From: Astrocystis sublimbata
Taxonomy: Eukaryota > Ascomycota > Sordariomycetes > Xylariales > Xylariaceae
Length of the DNA: 64,000 bases
Direction of reading: 5' to 3'
Assembly (NCBI GenBank): GCA_022453515.1
Contig: JAJNNY010000011.1
Coordinates: 1 to 64,000, forward strand
The number at the start of each line of letters is the position of its first letter. Position 1 is the stretch's first letter. The notes beneath the pieces were generated by a model. It was not told where the DNA came from. It searched no databases and was given only the letters and a program-made list of their open reading frames with translations. The position numbers and the translations under genes are program-made. Below are positions 1-64,000 of this stretch, one piece after another.

Positions 1-83
1 TAGTACCAAATTTTTTTTGCATACTAATTATAGTATTAGTATAGGCTAGTACTATAATTAGTATGCAAAAAAATTTGGTACTA
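1..83. repeat. Near-perfect inverted repeat (hairpin, MITE-like)
   Basis: Bases 1-35 are the reverse complement of bases 50-83, apart from one base in the central run (eight T on the left, seven A on the right). The loop is about 14 bases. The arms begin and end with TAGTACCAAA and TTTGGTACTA. The left arm starts exactly at the window edge, so the repeat could extend outside. It could be a small TA-flanked miniature inverted-repeat element or its relic; no transposase is present. The structure is seen directly and its origin is inferred. Confidence 0.75.
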
Positions 84-3000
84 ATACTACAATTAGTACG
101 TGCCCGTACTACACATTAGTCACTAATTTGCCAACCCTGCCTAGCCCGTGCCTAGGTATAGTAGAAGACATCTAATACAAGTAAAAGAAATACAAAACTT
201 GGGAAAGTCAATGGATTTGTTCGTAAAGCAAACTACTGTTTAGTGATTTATCTGTAGAATCCATGACGTCCGGGGACTTTGTTATGCGATAGTGGAAGAT
301 GGTTAAGCCAACTGGTGTCTTCGTGGTGATTGCTCGATGATAACAGCTAGATGGCGCTGGCGTTTGTCCCTTTCGCCTTTTTACGATATATCTGAAATCT
401 GGCAAGGCCTGGCCATAATGTATAACTTCATATCAACGCCACCAGCTTTCCGCTCATGATCATCGGCATACATATTCGAAGGCTCCGCTATGTCACCGCC
501 ATTACCCGCACATTGGGGAAATAAATAAAACTCGCGGTGTAAGTAAACACTAGTGTAGGTAGATTAGAGAATAGTCTACCAAGCGAACCCTTTGTTGCCT
601 TAGACAATCCATCCCGTCCAATAAAACTTACGATGGTCGGCACGATCAATCATACCTAAGGCATTCACCGCTCTCAGTGTTGTTGAGCTACCGCAGTTTC
701 AATATTTGATGCGAACCCCGCCATGCGTTTAGCATGTGCCTTCAAAAAATCTACTTGCCAGTTTGTCTAAGTGAGCAACTTTGAAGATTTTGTTGCTAAC
801 TGTATGACAGCAAGGAAAGGTCGATCTAATTGAGCGCAGATTGATCAATCGAAGACGACATACAAGCGCTGCCCCACAGGAGCTACCTATGTAGATGAAA
901 ACCGAGGATTATTGATCAACATGCTTCCTAGTGCGCAATTCTTAGAAGGCTTCGCTCGTGGCCATGAAGTTATGGGGAAGTGGGTGTCGAGGCTCAGCCC
1001 ACCAACTCAGCCCCAACGATACACATACACCAAGCACTAATCATGGTGTGTGCCCACCCACCAATGTGCAAATCCATACAGATATATGCACTGCTAGCTG
1101 AATATCTCCATAAAGAAGACTAACTGCCCTCCTAAAGTGCCGGTAGCTACCGATATCGAATCAAGTTGAATAGAATTAGGGCGAAGGAATAGCTTCTCTT
1201 AGTTGAGAGTTTAAATATGCCGTTGGTCTGAAGCCGGCGGCTATGACGAAATGCGCAGCGATACTCCAAAGGCTGGGCACTCCTTGATGTTAGTCTGCTC
1301 TTGAATCAATTGATACGGAGCGTGCCTACCGTAGATTAAGGTGGGAGGTTGCTTGATGGCCCCCAATCAGTCGGATTACCTGCAGGCGTTCAATAGGTCC
1401 CGAGGCCACATGGAATTGGGTGTGTTGAATCGGAGCCTCGATAGCCGCACGGAGCTGCAAGAATCCGGGGGTTCAAGCTGACATATTTGAAATGATTGTA
1501 GTTTATTTTGTACTCCGTACCTATGTACAGAGCTCTGTATATATACGTATGAGATGAGACGGGTCTGAATGCGAATATGTTGTGTATGTATGGTTGGCTT
1601 CTGAGAAGCCAACAGCATATACATTCTACAGTTGTGTGGTGCGCTTGCTCATGTATTAAGTAAGTAGCCCTGTTGTTTCAAGGCCAAGACTAACCACGTT
1701 TCACGTCTCGTCTACCAATGTGGCTGCTTACGGGAGAAGCACGACGGGAATACCTGGGCGAGTGATGTCCAGTCGGCGATCCCGTCAACGTCGTATCCGA
1801 TCAGCACCTTACAGAACCAACATGCATCTCATAATTGCATGTACCTAAGTAGCTACCAACGTACTCACTGCTATGCGATTCCCTGGAGCACGAAAACGAC
1901 GGCCCCATTGCCGTGTCAGAAATGATCGCAAATACTTTGAGGGGGGTTGCTAGACTGTGCTCACAATGTCAAGAAAACATCTAGTATTTGAAAACATGCG
2001 AGTCCGTCACGAGTTCCCCTCAGACTGCATCCCCAACATGCTTGAAACTTGGGGGAAAACGTGACACCGAACCCGCCCAATGGTGATTGATTTTTATGGT
2101 AGGTATTGTCCTCCATATGAGCACCGAATGTGTTCCTTTTACTGTAGCTTCCAAACCTCGGCCCCTATATTCCCCTGCTAGATCGCTCGTCAGCCAATAC
2201 CGTCCTGCGCGCCGCAATAGAGAGATACAGAATCAGCTCAAAGTTTCGTGCGCCCACGATGAAGACTTGTGCTACCGGCATTTTATTGTCTGGCATGTAT
2301 TCAGCATTTCCATACGTATTTCTGTTTACATGCTGATTACGCTTTTTGAGGGGTTAGATGCTACACCCTGGTAGGTACTGTCAATATGTGTACACTTGGA
2401 GAATGTTGATATAGAACTTCATGAGGGTGTATGGATTCATTGAAGATATCATATCTCAACTCAGCCCGACGGCCTCGTTGACAGATGTAGCCCCCGCAGT
2501 ATGTGTAGCACTATGGGTACTCTGCAATCTCAAGTACTTTATGATAGACACTTGCATATTGGATTCTTGAATTGGCAATGATTTATATATCAAGCCGCTC
2601 GAAGATACGACTCTTTACTCACATGCCTCAAGAATATGTGTTAAGACTGACCTTTCAGACTTTGGATACTGGAAAGCAGGGCTCGTACGGACCAGCCGCC
2701 CGAGTGCCTAAACACCTCGTTTTCTCCCTGCTCTTGCAGATGTGTGTTGACCGAGGGGTCGATCTCGGAGACGATGATTGACGAAGGGAGACCGTAGTAG
2801 CGTTTGTAATGTGTACAATCAGTGTACATAGCGGGTTAACAGGGATCAAAGTGATGAACAGATGTCAAAACCAAATATTCCGTTGAGGAGCCGCCGCAAG
2901 ATCGCCCCAATACATGTTGTAACTTCATCTCCTTAGATGATATACGAGCTCTCGCTTGGGGAGCAATACTTATGAGATCAATCCGTCTTGTCTCACCGGC

Positions 3001-4238
3001 CATCTATCAGTGAGCATCCAGGCACAGACCCAGGATAAGTTAGATGTGCAGAGCCAGCTTGGTCATATAAACAAGATCATATACTTGATTCGAGTGGTTT
3101 CTGAATGGTCGATCACAGTAGGTTTCTATTCACTAAAGCATTTTGAACTTACTCAGCAGATAAAGAGCCCTTGATCAGATACGATCAATAAACATTGCGC
3201 ACATATTAGCAAATGAGGTAGTTGGTCAGGTAAAGGTCACAGCCAAATATAGAATGTTGGTAACTTAGGAGGCATCGTGGGTATTAACCAAGTGTGTATT
3301 CAATCATCTATATTTTGGACAGCGACGATCAAGCATGTGTTTTCTTGTTATCCTGATGCTGGTCGATATAAATAGAAGTACACTACACATCGAAGGAGAT
3401 AAAACAACACTGTGCATATAGCTGTTGCGTCAGCCCAAGATCAATCTTGCAAATCGGCTCCTCCACTAACTAGAGTGTCTCTTCCAAGCATAGTATTTTC
3501 GATCTGTAACCTTTTTACAGTTCAGGAAGACTCTGCTATGTCCATGTCTTTAAGAGTGGCTACGATCTATCGTCGTATATAATCGATGCCTGAACTCATC
3601 ACGGTAATTGAACGTATTCCCCGCATCTCTCGGTTGGCTTTGTCGTATGCGTTGTTGTCTCGAGGCTGGGGTCCGGACCTTCTGACGAACTAGGATTCGG
3701 TAAGACATACTTAAAAGCCAGGCGAGTCTCTTATAGTGCTTGCTTATCGAAGGTTTAAAGACCAGTTTATGTTGGGTACAATGGTAAATCTAAGAAATTG
3801 GGAATCAAGCCCCGTCTATCCTTAGAGGGAGGAGAGCTTGGAAACAGTTGAAAGGAAGGTAAGGTTGCAAATGTATGAGAAGAAATTGATATCGAGCCAA
3901 ATCATCCACCCATTCGCAAAGCAACATAGACTAGGCATTCATCTATCCCAACGCATGAGGTGGAATGGCCTGGGGCTGGCGTTATAGCCACGAGATGTGC
4001 AGTGCTTAAACGCATGTAATTTGCATGGTGACATACCAGTTTCGTCCATGCATTGTGAACTTCAAGTGGAAGACGGAGTCGGTGACTGAGCTATATTCGA
4101 CCTACCTAGGCATGGAAGCAAAAAAAGAGCAGCTGTGGTGTGTGGTGGTAGGTCACAAGGTTGACCTGGGAACCAACCAACCTCTCCACTCTCTAAGATA
4201 TAAACTAAATTTGTACCCAGCTGCAACAACCAACAAAC
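84..4238. other. Gene-poor stretch
   Basis: No reading frame here has recognisable protein character together with a plausible start and splice sites. The open frames are short, lack known motifs and often start at non-ATG codons. There is no obvious repeat family apart from AT-rich direct copies of TACTA/TTAGTA around 84-120, next to the hairpin. I see nothing else to annotate. Confidence 0.6.
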
Positions 4239-4371
4239 GCCCGGTTAGCTCAATCGGTAGAGCGTGAGACTCTTAATCTCAAGGTTGCGGGTAAGCTTGC
4301 ACTCGGAGAAAAAAAAATTCTCACTTGCCTGTTACTAACCCTAGTGCTAGGTTCGACCCCCGCATCGGGCT
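4239..4371 (+). tRNA. tK(CUU): tRNA-Lys(CUU), interrupted in the T arm
   Basis: After removal of bases 4291-4350 the sequence folds into a complete cloverleaf. The acceptor stem is GCCCGGT with ATCGGGC (seven pairs, one G-U). The D arm is GCTC/GAGC. The anticodon stem is TGAGA/TCTCA with loop CTCTTAA, so the anticodon is CUU. The T arm is GCGGG-TTCGACC-CCCGC and the discriminator is U. There is no intron at the usual 37/38 position; the insertion lies inside the 5' strand of the T stem. The A box is intact, and a B-box match GGTTCGACCCC survives at 4350-4360 because the intron ends in G. A hairpin (4385-4403) and T-runs (from 4416) follow. The gene would supply lysine for AAG codons. The alternative, a tRNA pseudogene disrupted by a chance insertion, is unlikely because excision restores the stem exactly. 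Confidence 0.9.
4291..4350 (+). other. Spliceosomal-type intron inside the tRNA-Lys gene
   Basis: The insertion is exactly 60 bp. It begins GTAAGC, contains the optimal branch motif TACTAAC at 4333-4339, and ends GCTAG, 12 bases after the branch A. This matches the size and signals of the protein-gene introns in the same window. A nearer AG (4343-4344) lies only six bases past the branch A and would not restore the stem. The exact joining point is ambiguous by one base because both sides carry G, but the GT-AG reading restores GCGGG paired to CCCGC. Confidence 0.85.
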
Positions 4372-4384
4372 CAATTCCTGATGC

Positions 4385-4403
4385 CTCTCAGTTCAACTGA
4401 GAG
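4385..4403 (+). other. Perfect hairpin downstream of tRNA-Lys
   Basis: CTCTCAGTT and AACTGAGAG are perfect reverse complements around a single C, starting 14 bases after the tRNA end. It may form in the trailer of the primary transcript. Its function is unknown. Confidence 0.6.
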
Positions 4404-4415
4404 TTGCAACCCATC

Positions 4416-4431
4416 TTTTTCTCTTTTTTTT
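4416..4431 (+). terminator. T-runs, candidate Pol III terminator for tRNA-Lys
   Basis: A run of five T (4416-4420) and a run of eight T (4424-4431) lie 45-60 bases past the tRNA 3' end. Either would be sufficient for RNA polymerase III termination. Their distance leaves a fairly long trailer. If the gene is instead transcribed by Pol II, these runs have no such role. Confidence 0.5.
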
Positions 4432-4864
4432 ATTTTCGATCATTACTTACATTCAAAAGCATAGTATTGGGTCATCACATTTTAAGTTGTTTTCTCTTTC
4501 ATTTGGTATCTAAATTTTCTCGCGGTTGATACCTCCTAGTGTATGTTTTTTCCTATTCTTTTCGCCTGCTCATCCTACGTATTCGCGCTTGAACACTTAC
4601 ACATTGGGCAGTATTAGTACTTAGATAGCCATGTATCCATACCTTAACAAACATACTGTTGGGAAAAACAAATAGGAAGAAAATATTCACCATGGCCAAC
4701 GATCAATGTTTTAGTGGCATACTCAATTGATCCTGGTCCGTTTGAGGGTGTTACATTATGGCTGATCTGGGCCATAGTAGTCTCTATATATAGTACCCAG
4801 TCACGCCAGTCTCAATCTACTAAACCTCAATGTTTCTGACGCGTTGCTTCTCACGCGGAACACC
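4432..4864. other. Intergenic, 5' region of the CHORD-like gene
   Basis: AT-rich spacer with no coding signal. A TATA-like stretch (tctatatatagta, about 4781-4793) lies some 75 bases upstream of the next start codon and could be its core promoter. Confidence 0.4.
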
Positions 4865-5433
4865 ATGGCAACGACAACCGATCAAAATGCGCTGCTTGAA
4901 CGCGTCATTGACAATTCGGACGACATCACATTACGTATGGTCCTGAAGTCTATGTGCCAAGGATCAGAAGAGTGCCGCAAGGAAGCAATACAGCGGATGC
5001 TGACCTCGCGGAAGCGCGATGTTATAGAACTTTCTGATACATCGGATGACGATGCCCAGAAGGCGAGCAAGAAACAAAAGAAGAGCGAAGACACGCCGAT
5101 AGCGAGGTTCGAGAGATGTAAGAAATGCGAGAAGACATACGACGTCACGCTTAACGACGATACAGCATGCATGACGCACCCAGGTCAGATACCTAACAAG
5201 TGCGACTATATTGTATGCGAACTTACGCTATCTTTCTAGGCATGCTCGACATCGACCCAGAGGTCTTCCCAGACGACGACGACGTTCAGTATGGTATAGG
5301 CCCAGACATTGATGTTTATACTGATTGGCGACGGGAAGAGTGGCCGGAAGGGTTCATCTGGTCTTGTTGTGACGAAGACTGCAATTCCAAAGGTTGCCAA
5401 GTGCAGCGACACACACCAGAAGATCACTATTGA
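4865..5433 (+). CDS. Small CHORD-like Cys/His protein with acidic SIM-like motif
   Basis: Two exons (4865-5183 and 5240-5433) give 170 residues. The ATG lies in a good CACCATGG context. Splicing the 56-bp intron restores a CMTHPG motif across the junction, which supports the join. The C-terminal half carries C85-x2-C88, C102-x2-H105-P-G, then an aromatic-rich linker, W148-x-C149-C150, C154, G-C159 and H164. This order resembles the zinc-binding CHORD fold and a family of small uncharacterised fungal proteins. Residues 53-63 read VIELSDTSDDD, a hydrophobic core followed by acidic and serine residues, as in SUMO-interacting motifs. A lysine-rich patch (KKQKK) at about 69-73 could be a nuclear localisation signal. 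The function is unknown; zinc binding and SUMO binding are inferences. Confidence 0.75.
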
Positions 5434-7217
5434 ACCTTTGGTTGTAATGTTCGGGGACAGTGTACGAATTATTGTAAAACAGGGAATGGTGATGCTGTCT
5501 TCATAATACGAAGGGAAGGGGAAGATCAAGAAGAATGCGCCATGTTTCTTTTGTACACCAATCGAGGACAGGCACTGGGTCTCCAAGGACTTGCAAACAC
5601 GGTGTGATGTTGTTTCTGGGTATGAGTACATGAATTGGGGCAGCCACGGCAGCTAAAGCAGCACCTTCCACTTCCAAGGCTCGCTGTCCATCGCCGTTGC
5701 CGAGCTGCTTTTTTCTAATACCGAATAGTTCTGATACGGCAGGAACGAACGGTGTTAGTGCTGCTTCTCGTCTGCATCTGCAGGTTCTAGTCGGGCCAGA
5801 TAGACTGCCCAGTGTCTCCACTTCTGGCTTTCGCTTCTCCTGTACATGTTTCATCTGAGCATCTACTTCTGTCAACTGAATCCGTGTCACCGCCTCTGTT
5901 CCTCGTCACGATACTCCCGAGGTCGTTTTTTTGTATCCTCAAGCCTGTATTTGGTCCTGGTGCCGGGTGGCCTATCTTTCAACGCCCCATTGATACTTAC
6001 TTACCTAAGTAAGCAACATCCAACGCAACCCTACGAGTCAGCCAGGCGGGCGGGTCGCTTGCTGTATGGTATGATCAAGTAAGTGCTGTACAGTACTGGT
6101 GACCGCAATTGATATACCTCATCGTTCATGAAATTGGAGGCTCCGGCATCCCTCTTTTTCAATTGGACATCTCAATTGGTACATTCTCTGTCCGGAGCCG
6201 AGCCGGGCTCTGTTCACCCCTGTCTTCGTCGTCTTCGTTCACGCCCCGGATCTCTGACCAGGACTCCAGGTCTGCGCCGGCCTACTCCATTCAGATCTAT
6301 ACTCAGACCACGCCAGGGTGGACCGTCGATGACCTCATAGCACTTGCTAGCAGAATAGCCCGCAGAACGGACCCATCTGCCTAGCTCTGCGACGGGCCGT
6401 TCTAGAGCGCTGTGCCGGTCATATTGCGACCTTTTCGTCGCTGCAGCGCCCGTGTCTTGCTGGCTATCCCCTGGCATCAACCGTCATTCTCGGTCCGTTA
6501 CTGGGGTCTCTCGTGGCTGCTGTTGGCCGTGGAAGCTTTTCCCCCTGATCGAATCGCAGGACGATAGTGAGGCAACGGGCTCGACCCCGCTAATAACCCC
6601 GCGAAAACCGCCGTGGCTCCCAGCATTTGGTCCCAGCTCGTGCCAGCCTGGCGCTTCGGCGCCAGAGCTGATGATGATGGTCGCGTCCGTAGCCCCTCGA
6701 GCCCCTCACGTTCGTCCGCGTCTTTGACAACCGAGGAACAGCGCCTGAGTGAAGTGAGACAGAGACAGCCCTCAAAGAACGCAGCCGTCCAGCAGCCTAC
6801 TCCCACTTTAATATACCTATTCTCCGCACTTTTCCTGGCTCTGTCTTGGTAAGTCGTACAGCCACAAGGGCCGTGCCGTTCTGTTTTTTTCTTCTTGCCT
6901 AGGGATCTCACTGGGGCTATCTATATCTAGTCTGGGCTCCCGCAGCACGTAGCTTTCTCGGCTGGGTCGCATGCATGACATAGTACTCGGCGCAAACGCA
7001 TTTTATCTACCTACGTACCCTATCCTTGCTGATTGCCCCTCCAAACCAGGTTGTCCAACTCTGTCTCGCGGATATCAAAGTCCAGTATTTTCATATATTC
7101 ACGTCGCATCCTTTCCAGCGCACATTCTCCTCTCCTCCGGCCGCTATCGTTGAAGGTGCCGTTTGTGAAAGTCCACACCCATTTGCGACCTCGCCGCCGA
7201 CCACCCCCGCCCTCACC
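5434..7217. other. Intergenic, probable long glucokinase promoter and leader
   Basis: No convincing gene lies here; open frames on both strands lack motifs, and several lack an ATG. The last 700 bases are rich in C and T, as often seen in 5' leaders of highly expressed fungal genes. CTGGGG matches to the CreA consensus SYGGRG occur at 6501 and 6911. These short matches are expected by chance and are only suggestive of carbon regulation. Confidence 0.4.
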
Positions 7218-8927
7218 ATGACGAACTCTCTGGTAGAAGAGACGAAACGCATCGTCGCGCAGTTCGAATACACCGATGACGACGTCAACAAGGGTGTGCA
7301 GGAATTTCTGCGCCAGATGAGTGCGTCCAACAAACCCATCAAACATGATTGTTCCTGGAGTTGCATGCTAACGTTCCTGGTAGACGAGGGGCTGCAGAAA
7401 GATGGCACGAGCTTAAGCCAGATCCCGACCTATGTCACCGGTGTGCCAAACGGCACCGAGAAGGTACTCTCACTCACCCACCCTGTCATCTGGGAATCTT
7501 ATTTGGCACTAACAGGTCATGTAGGGATTATATATGGCTGTCGATCTGGAGGCACCAACTTTCGAGTCTGCTCAGTCCACCTCAATGGCGACACTACCTT
7601 CGACCTCACATTCAACAAGGTCGCTATCCCAAAGGAGTTGATGGTTGCCAAAACATCCAAGGAGCTATTCAGCTTCCTGGCGAAACAAATTGAGCTCTTC
7701 CTAAAAGAGCACCACGAGGAACACTTTGCAGAATCCATTCGTCGGCGGAAGAATTCACAGGCAGCCGAAGGATACGAAGAGGTGCACCTGTTCCAACTCG
7801 GTTTCACATTCAGCTTCCCGGTTCAACAATTCGGAATCAACAAAGGCTCCCTAATAAGATGGACGAAAGGATTCGACATTCCTGATGCAGTCGGCAAGGA
7901 TGTCTGTGCCTTATTACAAGAAGAGATCGACCTCCTCCATCTCCCCGTCAAGGTAGCAGCCTTGGTCAATGATACAGTGGGCACCCTGATGGCACGCTCG
8001 TACGCCTCACCCGGCAAGACTGGCACACTCATCGGCGCCATATTCGGAACCGGAACAAACGGTGCCTACGTCGAGAAGATAGCAAACCTGCAAAAGTCGG
8101 TGGACGGCGATTATGACAAGTCAACGGGCGACATGGTCATCAACACCGAATGGGGTTCATTTGACAACCAGCTCAACGTATTACCCAACACCCCATACGA
8201 TGCTAAATTGGACCGCGATAGCGTCAACCCCGGTATACAGATATTTGAGAAGAGGGTGTCTGGAATGTTCCTGGGAGAAATCGTCCGCCTAGCCATTGTT
8301 GACCTATGCGACAGTCCCAAGGTTTCGCTATTTAAGGACGCCAATTCTGGCGACACGAAATTTTCAACAAGAGTTGGCACCGACTCAGAATTATTCAAAC
8401 AATGGGGTCTTGACAGCGCGCTGATGTCGATTGCGGCGGCTGATATCACACCTGAGCTGTCGCAGCTGCGGAAGGAGCTCGAGTCACAGCTCCATATACG
8501 CTCCCCTTCAGTAGAAGAGGCGCAGGCTTTCAAGGACATATCCTACGCCGTCGGCCGCCGTGCGGCGAGACTCTCGGCCGTGGCTTTGGGCGGTATCGTC
8601 GTCCAGAGCGGAAAACTCAAGGAGAACACCGACGAGCCCCTGGACATTGGAGCTGACGGCAGTCTTGTGGAATTCTACCCCAAATTCCGAGAAATGATCA
8701 ACGAGGCTTTCGGCATCATCGAGGGCATCGGCCCCGAGGGCGCGCAGCGGATCCGCATCGGGCTCGCCCAGGATGGAAGCGGAGTGGGTGCGGCTCTGAT
8801 CGCGTTGGTAGCTGCGAATATGGAGAATAAGGGCATGTGGGACTCACTTGTTGCACTCAAGAACGACGTGGTGCAGAAGCTTTCGAGTGCTATACCAACG
8901 CCTGGCGAGTCAGCATCGCTGACGTAG
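7218..8927 (+). CDS. glkA: Glucokinase (hexokinase family) with an apparent one-base deletion
   Basis: This enzyme phosphorylates glucose with ATP at the entry to glycolysis, in the cytosol. The best exons are 7218-7320, 7384-7463 and 7525-8927. Both introns have good signals (TGCTAAC in the first; ACTAAC then GTAG in the second). The protein would be about 528 residues, the usual length for fungal glucokinase. Hallmarks include FSFPVQQFGI, the glucose-binding region RWTKGFDIPD, the catalytic Asp in ALVNDTVGTLMA, FGTGTNGAY, the INTEWGSFDN segment and the C-terminal DGSGVGAALIA. The frame breaks once: after the second splice the sequence reads into the phosphate-1 motif as GATCTGGAGGC, where the family's Asp-Leu-Gly-Gly-Thr-Asn needs one more G near 7547-7549. 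Without that G the spliced frame fails shortly after. All of the C-terminal two thirds is otherwise intact. A sequencing or assembly error is likely, but a real null allele is possible. Confidence 0.9.
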   Translation: MTNSLVEETKRIVAQFEYTDDDVNKGVQEFLRQMSASNKPIKHDCSWSCMLTFLVDEGLQKDGTSLSQIPTYVTGVPNGTEKVLSLTHPVIWESYLALTGHVGIIYGCRSGGTNFRVCSVHLNGDTTFDLTFNKVAIPKELMVAKTSKELFSFLAKQIELFLKEHHEEHFAESIRRRKNSQAAEGYEEVHLFQLGFTFSFPVQQFGINKGSLIRWTKGFDIPDAVGKDVCALLQEEIDLLHLPVKVAALVNDTVGTLMARSYASPGKTGTLIGAIFGTGTNGAYVEKIANLQKSVDGDYDKSTGDMVINTEWGSFDNQLNVLPNTPYDAKLDRDSVNPGIQIFEKRVSGMFLGEIVRLAIVDLCDSPKVSLFKDANSGDTKFSTRVGTDSELFKQWGLDSALMSIAAADITPELSQLRKELESQLHIRSPSVEEAQAFKDISYAVGRRAARLSAVALGGIVVQSGKLKENTDEPLDIGADGSLVEFYPKFREMINEAFGIIEGIGPEGAQRIRIGLAQDGSGVGAALIALVAANMENKGMWDSLVALKNDVVQKLSSAIPTPGESASLT

Positions 8928-9410
8928 GGGGAATATAATCATTAGATGGGTCTGGATACATCACTTTCCTACTAAGTACACATGCATGACTGGGGGATGT
9001 CCTGTGCTTGTAGGAGCACGTTTCCTGTGACATTGATGCAATTATTATTATGAATAATTACAAGGTAGCCATTTGGTCCGTTTCATCTGCTGTGTCTATA
9101 TGCGTACTCGTCTGCTTGGTCGGCCAAGATCCTAGCCAAATCGTCTCGTTCAATTCGTTTGTCTTGCGACCCTCTTGTCCTCATTAAACTCCTTGCCTCT
9201 GAATTCTTATTCTCTATGAAATTTCTCTTATAAATATAAATTCTCTCTTGTCCTTGCCCTGGTGAAAGTTGCGTTTCATCGCACTGGTAAATTCCCATCC
9301 AAGTCGTCGCTTCTGTTGGGCCTGGTTACTTGAATAATAGGTAAACTTGTAGATTATTCGGGTACATGTAGGATAGAATGTATTGCCAACTTGCGGTCAT
9401 CTATCACGCT
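8928..9410. other. Intergenic between convergent genes
   Basis: Spacer shared by the 3' ends of glucokinase (plus) and the acetyltransferase (minus). It is AT-rich, with several AATAA/TTATT stretches that could serve polyadenylation in both directions. No coding signal was seen. Confidence 0.5.
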
Positions 9411-10599
9411 TTAGTTACCAAACGCTGCGGCCAGGATAGGCGCGATCGCGCTTCTTGCGCGCAGATGAGCTGCTCCGGAACTCGCGTTGCTACCGGGAAC
9501 GGACAGGTTGGTGTTTGATCTGCTTGACTGCATCTCGAGTGGTAGGTCGTTCCACTCCGTCTCGGGTCGCGTATTCTGGAAAGATTGGCCCGGCGTACTC
9601 CGACTACTGCTCTGTAGCGGGCTTGGAGGTGGGCGACTAGTCGGTGGCAGTGCCGTAGTTATGGCGGCGGGAAGCGACAAGGTGCTTGAGGGAGGCGAGA
9701 TGGCCGACGGCGAGGGCGAGCTGAATTGCGAGTCGAATGGCATGTTGGCGACCGCAGCCGTCACACTGCTTCCTCCTCCCATTCCAAGCTCTGTGCCGTT
9801 GCCAGCGCCGGCACCTGAGCTCCGTCCGTTGAGACCGAGCAAGGCGCCCGGCCCGATCTCCCGGCGCACTATCCAGGCGCTGTCGGGCTGCAGCTTGTGG
9901 TAGTACTTCTCGACCTTTTCGACGCTTGCGAAGCCCCGGGCCATGTACCACCGCATGCCCTCTTCGTTGTGCGTCCAGACGTGCGCCCAGACGGTCTCGC
10001 ACGCGAAGTCGCGACCGGCGGCGTCGGCGACGACTTCGTCGAGCAGCGCGGGCGGCGAGCCCGAGGCCGCGGTACGGCGACAGGAGGACCAGCGACTGGA
10101 CGTACAGGGCGTTCGGCTGTGGGGCGAAGGTGGCCGGGCCGTCATCTGCGCTGTCGACGGTGCCGGCGTGGAAGGGCGACGGCTCGGGGCGGCACACTAA
10201 GCCCCGATCACCTTTGCATCGGCATTCCGGCCCGAAACCTCGTCGCGCCACAGGACCACGCGGCTGAAGGCGCCGGAGGATAAGGGGTCCGAGAGCTTCG
10301 CGTAGAAGGAGTCGGGGTAGTTGACGGGCAGCAGCAGCGAGGTGATGCGCCGCAGGGCGGGGATGTGCTCGGGTTGGATGCGCGATATGGATGCTTGCGG
10401 ATGCAGGTTCGCTGGTTGAGAGGGGGGCGACGCGACGGCTGTGGACTGTGGTGATATCGTCAAGGTCGACGGCGGTTGGTGGTGGTGCTGATGGCGGGGT
10501 AGTTGTCGCTGAGGTGGTGGGTGGAGGGGCTGCGTATGCTGGCTGCTTGGGACGGAAAAAGCTGCGTATCGAGGGTTGCTGGTGCTGCGTGCTGGTGCT

Positions 10600-10638
<39 letters not shown>

Positions 10639-10674
10639 ATTGTTCGTATTGGCAGCGTGTGAGGGGAGCGACAT
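9411..10674 (-). CDS. Naa50/San-like N-acetyltransferase with N-terminal PIP box; frame-broken
   Basis: The protein starts at a genuine ATG (10674) and has a run of about 15 Asn. Next comes QPSIRSFF, a perfect match to the PCNA-interacting PIP box (Q-x-x-I-x-x-F-F), followed by a Pro-rich linker. The GNAT domain follows: a RIQPEHIPALRRI segment, LPVNYPDSFY, VVLWRDE, then NALYVQSLVLLSPYRGLGLAA (acetyl-CoA-binding R-G-x-G-x-A type loop), LLDEVV, and THNEEGMRWYMARGF close to the C-terminal helix. This order is typical of Naa50-type N-terminal acetyltransferases, linked in other eukaryotes to sister-chromatid cohesion. The C-terminal 140 residues are low-complexity Ser/Pro/Gly. The coding frame shifts three times: somewhere between 10385 and 10560 (one base too many), at the C run 10202-10205 (one base short) and near 10047-10056 (one base too many). 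No GT-AG intron explains these. Either the copy is a pseudogene or the consensus is faulty. Confidence 0.75.
10601..10642. repeat. (GTT)n microsatellite encoding poly-Asn
   Basis: A nearly pure trinucleotide run, read on the minus strand as AAC codons, encodes about 15 consecutive Asn near the N-terminus of the acetyltransferase. Such tracts commonly vary in length between strains. Confidence 0.85.
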
Positions 10675-11850
10675 GGCGGCGAGCGGGTGGTGTCGTGTCG
10701 TGTCTGGTTGACGAGCTGTGACGGGCAGTGATGGTGGGAAAATGGATTTGCTGATGTTTTCTATTATGGGAATGTCAAATATGTGCCAAGTACTACCTAC
10801 CTAGGTACCTGCTAACTTCACCGGTTGCACCTGCCTGACCATTGCTGATCAGGTTGGAATATGTAGACTGGCTCGACTGGTCGGGAATAAGGAGATTAGA
10901 GTCCCGACGCCAAAGTCCGCTTGTTGGACGTGTAAAGTAGCAGGTACGTGGTTTTGTATTTAGTACTCGTAGAACAAAAATGGAAGCAGGGATTGCTACC
11001 CGGCACGCGAAGCATGGTACCCTCGACTCAAGCGGCTGACCAAGCCGCTACGCTATTCTACCTGTTGTAAGGTTACTAGCGTCTTTCCGTGTGCCTGTAA
11101 CCCACCTCGCCCACTAGCCAGACCCCAATTATTCCGGCTTCTACTCGAGGGTATTCCTTACAACCTTGGAAATGCACGCAGGCAGTACAGGCAGTGCAGC
11201 CAGTCCGTAGGTAGCCTGTAGGCCTTCGATATCGACTTCAACATGATGTCCAGGCCTCGACATGGTCTCAAGCGTAGACACCCTTACGGCCTTGAAATAT
11301 TTCGATATCCTCGCAGACACTAGGTATGTCCACAGTCGACATGGTTACTGACACCGTCTCAAAAGACCCCCAGGGGGCGCTATGGTAGTAAGAAGTAGTA
11401 TGCGGATAAGCTCATATGTATGGATATAAAGCGGCGTTACTTCCAAAGTTTGGCACGAGTTTAGCTTGCGAATTTACTTAGACAGATATAATGGCCGCCT
11501 TACAAAAGCACTATAGCGGTATAAACTAATAACAATCTGAAGCAAGATTTAATGCGATATCAATAGAAAGGTTGAGAAAGTGTTTGTTCATTTTGATGTT
11601 CAGCACCAGCTAGATACATGTAAAGCAGAATCTTGGCGTCTAAGATGAATGCGGTAGAATTGTTGGTCTGCAGTCTGTAAGGTTGTCATAGTAACTGCCG
11701 ACTAAAAACAAAGGATCGTGCAGGCGGACTGGCATCATATAACTCTACAATGTAAGTAATCCCCAGTCAATTCTTCAGAACACGCTTGCAACTCACTTCA
11801 AGGCTGCGCTCATTACTTCCACCCCATCACTTCTCTTCGCCTGCTCCACT
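10675..11850. other. Intergenic between divergent acetyltransferase and kinase genes
   Basis: It probably contains both promoters. A CCTAGGTA motif lies at 10800. The segment 10985-11065 resembles a badly degenerate minus-strand tRNA, but its T loop does not fit. A coding-like short ORF starts at 11263 (see findings). No supported gene. Confidence 0.45.
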
Positions 11851-12969
11851 ATGTCTTCTTCTACCAAGACAGCAAGAGATCATCCGGCCGCCAGAATCCC
11901 CCTTCCCAGCAGCGACTCCCAACTTCGTAAACGTGCTTGCCTGAATCTTATACGACTACCTCCTACATATACGACTGAATCTCCTCAAGTTACATCAGAT
12001 GATGTCAAGAACAGCGTCGTACAACCTGGGCCCATGCATAAGGAATTGCATCTCGGAATGTTTGAGATTGGCAAGCCACTTGGTAAAGGCAAATTCGGGC
12101 GCGTATACCTCGCAAGGCACCGCGAATCTGGCTATATCTGCGCTCTCAAGATGCTGAAAAAGGAAGAGATTACACGTGAGAAGGCAGAAATGCATGTCAG
12201 ACGCGAAATCGAAGTTCACAGCAACCTCCGACATCCGGGTATCCTTGGTTTCTATGGTTGGTTTCATGACTCACGCCGGATTTTCATCATCCTCGAATAT
12301 GCCGCTGGGGGCGAATTATACAAGGTTCTTCAACGAGAAGGAACTTTTTCAGAACGGCACGCGGCGCAATGCATCGCCCAAGTCGCGTCATCTTTGATAT
12401 ACCTTCATGGCAAGAACGTCATGCATCGCGATATGAAGCCTGAGAATATCCTGGTAGGACTTTACAGAGAGCTGAAACTGGCCGACTTTGGCTACAGTGT
12501 CCATGCACCTAGTAATAGGAGGGACACTCTATGTGGCACTTTGGACTATTTACCTCCAGAGATGATAGGATCTCACCAGCCGAGTTATACTAAAGCTGTC
12601 GACTTATGGACCCTTGGCGTTTTAACGTACGAGTTTCTTACTGGCGAAGCCCCGTTCGAAGACGGTGTTGCCATGACCCAAAGGCGGATTGTGAAAGGGG
12701 ATATGAAGCCTTTACCCAGTCACCTATCCTCGGAAGCACTAGATTTTGTTCACTCGGTAAGCACCTTTCTTGTTTGCTATTCCCAGCGTTTATTCCCAAA
12801 GAGAAGAGAAGAGAAATCGATTCGTATCGCTCTTAAACCCTACTATCGTTTTTGTTGCTAAAGCTAACCTATTGATAAGTTGCTTGTTTTGGATCCATCG
12901 AAACGATTGCCCCTTCAAGATGTTTTTAGTCACCCCTGGATCGCGAAGAACTGCAACCTGTCAAGGTGA
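11851..12969 (+). CDS. Aurora-type serine/threonine protein kinase (divergent)
   Basis: Exons 11851-12756 and 12880-12969 give 331 residues. The 123-bp intron has CTAAC near its 3' end, and splicing restores [12 protein letters not shown] at the end of the kinase domain. The domain spans about 71-325: glycine loop GKGKFGRVY (79-86), Lys100, HRDMKPEN (192-199), DFG (212-214), and an activation loop [16 protein letters not shown] with candidate phospho-Thr226. The [10 protein letters not shown] start, the [12 protein letters not shown] loop and HPWI end are Aurora/Ipl1 signatures. Differences from typical Auroras are HRDM for HRDI, DFGYSV for DFGWSV, and Asp in place of the residue before the phospho-Thr. 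The N-terminal region is only 70 residues and lacks obvious low-complexity extensions. Auroras act in spindle assembly and chromosome segregation. Whether this is the sole Aurora of the genome or a second, diverged copy cannot be decided from the window. Confidence 0.88.
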
Positions 12970-14367
12970 CGAGTGGTATCAAGTCATAACTTGTTCTGCT
13001 GTTAGTAAAGTAGGTGTATGAGGGCAGGTACAGGCCGTAGGGCAGCAGCGGGTGCACTAGCCTACCTACTGTAATTCTATACCTCCGGGACCCTTGGCTT
13101 CTACCCTTCTACCCTTCTACTTATTCTACAGAGACACACATCCAGGTTCTATTCACCCATTCTGTGGCACTACACGTATACGCGTAGTGCGATTCCTTTG
13201 TTCGACAGCCCTCACAAGGGGATGTCAACGATATGGTTGTCAAGTTGCCTGAGCCTGATCCTCCCCTTCAAATCTGGAGATAGCTGTGATTGTGCTAGTC
13301 CCAATCTGTCACGCTCTTGGCATTTGGTAAAATATGGAACCTTTTGATCTTGATGTAGGTAGTACAAAGTCCCGCCGTACGATGCCTCTACTTTCATCTG
13401 ATACCTCACCTGATTTTGCTCTCCGCCTCAAAATCTTAAGGATCGGATGATATCTTAATCGTAATACAATTACTTGTTTCCCCACTTGACGCCAGAATCA
13501 AGCGCATTATTATATAATAATCAAGTTTTCCGATCTTGAGGTGTTGGACGTGCCTGCGCATCATGGTTGAGCGTGTATCGAAAGTGTAGGTACACACGCA
13601 TTTACCTAGGTTTACCTGATGAAGGTAGCTAACATATGAACTCAAGGCTACGAGTAGGAGTTGATAAAGACTGCAGCATGAACACTTCTGATGCACTTAC
13701 AGAGACACTGTATTCATTGTCCATAGCAGCAATATTGCCCATATATGATCATAATTGGATGATCAATAAGCCCTTTGACGCCTTAAACCAAACATATTCC
13801 CGCATGAGACCAGAGTTTCATCCCAAACTCATTAACATTGCACCTATGGAGTTACGCTGTACAATACCTGTCGAGCCTGTAGTGGGCAAGTTACAGGCCA
13901 CAACAGCTGCCTAGACGGGCGCCCGACGTCGCGGGCTTGGGCGGCCGGCGTTTCGCTACGAAAGGGCAGATGTAGCTCTGTAGACCGTACTGTACTGGGG
14001 ACCGACGGTACTGGAGCTGCCCTTAATTACCTGGCACTGTTAATTACAGCGGGTGGACACTCCCTCGGGAACTCTTTCATCATCCAAGGATCCCTTCCAC
14101 TTACGCCTGCATCAGCTTTGCCCTGTTTGCGAAAAGGAGACTGCCGACTGCTGCTATCGCCGTCCGTGCAACTTTGTAAAGAACAACAATTTTAATTTCC
14201 AAGGTTTTTTTTTTACCTTCCCCGGTTGCCCGGTTTATGTCTAGCCCGCCTACGTAGATTCTTGATGACCACCTACACCCCATCATACAATCATCCATCA
14301 CCCCGACTCCTCTGCCTTCGCCGCATCGAGGTCTTGGGTCCGCCATACACCAATCCATCCTTGCATC
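12970..14367. other. Intergenic
   Basis: No supported gene. A CCTAGG motif lies at 13605. Short pyrimidine-rich repeats (ctacccttctacccttcta, about 13097-13115) and a T-rich leader near 14200-14220 precede the next gene. Confidence 0.45.
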
Positions 14368-15777
14368 ATGGCATCGCCTATGAACACCGGCAAGGCAGGG
14401 GTCATCAGCGCTCCCAACGGTGCCGATGGCATCAACCAGCTTGTGAGTTGCCAGCCGTCCTCGTCTGTGCTTGTGTGTGCGTGCGTCTGTGTGTGTGCAT
14501 GTATCTGTGCCAGCGCCGCGCGACCCAGCACCGCGCGACCCAGCACCGCGACGGCCGCGACGTACCATCCTGCATCACTGACACCTTCTCGCCTTGCCGC
14601 CTAGGCGCACACCGTGCTCGACGACTTACTCTATAACATTGTCCACGACTTGTTGATCAAGGTGCACCGAGACGAGAAGATCGCCCGCGCCGCCACCGCC
14701 GCCATCCGCGTCGAGAAGTTGGCCGCCGATGCGTCTGACTCGTCCACGCCCGATGCCCGTCCCGACGTCAAGGTTGAGACCGATGCCGCCATATACGACG
14801 AGGGCAAGGTGCTGCTGAAGGGGAACCCACTCGTCACCACAAAGGCCACGGACATAGTGTGCCCGCGCTGTCATCTACCCAGGTTACTCTACCCAACCGA
14901 TGGAAAAGGCGCGAGGAAACCAGACCCGAGCATCATCTACTGCAAGAAGCGCCCGTATATCGACAAACCAGGCTACGACATCTACGGTCAAACATGGGTC
15001 GCCCAAGGGCCAGGCAGAGGCAAGAAGAAGAAGGACATGGAGAAGAAGATCGACCCAGCCGCGGACGCGCCAGGATCCGGGACCGAAGGTGCCAGTGCAG
15101 CAGGCGGTGCGGCGTCACGGCCTCCGAACATGCTCTCCTTTCCCTCGGCAACATGTAGTAAATGCAAACGGTGCATTCTGGTGACCCGGCTGAACAACCA
15201 CATGGGATCATGTATCGGCAACAGTGGGAGGAATGCGAGTAGGGCCGCGGCCCAGAAGCTGAGTAACGGCAACGCTAATGGCCACGGCGACGGAACGCCT
15301 CCTTCTAGTCAAAAGGGCACTCCACTGCCGGGATCCAGAGCGGCGAGCCCGAAAAAGCGCGACGGGGACGACATGGAAGAGGATGACGCCACGGATGATG
15401 GCCATAAGAAGAAGAAGTTAAAGCCCATGGTGCCTAGTGCCAATCTGAATAAGAAGGTAGTCGTGAAGCCCAAAGCCGGGTCTGGTCCCAAGAAGGAGAA
15501 GGTAAGGGCTTGATGAACTGCTGGCACCAGCCCCACGACTTACGTGTTTGCGCAGAAAAACGACGATGACGATGGGCCCACGGTGGAGGTTGCACCGAAA
15601 AAGAAGGCAACAAAAGTTCAGAGTCCTGCTAAGAAGCTGAAACTCGGAGTAAAACCGCTCATGTCGTCGCCCCTGGCCAAGAGCAACGGGAAGCCTCCAG
15701 CCACAAGTGGGCATACCGGAGGAGATGACGGTGCATCGGAGAGCTCAGGCACACTGTCGTCACCACCCGCCGCCTAA
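14368..15777 (+). CDS. sgf11: Sgf11-like SAGA deubiquitinase-module protein
   Basis: Exons 14368-14442, 14605-15501 and 15556-15777 give 397 residues. An N-terminal helix (VLDDLLYNIVHDLLIKVHRDEKIARA, written here in two parts: VLDDLLYNIVHDLL and IKVHRDEK) resembles the Sgf11 segment that clasps Ubp8. A first cysteine pair, CPRCHLPRLLYP, is followed by an S/T-poor segment ending YCKKRPYID. The second zinc motif, CSKCKRCILVTRLNNHMGSC, has the C-x2-C...H-x3-C spacing of the Sgf11 zinc finger. The C-terminal half is basic and low-complexity (KKKK, SPKKRD) with several candidate nuclear localisation signals. In other fungi Sgf11 anchors the histone H2B deubiquitinase module in SAGA. The protein is much longer than yeast Sgf11, as is usual in filamentous ascomycetes. 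The identification is by motif order only. Confidence 0.65.
14517..14551 (+). repeat. 15-bp tandem repeat within first intron
   Basis: The unit ccgcgcgacccagca occurs about 2.3 times in the 162-bp first intron of the Sgf11-like gene, just after a TG-rich stretch (14468-14507). It has no coding role. Confidence 0.7.
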
Positions 15778-16320
15778 CACTACTACCAACCCGATGATAC
15801 AACCACAACTGAAAAGTGTACATGAAACTTTCGCATCCCAATACCCACGAGCTTAAAAAGTTCGGTAAATGAGACGTTTCCGGGAGCGCCACGGAGGACG
15901 CTTCTGACGAATCGATCCACATCTGCATTCTATTGACCGTCTGTATATTGACCAACGGTTCGCATTGAAAGGTGTTCATGGCGTCTTTTGCCAGACAGAG
16001 ATCTAGGCATTTCTGCATTGCACAGGGGAAATCAAAATGGCGTTCCGGACACAAGGGGGGCACTTTGTATCCATAGAGGCGGCATCTGTAAATATGACAA
16101 GAAACGCATTGCAATACCATTCACGTATCTTACTCTGTGCCAAATTTCTCCACTCTCTTTAAGTAGTTGAAAGAGCTGTAACATGTGGTATCATCTCGTT
16201 GGAATACCCTAACCCGAAGTCTTCTTCGCGCCAAAACGCCAACCCAATGCAATTTATATACGATCTAGTGCCCGTCCTGAACACCAATGCTTCGACTCAC
16301 TGCGCCCTCTGCCCTCTGCC
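15778..16320. other. Intergenic between convergent genes
   Basis: Shared 3' region of the Sgf11-like gene (plus) and the cyclophilin gene (minus). No coding signal was seen. Confidence 0.5.
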
Positions 16321-16919
16321 CTACTCGTCCTCAAGCACATTCGCGCGAATAATCTTGACTTCCTCAACAGGTCTGTCCTCGGCGCCCGTCTTGACGAGCC
16401 CCATGCGCTTCACGACGCCCATGCCGCTCTTCACTCGTCCGAAAATGGTATGCTTGCCGTCCAGCCAGGGCGTCGGGGCCAGGGTGATGAAGAACTGGGA
16501 GCCGTTGGAGTTGGGCCCGGCGTTGGCCATGCTCAGCACGCCGGCACCCGTGTGCCGCAGCTCGGGGGAGATCTCATCGGCGAACTTCTCCCCGTAGATG
16601 GAGGTGCCGCCGCGGCCGGTGCCTGTCGGGTCGCCGCCCTGGATCATGAAGGACGGGATGATGCGGTGGAAGACGACGTCGTTGTAGTAGCCGCGCGACG
16701 CGAGCGTGCTGAAGTTCTTGCACGTCTGCGGCGCGTGCGAGGGGTAGAGCTCGACTGTTATCGTTCCCTGAGGCGAGGTGGAAGCGGGTTTGTAAGTAAG
16801 TTGAGTGGCCTTGGGTTAGGTAGGTAGGTAGATAAGAAAGACCTTGGGGGAGGGAGGTGGAGGGGCGCTTGGAAGGGTTGGCATACCATTGAGGTCTCTA
16901 GAGCTACGTTGGTCGCCAT
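16321..16919 (-). CDS. ppi1: Cyclophilin-type peptidyl-prolyl isomerase (PPIL1-like)
   Basis: Two exons on the minus strand (16887-16919 and 16321-16767) give 159 residues, the normal size of the PPIL1 subfamily. The tiny first exon encodes [11 protein letters not shown], and the 119-bp intron has GTATGC and TCAG ends. Active-site residues are present: R46, F51 and Q54 ([20 protein letters not shown]), F104 in [10 protein letters not shown]112 and H117 ([10 protein letters not shown]). The protein catalyses cis-trans isomerisation of prolyl bonds. The PPIL1 group is associated with activated spliceosomes in other eukaryotes, so a nuclear role is likely. The gene ends at a TAG after LEDE. Confidence 0.93.
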
Positions 16920-17732
16920 CTTTGCAAGTCACGACTTCAAATCACGGACTTCCTGAGTCTCTCACTTCTGAGCTGTCTGTTTGGCTTCGGGACATTTGTT
17001 GCAAGCTTGGAGCTCTGGCATGGATGGACCATGGTGGGAGGCTCCGACAACTTTTTGGCGGGGCATGCGCTGTTGTTTTTGGCCATCGGGACTTTTTACT
17101 TGACTGCCTATCTGGGTTAGATACACTATGCTGTGCTGCTTGGCTCGGATAGGCAGACTAACGTTAAAGAAGAGCTCAGGCGCAATTAATGGACACTTTC
17201 ACTCGAAAATGTCGAAGAACGTCACTGTACGTGTCGAGATTCGATCTTGTGGCACCAAATACTATTATTGATATGAGATGTTTCAAAATATATCCGTTAT
17301 TTAGAATAACGGCCTACCTGCGGTAGTACATATGTTGCTAGAGACGATATAAGGTTTCTGATGCTTTAAACTGACGTAAACTGCTACCCAACAGCTGAGC
17401 CACAGTGAAAGAGCCACATACTCTTCTTCCAGGCCAACATTGACCATATATTTCGTCACTTTCATACACACACGATTCATTCAGATTGCACGCAAGTCTC
17501 TCCCCCCCAAATTGATTGACTCTGTTTGCTTTCGAGAACGGCCACGTCAGTCTCTTGTCGCCTTCTCATTTTTTACTTCGGTGTTTTCTTTGAGAAAGTC
17601 CCAGAGTCAGGCAAGAACACCATCACCAACCTACTAAGGCACCTTCATTGCCGAGTAGAATAGTGGTGAGTCTATCGACTCTATAACAGTTCATCCTTCT
17701 CACAATCTTTTGAGGTATGCACGAAACCTAGG
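16920..17732. other. Intergenic between divergent cyclophilin and SPP genes
   Basis: Two promoters are expected here. There is an (AGGT)n-like run just inside the cyclophilin intron (16817-16832). CT-rich leader sequence precedes the SPP start. A possible 5' UTR intron donor (ggtgagtc, about 17663) was seen but cannot be confirmed. Confidence 0.4.
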
Positions 17733-19551
17733 ATGGCAGCCGATAATTCCTCGATCCTCATCCCGGATGAGGTATCGATAAGCAACCTCACCAGCTCTAT
17801 AGCACTCAACCAGACATTCCTCGAGAAGTTGGCGACTGCGCCAACGGTGCTTTACCAGAACAAGGACTTGCTCGTTCTCGAGTGTCGCATAGTATTTACC
17901 GCACTAGCATGCATCTACATCGGATCCCATGGAGCCATTCGTCGACCACCTTCAGCCAAGTTGGCGAAGTCGAGCAAGGCTGCCAAAAACGGGGAAACCA
18001 AGGATGATGAAGACCGGGATGACGAGTACGTCCAAGGTCTGCTCCTATCAGACGCCATTATGTTCCCCATCTTAGCTGGCACTATTCTGATTGGGCTTTA
18101 CTACCTGATTAAATGGCTCGAGGACCCGGACATCCTCAACAAGATCCTGAAGGCATACTTCTCGCTCATGTCGCTGGCTAGTACGGGTCAGCTACTTGCG
18201 GCTGGCCTTCACTTCCTGACTGGATTTGTCTTCCCCACGGTCTGGATCGGAGGTAACGGCAAGGTGTATCACATCGATCCCGAGAGGAGGGGGCAGTGGC
18301 ACAGTGACGACAGCACGGATAGCCGCGTTTGGGACGACAAGAAGGTTTCACCATTCCCTGGTCTTTTTTCCGGTTTGACTTTCCGTGATACAACAAACAA
18401 ATTAATATGGGACATCCGCCATCTTTTCTTGGAGCAATGGACTGTTCGATTGGCGATACATGGCATCATTGATGAGAAGATCAAGGTCAAATTTAACGAC
18501 ATATTCGGTTTCGTACTTGCTCTCGGCGCCAACGTGCTCTATTATACCACTGAATCGATATTTCTCTCGAATGTCATGGGATACGCGTTTTCGTATACTG
18601 GCATCATGCTATTGTCGCCTACAACGTTTGTCACGGGTAGCTCGGTTCTCTTTGGGCTCTTTTTCTATGACATTTTCATGGTTTTCTACACGTAAGTCAC
18701 CCCCCATTGCGCTCGAGCGGATACTGACTATACAAAGCCCCTACATGGTCACTGTCGCCACCAAACTTGATGCCCCTATCAAACTCGTCTTCCAAGGACC
18801 TACTAGAGCTAGCATGCTTGGACTCGGCGACATTGTTATCCCGGGCATGTTCATCGCCCTATGTCTGCGCTTCGATAACTACATGTACTACTACCGCAAG
18901 CAAAAGCTGCAGGAAGTCGAGTTGGAGAAACACGACGAGTCCTCGGGCCAACTTGTGACGAGCAAGGAAATGCAGCGCTTGGTGATAAAGCCGGTGTACG
19001 TCAATCCCCAGGGCCAATGGGGCGACCGCTTCTGGGGCACCAAGCTCCATCGCATATTTTCGCCGGACGCAACGCCTGCGCTGAGGGCGTCGGCTTTCCC
19101 CAAGCCGTACTTCCACGCTGCCATGGCTGGGTATCTACTCGCCATGGTGGCTACCTTGGCCATGATGCTGACTTTCAACCACGCCCAACCTGCATTGCTT
19201 TACCTAGTGCCGGGCGTGGTGTCGGCTGTCTGGCTCACGGGTGCTGTAAGGGGAGAGATTCGGGACATGTGGAAGTATACTGAAGATGGCAGCTTAGATA
19301 AGACGGATGTGATAGTAGAGGTCGATGGAGAGGGGAACGTTATTAAGGACATCACAGCTCCAAAAGACGGGGATGATAAGGACGACAAGCAGAAGGAGGG
19401 TTCCGAGGCGAAGTCCGTGGATGAGAGTGCCAAGTCCGGGAAGGAGAAGTCGAATGATGCGGCTGTGTCGTCTGCGAAAAAAGCCAGTGACGATAAAGCA
19501 GGACAATACCCTGTGTTTCTACTGTCTATCGAAGCGCCTGCCCCTAACTAG
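17733..19551 (+). CDS. sppA: Signal peptide peptidase (presenilin-type intramembrane aspartyl protease)
   Basis: Exons 17733-18691 and 18738-19551 (46-bp intron) give 590 residues. The enzyme cleaves transmembrane segments of signal peptides and misfolded proteins in the ER membrane. Catalytic motifs are FFYDIF (YD at 312-313) and GLGDIVIPG (348-351), followed by the PALL motif at 471-474. Roughly nine hydrophobic segments are visible, including those at about 55-70, 108-128, 140-165, 255-275, 280-300 and 300-320. A long acidic and basic C-terminal tail (about residue 490 on) is rich in Lys, Asp and Ser and ends without the KKxx signal of animal SPP. The insert between the catalytic segments (residues 365-440) is longer than in animal enzymes, as is usual in fungi. 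In Aspergillus the homologue supports growth under hypoxia through SREBP processing; the same role here is inferred. Confidence 0.93.
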
Positions 19552-20059
19552 GTAATGCAAGGGGCATGGGCTGGACTTTTCTCTATACACAAGGTACTAT
19601 ATAAATCCAACGATAGGCATAATAGCATAAATGGTTTGCCTACGCTACCTACTGTAACGCTTCTTTGAGGACTCGGCTTCGAGTCTATCTAAAATTTTGG
19701 AACCCTAACAATACAACTTAAAACGACCAGTCTTGTACGAGCGTATAAGAGCTTTTCACAATAGCTCATGGCAGACTGCATGCGCATTGCTGACTAAACC
19801 CATTGAAGCAAATACAGTTCATGTTTACTATGCGTACCTAGTTAATCCCCAGCTGCCAGCACCGCCAGGTAATTGATGCCAGGTGTCATGACTGCAGGTA
19901 CTTGCCTTCATTGAATCCTTGAGCATCCTCTCGGCTCCAACGATATAACGCTGACACCTGCAGGTCGGGCGACTCGGGAATCTCCCGATTGCCTTTCGCG
20001 GCTTGTCAGGTAATACATAGGCTGAATGTGTCGCGAGACCCGCGCTCTGCAAACTCACC
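19552..20059. other. Intergenic
   Basis: Spacer between two plus-strand genes. No coding or repeat signal was recognised. Confidence 0.5.
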
Positions 20060-21088
20060 ATGGCGTCTTCTGAAGTACAAGTCATACAATATCTGGTTGA
20101 TACTCGGGCATTATGGCCGGCTGCGGCCAAGACGGGCGACCTTGAGACTGCGGTAAGGCCCATGCTCGTCATACATCGCCAACATCGTAACATGGCTCAT
20201 GACACGTGAAACTAGGCCTCTCGCCCTCTCGCCCTGCTTACGCCAGAGGAGCGAGCCAAAGTGCTGAAGTACTACTTCGTAGCCGATGCCAAGATGGCGC
20301 TCGCATCACATCTCCTGAAGCACTGGGTCGTGAGCAAGTATAGCGGCGTGCCATGGTGGGAGACCAAGCTCTCGGCCGACAAGAACGGGAAGCCGGTCTA
20401 CAAGGACGCCGCGGGGCGGCAGCCCGTCGTGTTCAACGTCAGCCACCAGGCAGGCCTCGTCTCACTAGTGGCCGCGCACAACTATGACGCCGCCAACGGA
20501 GGCGACAGCAGCAAGGTGGAGATCGGGACCGACATCGTGTGCGTTGACGAGCGCCAGCGCCGCGACCACCAGATGATCCGCACTGAGGGCTGGCCCAAGT
20601 TCGTCGACATGCACTCCGAAGTATTCGGCCACTCTGAAGGCGCCTACCTGAAGACGGGGCTCACGGCGCTCCCCAAGTACCAGGCTCTGCAGACGGAGGA
20701 CGAGAGGAGAGACTTCAAGCTCCGCGCCTTCTACACCCTTTGGTGTCTCCGCGAGGCGTACGTCAAGATGACAGGTGAGGCGCTCCTTGCGGGGTGGTTG
20801 GGCGATCTCGTGTTTCAGGCGTTCGAAGCGCCCGAGCCGGGCACGGGGTTTGCGCAGAGCGAGGACGACGCGCCGGAACAGGTCATCCGGAGGCATGATG
20901 TTGTGTTCGAGGGCAGCAAGGTCGACGATGCGAATATTTGCATTCGGTCGCTGGGCCCGAATTACATGACTTGCACCGCTGTGCGGACGCCAGAGCGCAA
21001 GGAAGATGCGCTGGGCTGGAAGCTGGGCCCGTATGGTTTCCTTACCGTGGATGAGATCATGGCTCATGGCGAGGCCACCTCGGCTTGA
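20060..21088 (+). CDS. npgA: 4'-phosphopantetheinyl transferase (NpgA/CfwA type)
   Basis: Exons 20060-20152 and 20216-21088 (63-bp intron) give 321 residues, close to the family length. It transfers the phosphopantetheine arm of coenzyme A to carrier domains of polyketide synthases, non-ribosomal peptide synthetases and the lysine-pathway reductase. Motifs are FNVSHQAGLVSL, the Mg-binding GTDIVCVDE (D137) and WCLREAYVKMTGEALLA (about 207-223), whose Trp-x-x-(R)-Glu-Ala-x-x-Lys is the family signature. The first exon supplies the conserved N-terminal segment ending RALWP. Filamentous fungi usually have one such cytosolic enzyme for all secondary-metabolite synthases, so this gene is expected to be required for pigments, siderophores and lysine. 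No secondary-metabolite cluster is adjacent. Confidence 0.92.
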
Positions 21089-22699
21089 TGATTTCTCTGC
21101 CTACATGTAGATGGATCGTCTCGTGGCCGTGGATACTATACCCCGGATTGCCCGGATCAGAGTCCACAGTCGTTTCTGCCTAGAATAGCATTCTGCGGTA
21201 TCAAGCGGAGAGATTCGTGTTCGCTTTCACAATACTGCATACCTCCATCTTTGAGCCATGTGCATGTGCCATGCCATGATGACATGAGAATCACTACCGA
21301 GTATTGCGATAAGTTCCTTTGTTCTATGAATCCTGAGGCTGTATGCCCGTGACCCCCGAAACTCGCTTTGGAATTCAGTGGCGTTATGATTTGAGAATTT
21401 ACCTACACCCGACATTCCTGTAAAGCTTACCAACACATCTTCAAGCGTAGGTGTCACAGGGCTGCTTTTAGGATATGCGATACGCGTGCATACGATGCAC
21501 CTGCCAAGCTGACAGCTTGCAGATCTGATTTGAAAAACTTTCTGGGACGCGTACCTAGGTTTTCAGGAACCTAAGTATCATCATCATTATCATCATATCT
21601 CTAGCGACAAAAAGAACCCCACTGGTATATTTTCAGTTACTCCCAACTGTCTTAGTATTTGAAAAGGATTCATGGCATCATTCGTGTAAGATGCAGATTT
21701 ACTTGCACTCACAATAAATATTGGAACGCCTAATATCAAATATGCATAGTATTTATTGTTAACAAAAGCTCGATAGTAATCACACCAACCAAGCGTGCTA
21801 GTAATAGTAACACCTAGTTTTTGTGTAGTGACGATGGAGGAGGAACAAAGACGATTGTACTGCGCTACCTGACGATGGTGTGCAGCACTGCCTAACCGGT
21901 ATGAGGTGAGAAAACAGGCCGGCGCGTCGCTTGGCTCATTTGGATCTGATACTGTTCGCAGCTCTGATTTGCGCCTGTTGGGTTGAGTGTCGCACTAAAC
22001 ACGGCACTACGGGTAGGTGCTACCTTAGCGAGGTCAGGTACAAGCAGCGCAGGTCACTTGCGGCACTCGGGCGCGGGTCAGGGATTCGAGATGGATGTCA
22101 CCCCGTCCCCCACACTGAGGAAGGTGGCTTTGAGTCTACAGCAACGCATTGGGAAGAAAAACGTCATCTGGTAACCACACAGCAGCCAAAGCAGTGCGGG
22201 AAAAGCTACGGCTAGCGTCGAGTCGAGTCCCTCCTGCTCCTCCTCGATCCCCTCCAACATCTAATCTATGTACCTACCTACATCGAGCACCTCGATTCCC
22301 CCTCGCGCATCTTCTTGTGCAGGTTGACACTCGAGACTCGGGACGGCGAGATATAGAGAGCCTTAGCATCATTCGATTCCCCACCATACTGCGTCTTCCG
22401 TGCTGCTGCAGGCGCGAAGGCTGTTCTTCCTCTCCCGCTACATGATATTGTTGCATATATTTGATTGCCCTTACGCATCTTCGCGGCGTTGCGCTGCGCT
22501 ACGCATCTTCCCCTCCCACCTATTGTTGACGACCCTACCATATCTACCTACCTGCCTTATGTGTTGACGACAATATCGCAATCTTGAGTGTACTTGCTCA
22601 GCTGCATCCGCCAATTCCCATAGAACCCGTTCTAATCGCTGCTCCGTACCTACCGTGTGACGCTTGGCTGTGCTTTGGACACGCTGGCCCCAAGCAACC
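21089..22699. other. Intergenic, promoter region of the oxysterol-binding protein gene
   Basis: No supported gene. A CCTAGGT motif lies at 21553 and ATC-rich short repeats at 21576-21597. The last 450 bases are CT-rich with CTACCTACC motifs at 22270 and 22543, which probably belong to the leader. Confidence 0.4.
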
Positions 22700-25600
22700 A
22701 TGTCCGACGCAGGAGATAGGTAAGCCAGACATGCCCATGCTAGTCGATGGCTGCGCGCCAGCGAGCTATATGAGATAGACAGTGTCTGTCCACATAGAGG
22801 GTTGTTGGCTAACCAATCCTCCAGCCAGCATAAGCGGTCCAAATCAGCAGCCTTGTCACTGCTTCGCCGGAAGGACAAGGAGCCCCGTAACGACGACGAC
22901 GCCGGCTCCGAGGATGGCTCCCATGCCTCTGCTCTAGCTTCGCGCCCTACCACATCGACCTCGCCCCCATCTGCCCCCCTTTCCCAGCAGCCTTCTCATC
23001 GAAGCTCAAGAATGTCTATGGGTCGAGTGCCCTCCCGCGAGCCTACGAACCCGAGCCCCGCCCTAGCTCCGACTCGCTCCAACACCGGGACCGTCGACAA
23101 AGGCGCTTCCCTTGAACAATCCGTTCGCAAGTTCAGAATTGTCGAGGCTCTTCGCAGCGGGAACACCGTCTCTATATCAAAAGCGATACGCGAAACATCG
23201 GAGAATGGGCCCCGAGCGAGCACATCGTCCATCACCGCCGCCGCCACCGCTAACCCCGCCCCACTCGACGACACGACGGTCCTCCACTTGGCCATCCAGT
23301 GCGCCGAACACGATGTTGTCGAGTACGTCCTCTCGAATGGCGCAGCCTACATGGACGTGAACGCTCGGGATAAGGATGGGAACACCCCCCTCCATGTTGC
23401 CGCAACTCACGGACGCGGTCCTATCGTCAAGCTTTTGCTGGAGCACAAGGACATCAACGATGCCATTTCCAACAACCAGGGGAAGCTGCCACTTGACGTG
23501 GCCAAGACTCCCGAAATATTCCAGCAACTCCAGCTTTCGAGAACATTGTTCGTGCAGGACAGAGTGAAGCAGGTCCAGGACCTCGTGCAAAGCGGTGCCT
23601 ACGAGACACTCGGCCAGGTCCTCGAAGAACCTCGTGTGAAGACTATTCTGGACATCAACAGCATCGAGCTTCCCTGTGAGCCTAACACCGTTCAATCAGG
23701 AGGCACTCTCCTGCACGAAGCCGCCCGTAAGAAGGACACCAAACTTATACAAGCCTTACTACTTCATGGCGCGGATCCTTTCCAGCGAGATCGTAAAGGC
23801 AAACTACCCCAACATGTGACTAACGACGACACGACAAAGGCGATGCTCAAAAAGTCCCCTGCTGCCGTTGCAGCCCAACGAGGTATCCAGGAGAAAGCTG
23901 TGCTTGGCCATGCAACTTCACAAGCAGGTCCAGTCGCTGCACCAGGCGATCCGCTGGCCGGGCGAGATCCTCAGATGAAGGGTTACCTGAAAAAATGGAC
24001 CAACTACCGCAAAGGATATCAGTTGCGGTGGTTTGTGCTGGAAAACGGCGTTCTGAGTTATTACAAGCATCAAGATGACGCCGAGAATGCATGTCGCGGT
24101 GCCATTAGCATGCGCATTGCTCGCTTGCACATGAGCCCAGAGGAGAAGACCAAATTCGAAATCATTGGCAAATCTTCCGTCAAATATACGCTTAAGGCGA
24201 ACCACGAGGTTGAAGCTAAGAGATGGTTCTGGGCATTGAACAATGCGATCCAGTGGATGAAGGATCAAGCGAAACAGGATGAGCGCCAAAAGGCACAAAG
24301 TGCAGAGATGCTGCGACTAGCGAGAGATAACCTCGGGAAGACTAGCGATTCCATGTCAGACATACACAATGAAACAGCAAGCAATGGCGAGGCCCGGAGT
24401 AGCATGAACCTGAGCCGCCTCCCGTCAGGTAAACCCTCTATGTCACGCAACGAAATATCGCGAAACAGCATCGCCGGCAGTATGGATGATGATTTTACCG
24501 ACGCTCATGCGAGAAGCCAAAGCTATGGAGATCACGGCCTCACCACCGATGTAGACGACGAGGATGACGACGAGGAATATATGGGAGCGTCGAGTCGGGC
24601 CGAGGCGCCCAGCGCCACCAAAGATGCCTTCAACATTACCGCACAATCCGCGAGGCTGCAATTGGACACGTTGGCACAAGTAAGCGCCGCATTACAAGCC
24701 GAAGCAAGCCGGAACCCGAACCTGTCTTTGGTCGATCCGAAAGCAGCTCAAGCACTTGCCACGTATGACTCTGCCCTCAAGAGCTTGAAGGCGCTTATGG
24801 GAGATCTTTTGCGGATCTCCAAGGACCGCGACGCTCATTGGCAGCATAAACTTGATCAGGAAATTGAGATGCGGCGGATGTGGGAAGAAAGCATGGCCAA
24901 GGTAGCTGCCGAGCAGGAAGTCCTGGAGACCAGAGTCGGAGAAGCGGAAATGAAACGAAAGATGGCCAAACGCGCCCTGCGAGAGGTCATAGAAGAAGGT
25001 CGCCCTATCAGCCGTGGCAGCCTACGCGAGGAAGTGGCAGATACTCCTGATGAAGTGTCCAAGGATGGTCGGAAATCACCAACAGCTGTATCCCGCAAGG
25101 CAACTGCACTTTCTAAACTCCTAGACGTTTCAGAAGACTCGGAGTCGGAGCAGGAGGAATTCTTCGACGCCGTCGATGCTGGAGAGGTCGAGTTGCAGCC
25201 TCTGCCCCCTTCGGAGGTGCTGCCGACAAGCGAATCTCAACAAGACATCGTCGTGTCAGGTACAGATGTCACCAGCGCCTTCAAGGGCTATGAAAATGGC
25301 GTCAGAACAAGGCTCAAGCTAGATGAAGACAACAGGCCCAAAGTTGGTCTATGGGTAAGCCTGGAATCTTGGCATCCTCCTCGACTGTCGTTTTCGATAC
25401 TAACTTTTTCGTGAAGGGTATTCTCAAGTCGATGATCGGCAAAGATATGACGAAAATGACGCTGCCGGTTTCCTTCAACGAGCCGACTTCTCTATTGTAC
25501 CGAACGGGTGAAGACATGGAATATGCCCATCTTCTAGATCTTGCCGCCGATCGGTCTGACTCTATCGAACGTATGCTCTACGTTGCTGCCTTTGCCGCGA

Positions 25601-26592
25601 GTGAGTTTGCTTCGACAATTGGACGTGTGGCAAAACCATTCAATCCTCTTCTGGGAGAGACTTTCGAGTATGCCAGGCCAGACAAAGGTTATCGATTCTT
25701 TATCGAGCAGGTCAGCCACCATCCCCCCGTAGGCGCCTGTCATGCGGAGGCAGCGCACTGGACGTATTGGGGCGAAGCCAAGGTCGACTCAAGGTTCATG
25801 GGGAAATCATTCGACATCTATCATCTAGGTACGTGGTTCTTGAAGGTACGTCCTAAGGCTGGCGGAAAGGAAGACTTCTATACCTGGAAGAAGCCCAAAT
25901 CGCAAGTCGTTGGTATCATAACGGGAAGCCCGGTGGTGGACAACTATGGTCTCGTGGAGATCAAGAATTGGACTACCGGAGAAGTCTGCCACCTGGATTT
26001 CAAACAGCGAGGTTGGAAAGCCTCGAGCGCTTACCAGCTATCCGGCAAGATCCTCGATGCCGATGGCCGGCCGCGCGTCAGCATCGGAGGCCGCTGGAAC
26101 TCTAAGATCTACGCTCGCATGACGCCGGGATATGAAGCGACGGTTGAAGAGCCCAAAGAGGCGGCAGGCAGTATAAATGATCCGAACCGAGCATTCGCCA
26201 TCTGGGAAGCAAACGAACGGCCTAAGGGTATTCCGTTCAATTTGACGCCTTTCGTCCTCACCTTCAATCATATAGACGACAATCTCACGAAATACCTTGC
26301 GCCGACAGACTCCCGCTACCGTCCTGACCAGCGAGCCATGGAGGATGGTGAATACGACTTCGCAGCGACAGAGAAGAACAGACTAGAGGAGGCACAGCGA
26401 GCAAGGAGAACAGTGCGACAGCGGAATGGGGAGGATTTCACGCCCGCATGGTTTGAGAAAGCCGTATGCGACGTAACAGGCGTGGAATATTGGAAGTACA
26501 ACGAGCAGTATTGGATACAGCGCGAAAAGTTTGGTAAAGGTGACACAAGCGCGTGGGATGGTCTAGAGCCTGTCTATTCATCCCAGGAGTAG
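22700..26592 (+). CDS. Oxysterol-binding protein (ankyrin-PH-FFAT-ORD, Osh1/Osh2 type)
   Basis: Exons 22700-22719, 22825-25354 and 25417-26592 give 1241 residues. The 20-bp first exon (MSDAGD) was chosen because GTAAG and CTAAC/CCAG signals join it in frame to SQHKRSKSA. Domains in order are a Ser/Pro-rich start, ankyrin repeats (about 158-235 and 298-345), a PH domain (about 391-488, MKGYLKKWTNYRKGYQLRWF), a coiled-coil-like stretch (about 650-735), an FFAT motif (EEFFDAVDA, near 785-793, preceded by acidic residues) and the sterol-binding ORD with signature EQVSHHPP at 947-954. Such proteins exchange sterol for phosphatidylinositol 4-phosphate at contacts between the ER (through VAP/Scs2 binding the FFAT motif) and Golgi or plasma membrane. 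The second intron has the branch GATACTAAC. All parts are intact. Confidence 0.93.
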
Positions 26593-27759
26593 GCTGCGGA
26601 AGTAATCAGTGTTGGTGATCCAAAAAAGGCAATAATCACGCATCCTTATACGTCACATTCGAAAGAACGTGTCCTAGAACGAAGCTTGTATATTGAATAG
26701 CCAGTATGTCTATATCGAAAAACAACGTTTATACAATGCATCACACAACTGATAGGGTCATACCCGTGAGGAAACACTGTTGAAATGTGAAAATCAATAA
26801 CCTAGGCTCTCAGCCTCTCATGGTGTGAGGGCTGAGGGCTGTTCGCTGACCTGCCGGCCCTCGGCAAAAATCCAAATTGAAGCTGTTCTCTGGGGTTTAT
26901 ACCGAAGCCGAACGCGAACGCGAGAGATGGCCAGGGGTGGGTGGTTCTACGCTGCTACAGCACACATGGATACAGTAGGTACATACCTAGGTACCTATGT
27001 ACATAATAGTTGGTAAGCTTCACAGTATACAACAAATGGACGAGCAATAGCCGGGTCGTAAGTAAGCTAAATATGTCATCACATTTTCTATTGGTTTTCA
27101 CTTGGTGCAGTATCATATAGTAGCTGTCTTGCGGCGCGCCTTTTCATCTACTTACATGATCTTGAACGCCATCGTGATTAGTTGGTCAGCTTTCCAGTGC
27201 AATGCAGCTAGGTACCTAGGTAACTTGGAAGTCTTCAGAGCTTGGAGCTAAGGTTAGGCCCCACCCCTGACCAAAGCACCGAGCCTCGGTAAAGCCTCTT
27301 CGCAAGCTTATCGGTTTCAAGTTCAGCTGTAAGTGCCATGTACAGGTGATTCTCCTGATCGCGACACAGTGAATGATCAAAGCTATCACATGCATACTCA
27401 AGTGTACAGTTTGAATTATCTTTTATTTCTAAACGCGACCAAGTGACACTTGAGGGAAAAACGAGAGTCGAAGGATACTCAACTTATACGACCGCAGCAC
27501 GAAAGGAGACAAAAGCTCTTGGCGCGCGATACATGTCCGTACAACACTTGGCCGCGTCTGAGCTTTGTCTTGTCTGACACGACTTGCTCTCGAGATTGCT
27601 AATCCGTGTCAACAAGACCTCACATCATCAGGAGCTAGATAGCTGTGCCGCACGACGACTGCTCACGTCACAGAACCGGTCGTTGATCGCGGCGAAATTG
27701 GCCTAGTTGGCGCAGTTGTCAATCAAGCACTGGGGGGATAGCGTCACAATACCGCGACC
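26593..27759. other. Intergenic
   Basis: No supported gene. The near-palindrome acatacctaggtacctatg lies at 26981-26999 and ggtacctagg at 27211-27220, both members of the CCTAGGTA motif set. Confidence 0.45.
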
Positions 27760-29473
27760 ATGTCAGATGCTGGTCGCCCAACCCTCGTCAAGCCCCCGCC
27801 GGTAGACGAGTCGAGAGCCCCTATTGAAAATGCGCTGGAGTTGACCGAGCTGAGCATCATCAGCCCGGTACGTTTCTTTTCCGTCAGTCATTGAGATGCG
27901 AAGTTTTACTAACGTGTGCAATGTATGTAGGACTTGTTCACGAATACTCGTGAGCTGTGGCACCCGCCGGGTGCGAGAGGCTTATATGGCGGATGCATCA
28001 TCGCGCAGACACTTGCTGTATGTATCTTCTCTTCAATGTTGTGAATGGTCCATTTCTGTAAAGTACCACGTCGGCGATGTAAAGAGACGCCGATTCGAGT
28101 AATGCCATGTCGGACAGGGGAAGATGATGTGCGCTTCGCATTGGGGGATTCTGTCATTCAACTTGACATCAGTATCATGTTCCAATACAACATGAACGAC
28201 GCCGTAGCGGAGAGCGAAAGCTTCCCGATCACAAGACCGAAAAGACTGACTTGTCTCCCTAGGCAGCGCAGCGCACCGTACCAGCAGACTTCACAGTCCA
28301 CTCGTACCACTGCTTCTTCGTGCTCGCGGGCGACTCCAGTGTGCCGATCCTGTACCACGTAGAGCGCGTGCGCGAAGGCCGCTCGTTCTGCACGCGGACC
28401 GTGCAGGCGCGGCAGCGCGGCCACGCCATCTTTACCGTGACGTGCTCCTTCACGCGGGACGGCAGCGGCGGGGCGCGGACGGTGTCGCACGCGGCGCCGA
28501 TGCCGATCGACGTCCCGGTTCCGCCCGAAGGGTATGAGGAGCCGACGCTGGTGGGCACGGAGAAGTCGCCGTTCGAGCACTTCAAGTGCCCGCTCAACGA
28601 CTCCGACATAAGCCCCGAGAAACGCAAGATCTGGCAGTGGGTGCGGGCGCGCGGCAGCATCAGCGACGAGGGCGGCCACCAGGCCCACCTGAGCGCCCTC
28701 GCCTACATGAGCGACAGCTACTTCATCGGCACCGTCTCGCGCATCCACCGCCTCTGGCGCTTCCCCTTCCGCCCCGAGGAGATGGAACACCTCGACCCCG
28801 AGGTCCGCGCGCATATCAGCAAGTTGAACGATACGGATCTCGACGGGAGCCTGGAGGAGATGCAGAGACGGCCAAAGGTGGGGATGATGGTCAGCCTTGA
28901 TCAGTGAGTGATCCCATTGCCTGTGATTTCCTCTTTCGCGCTCGTTATGTTTTGAGATATTGAATTTGAGAGAGGTGGTGGTGGTTGAAGTGGATGGGTG
29001 CGAAGGCGTGGGAGTCGGAACCTCTGCTGTTGATTGAATTGGTTTACTAACCAAACCCCGTCGCACAGCTCGATATACTTCCACAACCCGAAAAAGGTCC
29101 GCGCCGACGAGTGGATGTTCACGGAGATGGAGAGCACCTGGGCCGGCGATGGTCGTGGCCTCGTGATGCAGAAGATCTTTAGCAGGGACGGCACCCTGCT
29201 CGCTACGGCTATCCAGGAGGTAAGTCAACACATATCCTCACTCTGGGCTCCTGTTGTTTTCGGCTCGTCATCGCTAGAAAGATATGCGTCGATTCTGCTT
29301 GCGTCGTCTCGCTCTGATGGCCATCGCCTGGCGATGCACTATCCTGGGCAGAAGCTGAAAACTCATTATACACATCAGAATCATACGTGCATAAACAGGC
29401 TGACTCGATTTTTTCATGATAGGGTGTCGTACGGCTGAAGCAAGACAAGAAAGAACCAGCTCCGAAACTATAG
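27760..29473 (+). CDS. Acyl-CoA thioesterase II (TesB/ACOT8-like), probably peroxisomal
   Basis: Five exons (27760-27867, 27931-28017, 28263-28903, 29069-29219, 29423-29473) give 345 residues. Each junction keeps frame and restores conserved text, for example TREL-W-HPPGARGLYGG, HSYHCFFVLAGD, RDG-like GRSFCTRTVQARQRG, and SIYFHNP. These belong to the double hot-dog TesB fold that hydrolyses fatty acyl-CoA to free acid and CoA. The second half contains GDGRGLVMQKIFSRDGTLLATAIQEG, written in the gene as GRGLVMQKIF and DGTLLATAIQEG, which normally carries the catalytic Gln/Thr/Asp set. The C-terminus is Pro-Lys-Leu, close to but not a canonical PTS1 (Ser-Lys-Leu type), suggesting peroxisomal import. 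Introns range from 63 to 245 bp. Confidence 0.9.
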
Positions 29474-32389
29474 GCTAGACCTCGGAGTCGCTTGTGTGGA
29501 GTTGGGGGTTGTTGGATGTCGGATAGATAGCGTCCTCGGGATAGGCGTCACTAGACGGTATCGGGTTCATAGCGCGTTATCACTTCTAATTCCTGTTGTT
29601 ATATGAGTTGACTCTACCTGTTTTTTTTTGTTCCTTTCTTCTCGCTTAGACTATATACTTAACGAGGAAGAGAGGTAATACGGCCTCAGAAACGCTTAGA
29701 CACACAAGATAGATAGATCATGGAAGGGTGGCGAGAGAGATTTCTGGCCCTTTTCAGTATCAATACCCATTATTACTAGTACTTTCTGCCTATGTTGAAT
29801 GAATACTCAAGTGACTTAATTATTCACCGCTGGGGGTGTTGCGTAACACATTGTAATGTTCCTTTCGCTTGCGTGTTACTTTTTTAAGAAACCAAAACAA
29901 AGGGTTGCCATCGCCACAATTAAGTAGAATATACGTTGTATTCTCATTGCATACCGGTTCCCTGTTGGTCACGCAGCATATGCGCGCATAGGTCGCAACC
30001 TACCAACAGCCTGACCGGAACCAAGGTAACCGGCTATAAGAAACATGGCTGCTGGCGCAGCATTTCGGAAAGGGGCAATGCCATGATAGTTAGGACTGGC
30101 TGAAAAGGCATCATGTCAATGTCCGTGGTTTTTGGGGGTCAAGATGAGGTTTACGCTATGACACGGCGAAATTGAACAATTTCGGCATTAAGTCTTACTC
30201 CTTATTCCGTACCGGTATTCATGATATACACGACGGATTTCAAAGCATCTTGATGTGCAAGATGAGGTGAGGTGATAACAGTAGGTAGGAAGCTTATGAT
30301 TGGCCGTCGTCTGGAGGTAGGACCATAGGAGGATCTGAAGCTTGTGGTTGGGACTGGTAAATCGTCGCTGCGGCATGTCAGCCAATTGCCTGTCACATTA
30401 GTACACACACGAAATTGTCAGCCGAGGTGATGGGAGCTCTCGAGTTGAAGCCATGGAATGCCTACCTAGATTGGAGTGGTATATCCCGTGTTGTTAATGG
30501 TGTCACTACCTACAGTAGGACTCCATAATCCCGCCACGCAGTGTGAAAATAAGTGACTATCTACGTAAGTCCCATTTACAGTTTATTTAACCTTGTGATA
30601 CCTAATGCATAATTTCTAGACTTCTCTTCAACCAAGTCCCATCATTGGGTTGCAGAAGATTAACATAGGTTATAGAAGGCTCATTTAATTTTCGCACTTT
30701 GCACTGCGGACTTGGATCCAATCCCATATCACGCATTTCGTGTGCCTTTCGTCTATGTTGGACTGAAGCTTGATGATATGCAAGGCCCGGCCGGGTAAGC
30801 CACGGTACCTTTTCTGGTAGCTTCGACGGGGGGTAGTAAGTAAGTAGGTGTTGGTGCTATTCCCAAAAAGCGAAGCTCGCAAGCTCGCTGTTAGAGACGG
30901 CACGCCACGGCGGGGTTCGTGAATCTGACTGTATCAGGTATTTCCCGAGTGCGACGGTAGAGCCAGACCGAGAGTTGCTCTGGACCTTGCTCCGGCCAAG
31001 CTCTGGCACCCTGCGGAGCGTCAGCAGCACAGCAAACAGCGCGGTACAATAAGCAGCCTGCAGTAGCAAGCTGCTCATCCTTTCCTGTTTCGAGACACTT
31101 AGAGCGAGATGTTTCTTAACTGAGCCACGGTATTAGTTGGTGTGGTTTCGGGGCTTCACCCGACGAATACGGCACAGTAGCCTTCTTGATATGTACCTAC
31201 CTACCTACTTCGTTTGTTGAGCTATGTAAGCAGTGCCTCGGTCGATCTCAAGTTTCACGAACAACCATCTGGCCGGTTTCCGAAGTAGCATGGGCATTAT
31301 AATGTTCTATCTAGCTCTTTGTGGGGGTACCAAAAGAGGGAAATAGCCTATCATGCAAAATAGTTCTGAGGATCAAAATCCCAGCAAGGTTGGAGACTGG
31401 CATGGCCTGCCTGCCTGTCAGGAATATACTTGTGCATCCTCAATGCGGGCATGCATGATGGTCTGACCGCCTGTATTGAAGGGGATAGGCGAGATGGGTA
31501 CGCTGTGCCAGAATGATCTCCATGAGACTATCAGATGGATCTGATTGATGGAGGCGGTAGCGCCGGTGGCGGCTGGGGCCTTGGAGAAGAACAAAGTCGT
31601 GAGTAAGTATGATAATGTATTCATTATCCCCTGTCTTAGTATGTATGACCTTCTGCCCAAACTGGCCGAGCGATGGGCGTGACGTGGAGTTATACCGATA
31701 GCGAATTGTTGATGGAGTAAGAGTCCGCAGTCAGTCCTAAACTCGCAAGCAATCGCACTTTTCGCGAGCCGAGGTTCTTTAAGGTGGCTGTTTAAGGGTG
31801 GGTGACATGCTTGCCTAGTGCATTTCAGACGTGGATGTGATACGCACGTACAACGAACGCCCCCATCCTAGCCCATGTTAACTGGCATCTATAGACGACG
31901 ACCTGGAGCAAATCCCACGTTTAAGAAATGCATTGGATATGCTCTGAATGTAGTATGTACAGTAGTATACAATTAAACACCTGAGCCGAACCTGGCTCGC
32001 GTGTGACTTAAACGAAGGCTCGCTCTATACCCACCTATACCCAACCATTTCTACAACCTTGAGACCTCGAAGGCTGCAGAAAGCTAGCAGATCAAGTGTC
32101 ATATAGACTCTTTGACTCTATATTTACTTCTACTATTCCAATAAAACTGACAAACAGCTGCTTCGGTTTCGCAATGGCTATTTCAAAGCGTTGTTAACTA
32201 GTGGTATAGGCGTGCAGAATGTGGGGGAGGCCTTTTATTTACTGTTCACATGGCGTGCCTGGGTAGAATACATCAAAAGCCAAGGACGGGCCCGGCGCGG
32301 GACAGCCTGGGAACAAAAACGTGCTGCCAAGACGGGTCGACCCTTGACTGCTCGCTCTCCCCTGCAGATCTACATTTATACCTACCACA
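29474..32389. other. Gene-poor stretch
   Basis: No motif-bearing gene was found. Open frames are short; one minus-strand frame (ATG at 31078) begins with a signal-peptide-like hydrophobic run but has no further support. CTACCTACCTAC lies at 31195-31206. Confidence 0.5.
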
Positions 32390-32694
32390 ATGGCATATGT
32401 TTCAAGCTTTAAGAGGTATTTCCGCGCCGCTGCTCGGACATCGGAGTTTATTGGTGTCGAGAAGACCAGTGAGTTGTCGCTTGAAATTGTGCAACATTAG
32501 CGCACGAAGTAGTGTTTCCTCGTCAAATGGCACGTAGTGAAGGCGCAGCACACCACAATCCCGTCGTTATAAGCCAACAACAGCCTGACAAACAGCATCT
32601 TGAAACGAAGGAAGCTGTTGTGCTCGGCCATGTTAGTCCATGCCCCATCATGTTAACTTGTGCCAGTGATGTCGCGAGGCAGTGTCGGGAATAG
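32390..32694 (+). CDS. Possible small spliced gene, function unknown
   Basis: An ATG at 32390 in an ACCACAATGG context opens a 26-codon exon (MAYVSSFKRYFRAAARTS, then EFIGVEKT) ending in a strong donor, ACCA|GTGAGT. A 44-bp intron to TAG at 32512 joins it in frame to FPRQMARSEGAAHHNPVV, ISQQQPDKQHLETKEAVVLG and so on. Both exons have an amino-acid mix like real protein and far from the surrounding sequence. The frame then ends at TAG (32694), or after a second short intron from the donor GTTAGT at 32632; the two models give about 86 or 69 residues. The first intron is close to the lower size limit and its branch site is weak. I do not recognise the family. It would be soluble and basic. Confidence 0.4.
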
Positions 32695-35606
32695 CAAGGC
32701 TTTATTTATTGAACGAGCACCGAGCGGCGACCTGGCGTGGTTGAGGTAGAAGTGTCGCGCTGGAACACGTACCACCGATCATTACGAACAGACAGGCAGC
32801 CCTGCGGCGCAGTATAATGCGCGCTCGCCAGAGTTCTGATCTCAAGCCCCGAAAATGCGGTTGCATAAAGGCTCAATCGATCTCTGCATTTGGAGGGGGC
32901 ATCTCGTGAACGGTAAAACCCGAAATAAAACGGGTCGACACAAAGGCGACAACCGAAGAGGCGAGGCTACTAGGCTACTAGGCTAGGCTGGCGGGCGAGG
33001 GCTGAAAGTTCTCGTGCGAGAAAGCGAGAGAGAGACCACTGGCACGACGAGGTGCCGCAGCCCGTATTATTCTATTATTTCAGCCCTTGTTTGACCTCCC
33101 TTTGTGGCCCCCTCAGTGGCACAAGCAATGCTGAGAGTCAGGCATCAGGCGATTTAAGGCTCGGTTTGTACACTAGGCAGTTGGACAAGGACTTCGGGGC
33201 GCGAGATTGACCCGCCAGTCCGTACCGAGCCCCGATCGGCTGGGACAGCTAGGAACCTAGTGTAGATGATTTGACCCTGGACAATGTGTTTTAAGAGTCA
33301 TCGTTTGAGCTTGAAAAGGGGGGGCAGAGCTCCTGGGCTGGCCTGTCTGGGGTCCTGCAACAATGATCCAGCCGAACCAGAAGATCAATAATCGGAATTC
33401 GATAGCTTTACCATGTGCATTGGTAGGGAAGTATCCGTTCCGGCGATGAGAAGGACCATCGGAGCCGTCACGCATGTCTCTATCCCCTAATAACCACCCA
33501 AGGCGCCGAAATCCATTGATGATAGGACAGAGGCGAGTAATACCCGTCTTGTAACCGTCAGTCCATCCTCTGGTCACGTTTCCTACATAAACGATTTCTA
33601 CTTTCGCAGCACGTCTGCAGGGTTATCATGATGACGGGCCTGTAGGGAATTACCAGCTGCTGTCATCATTAGTGCACACAAGAGATCGCACTTGGGGTGG
33701 GCCAGGCAGGTATTAGGAGATTTTAAGTCTAGTGCACTCTAAATCCGGCCAAATTGTACAGCCTGGAAGCGCTTATCGGTAGGCAATGGCGCACAGTAAT
33801 GAAAGGGCACGAGAGGGCACGGCATGATATTGGTCTCATCGGCGACTGACATAGTACTTTGTGGTGATTCATGGGGCTGCGTGTGGGGACGGACAGGAGA
33901 AGAAACAACAGGGGAACGTTTACCAAATGGTAGATGCTGACGAGGACATTGACGAATGTGTCGGCCGAGTCTGTGGCTGAGCCCTCTTTCTTTCCAATCA
34001 ATCAATCAATCACTCAGCATACATCATGCTTTACCATCAATGAAGACTGATCAACGTTGGGGATGCTCTTCGTCTCTTGTTTCAGTGCAAAAAAAGTAAC
34101 CTTATTGCGGCGGCTTGCGTTCATGTCATTGCTGTGGGGTCGGAGTTTACCAATCGGCCGCCATGAAAACACCGCATTATGCTCCGGGGGCTCGCGGGGG
34201 TTCGTTGGTAGTAGACCATAGATGTTGGAGGTGCACCAAAGAAACGGAACGTTTATACTCCACCTTGCAGTTATACACTCTTGTGTCTTTTTGAAGGTGT
34301 CCGTCTCGAATAGGGTACTCCTTTTGAAGGAAGGTATTAGTGAATCTTTGAGTCTTTGAGCCTTGGCACACGGCACGACATCACAGCCGAACGACATTAG
34401 AGCTTTTACATAACCAGCTGAGATACATCGTCACGGAAGGCATTGGCCAACATAATGAAATGGGCTTGTGCAACCAACGGTTTAGCATAACGACTGGACG
34501 GCCACTACCACCCACTCCTTTGTAAGTAGGTACTTGAGGGATGTACACGTACCAACTAGCCACCCTCGAGTGGGTGTCGAGGGTGTTAGGATGGAATCTT
34601 ACAGACAGGAGCCCCATCGCTTGTTTAGTCTGCTGGCCACTTTAGTCCCTGTCAAAAGTCCCAAGTATTCGCATGTATTCTCTGGTCCCTCTTGTCCTCC
34701 ATGGCTTGGCCGCTTTGAAAGGTTCCAAAGACTGCTAGAAGGCCAAGCAATGCGTAGTCATTCTGGGCATTGGCATGGCATTGCGCCGCCCAGGTCGGCG
34801 TCATGGCGGGTGCCATACAGTAGAATAACAAAAACAAATGTGCGTTGAGGGCTGAAGTAAGTACAAAGCCGAACTTGACAGCTTCGGGGCAATAGTCTCT
34901 GCCCCTCCAGACCTCTTTCATCTCATTCCTGCTTGCTAGCTAGCTGGCACTTGCTAACAGTACCTACGGTGCAAGAGAAGAGGAACGAGCCCCTAAGCCC
35001 GAGCTCTATTAGTCCACAAGCAGCAATTTTGACGGTCTCGAGTCTTGCCCTTGACAACAACCCCAGGCATGCCAGGGTATTGATGGGCCAAGCATCATAA
35101 ATACTGCGGGCGTCAAGAACACTCTGCTGTAAGGGAGCTTACTGTTGGGAACCCTGTTTGATTCGAGACTCAGAACCCTTGGACACCTGGAGCTACCTGA
35201 ATCGACTTGGTCAGCGCCAGGCTTGGCCCACCTTCGGACATAAAGCCAACTTGCCGATCCATCTTGATGCCGTTTCGGGCTCTTATTTGGCCCTTAGCAA
35301 AAGTTGCCGGGTCTAAGAATAAAATAAGAGGAGCATCACATAATCGTCACAACAGCCCTGAACAAGTGCACCTGAGCATTATTAATCCCTCTTGATAAAC
35401 CGCTTTCTATTTACCGATTACCTCTTGATCTATCTATCTCTCCCTCCCCGGCCCATTCACCTGTCTATGCATCTTCCGAAATAATCTTTTCAGGATTACC
35501 TACCATATTAGTGACACACCAGACAGCCTATTACCCTTTACCTACACACCTAACTACCAGTCAACCAGTGTCGCCCGCCCACTAGTTGTATAAGTGACAA
35601 CCCAAA
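32695..35606. other. Gene-poor stretch, promoter of the Zn2Cys6 gene at its end
   Basis: No supported gene. A minus-strand ATG frame of 127 codons (34014-34397) has no recognised motif and could be chance. An (ATCA)n run lies at about 33996-34010. The last 200 bases are CT-rich and probably the leader of the next gene. Confidence 0.45.
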
Positions 35607-36826
35607 ATGGAAAGTGGCATACCGACACCTCCCACCGAGGAAAACAACATGAAGATATCAGCGCAAGCTGCCACACGGCGAGGTACAGCACCAAATACCA
35701 AGTCTGTCAAACCAATAAGTCGTGGGACCAAGCGATCAGCTACCCACTTAGCTCATTCGCCTGCTCGAGATCATGCACCGCCCTCACCCCACGGCTCTGA
35801 CAATAGACACAAACGAGTGTGGAAGGCTTGTGAGCGGTGTAGAATGAAGAAAACTAAGGTTTGACGAGCCATATCTCAATTCAATGTACACCGCTTACCG
35901 TTGAGCAGTGTGATGGAGAGTTCCCGTGTAAAAGATGCAAGGACGATGGATTAGTGTGCACAGCCGGAACTCGGAAAAAGACTGAATATAAACAATTACC
36001 TAGGGGGTACGAACTTCATTCCGGGCCACATCGAGAGTCGCAAACACGCTAACTCAGCAACAGCTATGCCGAAGTCCTCGAAAATACCCAATTTGCATTA
36101 ATAGCAACGGTGCATAAGCTGTACTCCATGGTTAGGAATGGGCAGTCTTGGGACCTGGGCGAACCCGAACTGAACGATAGAGGTCAACCGATCATTCATA
36201 ATATCGCAACCAAGCTTGGGTGCATCCGACCCAATGCCGACGCCGACCTACCGCCTCACTCAGTCTTTCCCGAGGACGAAGCTGGCTTAACAAAACTGGC
36301 GGCGGAATTGGAGGTTCACCAAGCGGACAGAGAAAGAGAGATGCAGAGAGTCGAAATCAAGTGCGAGACGGATACGCCTTGCTCCCAAACGGAACGAGCC
36401 AGTTCTTCAGAGATCGATCATTCGGATTTTGAATACGACTACCGGAAAGCGCTTATGAGTGCGCAACAGCAGAACCTACAGACCATGTCACCCCAAAGCT
36501 TCACTTCTTCATATAACGAATTCGAACCGAGCTCGATACATAGCGACGTCGACCCTTCCACAAGCCTGTTTGCCGTCCGGTCCTCGACAGCGCCAACATC
36601 CTACCCAACCTGGCATATGAACAGACAGCCGCCGATGAGCGTCTCCTCACAATACGCGCCAATGGACATCAACATGGCAGAAATAATGTTAAGTCAGGGC
36701 TTGTGCGAGTCGGAATTTGGTACCATCAAACCGCACATGATCAATGTGCCCAATCCGGAGGTCATGTTAGGTGCCGGCGACCCAATGATCGCCTACTCCG
36801 GCTACAATAACATGGAGTCGCTCTAG
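35607..36826 (+). CDS. Zn2Cys6 transcription factor
   Basis: Exons 35607-35858, 35909-36006 and 36064-36826 give 370 residues. The binuclear zinc cluster is split by the first intron. Cysteines at 75, 78, 85, 91, 94 and 101 give the perfect spacing C-x2-C-x6-C-x5-C-x2-C-x6-C. It is preceded by a basic region (KRVWKACERCRMKKTK). After the second junction the text GYAEVLENTQFALIATVHKL is probably a dimerisation helix. No fungal-specific middle homology domain follows; the rest is Ser/Gln-rich with acidic patches, as in activation domains, and ends YSGYNNMESL. The factor is short for this class and stands alone, so its targets cannot be guessed from neighbours. A role in development or metabolism is equally possible. 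Confidence 0.88.
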
Positions 36827-39800
36827 TCTGTATGAAAGTTTTTTTTTCTTGTCCCGGTAGCATTGCCGACTTCGGAAAACGCACTTCACGATTTGGAATG
36901 GGAACTACAACGGCTTCACCAGATTTCAGGAACCTTGGCAACAGGGGTCACGAATTACGCACGGCGCTTGTCGTTTTATTCAATGCATTATTATTATTAC
37001 GAGATAGAGGGACAGTTTTTGGGATAATCACCTAGCAGGATGACGTCTGTACCAGGAGAGTACTCGCAGGATGCATCGGTGGCGTTGTTGGCTTACTGAA
37101 TGTTCAATGAATTTCTTTCAAATGTTGAGTGCAAAGGGGCCATCAAGCTCACCCATGCGCGAGCAAATTGTTGGTTGAAGAATTACTATTAATTACTGGG
37201 AAAGAGGGACAACTTGCGTCCAACAAGCAACCCACCCACTCGTGCCCTTCCATTGGTGAGATGTCGTAACACGGCTGGAATAGCCTACATGATTGGTATT
37301 TGGAATTTCCATCCTCATCTGCTGCAAGAGGGAATACGCCGTTTCTCACAATCGCACGAAGTAATTACAGTACGAACAGTGTCTACCGCCTCATTCAGTC
37401 CTCCATGCATGCCAAAAACACCCTCGATCCTCGCTCGTCCCGGCCATTGTGGCCGTTCTCCGCCCTGATCCTTGCAGGCATGTTGCAATGATTAGCAAGC
37501 AACCCTGCATCCCGCTCTGCGTACTCCGCAAGCCAACTGCGAAACCCGCAGGCCACTTATCACTTAGGGAAGCACAAACATGACATGAAAAGGAGCGCCG
37601 GTGTTGTACAAGAGGCGAAGCTCTCCTGCATTATCTCAAATGGGACAATGATGAACAATCACAATTTACAGGTGTCCTTTTCCAACTGTATTCATGACGC
37701 ATTGACTGTCAGGAGGACTGTTGGTAGCTGTGACCCTGTAGGGCCTGTCGTCCTCGGCCCCCGACGATCCATCATGTAGATGTAGGCATGCGAGGTGCAT
37801 GTATCCATAAGTCCCACAGATCCTGCCGTGCGGGAAGCAAGGGGCTTAATGGCAAGGAAACCGTTCGAAATAACAAAATATTGTTAAGCTCTATGGTAGT
37901 GCGCATATAAATTGACTGGTACATCATGTAACTAAACAGACTGTGCCTCTCATGTACTGCTTGGTAGGCCCATCTCCAGCGTAGACAGACAGTTGCAACC
38001 AGCCCTTCAAAAGCACATTGCAGTGTTGTAACTTGCGCTGCTTCGCCACAATCGATCTACCAATATCAAGGAGGTGTTCGCGCGCGGGCTTACAACTACC
38101 TAAATTTTCACTCGTATACCAGCCAGTATATCAGATTCGAGGCCCTTGCAGATTGGCAATCAAACACGATACGCAATCTGGTTTAAGCCCAAGACATCCT
38201 CATTGAGAGAGCTGGTGTTGCTTTGCGTCGCGCTTGATTACTAGCCAGGGGGCTGAGCAACAGGATGTCACAGTCACAGAGTAGGCATCAACATTTAATG
38301 CAGTGATTCGATACGTTTGATGGTGCTGTAACCTGGTCCATATGGGGACACGCATAGCCTGATGGATTTGATATAGGCTGGACGACTAAGACGACTTGAA
38401 AGGGCGGGAATGCGCGGTACTTTTTCCTGAAATGAAAGGTATTTATTTCTAAGCCATGTGACATGGTACTGACGGGTCACTCAGCGATCTCACAAAACCA
38501 CAGCCTTATCTGCCATTGTGCCTTGGATACTACTGCATCGTCAGACTCGGCATAGCAATACATCATAGGTAGGCTTGGTAGGATCCTATTTGCATAACTC
38601 CTTCAATCCAATCGCGGAATGGTTCCACAACCAGTAGATTGGTACCTGTCCGATCTCAAAGGATGAGAGCAGGAGCATAGTCAGGACAAGGGACAGGTAT
38701 TATTAGTACCGTATTTCGTATACCGATACGGTAGTTCAATTCCGCCCTCGGGTCGCTACCAATTGGCCATGGCCCTGAGATGCACCAAGACGATGCGCCA
38801 GGACAATAGAAAGTCCATTCAGCGCGAAAGGCCCTGATTTCTAAACATCCACAGAAGCCCAGAAACAAACAATGGAAGTTTGGGGATACGTGAGTTCTGC
38901 TACTGGGGGTGCGGACCATCCGCGGACGGACGAAATATGGCACCGCCCGGGGATTAGCGATCGTCCGATTCACCGTCACGCCAAAAAGTGCCATTCCCAC
39001 GCCGCGCCCCGCGGCGCATGGCCAAGCTTATCCAAGCTTCCAGGCAGCTATTTACTGGACAAGCCGAATGCGAAAGGGCCCCGTCCACACTTAAAACGTG
39101 GATGTGGTACCTACTAGTTCTTTTTCAACTCGGCCTGTGGGTTCGGATTCGGGTTTGGATTGAGGACCTAAACCGAGTATGTAGGTAGTTGTTGAGCTCG
39201 ATTCACGTATTTGTGGGAATTCAGACCTGTTGGCGGAGTTACGAACTCCGTAGCTCGGAGCTTTTACATAACGCCGAAAGCAACAAGCAGAGACAATCGC
39301 TAACTCGGTTTCTCTGAAGCAATTTCATTATACTTTTCCAAGCAAACCTAGCAGTTATAGACTACCACGTGGCTATGCCGTTGAACCAGGATCTTGACGA
39401 AGCGGCAGGCACAAATTAGCCGATACATATCAATGATATCGCTAGTCCTTGGCTGCCTCAGTTACTTAGAATACCATGGCCCTCGCAAAGTACTTAGGTA
39501 AGGGATTAAGCGAAATTCGCAGTCCAATGCTATTCTTCGGGGCGTTGTACTACGATAAACGTATGGTGCTCCATCCTCTGAGTTTAATGATTGTCTTTCC
39601 GTAATCAGGTTGACGGACAATGAACCCAAGACTTTCCAAGCCTTGCCCAGGCCCTCCAGCCTCGCCCAGACCATCACGAGTATGCTTTGCACCATAAACG
39701 CCGAGAAAAGTTGTCTGATTCCTTGAACCTAAGGAATGCGGACAGCCTTCATTGTCGCTGATTCATCATGTCTTAAGTTTGCCCACCTGTCCAAGAGACT

Positions 39801-41834
39801 AACATTGTTTAAACAAAAGCGATCAGATTGAGCCGAGCAAATCTGACCAATGGCCATCGTCTGCCGAGACCGACGATTTGGCTGGACTACGCTACCAATC
39901 ATAGCGTACTCCGATTCCATCTTGGGCTCCTATGATCCATGTATGATTCATAATCAATAATCATGGCACCGAAGGTACTCCAAAGTCGCTTTTTTCATCC
40001 GACAGACGTCACGGGCGCTATTCAAAGACAGCTGTACCATGGCACAGGCCACAAGCCCAATGGTGGTCACGGCACGAACATTGCCGATGACAAGGACTTA
40101 GAAGCCAACGAGGGGGATTGCAGCGCTTTGTCCTACGAGCATGTTACCTATGAACGTCTACTATGGTAGGGCTGTGACTCGGGTTTTCAATCGCTTTAGA
40201 ACGGTGGCCTACATACTTATTGCTTGGTCTGACTCAGTCCAGCTGCGTATGCGCCTCGGAGGACTTGACATGCAAAGAATGATAGGAGCTAGATGCGGAC
40301 ATTAGCCGCTCTTGCATGTCAAGTATGTCAACTGATTCTCGTGGCACCCTTCGTTGATTATTCAAGGGGGTGTCATTGCCCTGGTTATGGGATGTACTGA
40401 CTGACAGCTTGTTTGAGGCTGTACCTTAATATTCCTTATTATCAACAGCCTCTGACGTAGCTCATCCTTTGTTCCCCCTTATCAAACCAGTTCTATAACT
40501 GACGTAATTATGATACAAGTCATTGAACATTTACTCAATTTGTCAATTGCGGATATTCAAGAGATTATCGGACATCCGCCGCTTTAAACCACAAAGCATT
40601 ACTTGCTGTCCTTCTAGTTATGCATTGTGTATGTAGATGAAGTCACTTGACCAAAAGCCTACTGTAAGTGGGGTAGTCAAAATGAAGAGCTCGAAACACA
40701 GCTTTTTAGGAAGTAGGTAGTAGATCAGACTACGTATTAGACAATATGTTCGGTCCTCGTTGCCCGAGTCGTCGATTGGCAGCACGAACATCCCAGAGAG
40801 GAGATTGCTCGTGTCCAGTGCCGTGGGCGACTATCTGAATGACAAACAAAAGTCGAAAGGGGCGTATATCGGGCAAATAGAGAAGTCCTTTGACGACCTC
40901 TCGTAGGCTACCGCTACTTGAGTGACTGATAGAAGTCAGATGCTAACTCCTATGTACAGATATGCATGCTGAATCGCCATACACACGGTGATATCGACTT
41001 AAGATGGTGTTGATAACAATGCTAGTTTTAACATGATCGGTCATCTGCCAGTCTGTTTTTTATGAAGTAGCCCCTTTCCCATTATGTTTTCTCTTTCCTC
41101 AAGTACAACGATAGCTAAAATTATGTCGCCCGCAGTGAGAGACCTACAGGATTAGGAGCATATAGAAGACAAGGGAGGAGCAAAGGCGCTGTTCAAGCCT
41201 GTGATGCATATATTAAATAACATCGATGCCTTCAGGAAACCCGGGCATCGGCTGTTACTAATGCATTCAACAACAACCAGAGAATGCGAAATATGTCAAA
41301 AAGACCCAAGACTCAAGAGCACATGAAAGAGGCACAAATCTGTATGGCTACCTAGACTAGCAAGTACTGACATAATCCATAGCTAACAGCTGAGGAGCGC
41401 ATAATATTTTTGACGACATCGTGGACTCTGCTCCTTTCTCCGACTTGGAAAGTAATCAACGGCATGCTTATACTCTTCTCTTATACATGCGAACATAGTC
41501 CAGAGGTTGCTAGAGGAAGAACTACATGGACTGAGTACCTATAAATAGTCTAAAGGTCCTATCACCAATAGCTATGAACACGCACTACTATAAAAAATTC
41601 AAAGTTGAACGAACGAACATGAGGTTGACTGTCCGTGCAAGATGCAATTCTCTCTACAGAGGAGTGAGTCTAGCGCCGACAACAAACTCAATCGATCTCC
41701 AATCAGCTAGTCTGATGCCTCTGTCCATATGCGTTCCATGATCGATGGGGGGGGAGGATTGATCGATCAGGCCTTGAACAAAAAGGACACAAAGACTCGA
41801 GACAGAGAATAGATAAGTCCAGCAAGCAAAAGAT
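36827..41834. other. Gene-poor stretch
   Basis: Five kilobases without a motif-bearing gene. Small features include an inverted repeat (cggagttacgaactccg, about 39234-39250) and a short protein-like frame with splice-like signals at 40729-40972 (see findings). No transposon coding sequence was recognised. Confidence 0.5.
41828..41831 (-). terminator. TTTT Pol III terminator of tRNA-Gly
   Basis: Read on the minus strand, four T lie four bases past the end of the tRNA-Gly sequence. This is the minimal run usually sufficient for RNA polymerase III termination. Confidence 0.6.
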
Positions 41835-41905
41835 TGCATCAGCCGTGAATCGAACACGGGGCCCATCGATGGCAACGATGGATTTTACCACTAAACCACT
41901 GATGC
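41835..41905 (-). tRNA. tG(GCC): tRNA-Gly(GCC)
   Basis: The minus strand gives a complete cloverleaf without intron. The acceptor stem GCATCAG/CTGATGC has seven perfect pairs. The anticodon stem is CATCG/CGATG with loop TTGCCAT, so the anticodon is GCC. The T arm contains GTGTTCGATTCAC and the discriminator is A. The D-loop sequence GGTTTAGTGGTA is typical of eukaryotic tRNA-Gly. It reads GGC and GGU codons. It lies alone in a gene-poor region. Confidence 0.95.
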
Positions 41906-44049
41906 CTTGTGCGTTGGTGTATATCCTGAGTGAATGTTTGCGTGTCAGAAAACATTTATATTGCTAACATTACAGCTTGCTATCCCATCCTCACGATTGG
42001 CGGCGAAGGTATGTTCTATCAACGCCGGGGAAGTCAAGCAGTACAAATGCATTTGGCCAAACTAAATCCCCACATAGAAGAAAATGAGTCAGGATTCTGG
42101 GCCTGTTGTGTGGAATTAGGTGCCTACATAATTCGTGATCATTGCTTCATATACTAAAATTGACATAACTCGAGTGAAAAGCCAGCGCCCTACAGAGTGT
42201 TCGGTAAATTTATAAAATGTTGTTTATTTTAACTCAGCCGTGTTGTATCATTCGCGACCTTTTCCATAGTCAATCCTTGGCCCAAGATCGGCTAGGAACA
42301 CCGTTGGAGAGCCGTATAGTCATCCTTGGCTTTCGGTACCGAAGTCAAGATCAAGCACGCACTAACCTACCTACCTATTTTCGTCTCACTTTAAAATACA
42401 CTCGTGACAGCACAGGCATGGTAGCACCTGAAACCTTCCTGTTTCTTCAATAAGCTGCGCTACCTACTGTTTTACTCGCTGCGCTAAGGCGATAACTTCA
42501 AAGTTGGGCTGCGTGGTTTGCTTCTGGGTTGACCGGGAAGATGCGCTATTACCGAAAAGTCATCGACACGATACTATGAAAGCCGGAACGGGCGATCTAC
42601 CTCGAACGTCGTAGCGTCCTGCGCAAGCTACTAATATCTTACTTACAGTGTAGCTCTATGCACCTCATTTTACACTAAAGCATGACAATCCTACGAAGTG
42701 GTGAGCTTCCTGTGACCAACTTCACAAGCAGTTAGCAACGAAAGTCTCGACGATCGATACGCCGCCATTGAGTGATTTTTACCATTCCGACTGCCTTATG
42801 AGTATGAGGTTTATTTGCATCGCTATATACCCAACGACTAATATTTGATCAAGAGACTTGTCTCTTTCCCTGCGGAGGAGATTTTCATGGGAAGCTGATA
42901 TAAAAGTTCTCATTAAATGAAGAAATATATTGGCACTGATCACGTCCGGGCGTCATATCTCTACGATTCAAACATTGAACGATTGTTGCCAACTAGGAGT
43001 ATAACTACTGTGAGCGGTATTTCTTCCCCTGTTAGAATGGCAAACTAATAATGCCTTGAGAATATTCAGATAATGACCAAACTGGCGTCATCTTTCTGCT
43101 GTTGTTTGCCAATTCGAGCAGAATATTCATTACTTGAACGCGCTCATATAGCAATACAATCATGTTGATGACCTACTCCCCAAAGACTTCCTTAGTACTA
43201 TATTGCCTTGGACCTTTTATTGCTAGGATGTTCTTCTGAAGCTTCCCTCATATCACGAATGAATAATCGGTACATGATGGACATCATACCAGTGAATACT
43301 TCTCTGCACAGCATTCCATACTATCCCAGATCAGGCTGCTTGCTGCGATGCGTTGCGTTACATGGTGCGGCGACTAGTTAAGTTCGAATGCTATCACACT
43401 CACTTCTGCTTTAGTCGCCCATGATAGGAAAATTCGGTCGCCGCAGCACTTTCTGCCACTGACTGAGCTTCTAGACTCGGCAAGTCACATTCGTGATGTC
43501 AGTTCAGTAGGCCATAGCCAATGATGAGATGTCAGACCATATCATTGCCAGGTATGTCGATGAGATCGAGATTAAATCGACTAATAAACTTGTTGATATC
43601 GCAAGGTATGATATCCCTGTATCTAGTTCAATGCTTTGCAGAAAGTGGGCCGTGCGCGATAGAGCCCTATCATCCCCAGCTATGGCCCTGAAGATAGTCG
43701 AGGACTAGTCTTGGAGCCATGTTTCGACTTGCTTTTCCTCCATGCGACCCCGCGAATCGACTCATCTGGGCATGCTGGGCCCTCTTACCGCTGATGTTGG
43801 GCATTCGATATTAAGGGACATGAGTAAGTGAAGTGCATCCCACCTGGAGGGTTCACTACATAGTATATAGCAATGTTTCGTTCCATGTTACACCTCTCGA
43901 GCCCTCGCTATGCTGCTGAGCCGTTGTTTCACTCCATAGTGTCATTTCTTGTCTGAATAAATACCTGGGAAACTCGCAGTGACTGCCAATAACCCAGCTC
44001 GAGATACGTGACTACAGCTTTATCTATGTGGGCAAGATCACAATTCGCA
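41906..44049. other. Gene-poor stretch upstream of the NCS1 permease
   Basis: No supported gene. It is AT-rich, with ACCTACCTACCT at 42366-42377. The last few hundred bases are probably the permease promoter. Confidence 0.5.
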
Positions 44050-45744
44050 ATGGCATTTCAACCGTCAACCCAGAGTGACGGGTCGACCCATAAAGAAGCG
44101 GGTCACAGCACGGATATTGAGAAGGGCGCAGTTAGCAATGTTGTCGAACAAGACTCGGTTCGTTCGTCAAGGCTGAAGGACACAGCTCTCAGATACCTCT
44201 CGAGCGGCTCCGTCGAGCTTCAAGGTGTAAAACCCATCCCGATCGAAGAGCGAACTTCTACTCGGTACTCCAACTACGTGAGTAATTCCAGGAGGGGAAC
44301 GTCTGTTCTTCTGCTTTGCAACTCTTGTGTGCCATTTTTAAAATACACATATACATCATACCAAAAGGAGTCTGCTAACACTTGACACTTCAAGTTCTCA
44401 ATCTGGTTCTGCATGAATGTGAATATTCTTGCCATCACCTTTGGCATGCTTGGCCCTACTTTCGGCTTGGGTCTGAGAGACTGCACTCTTGTCATCATCT
44501 TCTTTTGCCTACTGACTGCCTTGATGCCTGCGTATCTTGGTACCTTGGGCCCGAAGACTGGACTTCGACAGATGATACAAGCACGATACAGCTTTGGGAG
44601 ATGTGCTGTGTCGGTGCCAGCCATTCTGAATCTGGCAACCCTCACCGGTTTTTGCGTCATCACCAGTGTGATAGGAGGACAATGTCTGGCAGCTATATCC
44701 GATGGGTCTGTGAACGCAGCTGTCGGCATCGTCATCATTGGCGTGCTGTGCCTATTCATCTCATTCTGGGGCTATAATGTCCTCCACGCTTACGAGAGGT
44801 TCGCGTGGATACCGGCCCTGATCGCAATTGTTATCACGGCAGGGTTTGGTGGCTCCCACCTACGCGAGCAAGTCCAGATGCCAGCAGCAACGGTGAGCGG
44901 TGTCTTCGGATTCGGCGGTGTCATTGCCTCCTATATGGTCCCCTTTTCGACACTGGCGTCTGATTTCACAACGTACCTGAACCCCGAGTTTCCAAGGCAA
45001 GTCGCATCGAAAGGACGTCCAATCGTTGATACATGCTAATTTGATAATAGTTGGAAGCTTTTCTTAATCGGCTTCGCCGGTCTCACCATTCCTAATATTA
45101 CTCTCATGACACTGGGAGCTGCGATACAAGGTGCCCTGCTGAACGTCGCCTCTTGGAAGGAAGGCTACGAGACCAATGCTGTCGGTGGGGTCTTGGCGGC
45201 TGTGCTAGGCCCAGGCGGCGGCTTTGGCAAATTCGTCGTTGTTCTTCTATCGCTCTCGGTCGTAGGAAACAATGCAGGGACGATGTACTCCATCACCCTC
45301 AACTTCCAGATCCTGATACCGTACCTCGCGCGCGTCCCGCGCTACATCTTCGCCATTGTCATCACCGCCATTGTGATTCCTGTCGCTATCAGCGCGGCGT
45401 CGGGGTTCTTTCAGAACCTTCAAAACTTCATCGCCTTGATCGCGTATTGGGTTGCGGCTTTCGTTGCCGTGCTGCTCACCGAGCATATCGTTTTTAGAAG
45501 GGGCCGCTACGAGACGTATAGCCATGATGCATGGAATACGGCATCGAAGTTGCCGTGGGGAGCTGCAGCCTTGACTGCATGTTTACTGAGTTTCGGCTTG
45601 GTCATCCCAAGCATAGCCCAGATATGGTTTACTGGCCCTATTGCGGAAAAGGCGGGCGACATCGGGTTTGAGCTGGCATTCGTAACAACCGCAATCCTCT
45701 ATATACCGCTCAGGACCTTGGAGAAAAGAGTCAGTGGGCGCTAA
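44050..45744 (+). CDS. NCS1 purine-cytosine permease (Fcy type)
   Basis: Exons 44050-44277, 44395-44996 and 45051-45744 give 507 residues (515 if the ATG at 44026 is used; the later ATG has the better context, GCAATGG). An acidic hydrophilic N-terminus with IPIEERTSTRYSNY leads into about twelve membrane segments. The first begins FSIWFCMNVNILAITFGMLG, and GLRQMIQARYSFG, GGVIASYMVPFSTLASDFTTY and SVVGNNAGTMYSITLNFQI follow the order seen in fungal Fcy-type NCS1 carriers. These import cytosine, adenine, guanine or hypoxanthine with protons at the plasma membrane; the exact substrate is not readable. The second intron uses a GC donor (GCAAGT), because only this keeps frame into WKLFLIGFAGL. It is convergent with the next permease. 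Confidence 0.9.
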
Positions 45745-46345
45745 AGTTTGGATAGCTGCATTTTATGGAAATCACTCAATAACATGCCGTCGTATGTTGA
45801 TTGCAAAGAATAATCTCTTTATCTGGTTAAAGGTCTATAGGTATACGTTCATATTCACAAAAGTCTATCAAATGAATTTGAGAACCCCAAATTACGTTGA
45901 CTTGCGTGGGGTCTTCAACCATACTTGTTGCTAAAATGTAAATCTCCGCAACAGAGGACAGATAGCAATAGCACAGTTGAGATCAAAGTCATACGGCTGC
46001 GACATTGAAATTTTGCCGAGGTGCCATCGGGTCCTGCCTTTGCATCGTAAAGGCAACGAGGTAATGCTAGGCTCTGGGTAACAAACTTTATCCCCGGTTC
46101 TCAATTCTATTGACTGATAATATCCAAAAGAAGTCTAGCTGACAGATGAGCTGCCTGGCAGGACCGGACAGAACTTCCGAAGGGTTTGTGATTATATCCA
46201 TCACTCCTCCGGCGTTCATGTAACCTTGGCCCTGGCGACCGTGGTACTATATTTGATGACAGCTGATATGAATAACATATGCATTCACTTCGTTGCCGTC
46301 ATGTCCAGTAGCTTGTTCAACGTTGTCCCTGGGTCGAGTACTTCG
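45745..46345. other. Intergenic between convergent permease genes
   Basis: Shared 3' region with AT-rich stretches. No coding signal beyond the two stop codons was seen. Confidence 0.5.
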
Positions 46346-48677
46346 TTACATGGAAGAGCCCTTGGCTGAGGAGGCGCCACTCTCTACGTCATGCTTCTTC
46401 TCGGACACTTCGATGCCTTCAATGCTGATGTCACTCTTATAGATATGATGCTTTGAGATGGTTAGTGATTTCGTTATCACTAATGGCACAGGAAACTACT
46501 CACAGCGACGTTGATCTTTGGACCTTTGAACCATTTGTGGGCATCGACGAAGAACCAGACGATAATAAACAACATGGGTGCTCCCTATGTTTTCAGCATG
46601 TCATGGTTAGCAAATCGAACCTCAAAGTTGGCAGGTTGTGCTGCCACCACCATAAGGATTCTGCAGCAAGAACGTACATAAACTAAACTCGTCCAGTTCA
46701 TGTTTTGAGCCGTGAGGTTTGCACCGTTTGTCTGGGGGAAGTTGAAGAATGGTGTGATCACGAGGATGAAGCTGCAGCTTAGAATACCAATCGGTAAGCT
46801 AAACCGACCCAGATGCCAAGGTCCCCGCTTGAATTTGTTTCGCACGAATGCGATCTTAATAAAGATGGGGATCGAGAAAGCAATGAAGGCAGCGATCGCT
46901 CCGATGCTGAAGATGGCGTCAATCGCAGAGCCTCCAAAAATCAACAGCAACAACAGAATTCCAACAAACGTGTTGAACCACACGGCATTGACGGGTGTCA
47001 GTGTGTGCTTGTTGACCTTCTTCAAAGGCTTGCTAAGCACGCCGAAGCAATCATCTCTGGCGTATGCAAAACAGACTCGTGATGCTGCAACCATGCACCC
47101 TTGCCCCATGGAGAACGCGCATACAATCGTCAGGGCGAGCACAGCAAGGGCAACTTTTTGGGGCAGCACTTGAACGAGGTAGGCGGCCCAAGGCTGCCCA
47201 AGGTCTGTATCGATCACGGCTTGGACGTCGGTGATGGTATCTTCAGCACGCTGGAGTCAGTAATTGCCTTTTAAAGTAATGAAATTGCTCATGAAACGGG
47301 GGTTCGCAGGTGTCTCGGGAGCATAGATACCTGTTAGGGTAATTTATGCCGCCGAGACTTGCCATAAAGAGGAATAAAAGACTCCAGTGAACACATACAT
47401 GCGATCAAGGCGTTTAATATGAACCCGAGGACAGAGCCTGAAATGGACGTCATCATGATGGCACGTGGAGAGGCGATAGCGGCGTTGGAGCATTCTTCTG
47501 CGAGATGAAACGGCGCATCATAGCCGCTCATTGTCCAACAGATAGCTAAGAATGACATCAAAACCGCAACTCCATCCGGCCAGTCAGTCAAGTTGTCCAC
47601 GCCCCAAGCCACACTGCTGGGCTGGAACTTGGGAACGTTATCTGTCGCAGTAGGAATGATGATGATGACGATAAAGAGCACCGTGATGTTGATAAAAGTG
47701 CCGACTGAGTTGAACCATGCGATCCACAACGTGGGCATGCTGCTGATGCACGCGTGGACGATCATGATAAAGGTGGTAAGGAGGAAAGTCTGATAGGAGG
47801 ACGGGACGTAGCTGGGGTTGACTATGCTGGCAGCTGCGAGTATCATGGATGCTTTCATGACATGACGTGTTAGTCGCATAGTCCTTGATGTTATAAAAGC
47901 CGCCTGTCTCTTGCTTACCGTTTCCATAGTTGACACTTGGGGCGCCGGTGACTTGGACGAACCAATTCGACCATCCTGTTACCCAAGCAGCGAAGGGGCC
48001 GTACTTTGGGCCGGCAAGAACGGATGCTGCGTAATAGAGTCCTCCCGAGGTTGGCATACTGCTTGCTAATTCGGCCATTGATGCTGCAATCTACGGCGGG
48101 TCAGGTGCGGCTCTGCATGTGAAATGCTATATAGCCTGGCCGATGATGACTTACACAGTTGATGAATATCACGGACACCAGCCACCCCCATGTGTTCGCT
48201 GCAGGTCCCGCTACATAGTTATTGTATTAGTCGTGGCTATCGGCTTGATAAACCCGGATCAGATCACTCACCGTAGCCAATGCCATACCTGTTAGAGAAA
48301 ATAAGTTAGAATCTGCCATATTTAGGAAAGTTTCAACTTATGAACTAGGTGTCTCGGGCGCAGGCATAATTGAGTAGTATCTAAGATGAAAACGTTTTGC
48401 CCAATGGGGGAATAATAGACTGAAATTTGTAAACTTACCACATAGTAGTTGCGATACTAGGTAATAGGCCCATGACGGCGAAACTAACAGCGAACGACGT
48501 CCATACCGAGAACTCGCGCTTGAACTCTTGTTTATAACCTAAGGCAGCCAGCGCTGCTGCATCGCCCGACATCTCGGCGAGGTGGTCTGGCACATCCCCA
48601 TTTGAGAGGACCGTGGTGACATGCGGCGGATCGTCTCTCCCTTGGTGGCCATTGCCTCCATCTTTTGTGATAGACAT
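46346..48677 (-). CDS. GABA/choline-type amino-acid permease (APC family)
   Basis: Nine exons on the minus strand: 48439-48677, 48272-48288, 48155-48210, 47919-48090, 47399-47851, 47298-47330, 46678-47240, 46504-46584 and 46346-46450. Together they give 572 residues, and every junction keeps frame. The 17-bp and 33-bp exons are unusually small. The start MSITKDGG was chosen over an upstream non-ATG opening. Family text includes LAALGYKQEFKREFSVWTSF, ASMAELASSMPTSGGLYYA, FAAWVTGWSNWFVQVTGAPS, MSGYDAPFHLAEECSNA, SMGQGCMVAASRVCFAYARD and TPVNAVWFNTFVGILLLLL. These are typical of fungal Uga4-like transporters of GABA, choline or related amines. About twelve membrane segments are expected. Regulation by nitrogen source is likely by family but no site was verified. 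Confidence 0.9.
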
Positions 48678-51600
48678 TTTGGCTCGTGGACAGGTACGAC
48701 TCGCGCTCGACTGGTGAATAAATTTAGATGAGGGCGCCAGCCCAGTCAGTACTGGAGGTAACTCGGCACGCGATCCGATCAAGCTGAGCAACCTGACAAA
48801 ACGATGAATATCGCCAGGGTCTGTCTATTTACGTCGCTCAAGAGGGGTTGAAAGTTGAAGGGACAATTGTTGCGGGCACACACAAAGGGGGCGCCGCCAC
48901 CATGATATAACTAGCAAACTTACTTATCTACCTGACATGCTGACCTACATTAGCGAATCCCCTGTTGCGACTGTATTGGCCTGCTCAAAACTCTGTAGTG
49001 CAAGACACGTGCAGATCGAGGGACATATCTGACCAGGTTTACCTCATGTGGCTACAGCCGTCGATGCATATCGCTGCAGCAGTGTAGTAGGTGTTATGGA
49101 CAGTACCTCCCAACCTTAGTGTGTGCCGTTCCCCGACATCTGCCCCCGACTTGACCCCCGAACATTAACCTAGTATCTGACCTGGACCTGGTCTTCCCTC
49201 GAATGCTTATCTCTTCCCCGACTTCTGCCGTGGGGCGCTTGCCTATGCTTGGCGATTTGAGATAGGATCTGAGATACGGCCGGTTTCCCTTGACTGAATG
49301 GCGAGGCTCGATGGGCGTGTTCTCGAGTAGTATCGAATAATTGGCGCTTCAGAGAGCTGCGTCATGCTTACACCCCTGGTGTTGCACGCCGCTCTGTGGC
49401 TGGCCAGTCAGTTGCCATTGAGCCCTGGGAACGTCATCAGTGCTTGTTGGTATGGTGATGGTTGCTGTTGCTTCGGTTTTCTGGTCGCAGATCGTAGGTT
49501 GCAATGTTGGGGTAAGCAGCCTATTAGAACTGGTCGTTTAATCGAAGGTTATCTTTTGCCTAGGTTGCAACTGTACGCGTACTAACCGTGGTAGTTTACA
49601 ACCCCACAAATGCGCGAATAAGGCGACAGGCCAATAAGAGGGATGAGTCTTGTCCTTCACTGCATGTTCGACTCTTTCTTACTGAGTATCAAGTGGTGCA
49701 TAAATGCATCCGCGAATCGTAGGTAGGTATCGAATGAGGTATCTGCACACACGACACTAGCTACAGTTCTTAACAATCCTCGAGCTCTGGGTCAGGGGAT
49801 CCTGACCTTCGTTATCAGATCTCATGGGCCCCAAGTCAGCTAATGGCGATATAGTTGACGTCCATCATCATGTTTATTAGCCATTTCATAAAAAGAACAC
49901 GCCATACGGTCCGCTCAGCTGAATAGATAAGAAACATTCCTTGCGTTCGGTGATGATATCCATAGGTCTGTGATGTGGTATTTTGGGTCCATATTCATGA
50001 GATGAAATCACGACACAGTCTACTGTAGCATCCGTAGCTGTATGTAGGCGAAACAATTAATTTGGAACCAGGTGATTTTGACTTCCGGGTTTGCCAATGG
50101 TCTGGGCGACTTGGTGCCGTTGCATCGATAATCTCGCATCTACTCAGGGCTGTACATATGTGAACGCCAAGCCGTTATCGTGGCCCTGCCTGTTACTCAC
50201 ACGGAGCCTGCGTTGGAACATGTTCAGCTTTGCCAATATTTGGACCTAGCCTGTTGTTCTACATACTTAGTGCTATTCCATTCTTCCTCAGCATACCAAA
50301 TTGTGAATGCTTCATGTGAGATGTTACGTGCATCGTCGAGCTGGACGGCCCATCGTTGGTTGTGTTTCTTGAACAGTTCCCTCAAGAAGCGACTCTGTCG
50401 AGTCTGTGGGTGTAGGTCCATCTCTCCCAAATACTTATTTTGTTTTATACCCACCTTGTTCAAATAACCTTTAATTCTTCCTCGTCTGCTTTTCAACGAC
50501 ATAGTATACGAGTTGATATATATACATTTCGCGGCATGGACTGGTCTTGGTTTTGAACCCCGCCTGAATGAAACTGGGCAGGTTGGGAGACCTGCTGTCC
50601 CCCCTTGCGCATTGACTTGCGCTGACCAGTCTTCTGCGTTCGAAACGATGGCGAAAACCCAGCAGTTGTTTTCTGTTGCAAAGGATATGATGGATCTGGA
50701 ATTGCCTATACCTCGAGTTGTGACTCCATTTGGGTGCCTGGAGGCCTTGGATGTCGCAATGCCAGGCGAGACCACTCTCTTACACAAGATTATTGAAGAT
50801 GTCGGATTTAACGCAGTTTCGCAGTTCTATGTCACGTCACCTGGCTACCTATATCCGCTACGGGTTTTGGGCTGACTCGGTGCACGCACCCAATGCCCCC
50901 AATACGTGTACGCCTCCATCTCGCATGTCTCCCTTGGCCCTCCTAACCTCAAACAAAGATTCCTTGCTGCGAAATGACGCACGATGCAGATGTGGCCAGC
51001 TCTATCGGGACTGGTTGTGGTCTGGTACATGGAGCCAGGCATCCAGGCATCCAGGAGTATGGGATCTACCCCTTTTTGGGAATACCGAGAAACTGCACCA
51101 ACGCGCTGCCGTTATGCACTTGCCTGTCTGTAAGTGTGTATACTAAGTACATAGTTGAAAAGGACACCTCAGCTGTTTCCGAGGCGTTACAAGTCACAAC
51201 CAGCCTCTTTCTAGGGGACGAATTCGTTGTAACTGCTACCTAATCGTCCAAGGTCCAGCAATGTGCTGTCGGCCACGGGCCGCAGCAATCTTTCCGTGTT
51301 ATTATTATCGCCTTTGTGTTTGAGAGTTACGGCATCGGAAGTATAGTATAATTAGATCCGTCCAAACCTGGAGGAGAGGCTTGCTTGGCTGGAGGGCTGG
51401 TGTAGGTCAGGTCTTTAGTGGAGCTAGCAGGTACCCGAGCCCTCGAGTACCTGGTCAGCGTGGGTTGTGTGTTTGAGATACCTCTGTGCGAGAAGTAAGT
51501 GAGGTACTGCGCACCTCTAGGCCTTGCCGCAGCGGCAGCGCTAGGCCATTCTAGGCGTGGATGCAGGCAGAGACAGGCCTGTGGCCCACTCAAGCAGGTC

Positions 51601-52114
51601 GAGCAGGCCAAGCTAAGGACCCAAGCCACCCAACTGGGTTGGCGTGCCAGCTCCTAATGTTGTCATTTCCCTGGCCAGCCTGGCGTGCCTGGCCGGCTAG
51701 GTTAGGTCCCTGGCGAGGTTCCAAAAGATTATTGTAGTCCTTAGTCTAATTTCTCCCTTTTCGAGCCAAACGATACCTGTCACGATCCCTTGCCCTCGAA
51801 TTCCGCATTTCCAATGCCCAGCGATCGAATACCCAACCCGACCACCTAGCACTATCGTCATCCTCGCCGCCACTACCCTAACCGCACCGCACCGCACCTG
51901 TAATCGACCTCGACCCCAAGTCACGCCCCGAGTCACGCCCCGACTCACACCTCGACTCACACCTCGACACATAACTCGAACGCTCACATCCCCTCCTGCT
52001 GCCTGTCCTGGCTGGTGAACAATCCTTTCACCACCCCGTCCGGCCTGATCCGGCCACCCGCCCCGTCCTTGCAGGTGCTGCCGGGTGCTTTGCGAGCCCT
52101 CGCTGTCGGTTGCA
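48678..52114. other. Gene-poor stretch; divergent promoters of the permease and EFR3 genes
   Basis: Two overlapping open frames around 50224-50875 on opposite strands look mildly protein-like but neither has a motif (see rejected items). A CT-rich leader begins near 51750. Tandem 12-bp repeats lie at 51918-51977. Confidence 0.45.
51918..51977 (+). repeat. Five imperfect 12-bp tandem repeats in the EFR3 leader
   Basis: Units read aagtcacgcccc, gagtcacgcccc, gactcacacctc (twice) and gacacataactc. They lie about 140 bases upstream of the EFR3 start codon, so probably in the promoter or 5' UTR. On the minus strand they read as a four-residue repeat but no gene supports that reading. Confidence 0.8.
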
Positions 52115-55100
52115 ATGAACGCCATCCAGCAGAAATGTCGCCCAAAGCACCAGGTCTTGGTTCTGAAATGCTATCCCAAGACCACAAAGGGCGCCGTCGA
52201 CATCAAACCCAACTCGAGCGAGCTTAGCTACCTGCTATTCTATGCCACGTCGCGGCGCTCCAAGATTCAAAAGATCGGCCAGTTCCTCGAGAAGAAGACG
52301 GCCAGCGATGTTTGGAGGGTGCGCATCGGGTAAGTCTCGTGTCCTTGCACCACAAGAGGGCTGACGGCATGTTTCCTTGTCCTGCACCGTGGCTAACACT
52401 CCTGTCCCCCCATTAGTAATGTCCAAGTCACGCTGCAGATACTGGCCGCGTTGATCGAGAAGTCTCCCAAAGACCTGCCCCTCTTCGCGCCTAATGTCCT
52501 CAAGATCCTCGGGCTCATCCTTCGCTCCCATGACATCACCATGGTCGAGGCCTCGCTGCCCACCTTCGAGACCTTCTGCGAACACCACAATGTCTCGTCC
52601 CTCTTCGCCGACCAGGCCTATCTGCATCAGTACGAAGAGGTCGTGCGCGCTTACGCCGCCTGTGCCTCGACCCGCGTGACGCCTGGGAAGGGAACACCCA
52701 GCAAGTCGGTCGCCCTTCGCTGGAGGAACGCCGGCCTGGGGGCTATCAAGAGTATTGCATCCTCGGATTCTTTGTCCTCGACGTTTGGTCGCCAGATCGA
52801 CGTTTTAGTGCCTAAGATTCTCGAGAACCTGTGGACGGACGAAGAAGACTTTCTCGATGTCTTGCTCCAGCGCGCCGAGACGGAGCAAAACGTTGATGCG
52901 AACGGGCTGGTACGCCGTAGGACAAGTGTATCGACGGTGAAGACCACCGGCACAGGGGGCGACACCAACCCGATTGCCATCTCCGGCACATCCGGAGATA
53001 TCGATAAGCTGGCCGAGGAAGATACTGGCGTGGAAGCCATCCAATGCCTCAAGCAGATCTTCGTGATTCCAAATCGAGGGCAGCTTCAGGGAGCTACCAC
53101 GGCGCTGCTGAGATTTATTCGGGAGCGCATCCAGCAGAAAGAGGTGGTAATGAAACCCCGCGAAGGCGGCCGTGACGGCGGCTGGGCCATTAAGATCTTC
53201 GACATCGTCACCAGGTGGGCGCCGGTACAGGATCGTTATACTATCATGGTCACGGCCATGGAAGCACTGTTGCGGACACCCCCAACGAAGGAGAATGTCG
53301 AGGAGCAGATCGTGCTAGCATCCATCGTCGGCTCTCTACTACGCTCAGACATCAACTTGATAGGCTTGAGTGTCATCGATGTTCTCCTCGGACTCATACA
53401 GCACATGAAGCGCACTCTGCGGCATTGCGCAGCATCGCGGGATGGAACCACCTCTGGCAGGAGTGGCGACGCCGAGCTTGCGTCGGATGGCCTCGACGAG
53501 ATCCCTTCACAGCATTTAACACTACTCAGTCGTGTTCAGCAGTGTATGGGTGACCTCGCAACTCATGTGTATTATGCAGATCAAATTTCGGACATGATTT
53601 CAGCGGTCCTGTCTCAATTCAAACCCCACCCCAGCGCCCCAGAAAACGCGACGGCAATCGAGAGGCCCAGCAACCCAGCAGGCCCAACTGCCTCGACAAG
53701 TAATGTCTCAGAGGAGCAAGCCCAACTGGACGGTTACTTTGCCAAGGACCTCGCCAAGACAACTGGCTTGAGGGCCATCCGATCGATTCTACTAGTTGCC
53801 AACCCCAAATCAAAATTGAGCGGCAATGTGAATCTGAGGAGAAACAGAGTCCCTATTCATGTATGGGAAGGTTCACATTGGCTGCTGCGTGATCCAGATG
53901 GTCAAGTCCGCAAGGCCTATGTAGATGCTGTCATCACTTGGCTCGACCGGGAAACCACCCGAGCTGATCTCAGGGCGCGCGATGAGCCTGTCCACGATTC
54001 TCCACGAAGGAACAACCGTGAGGTTCTCCCTGCCAATACTGGCCGCAGAGCTGTGTCCAATACTTCGAACAGGGAGAAACCTGCCACGCTACCCCATTCC
54101 TACTTTCTCCTCCTCCTCCACCTTGCTATCTACGACACGGCACTCCAATACATCGATTTCGATACAGACGTAGCCTTGCTACACGTGTTGTTAACAAAAC
54201 TGGTAACTAGACTAGGAGTGAATGCTGCTCGGTTTGGACTTCCTATGGTTTTCCGACTGCAAGAAGATATACAAGAAGTCGATACGCCCCTGTCGAAGGT
54301 ACGGTTGGGGTGCCTCTGCCACGGCTACTTCTGGGCCGTCAGTGAACAGTTTGATTTTGAAACCTCGGTCGTCGGCAGGGCCATTCAGAATGAAATCGCA
54401 CGTCGGCGCAGTAAACGTTTCTGGGTCGAAGGAGTGAACGTTCCAACGCCGTTGCTGGGATCGATCGGAACCCCAGGGCTACCTGGCCCCGAGTGGAAGA
54501 TATCCATTCAAGAAGTAGAGTCGGAAGCGTTGCTGCCATTCGATGAACGATCGACCATGGTTGACTGCATCTGCACCAACTACCGAGATTATGCTGCTTC
54601 TCCACCAGTGAGCCCTGCTACGTCGCCAAGTCGAGGAATCACGAGTCCGATCTTAAGTTCGACGCTCAGCACATTCCCCCCCGTCGACGAGCAGGATGAG
54701 CTGCCAGCCAAATTCAGAGAAGAGATGTTGATGGAATGGACTCGGGAAGCCGCCATTGCGACCATACAGGAAGGCACCAAGTCAGCGTCTCTCAGTGGAT
54801 CTAAGACGGGTACCACGGCCACCAGAAAGAATCGACTCGCTGCCAACGGGCGTGTGGTAAATGGCCATAGCCCGAGCAGGCCCGGTTCGGCCTACGCGGG
54901 GCAAAATAACCTGCGTCCAGTATCACATGCCGGCACACAAGGAGCTCGCAAAACTAGCTTGCAGAGCAGGGGCTCGGGAAAAAGCAATTCCAGCCGAGGC
55001 GTCGTAACTTCGGTGGAACAGCTCAAATCAGTACTCGCGGGCGACCCAGCAAGACCACAAACCTTCAAGCCTGTCGAGGAAGACGACAATAGTAGCAGTG

Positions 55101-55567
55101 ATAGTATGGTCAGCTACGAAGCTGCTCCTTCGGAGCTCTCTTTCAATCCGCAGATGTCCGAAGGTAATGGGAGCAACGAGACAGGCCAGCCCCAAACGCG
55201 GCCAAAATCCAGTGGGGCCAAATCTCTCAATGCCGGCGGCGGCCCGTTAAGTTCGCATCCGATGGACGCAACTGACGATGAAGAGGGAGGGGATGTGCCA
55301 CCGGTACCTCCATTGCCTGCCTCGTTTGCAGGAAAGTCACCAGAACCGGACACAGGGCTGGAGCAAGCACCAGGAGTTTCGTTTCAAGACGGTGTGCTGA
55401 AGAGCCCAAGGCGAAGTGTCAAGAGCCGAGAGGGTGAAAGTACATTCTCCAGCAATTTCGGCAACTCAGATGCTGCTGGCACCTTTGATCTTCAATCATT
55501 GCTCAAGGGTATTGATAGCAAGTCGCAACAAAACACGATTGGAAACCTCACCAGACCGCCTTACTAA
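52115..55567 (+). CDS. efr3: EFR3, plasma-membrane anchor of the PI 4-kinase complex
   Basis: Exons 52115-52329 and 52417-55567 (87-bp intron with GGCTAAC) give 1121 residues. EFR3 anchors the Stt4 phosphatidylinositol 4-kinase with Ypp1 at the plasma membrane. The N-terminus MNAIQQKCRPKHQVLVLKCY has the cysteines and basic residues expected for palmitoylation and membrane binding. SSELSYLLFYATSRRSKIQK and KKTASDVWRVRIGNVQVTLQ are conserved in fungal members, followed by a helical armadillo/HEAT-like region to about residue 700. From about 700 on the protein is disordered and Ser-rich, ending with a NTIGNLTRPPY tail. It shares a plasma-membrane lipid theme with the oxysterol-binding protein in this window but is not clustered with it. 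Confidence 0.93.
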
Positions 55568-56152
55568 AGGCGTCAATCGGTCCGTCTATATCAGGGCTTC
55601 TGGCAGACTGATGAAAATCATATAAAGCAAGTTCATGCGAGGTGGTAGGAGGCATGTACATAGTAATGGATATGCGGCGGCAAACAAGTACATAATTGCA
55701 TTCAAAAACATACTTGTTATAACCAACAAGCCGAGGCTAAGAAAGTGTCGCGGCCATCTGGGGAAATAAATTAGAACAAGAAATTGCCGCAGGGCGAAAA
55801 GCAATGCATTGAACTACTTAGCGTAGGTAACTACCTACTTACATTAGCCTAACAAAATCTCAAGTACTAAAGCTTCTGATGTGTTAGGTATTGGCACATG
55901 CCTGTTTCTGTGATTCCTTTATTGCATGTTGTTGTTGAGGTATTGAAGGGGTGGGTGAGTTGCCAAGACTGAGGACTCGGGCGGGCTACTTACAAACCTT
56001 ATACTTTCACCTAGAATCCTCAAGGTAGGTACGCTGCTGGCCTATCGATAACAAGCCCCAGCTCAGCTTGCAGCTTGCAGCTCAACTTAACTGTCTATCA
56101 ACATTGCGCCTCGAAGCTTGATCACTTCAAGACGCCTCACAATATCGCCGCC
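55568..56152. other. Intergenic
   Basis: Spacer between two plus-strand genes, with CTACCTAC-type motifs near 55828-55838. No gene was seen. Confidence 0.5.
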
Positions 56153-57379
56153 ATGAAGACACCCACACCACTCTCGCTGCGGCTCGCCACCCGCCAAACG
56201 GCGCCATCCCCAGCGTCTTCATGTCCCCTCTTCGCCGCCCGTCACATCCACTCCACCTCGGCCTCTCCCGCCACCGTCTCCCCGATCCACGGCACCGGAC
56301 CACCGCCGCAGCCTCCACGGCCCGCCGTCGACTACCCCAACGCACGCTTCGAGGCGCGCAAGAAGCACGCCGCCATACTCGAGAGGGCGCGCGAGGTCCG
56401 CGCCGCCGATAAGCCCTCGGCACACAAGCAATCGTCCTCCGAGTCCGGCAGCAGCCCGCTCGCGCGCAGGCGCTTCTGGAAGCATGTGCACGTCCACGAG
56501 GTCGACGGCGCGCTGGAGGTCCACCTCGACACGCGGCCGCTGAGACGGCCGGCGACCAAGGAGATCGTGCGCCTGCCCAGGTCCAAACCCCTCCTGGCGA
56601 GCGCCCTGGCGCTCGAGTGGGACCTGCTCGTCTCGGCCCAGGCCGCCACCAGACACCACCTGATCCCCCTGACTAGTCTGGTGAACCGCGCCCTGGATAT
56701 CGTGGATGACGATGCGGGGAGGGAGGTGCATGCGGGGCCGAAGGAGGCTGAGGGGATCAGTGGTGGAGGTGGAGGTGGAGGTGGAGGTGGCAAGCCTAAT
56801 GAGAGTCTGCGTGTCGGCATCGCGCGCATGCTGATGCGCTACCTCGACACGGACTCGATCCTCTGCTGGGCCCCGCCGCCGCGCCACGGCCACGACGCCC
56901 CTGACGCTTCGGGCAATACCCTGCGGGAGCTGCAGAAGCACGCCGCCGAGGAGGTCGTGGCATACCTGAGCACGCACGTCTGGCCGGGCGTGGAGATCGA
57001 GCCCGTCCTCGACGGCGAGAGCATCATGCCCCGCGGCCAGAAGCCGGAGACGCGCCAGATCATCCAGGGCTGGATCATGGGGCTCAGTGCGTGGGAGCTT
57101 GCCGGGCTGGAGAGGGCCGTGCTCGCTGGGAAGGGGTTGCTCGGCGCCGTGAGGTTGCTTGTGGAGTGGAGTGAGGACTTTGCTGGTGTGAAGGGGGCGG
57201 GCGGGGAGGGTGAGGCGAGGTTCGGGGTCGAGGAGGCCGCTGCGTTGGCGAGTATCGAGGTCAATTGGCAGATTGGGAACTGGGGCGCCGTAGAGGATAC
57301 GCACGATGTCGAGAAGGAGGACTTGAGACGGCAGTTGGGTAGTGTGATACTGCTTGTTGGGGGGACGGGGAAGGAATGA
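56153..57379 (+). CDS. atp12: ATP12, mitochondrial F1-ATPase assembly chaperone
   Basis: A single exon encodes 408 residues. Atp12 binds the F1 alpha subunit in the mitochondrial matrix during ATP synthase assembly. The first about 40 residues are rich in Arg, Ser and Ala with no acidic residue, as in a mitochondrial presequence. The conserved core contains RRFWKHVHVHEVDGALEVHL, DTRPLRRPATKEIVRLP, LALEWDLLVSAQAATRHHLIP (given in parts), LTSLVNRALDIVDD and, near the end, ASIEVNWQIGNWGAVEDTHD. A run of about ten Gly encoded by (GGTGGA)n interrupts a loop at about residues 204-213. The start was set at the first ATG after an in-frame stretch that lacks one. No intron is needed. Confidence 0.92.
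   Translation: MKTPTPLSLRLATRQTAPSPASSCPLFAARHIHSTSASPATVSPIHGTGPPPQPPRPAVDYPNARFEARKKHAAILERAREVRAADKPSAHKQSSSESGSSPLARRRFWKHVHVHEVDGALEVHLDTRPLRRPATKEIVRLPRSKPLLASALALEWDLLVSAQAATRHHLIPLTSLVNRALDIVDDDAGREVHAGPKEAEGISGGGGGGGGGGKPNESLRVGIARMLMRYLDTDSILCWAPPPRHGHDAPDASGNTLRELQKHAAEEVVAYLSTHVWPGVEIEPVLDGESIMPRGQKPETRQIIQGWIMGLSAWELAGLERAVLAGKGLLGAVRLLVEWSEDFAGVKGAGGEGEARFGVEEAAALASIEVNWQIGNWGAVEDTHDVEKEDLRRQLGSVILLVGGTGKE
56761..56790 (+). repeat. (GGTGGA)n repeat encoding poly-Gly in ATP12
   Basis: A pure hexanucleotide-like run gives ten consecutive Gly codons in the ATP12 gene, between conserved blocks. Length variation between strains would be tolerated. Confidence 0.8.
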
Positions 57380-58063
57380 GGGCGAGAGGGTGTGGTGATG
57401 TTGGTGATGAATTTGTAGTATAAGTGTATAAACATTACTATAACTACAGGCTACTCGGAAAATAGGGGTGGAAAACGTCAAGCGTTTGCTCATATACGCC
57501 TATATTGGAGGGCAAGGAGCTGCTAGGATGAGAATACCGATCAAATGAACTCAATATGAATTACTAGACATAAGTTGGTCCCGTCGATGATGAAGACGTC
57601 CAAGTACATGTTGAATATCGACGAGGCCTTAGCCCACGAGTAATATTACAGCTATTGGTTACTCCAAAGTGACAAGTTCTTGCCGCCATGAGTACCAAAT
57701 CGAATAGGCACTTGTTCAAGCCCTACATATCCAGTCACTTTTGTATATACATGTGACAGGAACCTAATTGCCTAATAAGCATGCAACATTCGTGATTCAG
57801 GCACTATAACAAACAAACATTTCATTTTTCGTTTGTAATCGTGCGTAAATGCCGGCAAACAGTTGCTGCAGCTTGCCGCACTTTGTTGCGGGTGCCTAAG
57901 GAATCGCGTTTGCACAGTTTAGTTAAAACCTGATAGAGTGAAAATCTACGAACTCAAACTTCCTGAAACGCTCAACTTCGTGTATGTTGAGCAGACAGAA
58001 CCTTGACTTCACTTTAAGTTCATTTCTACCTACCTAGCTATCTGTCTCACAAAATCTATTACA
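57380..58063. other. Intergenic
   Basis: AT-rich spacer with no coding signal. CTACCTACCTAGC lies at 58026-58038 just upstream of the next start codon. Confidence 0.5.
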
Positions 58064-59017
58064 ATGGCGGGTGCATACCTGCCTCCTTTCCGTCGCCAGC
58101 AAGCGGCTGGTGTGTCCGACAATGCTCCACGAGATGATCACCAGCGCGAGCCCGGACCTAAACTCTATCGTCCACGCGATATCGACGGCTATTTCTGGGA
58201 GGACATGCCCTGCACCGATGTGTCCCAAAGCGCACGTACGACTACCTTTCACAACTCCAAGGCTCGTCCCGAGCAGCTTTCCCACATGACGCTTTTCCGG
58301 GACGCGAACCCGCGCTGGGCCGGAGATCATATCGTCTTTGCCAAGTCTAACCTCTCGCTGCTTCCGGGGTATGCGGAGAAGATGGCCGAGGTTGGTGGAT
58401 GGGAGTGGGTGACTGGAGGAGAAGAGACGACAACGAAGCTGGGAGCTGCTGCTGTTGGTGACAAGCCTGAGGATGATGATGACGAAGATGGTGCCATCGT
58501 GGCTCATGATGTTGAGAACTTGGCCGGCCCATCTCAGGGGCTCCCTGATCTATCTCCTGAGCAGCATACCGACATCCGCCTCGCACTAACAAAGGCAATC
58601 TACGCCTTCAACGAGCATCCCAACGACATCAACTACCGCGACATCGCCCCCATCAGCTATATCCCCGCGAACCCCCAAGCCCCTATCGCCGTGTTCGAAG
58701 AACACGACACCATGGGCGGTGTTTTCGCTTTTATCGGCTGGTTCACCATTTCGCGAATCAGCATCCTGGCGCCGCATTCGAAGGAGCTTGTGCGCATGTT
58801 GGGCCAGAAGTGGGGAGAGCGTGGTCACCGGGGACAGCGTTATGCGTCGGCGTGGGAGGCGTCGGTCGCGGTGGTGTGGGCTGTTGTTGGATTCGAGCGG
58901 TTGGAAGGGGAAGGGGCGCCGCCGCCGCCGGAGATCAGGAAGGTGCCTGAGCTTGGGGGGAGAAGTGTAAATAAGATGCTGGCGGAAATGAGAATGGATC
59001 GTGGCGTGGAGGATTGA
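58064..59017 (+). CDS. Conserved-looking fungal protein of unknown function
   Basis: A single exon of 317 residues starts at ACAATGGCGG. The N-terminal part (GPKLYRPRDIDGYFWEDMPC, then TTTFHNSKARPEQLSHMTLF and PRWAGDHIVFAKSNLSLLPG) and the C-terminal part (RISILAPHSKELVRMLGQKW, RYASAWEASVAVVWAVVGFE) flank an acidic linker (EDDDDEDG). The composition is clearly that of a real, soluble protein. I do not recognise a catalytic motif or named family, and no signal peptide or membrane segment is visible. A DDDDE-type linker suggests two separate folded parts. It is convergent with the hydrolase gene that follows. Confidence 0.8.
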   Translation: MAGAYLPPFRRQQAAGVSDNAPRDDHQREPGPKLYRPRDIDGYFWEDMPCTDVSQSARTTTFHNSKARPEQLSHMTLFRDANPRWAGDHIVFAKSNLSLLPGYAEKMAEVGGWEWVTGGEETTTKLGAAAVGDKPEDDDDEDGAIVAHDVENLAGPSQGLPDLSPEQHTDIRLALTKAIYAFNEHPNDINYRDIAPISYIPANPQAPIAVFEEHDTMGGVFAFIGWFTISRISILAPHSKELVRMLGQKWGERGHRGQRYASAWEASVAVVWAVVGFERLEGEGAPPPPEIRKVPELGGRSVNKMLAEMRMDRGVED

Positions 59018-59284
59018 TTGTGGAAGGTGACTACAGCCCTTGTAAGGCGGGAGAGATGGACGAAGATAAAGTTGCTTAAGACTCCCATTTAATTGGAACA
59101 TGTCCTGCATCACACTCATTTACTACTTGAAATGATTTGTACGATATTCATTGTCAGATCTGAATAGATTTGAATGTTCATGTTGTTTTCATTAAACCTA
59201 GCTAGCCACGAGTTCAGCGCTTATTGTCATGGACTCATACCCGCAAAGATTTGATGTCGACATCACCTTCACCGGCAGCCAAGC

Positions 59285-60189
59285 TTATAGATGCTCTGAA
59301 AGGAACTTGAGGACGACCTCGTATCCACGCTTGTACTCGCTCTTCACCCGTTCGTCTTCCAGGTCTGCACGCGCCGCCATCCAGCCGTGAATCTGATCGG
59401 GGAATGTCTCGACGTGCTTGGGAGCCGTCAGGTTGGCGTCGAACTTCTTTACATCTTCGGGGTCCTCGTCCTTGGAAGCGAGCAGCACCAGAGGGATCTT
59501 GATCTTCTTGGCGTCCTCGGGATCGACCATGGCTGGGTGTGCTTCGATGCCGACTTTGAAGGGGTTTTCGGGCGAGGTGGCCACGAGGGAGACGACTTTG
59601 CCGCCCCAGCAGAACTATAAGATTGGGGGGGTTAGCAACGGCCTCTCAGGAATTAAACAAGTTGCGCAGGGGGGTGTCAAGAATACTCACGCCTAGGATA
59701 GCCCACTCCTTGATCTCGGGGTATTTCTCGGCTACGGCCTTGACGTAGGCGGGGACAGAGGCAGCAACACCCTGTGGCGAGTTCTTCTGGAAGAACTCGC
59801 CGAACTTCTTCTGGTCTTCTTCGCTGGCGGGAGGGAAGTGCTCGAGGGGATAGGGGGCTCCCTTGAACCAGTCCGGGATGAAGACCTTGTACTTGGCGTC
59901 GCCCGACTCGGCGGTGATGTCGGCGCCTTGCAGGGTCTGTGGGTAGAATCCGAAGATGTCGAAGATGGTGATGATGCCCTTGGACGTGCTGGAGGTGCCT
60001 GTGACGTCTGATGCAGTGGAAAGCTACCGTTTAGCGATATGGATCCCAGAGGATTAATTGGGTGGACTTACAAGTGTTGAGTCCGCCTAGCTCTTCATAC
60101 TTGCCCTTTGCGTTATATCCTTTGGAGGCGATAGGCGGGACGTTACAGCAGGCCTTGCTGTGGCCCTGTTGAGCTGGGGCGGTCGACAT
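59285..60189 (-). CDS. Dienelactone-hydrolase family protein
   Basis: Three exons on the minus strand (60072-60189, 59691-60007, 59285-59614) give 254 residues from the first ATG, MSTAPAQQGHSKACC. The alpha/beta-hydrolase nucleophile is Cys147 in GFCWGGK; candidate Asp194-196 (ASKDEDP) and His221 (DQIHGWMAAR) complete the triad. TIFDIFGFYPQTLQGAD and the FIPDWFKG stretch match fungal family members. Substrates of most fungal members are unknown; some act on lactones or small esters. Upstream of the ATG the same frame stays open for about 80 codons, and about 60 of them resemble a mitochondrial presequence, though no ATG begins it (see findings). Confidence 0.88.
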
Positions 60190-61643
60190 GCTGGCGATTT
60201 TGGGAGATCGAGTCAATGGTTCACGAAAGGAGCGGGTTGTGCTTGCGGCAGTGTGAAGACAATTGAAAGCTTTGGATTGGGATGAACTAGAGAAAGCAGA
60301 TAGATAGCTGTGCTTCGGCGCCGATGCGAGTTGGGATGCGAAATGGGATGCTGCTAGACGGGCGGCCACTAGCAACCACGGCAGTTCGCGGTTTCGGCAG
60401 GCGGGCCGTAGTAGATTGGGTCCCCGCTGCGTTGGATCTAAGCGTCACAAAGGAGCGATGCATCTCTAGGTGTTTATCTATTTCACCTACCTAACCTCAT
60501 GTCTGATCCTCGTAAAGATCTGAGTGTTTCTTCCCACTTGGCAAACAATTACATGTGTGGATTCTCCCGCAATTGATTATCACAGCTTTGGCTTCCAAGT
60601 ACCTAAAGGTATATGTCACTACTGAGTGCCGAGTGCTTTAGGTAATTTCGTAGACACATGCTTGAGCAAGTGCAGGTGGTGAGGGGTTATAAGCGCGGGG
60701 TGCTTGCTGAGCTGTGACAGATTCATGATGTCATTAGGTACGGTGCCCACAGTCGAAGCTCCAAGGGGCAGTAGGTGCTGTGGCTTTTGCAGAGACAGAC
60801 GTCCACCAGGTGTGGCTTGGCAATTAACAGTGTGAAGAACTCAACGGACAATTTATGTTGTACTGTACTATATCCCTACATCCATTGCCATGGTAGTATG
60901 AAACAGGTCTGTCTGGACTGCTACGCTGTTGCACTGCTGAATGCAATGGTCATCTGACCTCGTCGACAACTCCTCCCTTCCCTCGCCTCCCTTGCCTCCC
61001 CTCGCCTCCCATGGCCACTCCGGGCCAATTCGAATGTCATGGTTTTTCTGACCTGTCGTAGAACACCGGCTCCTCCCATCCAATCACAAGCATCGTGCAT
61101 CACGATGCACCGAGTAATCCCTTCTCAGCAATGTCGCTTATCGTGCGAACAGTGGTTCATCTCACCGCTAGCGCTTGCTCGACGCGAGTGCTTCTGCAGA
61201 TAACGAGAGACTGATGCGAGATGCCTGTGCTTTGGCCAGAGCACCCAGAGCACCTCGACACCGACGTTACATCCAAGCCCTCACACACATCCGCCTCATG
61301 CCCAATGAGAACCCCAACAAGTCGTTGCCTCCCTCGCCTCCTCTGCTATACTTTCCCCAAAACGCCGGCCTGTCCGACTGCTGCCACCGACGCCGTCGAC
61401 ATCCCTCGTCCCCCACGATGTTAATATGCTTCCTCATGCTACCCCTTCCTTTTTCTCGACCGACTCATTGTCTAGCCAATCATCCGTCGACATGTTGCGC
61501 GTGTATTGGAACGCGACTCGTACCACTATGTTCATCCCTCAAGTTAGCTTCTTTTTCCTGGCCAGAACTATAAGCCACCAGAGGGCGCAGCGTCTTCATG
61601 TTGTGTTATTCGCATTGCAGATGCTCCAGCCAATCTTTGGCCT
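60190..61643. other. Intergenic, includes hydrolase 5' region
   Basis: The first 240 bases hold the ATG-less extension of the hydrolase frame. Beyond that no gene is supported; the plus-strand frame near 61175-61573 is Pro/Arg-rich low complexity without an ATG of its own. A CCTCGCCTCCC-type repeat lies at about 60980-61010. Confidence 0.45.
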
Positions 61644-62581
61644 TCACATCGTAAACCAGGGCGTCTTGCGGTGCCACTCACTGAACTTCTCGTCATCCAG
61701 CTTGAGCTTGGACAGGGCTTCTGCCTCGCTGAACCAGTGAGTCGAAAACTTCTCGCGATCATCCCGTATAGGCATGCAGGCTTCATCGCGCTGAACACTG
61801 TCGCACGGCTTGGCTGCATACCAATGAATGTTGCGCCATGCGCCGGTCGCAGGGTCTGGATCTGTAATGGATATATCAGTTACCGAGGCAACAACAACCT
61901 GAGATTGTGCCCGAAATGCATGTGGCTGACGTACTAGAAGCGTGTTAGTGCTGTAGAGCAAGGACACGAAACGAGGGAATGACAGAGCGCAAGCCTGCAC
62001 AGCTGACGCTCTTGGCGCACTAATGAGAGCTTGGGCCATACTCACCATTCGCTGACTCCGATCATCTCATTGCTGAGACTCCTCGTGACTCCGGTCTTCA
62101 GATCTTCGGGGTTGCGCATCGTCAACCCCGTCGCGGTAGCTGACCTTGACGGGGTGGATCTGGAACCGAATCGAAGTCGTAAGGGGCGCACGGCAACGCC
62201 CGTCTCCTCGGTTGTCTCGCGGATCGCCGCCTCAAGATACCCCTCTCCAATATCTTTGCGGCCCTTGGGAAGCTGGTATATGCCAATCCGATTGTTGTAG
62301 ACGACGAGGACCTTGGGGCAACAACCTTCTGCTTCGTTGATTGTGACTGTGCCGCAACTGACAATGATCTCGTCGGATTTGTGGTAGCATCCTTGGCTTC
62401 TTATCTTTTCCCACACGTTCTCATCCTTCCAATTGACGACACTGTCGCGAAATCGTATATCTCTTCTGCTCAGTCCTTGGTAGTTCTTTGCAAACTTGGT
62501 GCGATCGCACGCTGCCACACGACGTCCTAGCTTTCTTTTCTCGACACCAACGGGGCTTTTCTCGCATAAGCTGCGCGCCAT
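61644..62581 (-). CDS. Nudix hydrolase (diphosphoinositol-polyphosphate/Ap-n-A type); exon junction uncertain
   Basis: The ATG at 62581 opens MARSLCEKSPVG. The Nudix box is complete: GRKDIGEGYLEAAIRETTEE followed by TGV, preceded by YQLPK, so it should hydrolyse nucleoside or inositol diphosphates with Mg. PATGAWRNIHWYAAKP and FSTHWFSEAEAL come from the second exon, which ends at TGA (61644). The obvious donor, GTGAGT at 62045, does not keep frame with any nearby acceptor. A frame-keeping alternative is 62057-62581 joined to 61644-61898 (259 residues), but its donor GTCAGC is weak. Either splicing is unusual or one base is wrong. The core family call does not depend on the junction. Confidence 0.7.
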
Positions 62582-64000
62582 GTTTGCACTACTAACGAAC
62601 TAGAAGAAAACATGGTCGTTCCGATCTCAAGAGGAAGCGCGTCTTCTTATTCATGTCGCGTTCACTGGCCTTGTCCTTCTTCGTAGGTGCAGGTGACCGA
62701 CTTTAGGAAAAAAATGTCTCACCGGTCAGAGCGCAGTCAGATATTTGCGCCGGTGAATCAGGAGCGTAAGCTGGACCCATGGATTTACCGAAGCATGCTC
62801 AGGGTCTAGACATCATCATCAATTTCCCTTTGTCTATATTTCGAGGCTCTCTCTTTGCAGGGGCCGTTTTGACTGAGCGGCTCAAGGTGGACAAGGGTGC
62901 CCTTGCATCAACCCTTGCTTACCGGTCACTCTCAAACATGCCACTTCTTCGAAAGCTTCCTTTGCCTAACCTACTTTCTCCTAGCCAGAGTCTAAAATGT
63001 CAGGGTACGGGTAGTTCCTGGGCAAATACGGCGGATCCATTGGTGGGGGTATCGGTATTTAGCAACGGCCTTCATTGTATCAAGCGTTTGACGAGAGACA
63101 ATGGTACCGACAGTTTGGCTGACCCACCGCTTCCCCCAACTCTCAAACAGGCCGCCCGCCGAAATTGCTCCGGACGGCAGCGCCTAAGTACGCGACCAGA
63201 GAGCCGCTTCTGTCGTGCTCGAGGCCACGCTACGTCACGCGCCCTATGGAGTGGCTCTGCTCGTGCTACTCGAAAGTTTATTTGTACGCTCTAGACGCCT
63301 TCTCGGCGTGTCGCAAAAACGCTCCCAAGTTCTCCGCATAAGCTTGAGCTTGTAACATCGTGGGCGAATAGCCAGCCGGATGACATATGAACCAGCCTGT
63401 CACATGTTTCAACACTAGCAGATGTGAGAACTTGGGGTACGGCACAGGCCGAGAAGTCGTAAGTATTTCCCGTTGAGCTATGTCCGAATTCGTTCAAGGC
63501 CCTCGAAGGCCCATGCTACTCAATTCGAAGCAGATCCTGCATGGTCGATCGGCATGGCCATCTCCTTGTTAATTCTATCAAAAAGTTGCTCTCGGTACAT
63601 CAAGTGGCCGATATTTGAAAATATGCGCTTTGAAGGATGGCAGACGGTGCCAAGGTACTAGGATACCGTTGCTTCGTGAAACGTCAAGAAAGGGACACAG
63701 ACTGTACAAGGAAACAAAAATGCTTCTTGCCGCTATCTACCCGCACTCGGCTCCACTTCATGTTTGATAAATACCTATGTTTGGTGTCTGTGCAGTCCGC
63801 AACTCGGACTCAAGCCGTGCCAGAGGAGCTGGGTTCGGAAACATTATATTATCGTTTCGATGCCGCTGTCAACGTCGAGCCCCATTATGAGGCTTGCTCT
63901 ACACATACTCCAAGGATGTTCCTCTGCGAGTAAGAATGCTGATATGATTGTGAGTCGAGAAAAGACTAGTCTCAGCATCCGCAGTCAACACCAAGTCTGT
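62582..64000. other. No supported gene
   Basis: A plus-strand frame of 171 codons from an ATG at 62779 lacks motifs and its composition looks random. Near 63000 a glycine-rich reading (SGYG...GKYGGSIGGGIGI) is broken by a stop codon. Nothing was annotated. Confidence 0.5.

Follow-up and report, generated by a model that had tools for sequence, protein, structure and literature searches.

Layout and copies of a split tRNA-Lys(CUU) gene

The window, a stretch of 64,000 nucleotides that forms the start of contig C13 of the Astrocystis sublimbata assembly, carries a complete tRNA-Lys(CUU) gene at 4239–4371 (Table 1). The D arm, anticodon arm and acceptor stem are all intact, and the T stem is split at nt 52/53 by an insertion that reads GTAAGC...TACTAAC...GCTAG. 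The A box and B box, which we assigned by their consensus sequences and take to be the internal promoter elements, are likewise intact in the DNA; the B box is unbroken because the last G of the insertion replaces nt 52, its first base. An initial annotation of this DNA had described an intact anticodon loop and a 60-bp T-stem insertion with GTAAGC, TACTAAC and TAG, and both descriptions agree with the sequence. Rfam gave only a weak match on the window (36.8 bits, 4239–4308) in which the insertion was taken for the T arm, and ARAGORN, run on the window with the bacterial code, did not report the gene. Elsewhere in the window, a complete protein kinase domain (219 bits to Pfam Pkinase) is encoded by an open frame at 11851–12861, which looks Aurora-like by eye.

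Table 1. Features of the split tRNA-Lys(CUU) gene in the window and the intron-bearing U6 genes of the same genome
Feature	Position	Strand	Basis or remark
Putative upstream TATA element, TATAAA	4199–4204	+	40 bp before tRNA
tRNA-Lys(CUU) exon 1, nt 1–52, anticodon CTT	4239–4290	+	same in all 8 copies found
A box, TAGCTCAATCGG	4246–4257	+	read from sequence, in exon 1
GGTTGC, 5′ strand of predicted stem P1 (pairs with trailer 4406–4411)	4283–4288	+	folding
60-nt GT–AG intron in T stem, between nt 52 and 53	4291–4350	+	sequence, copy comparison
Branch-point motif CTAAC; A at 4338, 12 nt before intron end	4335–4339	+	motif test
B box, GGTTCGACCCC	4350–4360	+	unbroken in DNA
tRNA-Lys(CUU) exon 2, nt 53–73	4351–4371	+	sequence, copy comparison
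GCATCGGG, tRNA nt 64–71, 5′ strand of predicted hairpin H2	4362–4369	+	folding, pairing test
Conserved 3′ trailer (41–53 nt across 8 copies)	4372–4415	+	copy comparison
CCTGATGC, H2 strand in trailer	4377–4384	+	pairing test
Covarying trailer hairpin H3	4385–4403	+	covariation test
GCAACC, P1 strand in trailer	4406–4411	+	folding
TTTTT, putative Pol III terminator	4416–4420	+	T-run search
Intron-bearing U6 snRNA genes	C1:11589–11744 and C130:152546–152701	−	U6 search

We searched the 42.6-Mb assembly (189 contigs) for further copies with the first 25 nt (up to three mismatches), the anticodon arm and the whole tRNA, queries that a divergent tRNA-Lys(CUU) gene could escape. Eight full copies were found, and all 73 exon bases are the same in every one. 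Five are split, always at nt 52/53, with introns of 60 nt (C13, the window), 60 nt (C88), 55 nt (C24), 61 nt (C102:448548) and 67 nt (C117); three are unsplit (C1, C102:1309997 and C189). The split copies on C24, C102 and C117 were retrieved with the tRNA sequence alone, without intron signals in the query. The joined exons of the window gene are the same 73 nt as the three unsplit genes, which bears out the initial claim that removal of the insertion exactly restores the T stem (GCGGG/CCCGC). A partial copy (nt 23–72, 94% identity) with an altered anticodon loop adjoins the unsplit gene on C189 (C189:45805–45854).

C13 and C88 agree over their first 22.3 kb, one being inverted relative to the other (99.4% identity in an alignment of 9,316 bases and 100% in one of 1,001), and we therefore gave up treating them as two separate loci. 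Their split copies are probably one locus assembled twice at an unmerged contig overlap, a true duplication being the alternative. With C13 and C88 counted as one, there are thus four split and three unsplit loci.

A pattern made of GTAAG, GTGAG or GTATG, 35–65 nt and AGGTTCRANYCC had nine, two and two matches in this genome, of which four, one and none, respectively, were the Lys genes. Among the eight non-Lys matches, the five with GTAAG (two of them overlapping) were read, in four stretches, and no split T arm was seen in these. One non-Lys match (L068) is a tRNA-like gene with its GTAAG located elsewhere than at the T-arm site.

Splice signals, transcription signals and the U6 genes

All four distinct insertions start with GTRAG (GTAAG or GTGAG) and end with AG at the same site. 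A single YTRAY motif is present in each, and the distance of its A from the intron end is 12, 12, 14 and 12 nt; a random sequence matched in composition has a 3.2% chance of holding a YTRAY with its A at 12–14 nt. In the window intron the first AG after the branch-point A is 6 nt away and the second, at 4350, 12 nt away; the C117 intron also has an early AG, 3 nt from its branch point. The TAG at 4350, named as acceptor in the initial annotation, is the likelier choice because the early AGs are probably too near the branch point. Pairwise identity among the four introns is 52%–60%, against 48%–52% for shuffles, and being so near the shuffled level it leaves little common to them beyond their ends. 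Their predicted folding is unremarkable (z −0.5 to +1.3).

Canonical eukaryotic tRNA introns lie at nt 37/38 and are removed by the tRNA endonuclease. The insertions lie at nt 52/53 and not at that position, and an in-register test at their junctions found no complete bulge-helix-bulge (BHB) motif: The outer helix has one of four pairs in all four introns and at most two of four in any register, and the central helix reaches four of four in C117 only. We rejected a BHB intron for lack of a complete motif, and a pseudogene with a random insertion in view of the conserved signals and exons. That four independent introns share one site, keep their splice signals and leave the exons unchanged supports the reading put forward in the initial annotation, namely, that the T arm of tRNA-Lys(CUU) holds an intron of the spliceosomal and not of the endonuclease type.

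In all eight Lys copies, the first run of four or more Ts (T4) after the tRNA 3′ end comes 41–53 nt downstream, directly behind the trailer, and no T4 run lies inside any of the eight gene bodies. We rejected the absence of T4 from the introns as evidence for Pol III, its joint chance being 0.37. The comparison set comprised 22 genes: the 20 highest-scoring of 55 non-Lys tRNA matches, which cover few isoacceptors, the tRNA-Gly of the window and the tRNA that neighbours the split copy on C102. In 21 of these 22 the first T4 is 1–22 nt downstream; the distance in the exception is 138 nt. This exception, a tRNA with a long variable arm (L026:4603–4683, minus strand), adjoins the split C102 copy; another tRNA gene apparently lies behind it, and the two are possibly co-transcribed.

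U6 is a Pol III transcript, and spliceosomal introns are present in the U6 snRNA genes of fission yeast and other fungi. The assembly has four U6 matches: two full genes with 57-nt introns (Table 1), one unsplit divergent gene and one partial match below the cut-off. Both introns start with GTAAG and end with ACAG. Their branch points, TTGAC and CTAAC, each lie at a distance of 12 nt from the intron end, both contain a B-box-like element (AGTTCGAACCC or GGTTCGAACCC) in the intron, and the conserved U6 sequence is restored when the introns are removed. The unsplit divergent gene (C135:326268–326365) has GTTTAGC replacing GATTAGC, followed by a T-run, and may be a variant or a relic. Because U6 genes here carry such introns, a Pol III transcript with a spliceosomal intron would not be foreign to this cell. 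The initial annotation had suggested that Pol II transcription was perhaps required; given Pol III-like boxes and terminator and U6 genes with like introns, our reading of the sequence is that Pol II need not be invoked for the split genes.

A conserved 3′ trailer and its predicted fold

All eight copies, split and unsplit, carry a conserved 3′ trailer starting CAATTCCYGRTGC; because the unsplit genes have it too, the trailer would not serve splicing only. The 17-base form of the start motif, with at most one mismatch, occurs in the genome at these eight places only, and at two mismatches the matches are noise (57 in all vs. 33 for a reversed control). Compared between split loci, the first 40 nt of the trailer are 72%–82% identical and the 60 nt upstream of the gene 55%–68%. 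A relaxed-threshold Rfam search of the trailer returned only the tRNA and miRNA-like and plasmid-RNA matches below gathering scores, which we judged to be chance. Scans of IMG/VR for the trailer gave no matches and then four, none with the trailer; by eye, three of the four are tRNA-like genes of phage-like contigs or their neighbours, and one lacks a clear tRNA.

The 3′ part of the tRNA and the trailer share one predicted fold in all eight copies, made up of P1, a small T-loop hairpin, H2 and H3. P1 joins GGTTGC (tRNA nt 45–50) to GCAACC by five to six pairs, and H2 joins tRNA nt 64–71 to CCYGRTGC in the trailer. The fold has z-scores of −3.6 to −5.8 (p ≤ 0.004 in every copy against 1,000 trailer shuffles); for 21 other tRNA genes, tested alike with a 42-nt flank, the range was −1.3 to +1.9. 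In H3, all 36 pairs are kept over six distinct sequences, with two-sided changes in three of six columns, a covariation score equalled by two of 720 permutations. The parts of the trailer that face the tRNA are fixed except for two changes, both of which preserve G-U pairs. The H2 geometry gives eight of eight pairs in all eight copies (six to eight of them Watson-Crick) and at most six pairs, with at most four Watson-Crick, in the 21 other tRNA genes.

Taken by itself, the trailer forms a single, longer predicted hairpin (z −1.4 to −4.3), and H2 and P1 may therefore not be what selection keeps; adding the tRNA part to the trailer raised the z-score in all eight copies. Low acceptor-stem probability was rejected as evidence for the alternative fold because it is not specific, values below 0.05 being seen also in 24%–44% of shuffled trailers and in seven of 21 other tRNA genes (45 nt of flank). 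In the unspliced C117 transcript the predicted probability of the acceptor stem is still 0.52. The three unsplit copies also have a leader hairpin, GCAATC...GATT plus the first two tRNA bases (GC), ∼39 nt upstream (z −3.7 to −4.9 in all three). By eye it is absent from the split copies; if formed as modelled, it would also compete with the acceptor stem.

A scan of a prokaryote genome collection for a tRNA end followed by GGGCTCAATTCC yielded four contigs, of which L098 was set aside as a bacterial tRNA and L099 as a chance match in coding-like DNA. The others, L096:3901–4006 and L097:7120–7208, are tRNA-Lys(CUU) genes with canonical-site introns, T-runs and an unsplit T arm, deposited in a metagenome-assembled genome (MAG) labelled Deltaproteobacteria CPC1 (NYXK01). 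Since the genes have canonical-site introns and T-runs, we take the two contigs for eukaryotic, and they are probably eukaryotic, perhaps fungal, contamination of the MAG. Pfam ADH, GH20 and P450 domains lie near the tRNA genes and do not settle the organism; the MAG record set (7.3 Mb) holds only two such 5′ ends.

The trailers of L096 and L097 have the same start, which the search pattern partly fixed; they also have a hairpin, and their T-run comes after 38 nt. The bases next to the start track the sequence of their own tRNA: ACCTCGGG pairs with CCCGAGGT in eight of eight Watson-Crick pairs. Two tRNA bases, both in the H2 strand, differ from the Astrocystis copies: nt 64 is A instead of G, and nt 66 is C instead of A. 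Each change is matched in the cloverleaf partner (nt 50, C to T, for nt 64; nt 7, T to G, for nt 66) and in the trailer (C to T and T to G, respectively). A three-way match is the pattern expected of two mutually exclusive folds under selection. It is suggestive only, because it consists of two changes in two lineages, P1 is missing from the L096/L097 fragment and the minimum-energy fold there does not contain H2.

Proposed processing of the split genes and competing readings

Taking together what is seen in the sequence (the split, splice signals, identical exons, promoter boxes, T-run and conserved trailer), we read the locus, with a probability of about 0.75, as a nuclear Pol III tRNA-Lys(CUU) gene with its T stem interrupted at nt 52/53 by a spliceosomal (GT–AG, branch-point) intron. 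Pol III transcription, splicing itself and end trimming are the steps that we infer. Pol III would transcribe from the internal A box and the whole B box to the T-run at 4416, and the precursor would extend from the leader through exon 1, the intron and exon 2 to the trailer. Removal of 4291–4350 would fall to the spliceosome, as in the intron-bearing U6 of the same genome, and RNase P and tRNase Z would then trim the product to a normal tRNA.

Other readings compete with this one. Pol II could transcribe the split copies as small noncoding genes, with the intron cut by the spliceosome and the tRNA either excised or left as a fossil domain. TATA-like elements lend this some weight, lying at −40 (window), −45 (C24) and −43 (C117), that is, in three of the four distinct split loci, unlike those of the unsplit Lys genes (−72 to −74) and those found in 18 of the 22 other tRNA genes (mostly −53 to −69); none was found upstream of the split C102 copy. 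Intact A and B boxes, a T-run at a fixed place right behind the trailer in all eight copies, and the fact that the gene class with such introns here, U6, is a Pol III class count the other way and make Pol II transcription unlikely. It is very improbable that the tRNA splicing endonuclease cuts out the insertions at a noncanonical site, in the way known from red algae, nucleomorphs and archaea. Noncanonical T-arm introns are removed from tRNAs in other eukaryotes, according to PMC4090602, and the C117 intron has a full central BHB helix, but the other three introns do not, the outer helix has a single pair in register throughout, and GT–AG ends and branch points would be left unexplained.

The split copies could also be silent or misprocessed relics, with tRNA-Lys(CUU) made by the three unsplit genes only. 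The initial annotation had weighed its reading against several intact intron-less tRNA-Lys(CUU) genes beside a silent split copy; half of that picture, the three identical intact genes, is found, and because they exist the split copies may be dispensable. T-arm insertions in single eukaryotic tRNA gene copies are, moreover, usually taken for pseudogenes, according to PMC4090602. Against decay, all 73 exon bases are kept at four distinct loci despite near-random intron similarity, and splice signals, trailer and T-run persist at each; gene conversion could explain the alike exons but not the splice signals. We consider the relic reading improbable and favour the spliced Pol III gene.

The role of the trailer is less firmly read. 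As modelled, its pairing with tRNA nt 64–71 and nt 45–50 (P1, H2 and H3) would exclude the acceptor stem and the cloverleaf. Our preferred guess, a tentative one held at well under even odds, is that the trailer holds back the trimming of the ends, and export, for as long as the precursor is not ready. It is quite conceivable, if still short of an even chance, that the complementarity to the tRNA is incidental and that the trailer is only a simple hairpin helping Pol III to terminate, or a small RNA in its own right: It folds as a hairpin by itself, the second eukaryote also has a hairpin adjoining the T-run, and in Neurospora tRNase Z is known to free a small RNA from a tRNA precursor (PMC3547838). 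The complete H2 pairing in the eight copies and in both genes of the second eukaryote, beyond anything in the 21 controls, and the effect of the tRNA part on the z-score argue against incidental complementarity. A more far-reaching and doubtful proposal adds that most Lys(CUU) loci need the spliceosome and a bistable precursor, in which the trailer keeps nt 64–71 off the acceptor stem and trimming and export follow refolding, so that lysine-tRNA supply would be coupled to splicing capacity. It places the trailer before the T-arm intron in age, because two genes of another eukaryote combine the trailer with a canonical-site intron.

Among known systems, the U6 introns share with the Lys introns a GT–AG and branch-point arrangement inside a short Pol III gene, a 12-nt branch-to-AG distance, a link with the B box and, at 57 nt, a similar length. 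They differ in that the Lys host is a tRNA with its T stem split, and in that the B box lies at the 3′ border of the Lys intron and inside the U6 intron. Canonical eukaryotic tRNA introns are likewise short introns in a tRNA gene, whereas the Lys introns have another site (52/53), spliceosomal signals and no complete BHB motif. Noncanonical BHB introns of archaea, nucleomorphs and Cyanidioschyzon also include T-arm insertions (PMC4090602); the Lys introns differ from those described there in splice signals, in length and in lacking a complete BHB motif. In Neurospora, RNase Z frees the small RNA milR-4 from a tRNA precursor (PMC3547838). Like the Lys trailer, milR-4 is a structured RNA attached to a fungal tRNA, and Pol III is its probable polymerase; unlike it, milR-4 sits with alanine tRNAs, the Lys trailer being a small hairpin and at most a putative small RNA.

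Spliceosomal introns in Pol III genes are thus already known from U6; such an intron in a tRNA gene is apparently new, in that we found no report of one in an incomplete search of the literature. That novelty is qualified in that mRNA-type introns may already have been reported in pre-tRNA-Lys(CUU) of euascomycetes. The conserved Lys(CUU) trailer, with its predicted ability to pair with tRNA nt 64–71, is new here. No spliceosomal tRNA-gene intron is described in the available portions of PMC3978253, PMC13130702, PMC4022394, PMC6461891, PMC4090602, PMC3547838 and PMC8450103, and words beginning "spliceosom" are absent from those portions of the review of noncanonical tRNA introns (PMC4090602) and of the tRNAscan-SE 2.0 paper (PMC8450103). 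tRNAscan-SE 2.0 looks for noncanonical introns in archaeal mode (PMC8450103). Introns of the kind proposed here would explain genes overlooked by tRNA finders.

In teaching, the splicing of tRNAs and that of mRNAs are presented as distinct systems. If RNA data confirm the reading given here, two processing machineries that are usually kept apart meet on one tRNA, and a tRNA that needs the spliceosome would, if true, tie tRNA supply to spliceosome activity. The split Lys gene, with its B box at the intron border, would illustrate a way for a Pol III gene to acquire an intron and still keep its internal promoter whole. Competition between a trailer and the acceptor stem would, if true, be a new kind of precursor control.
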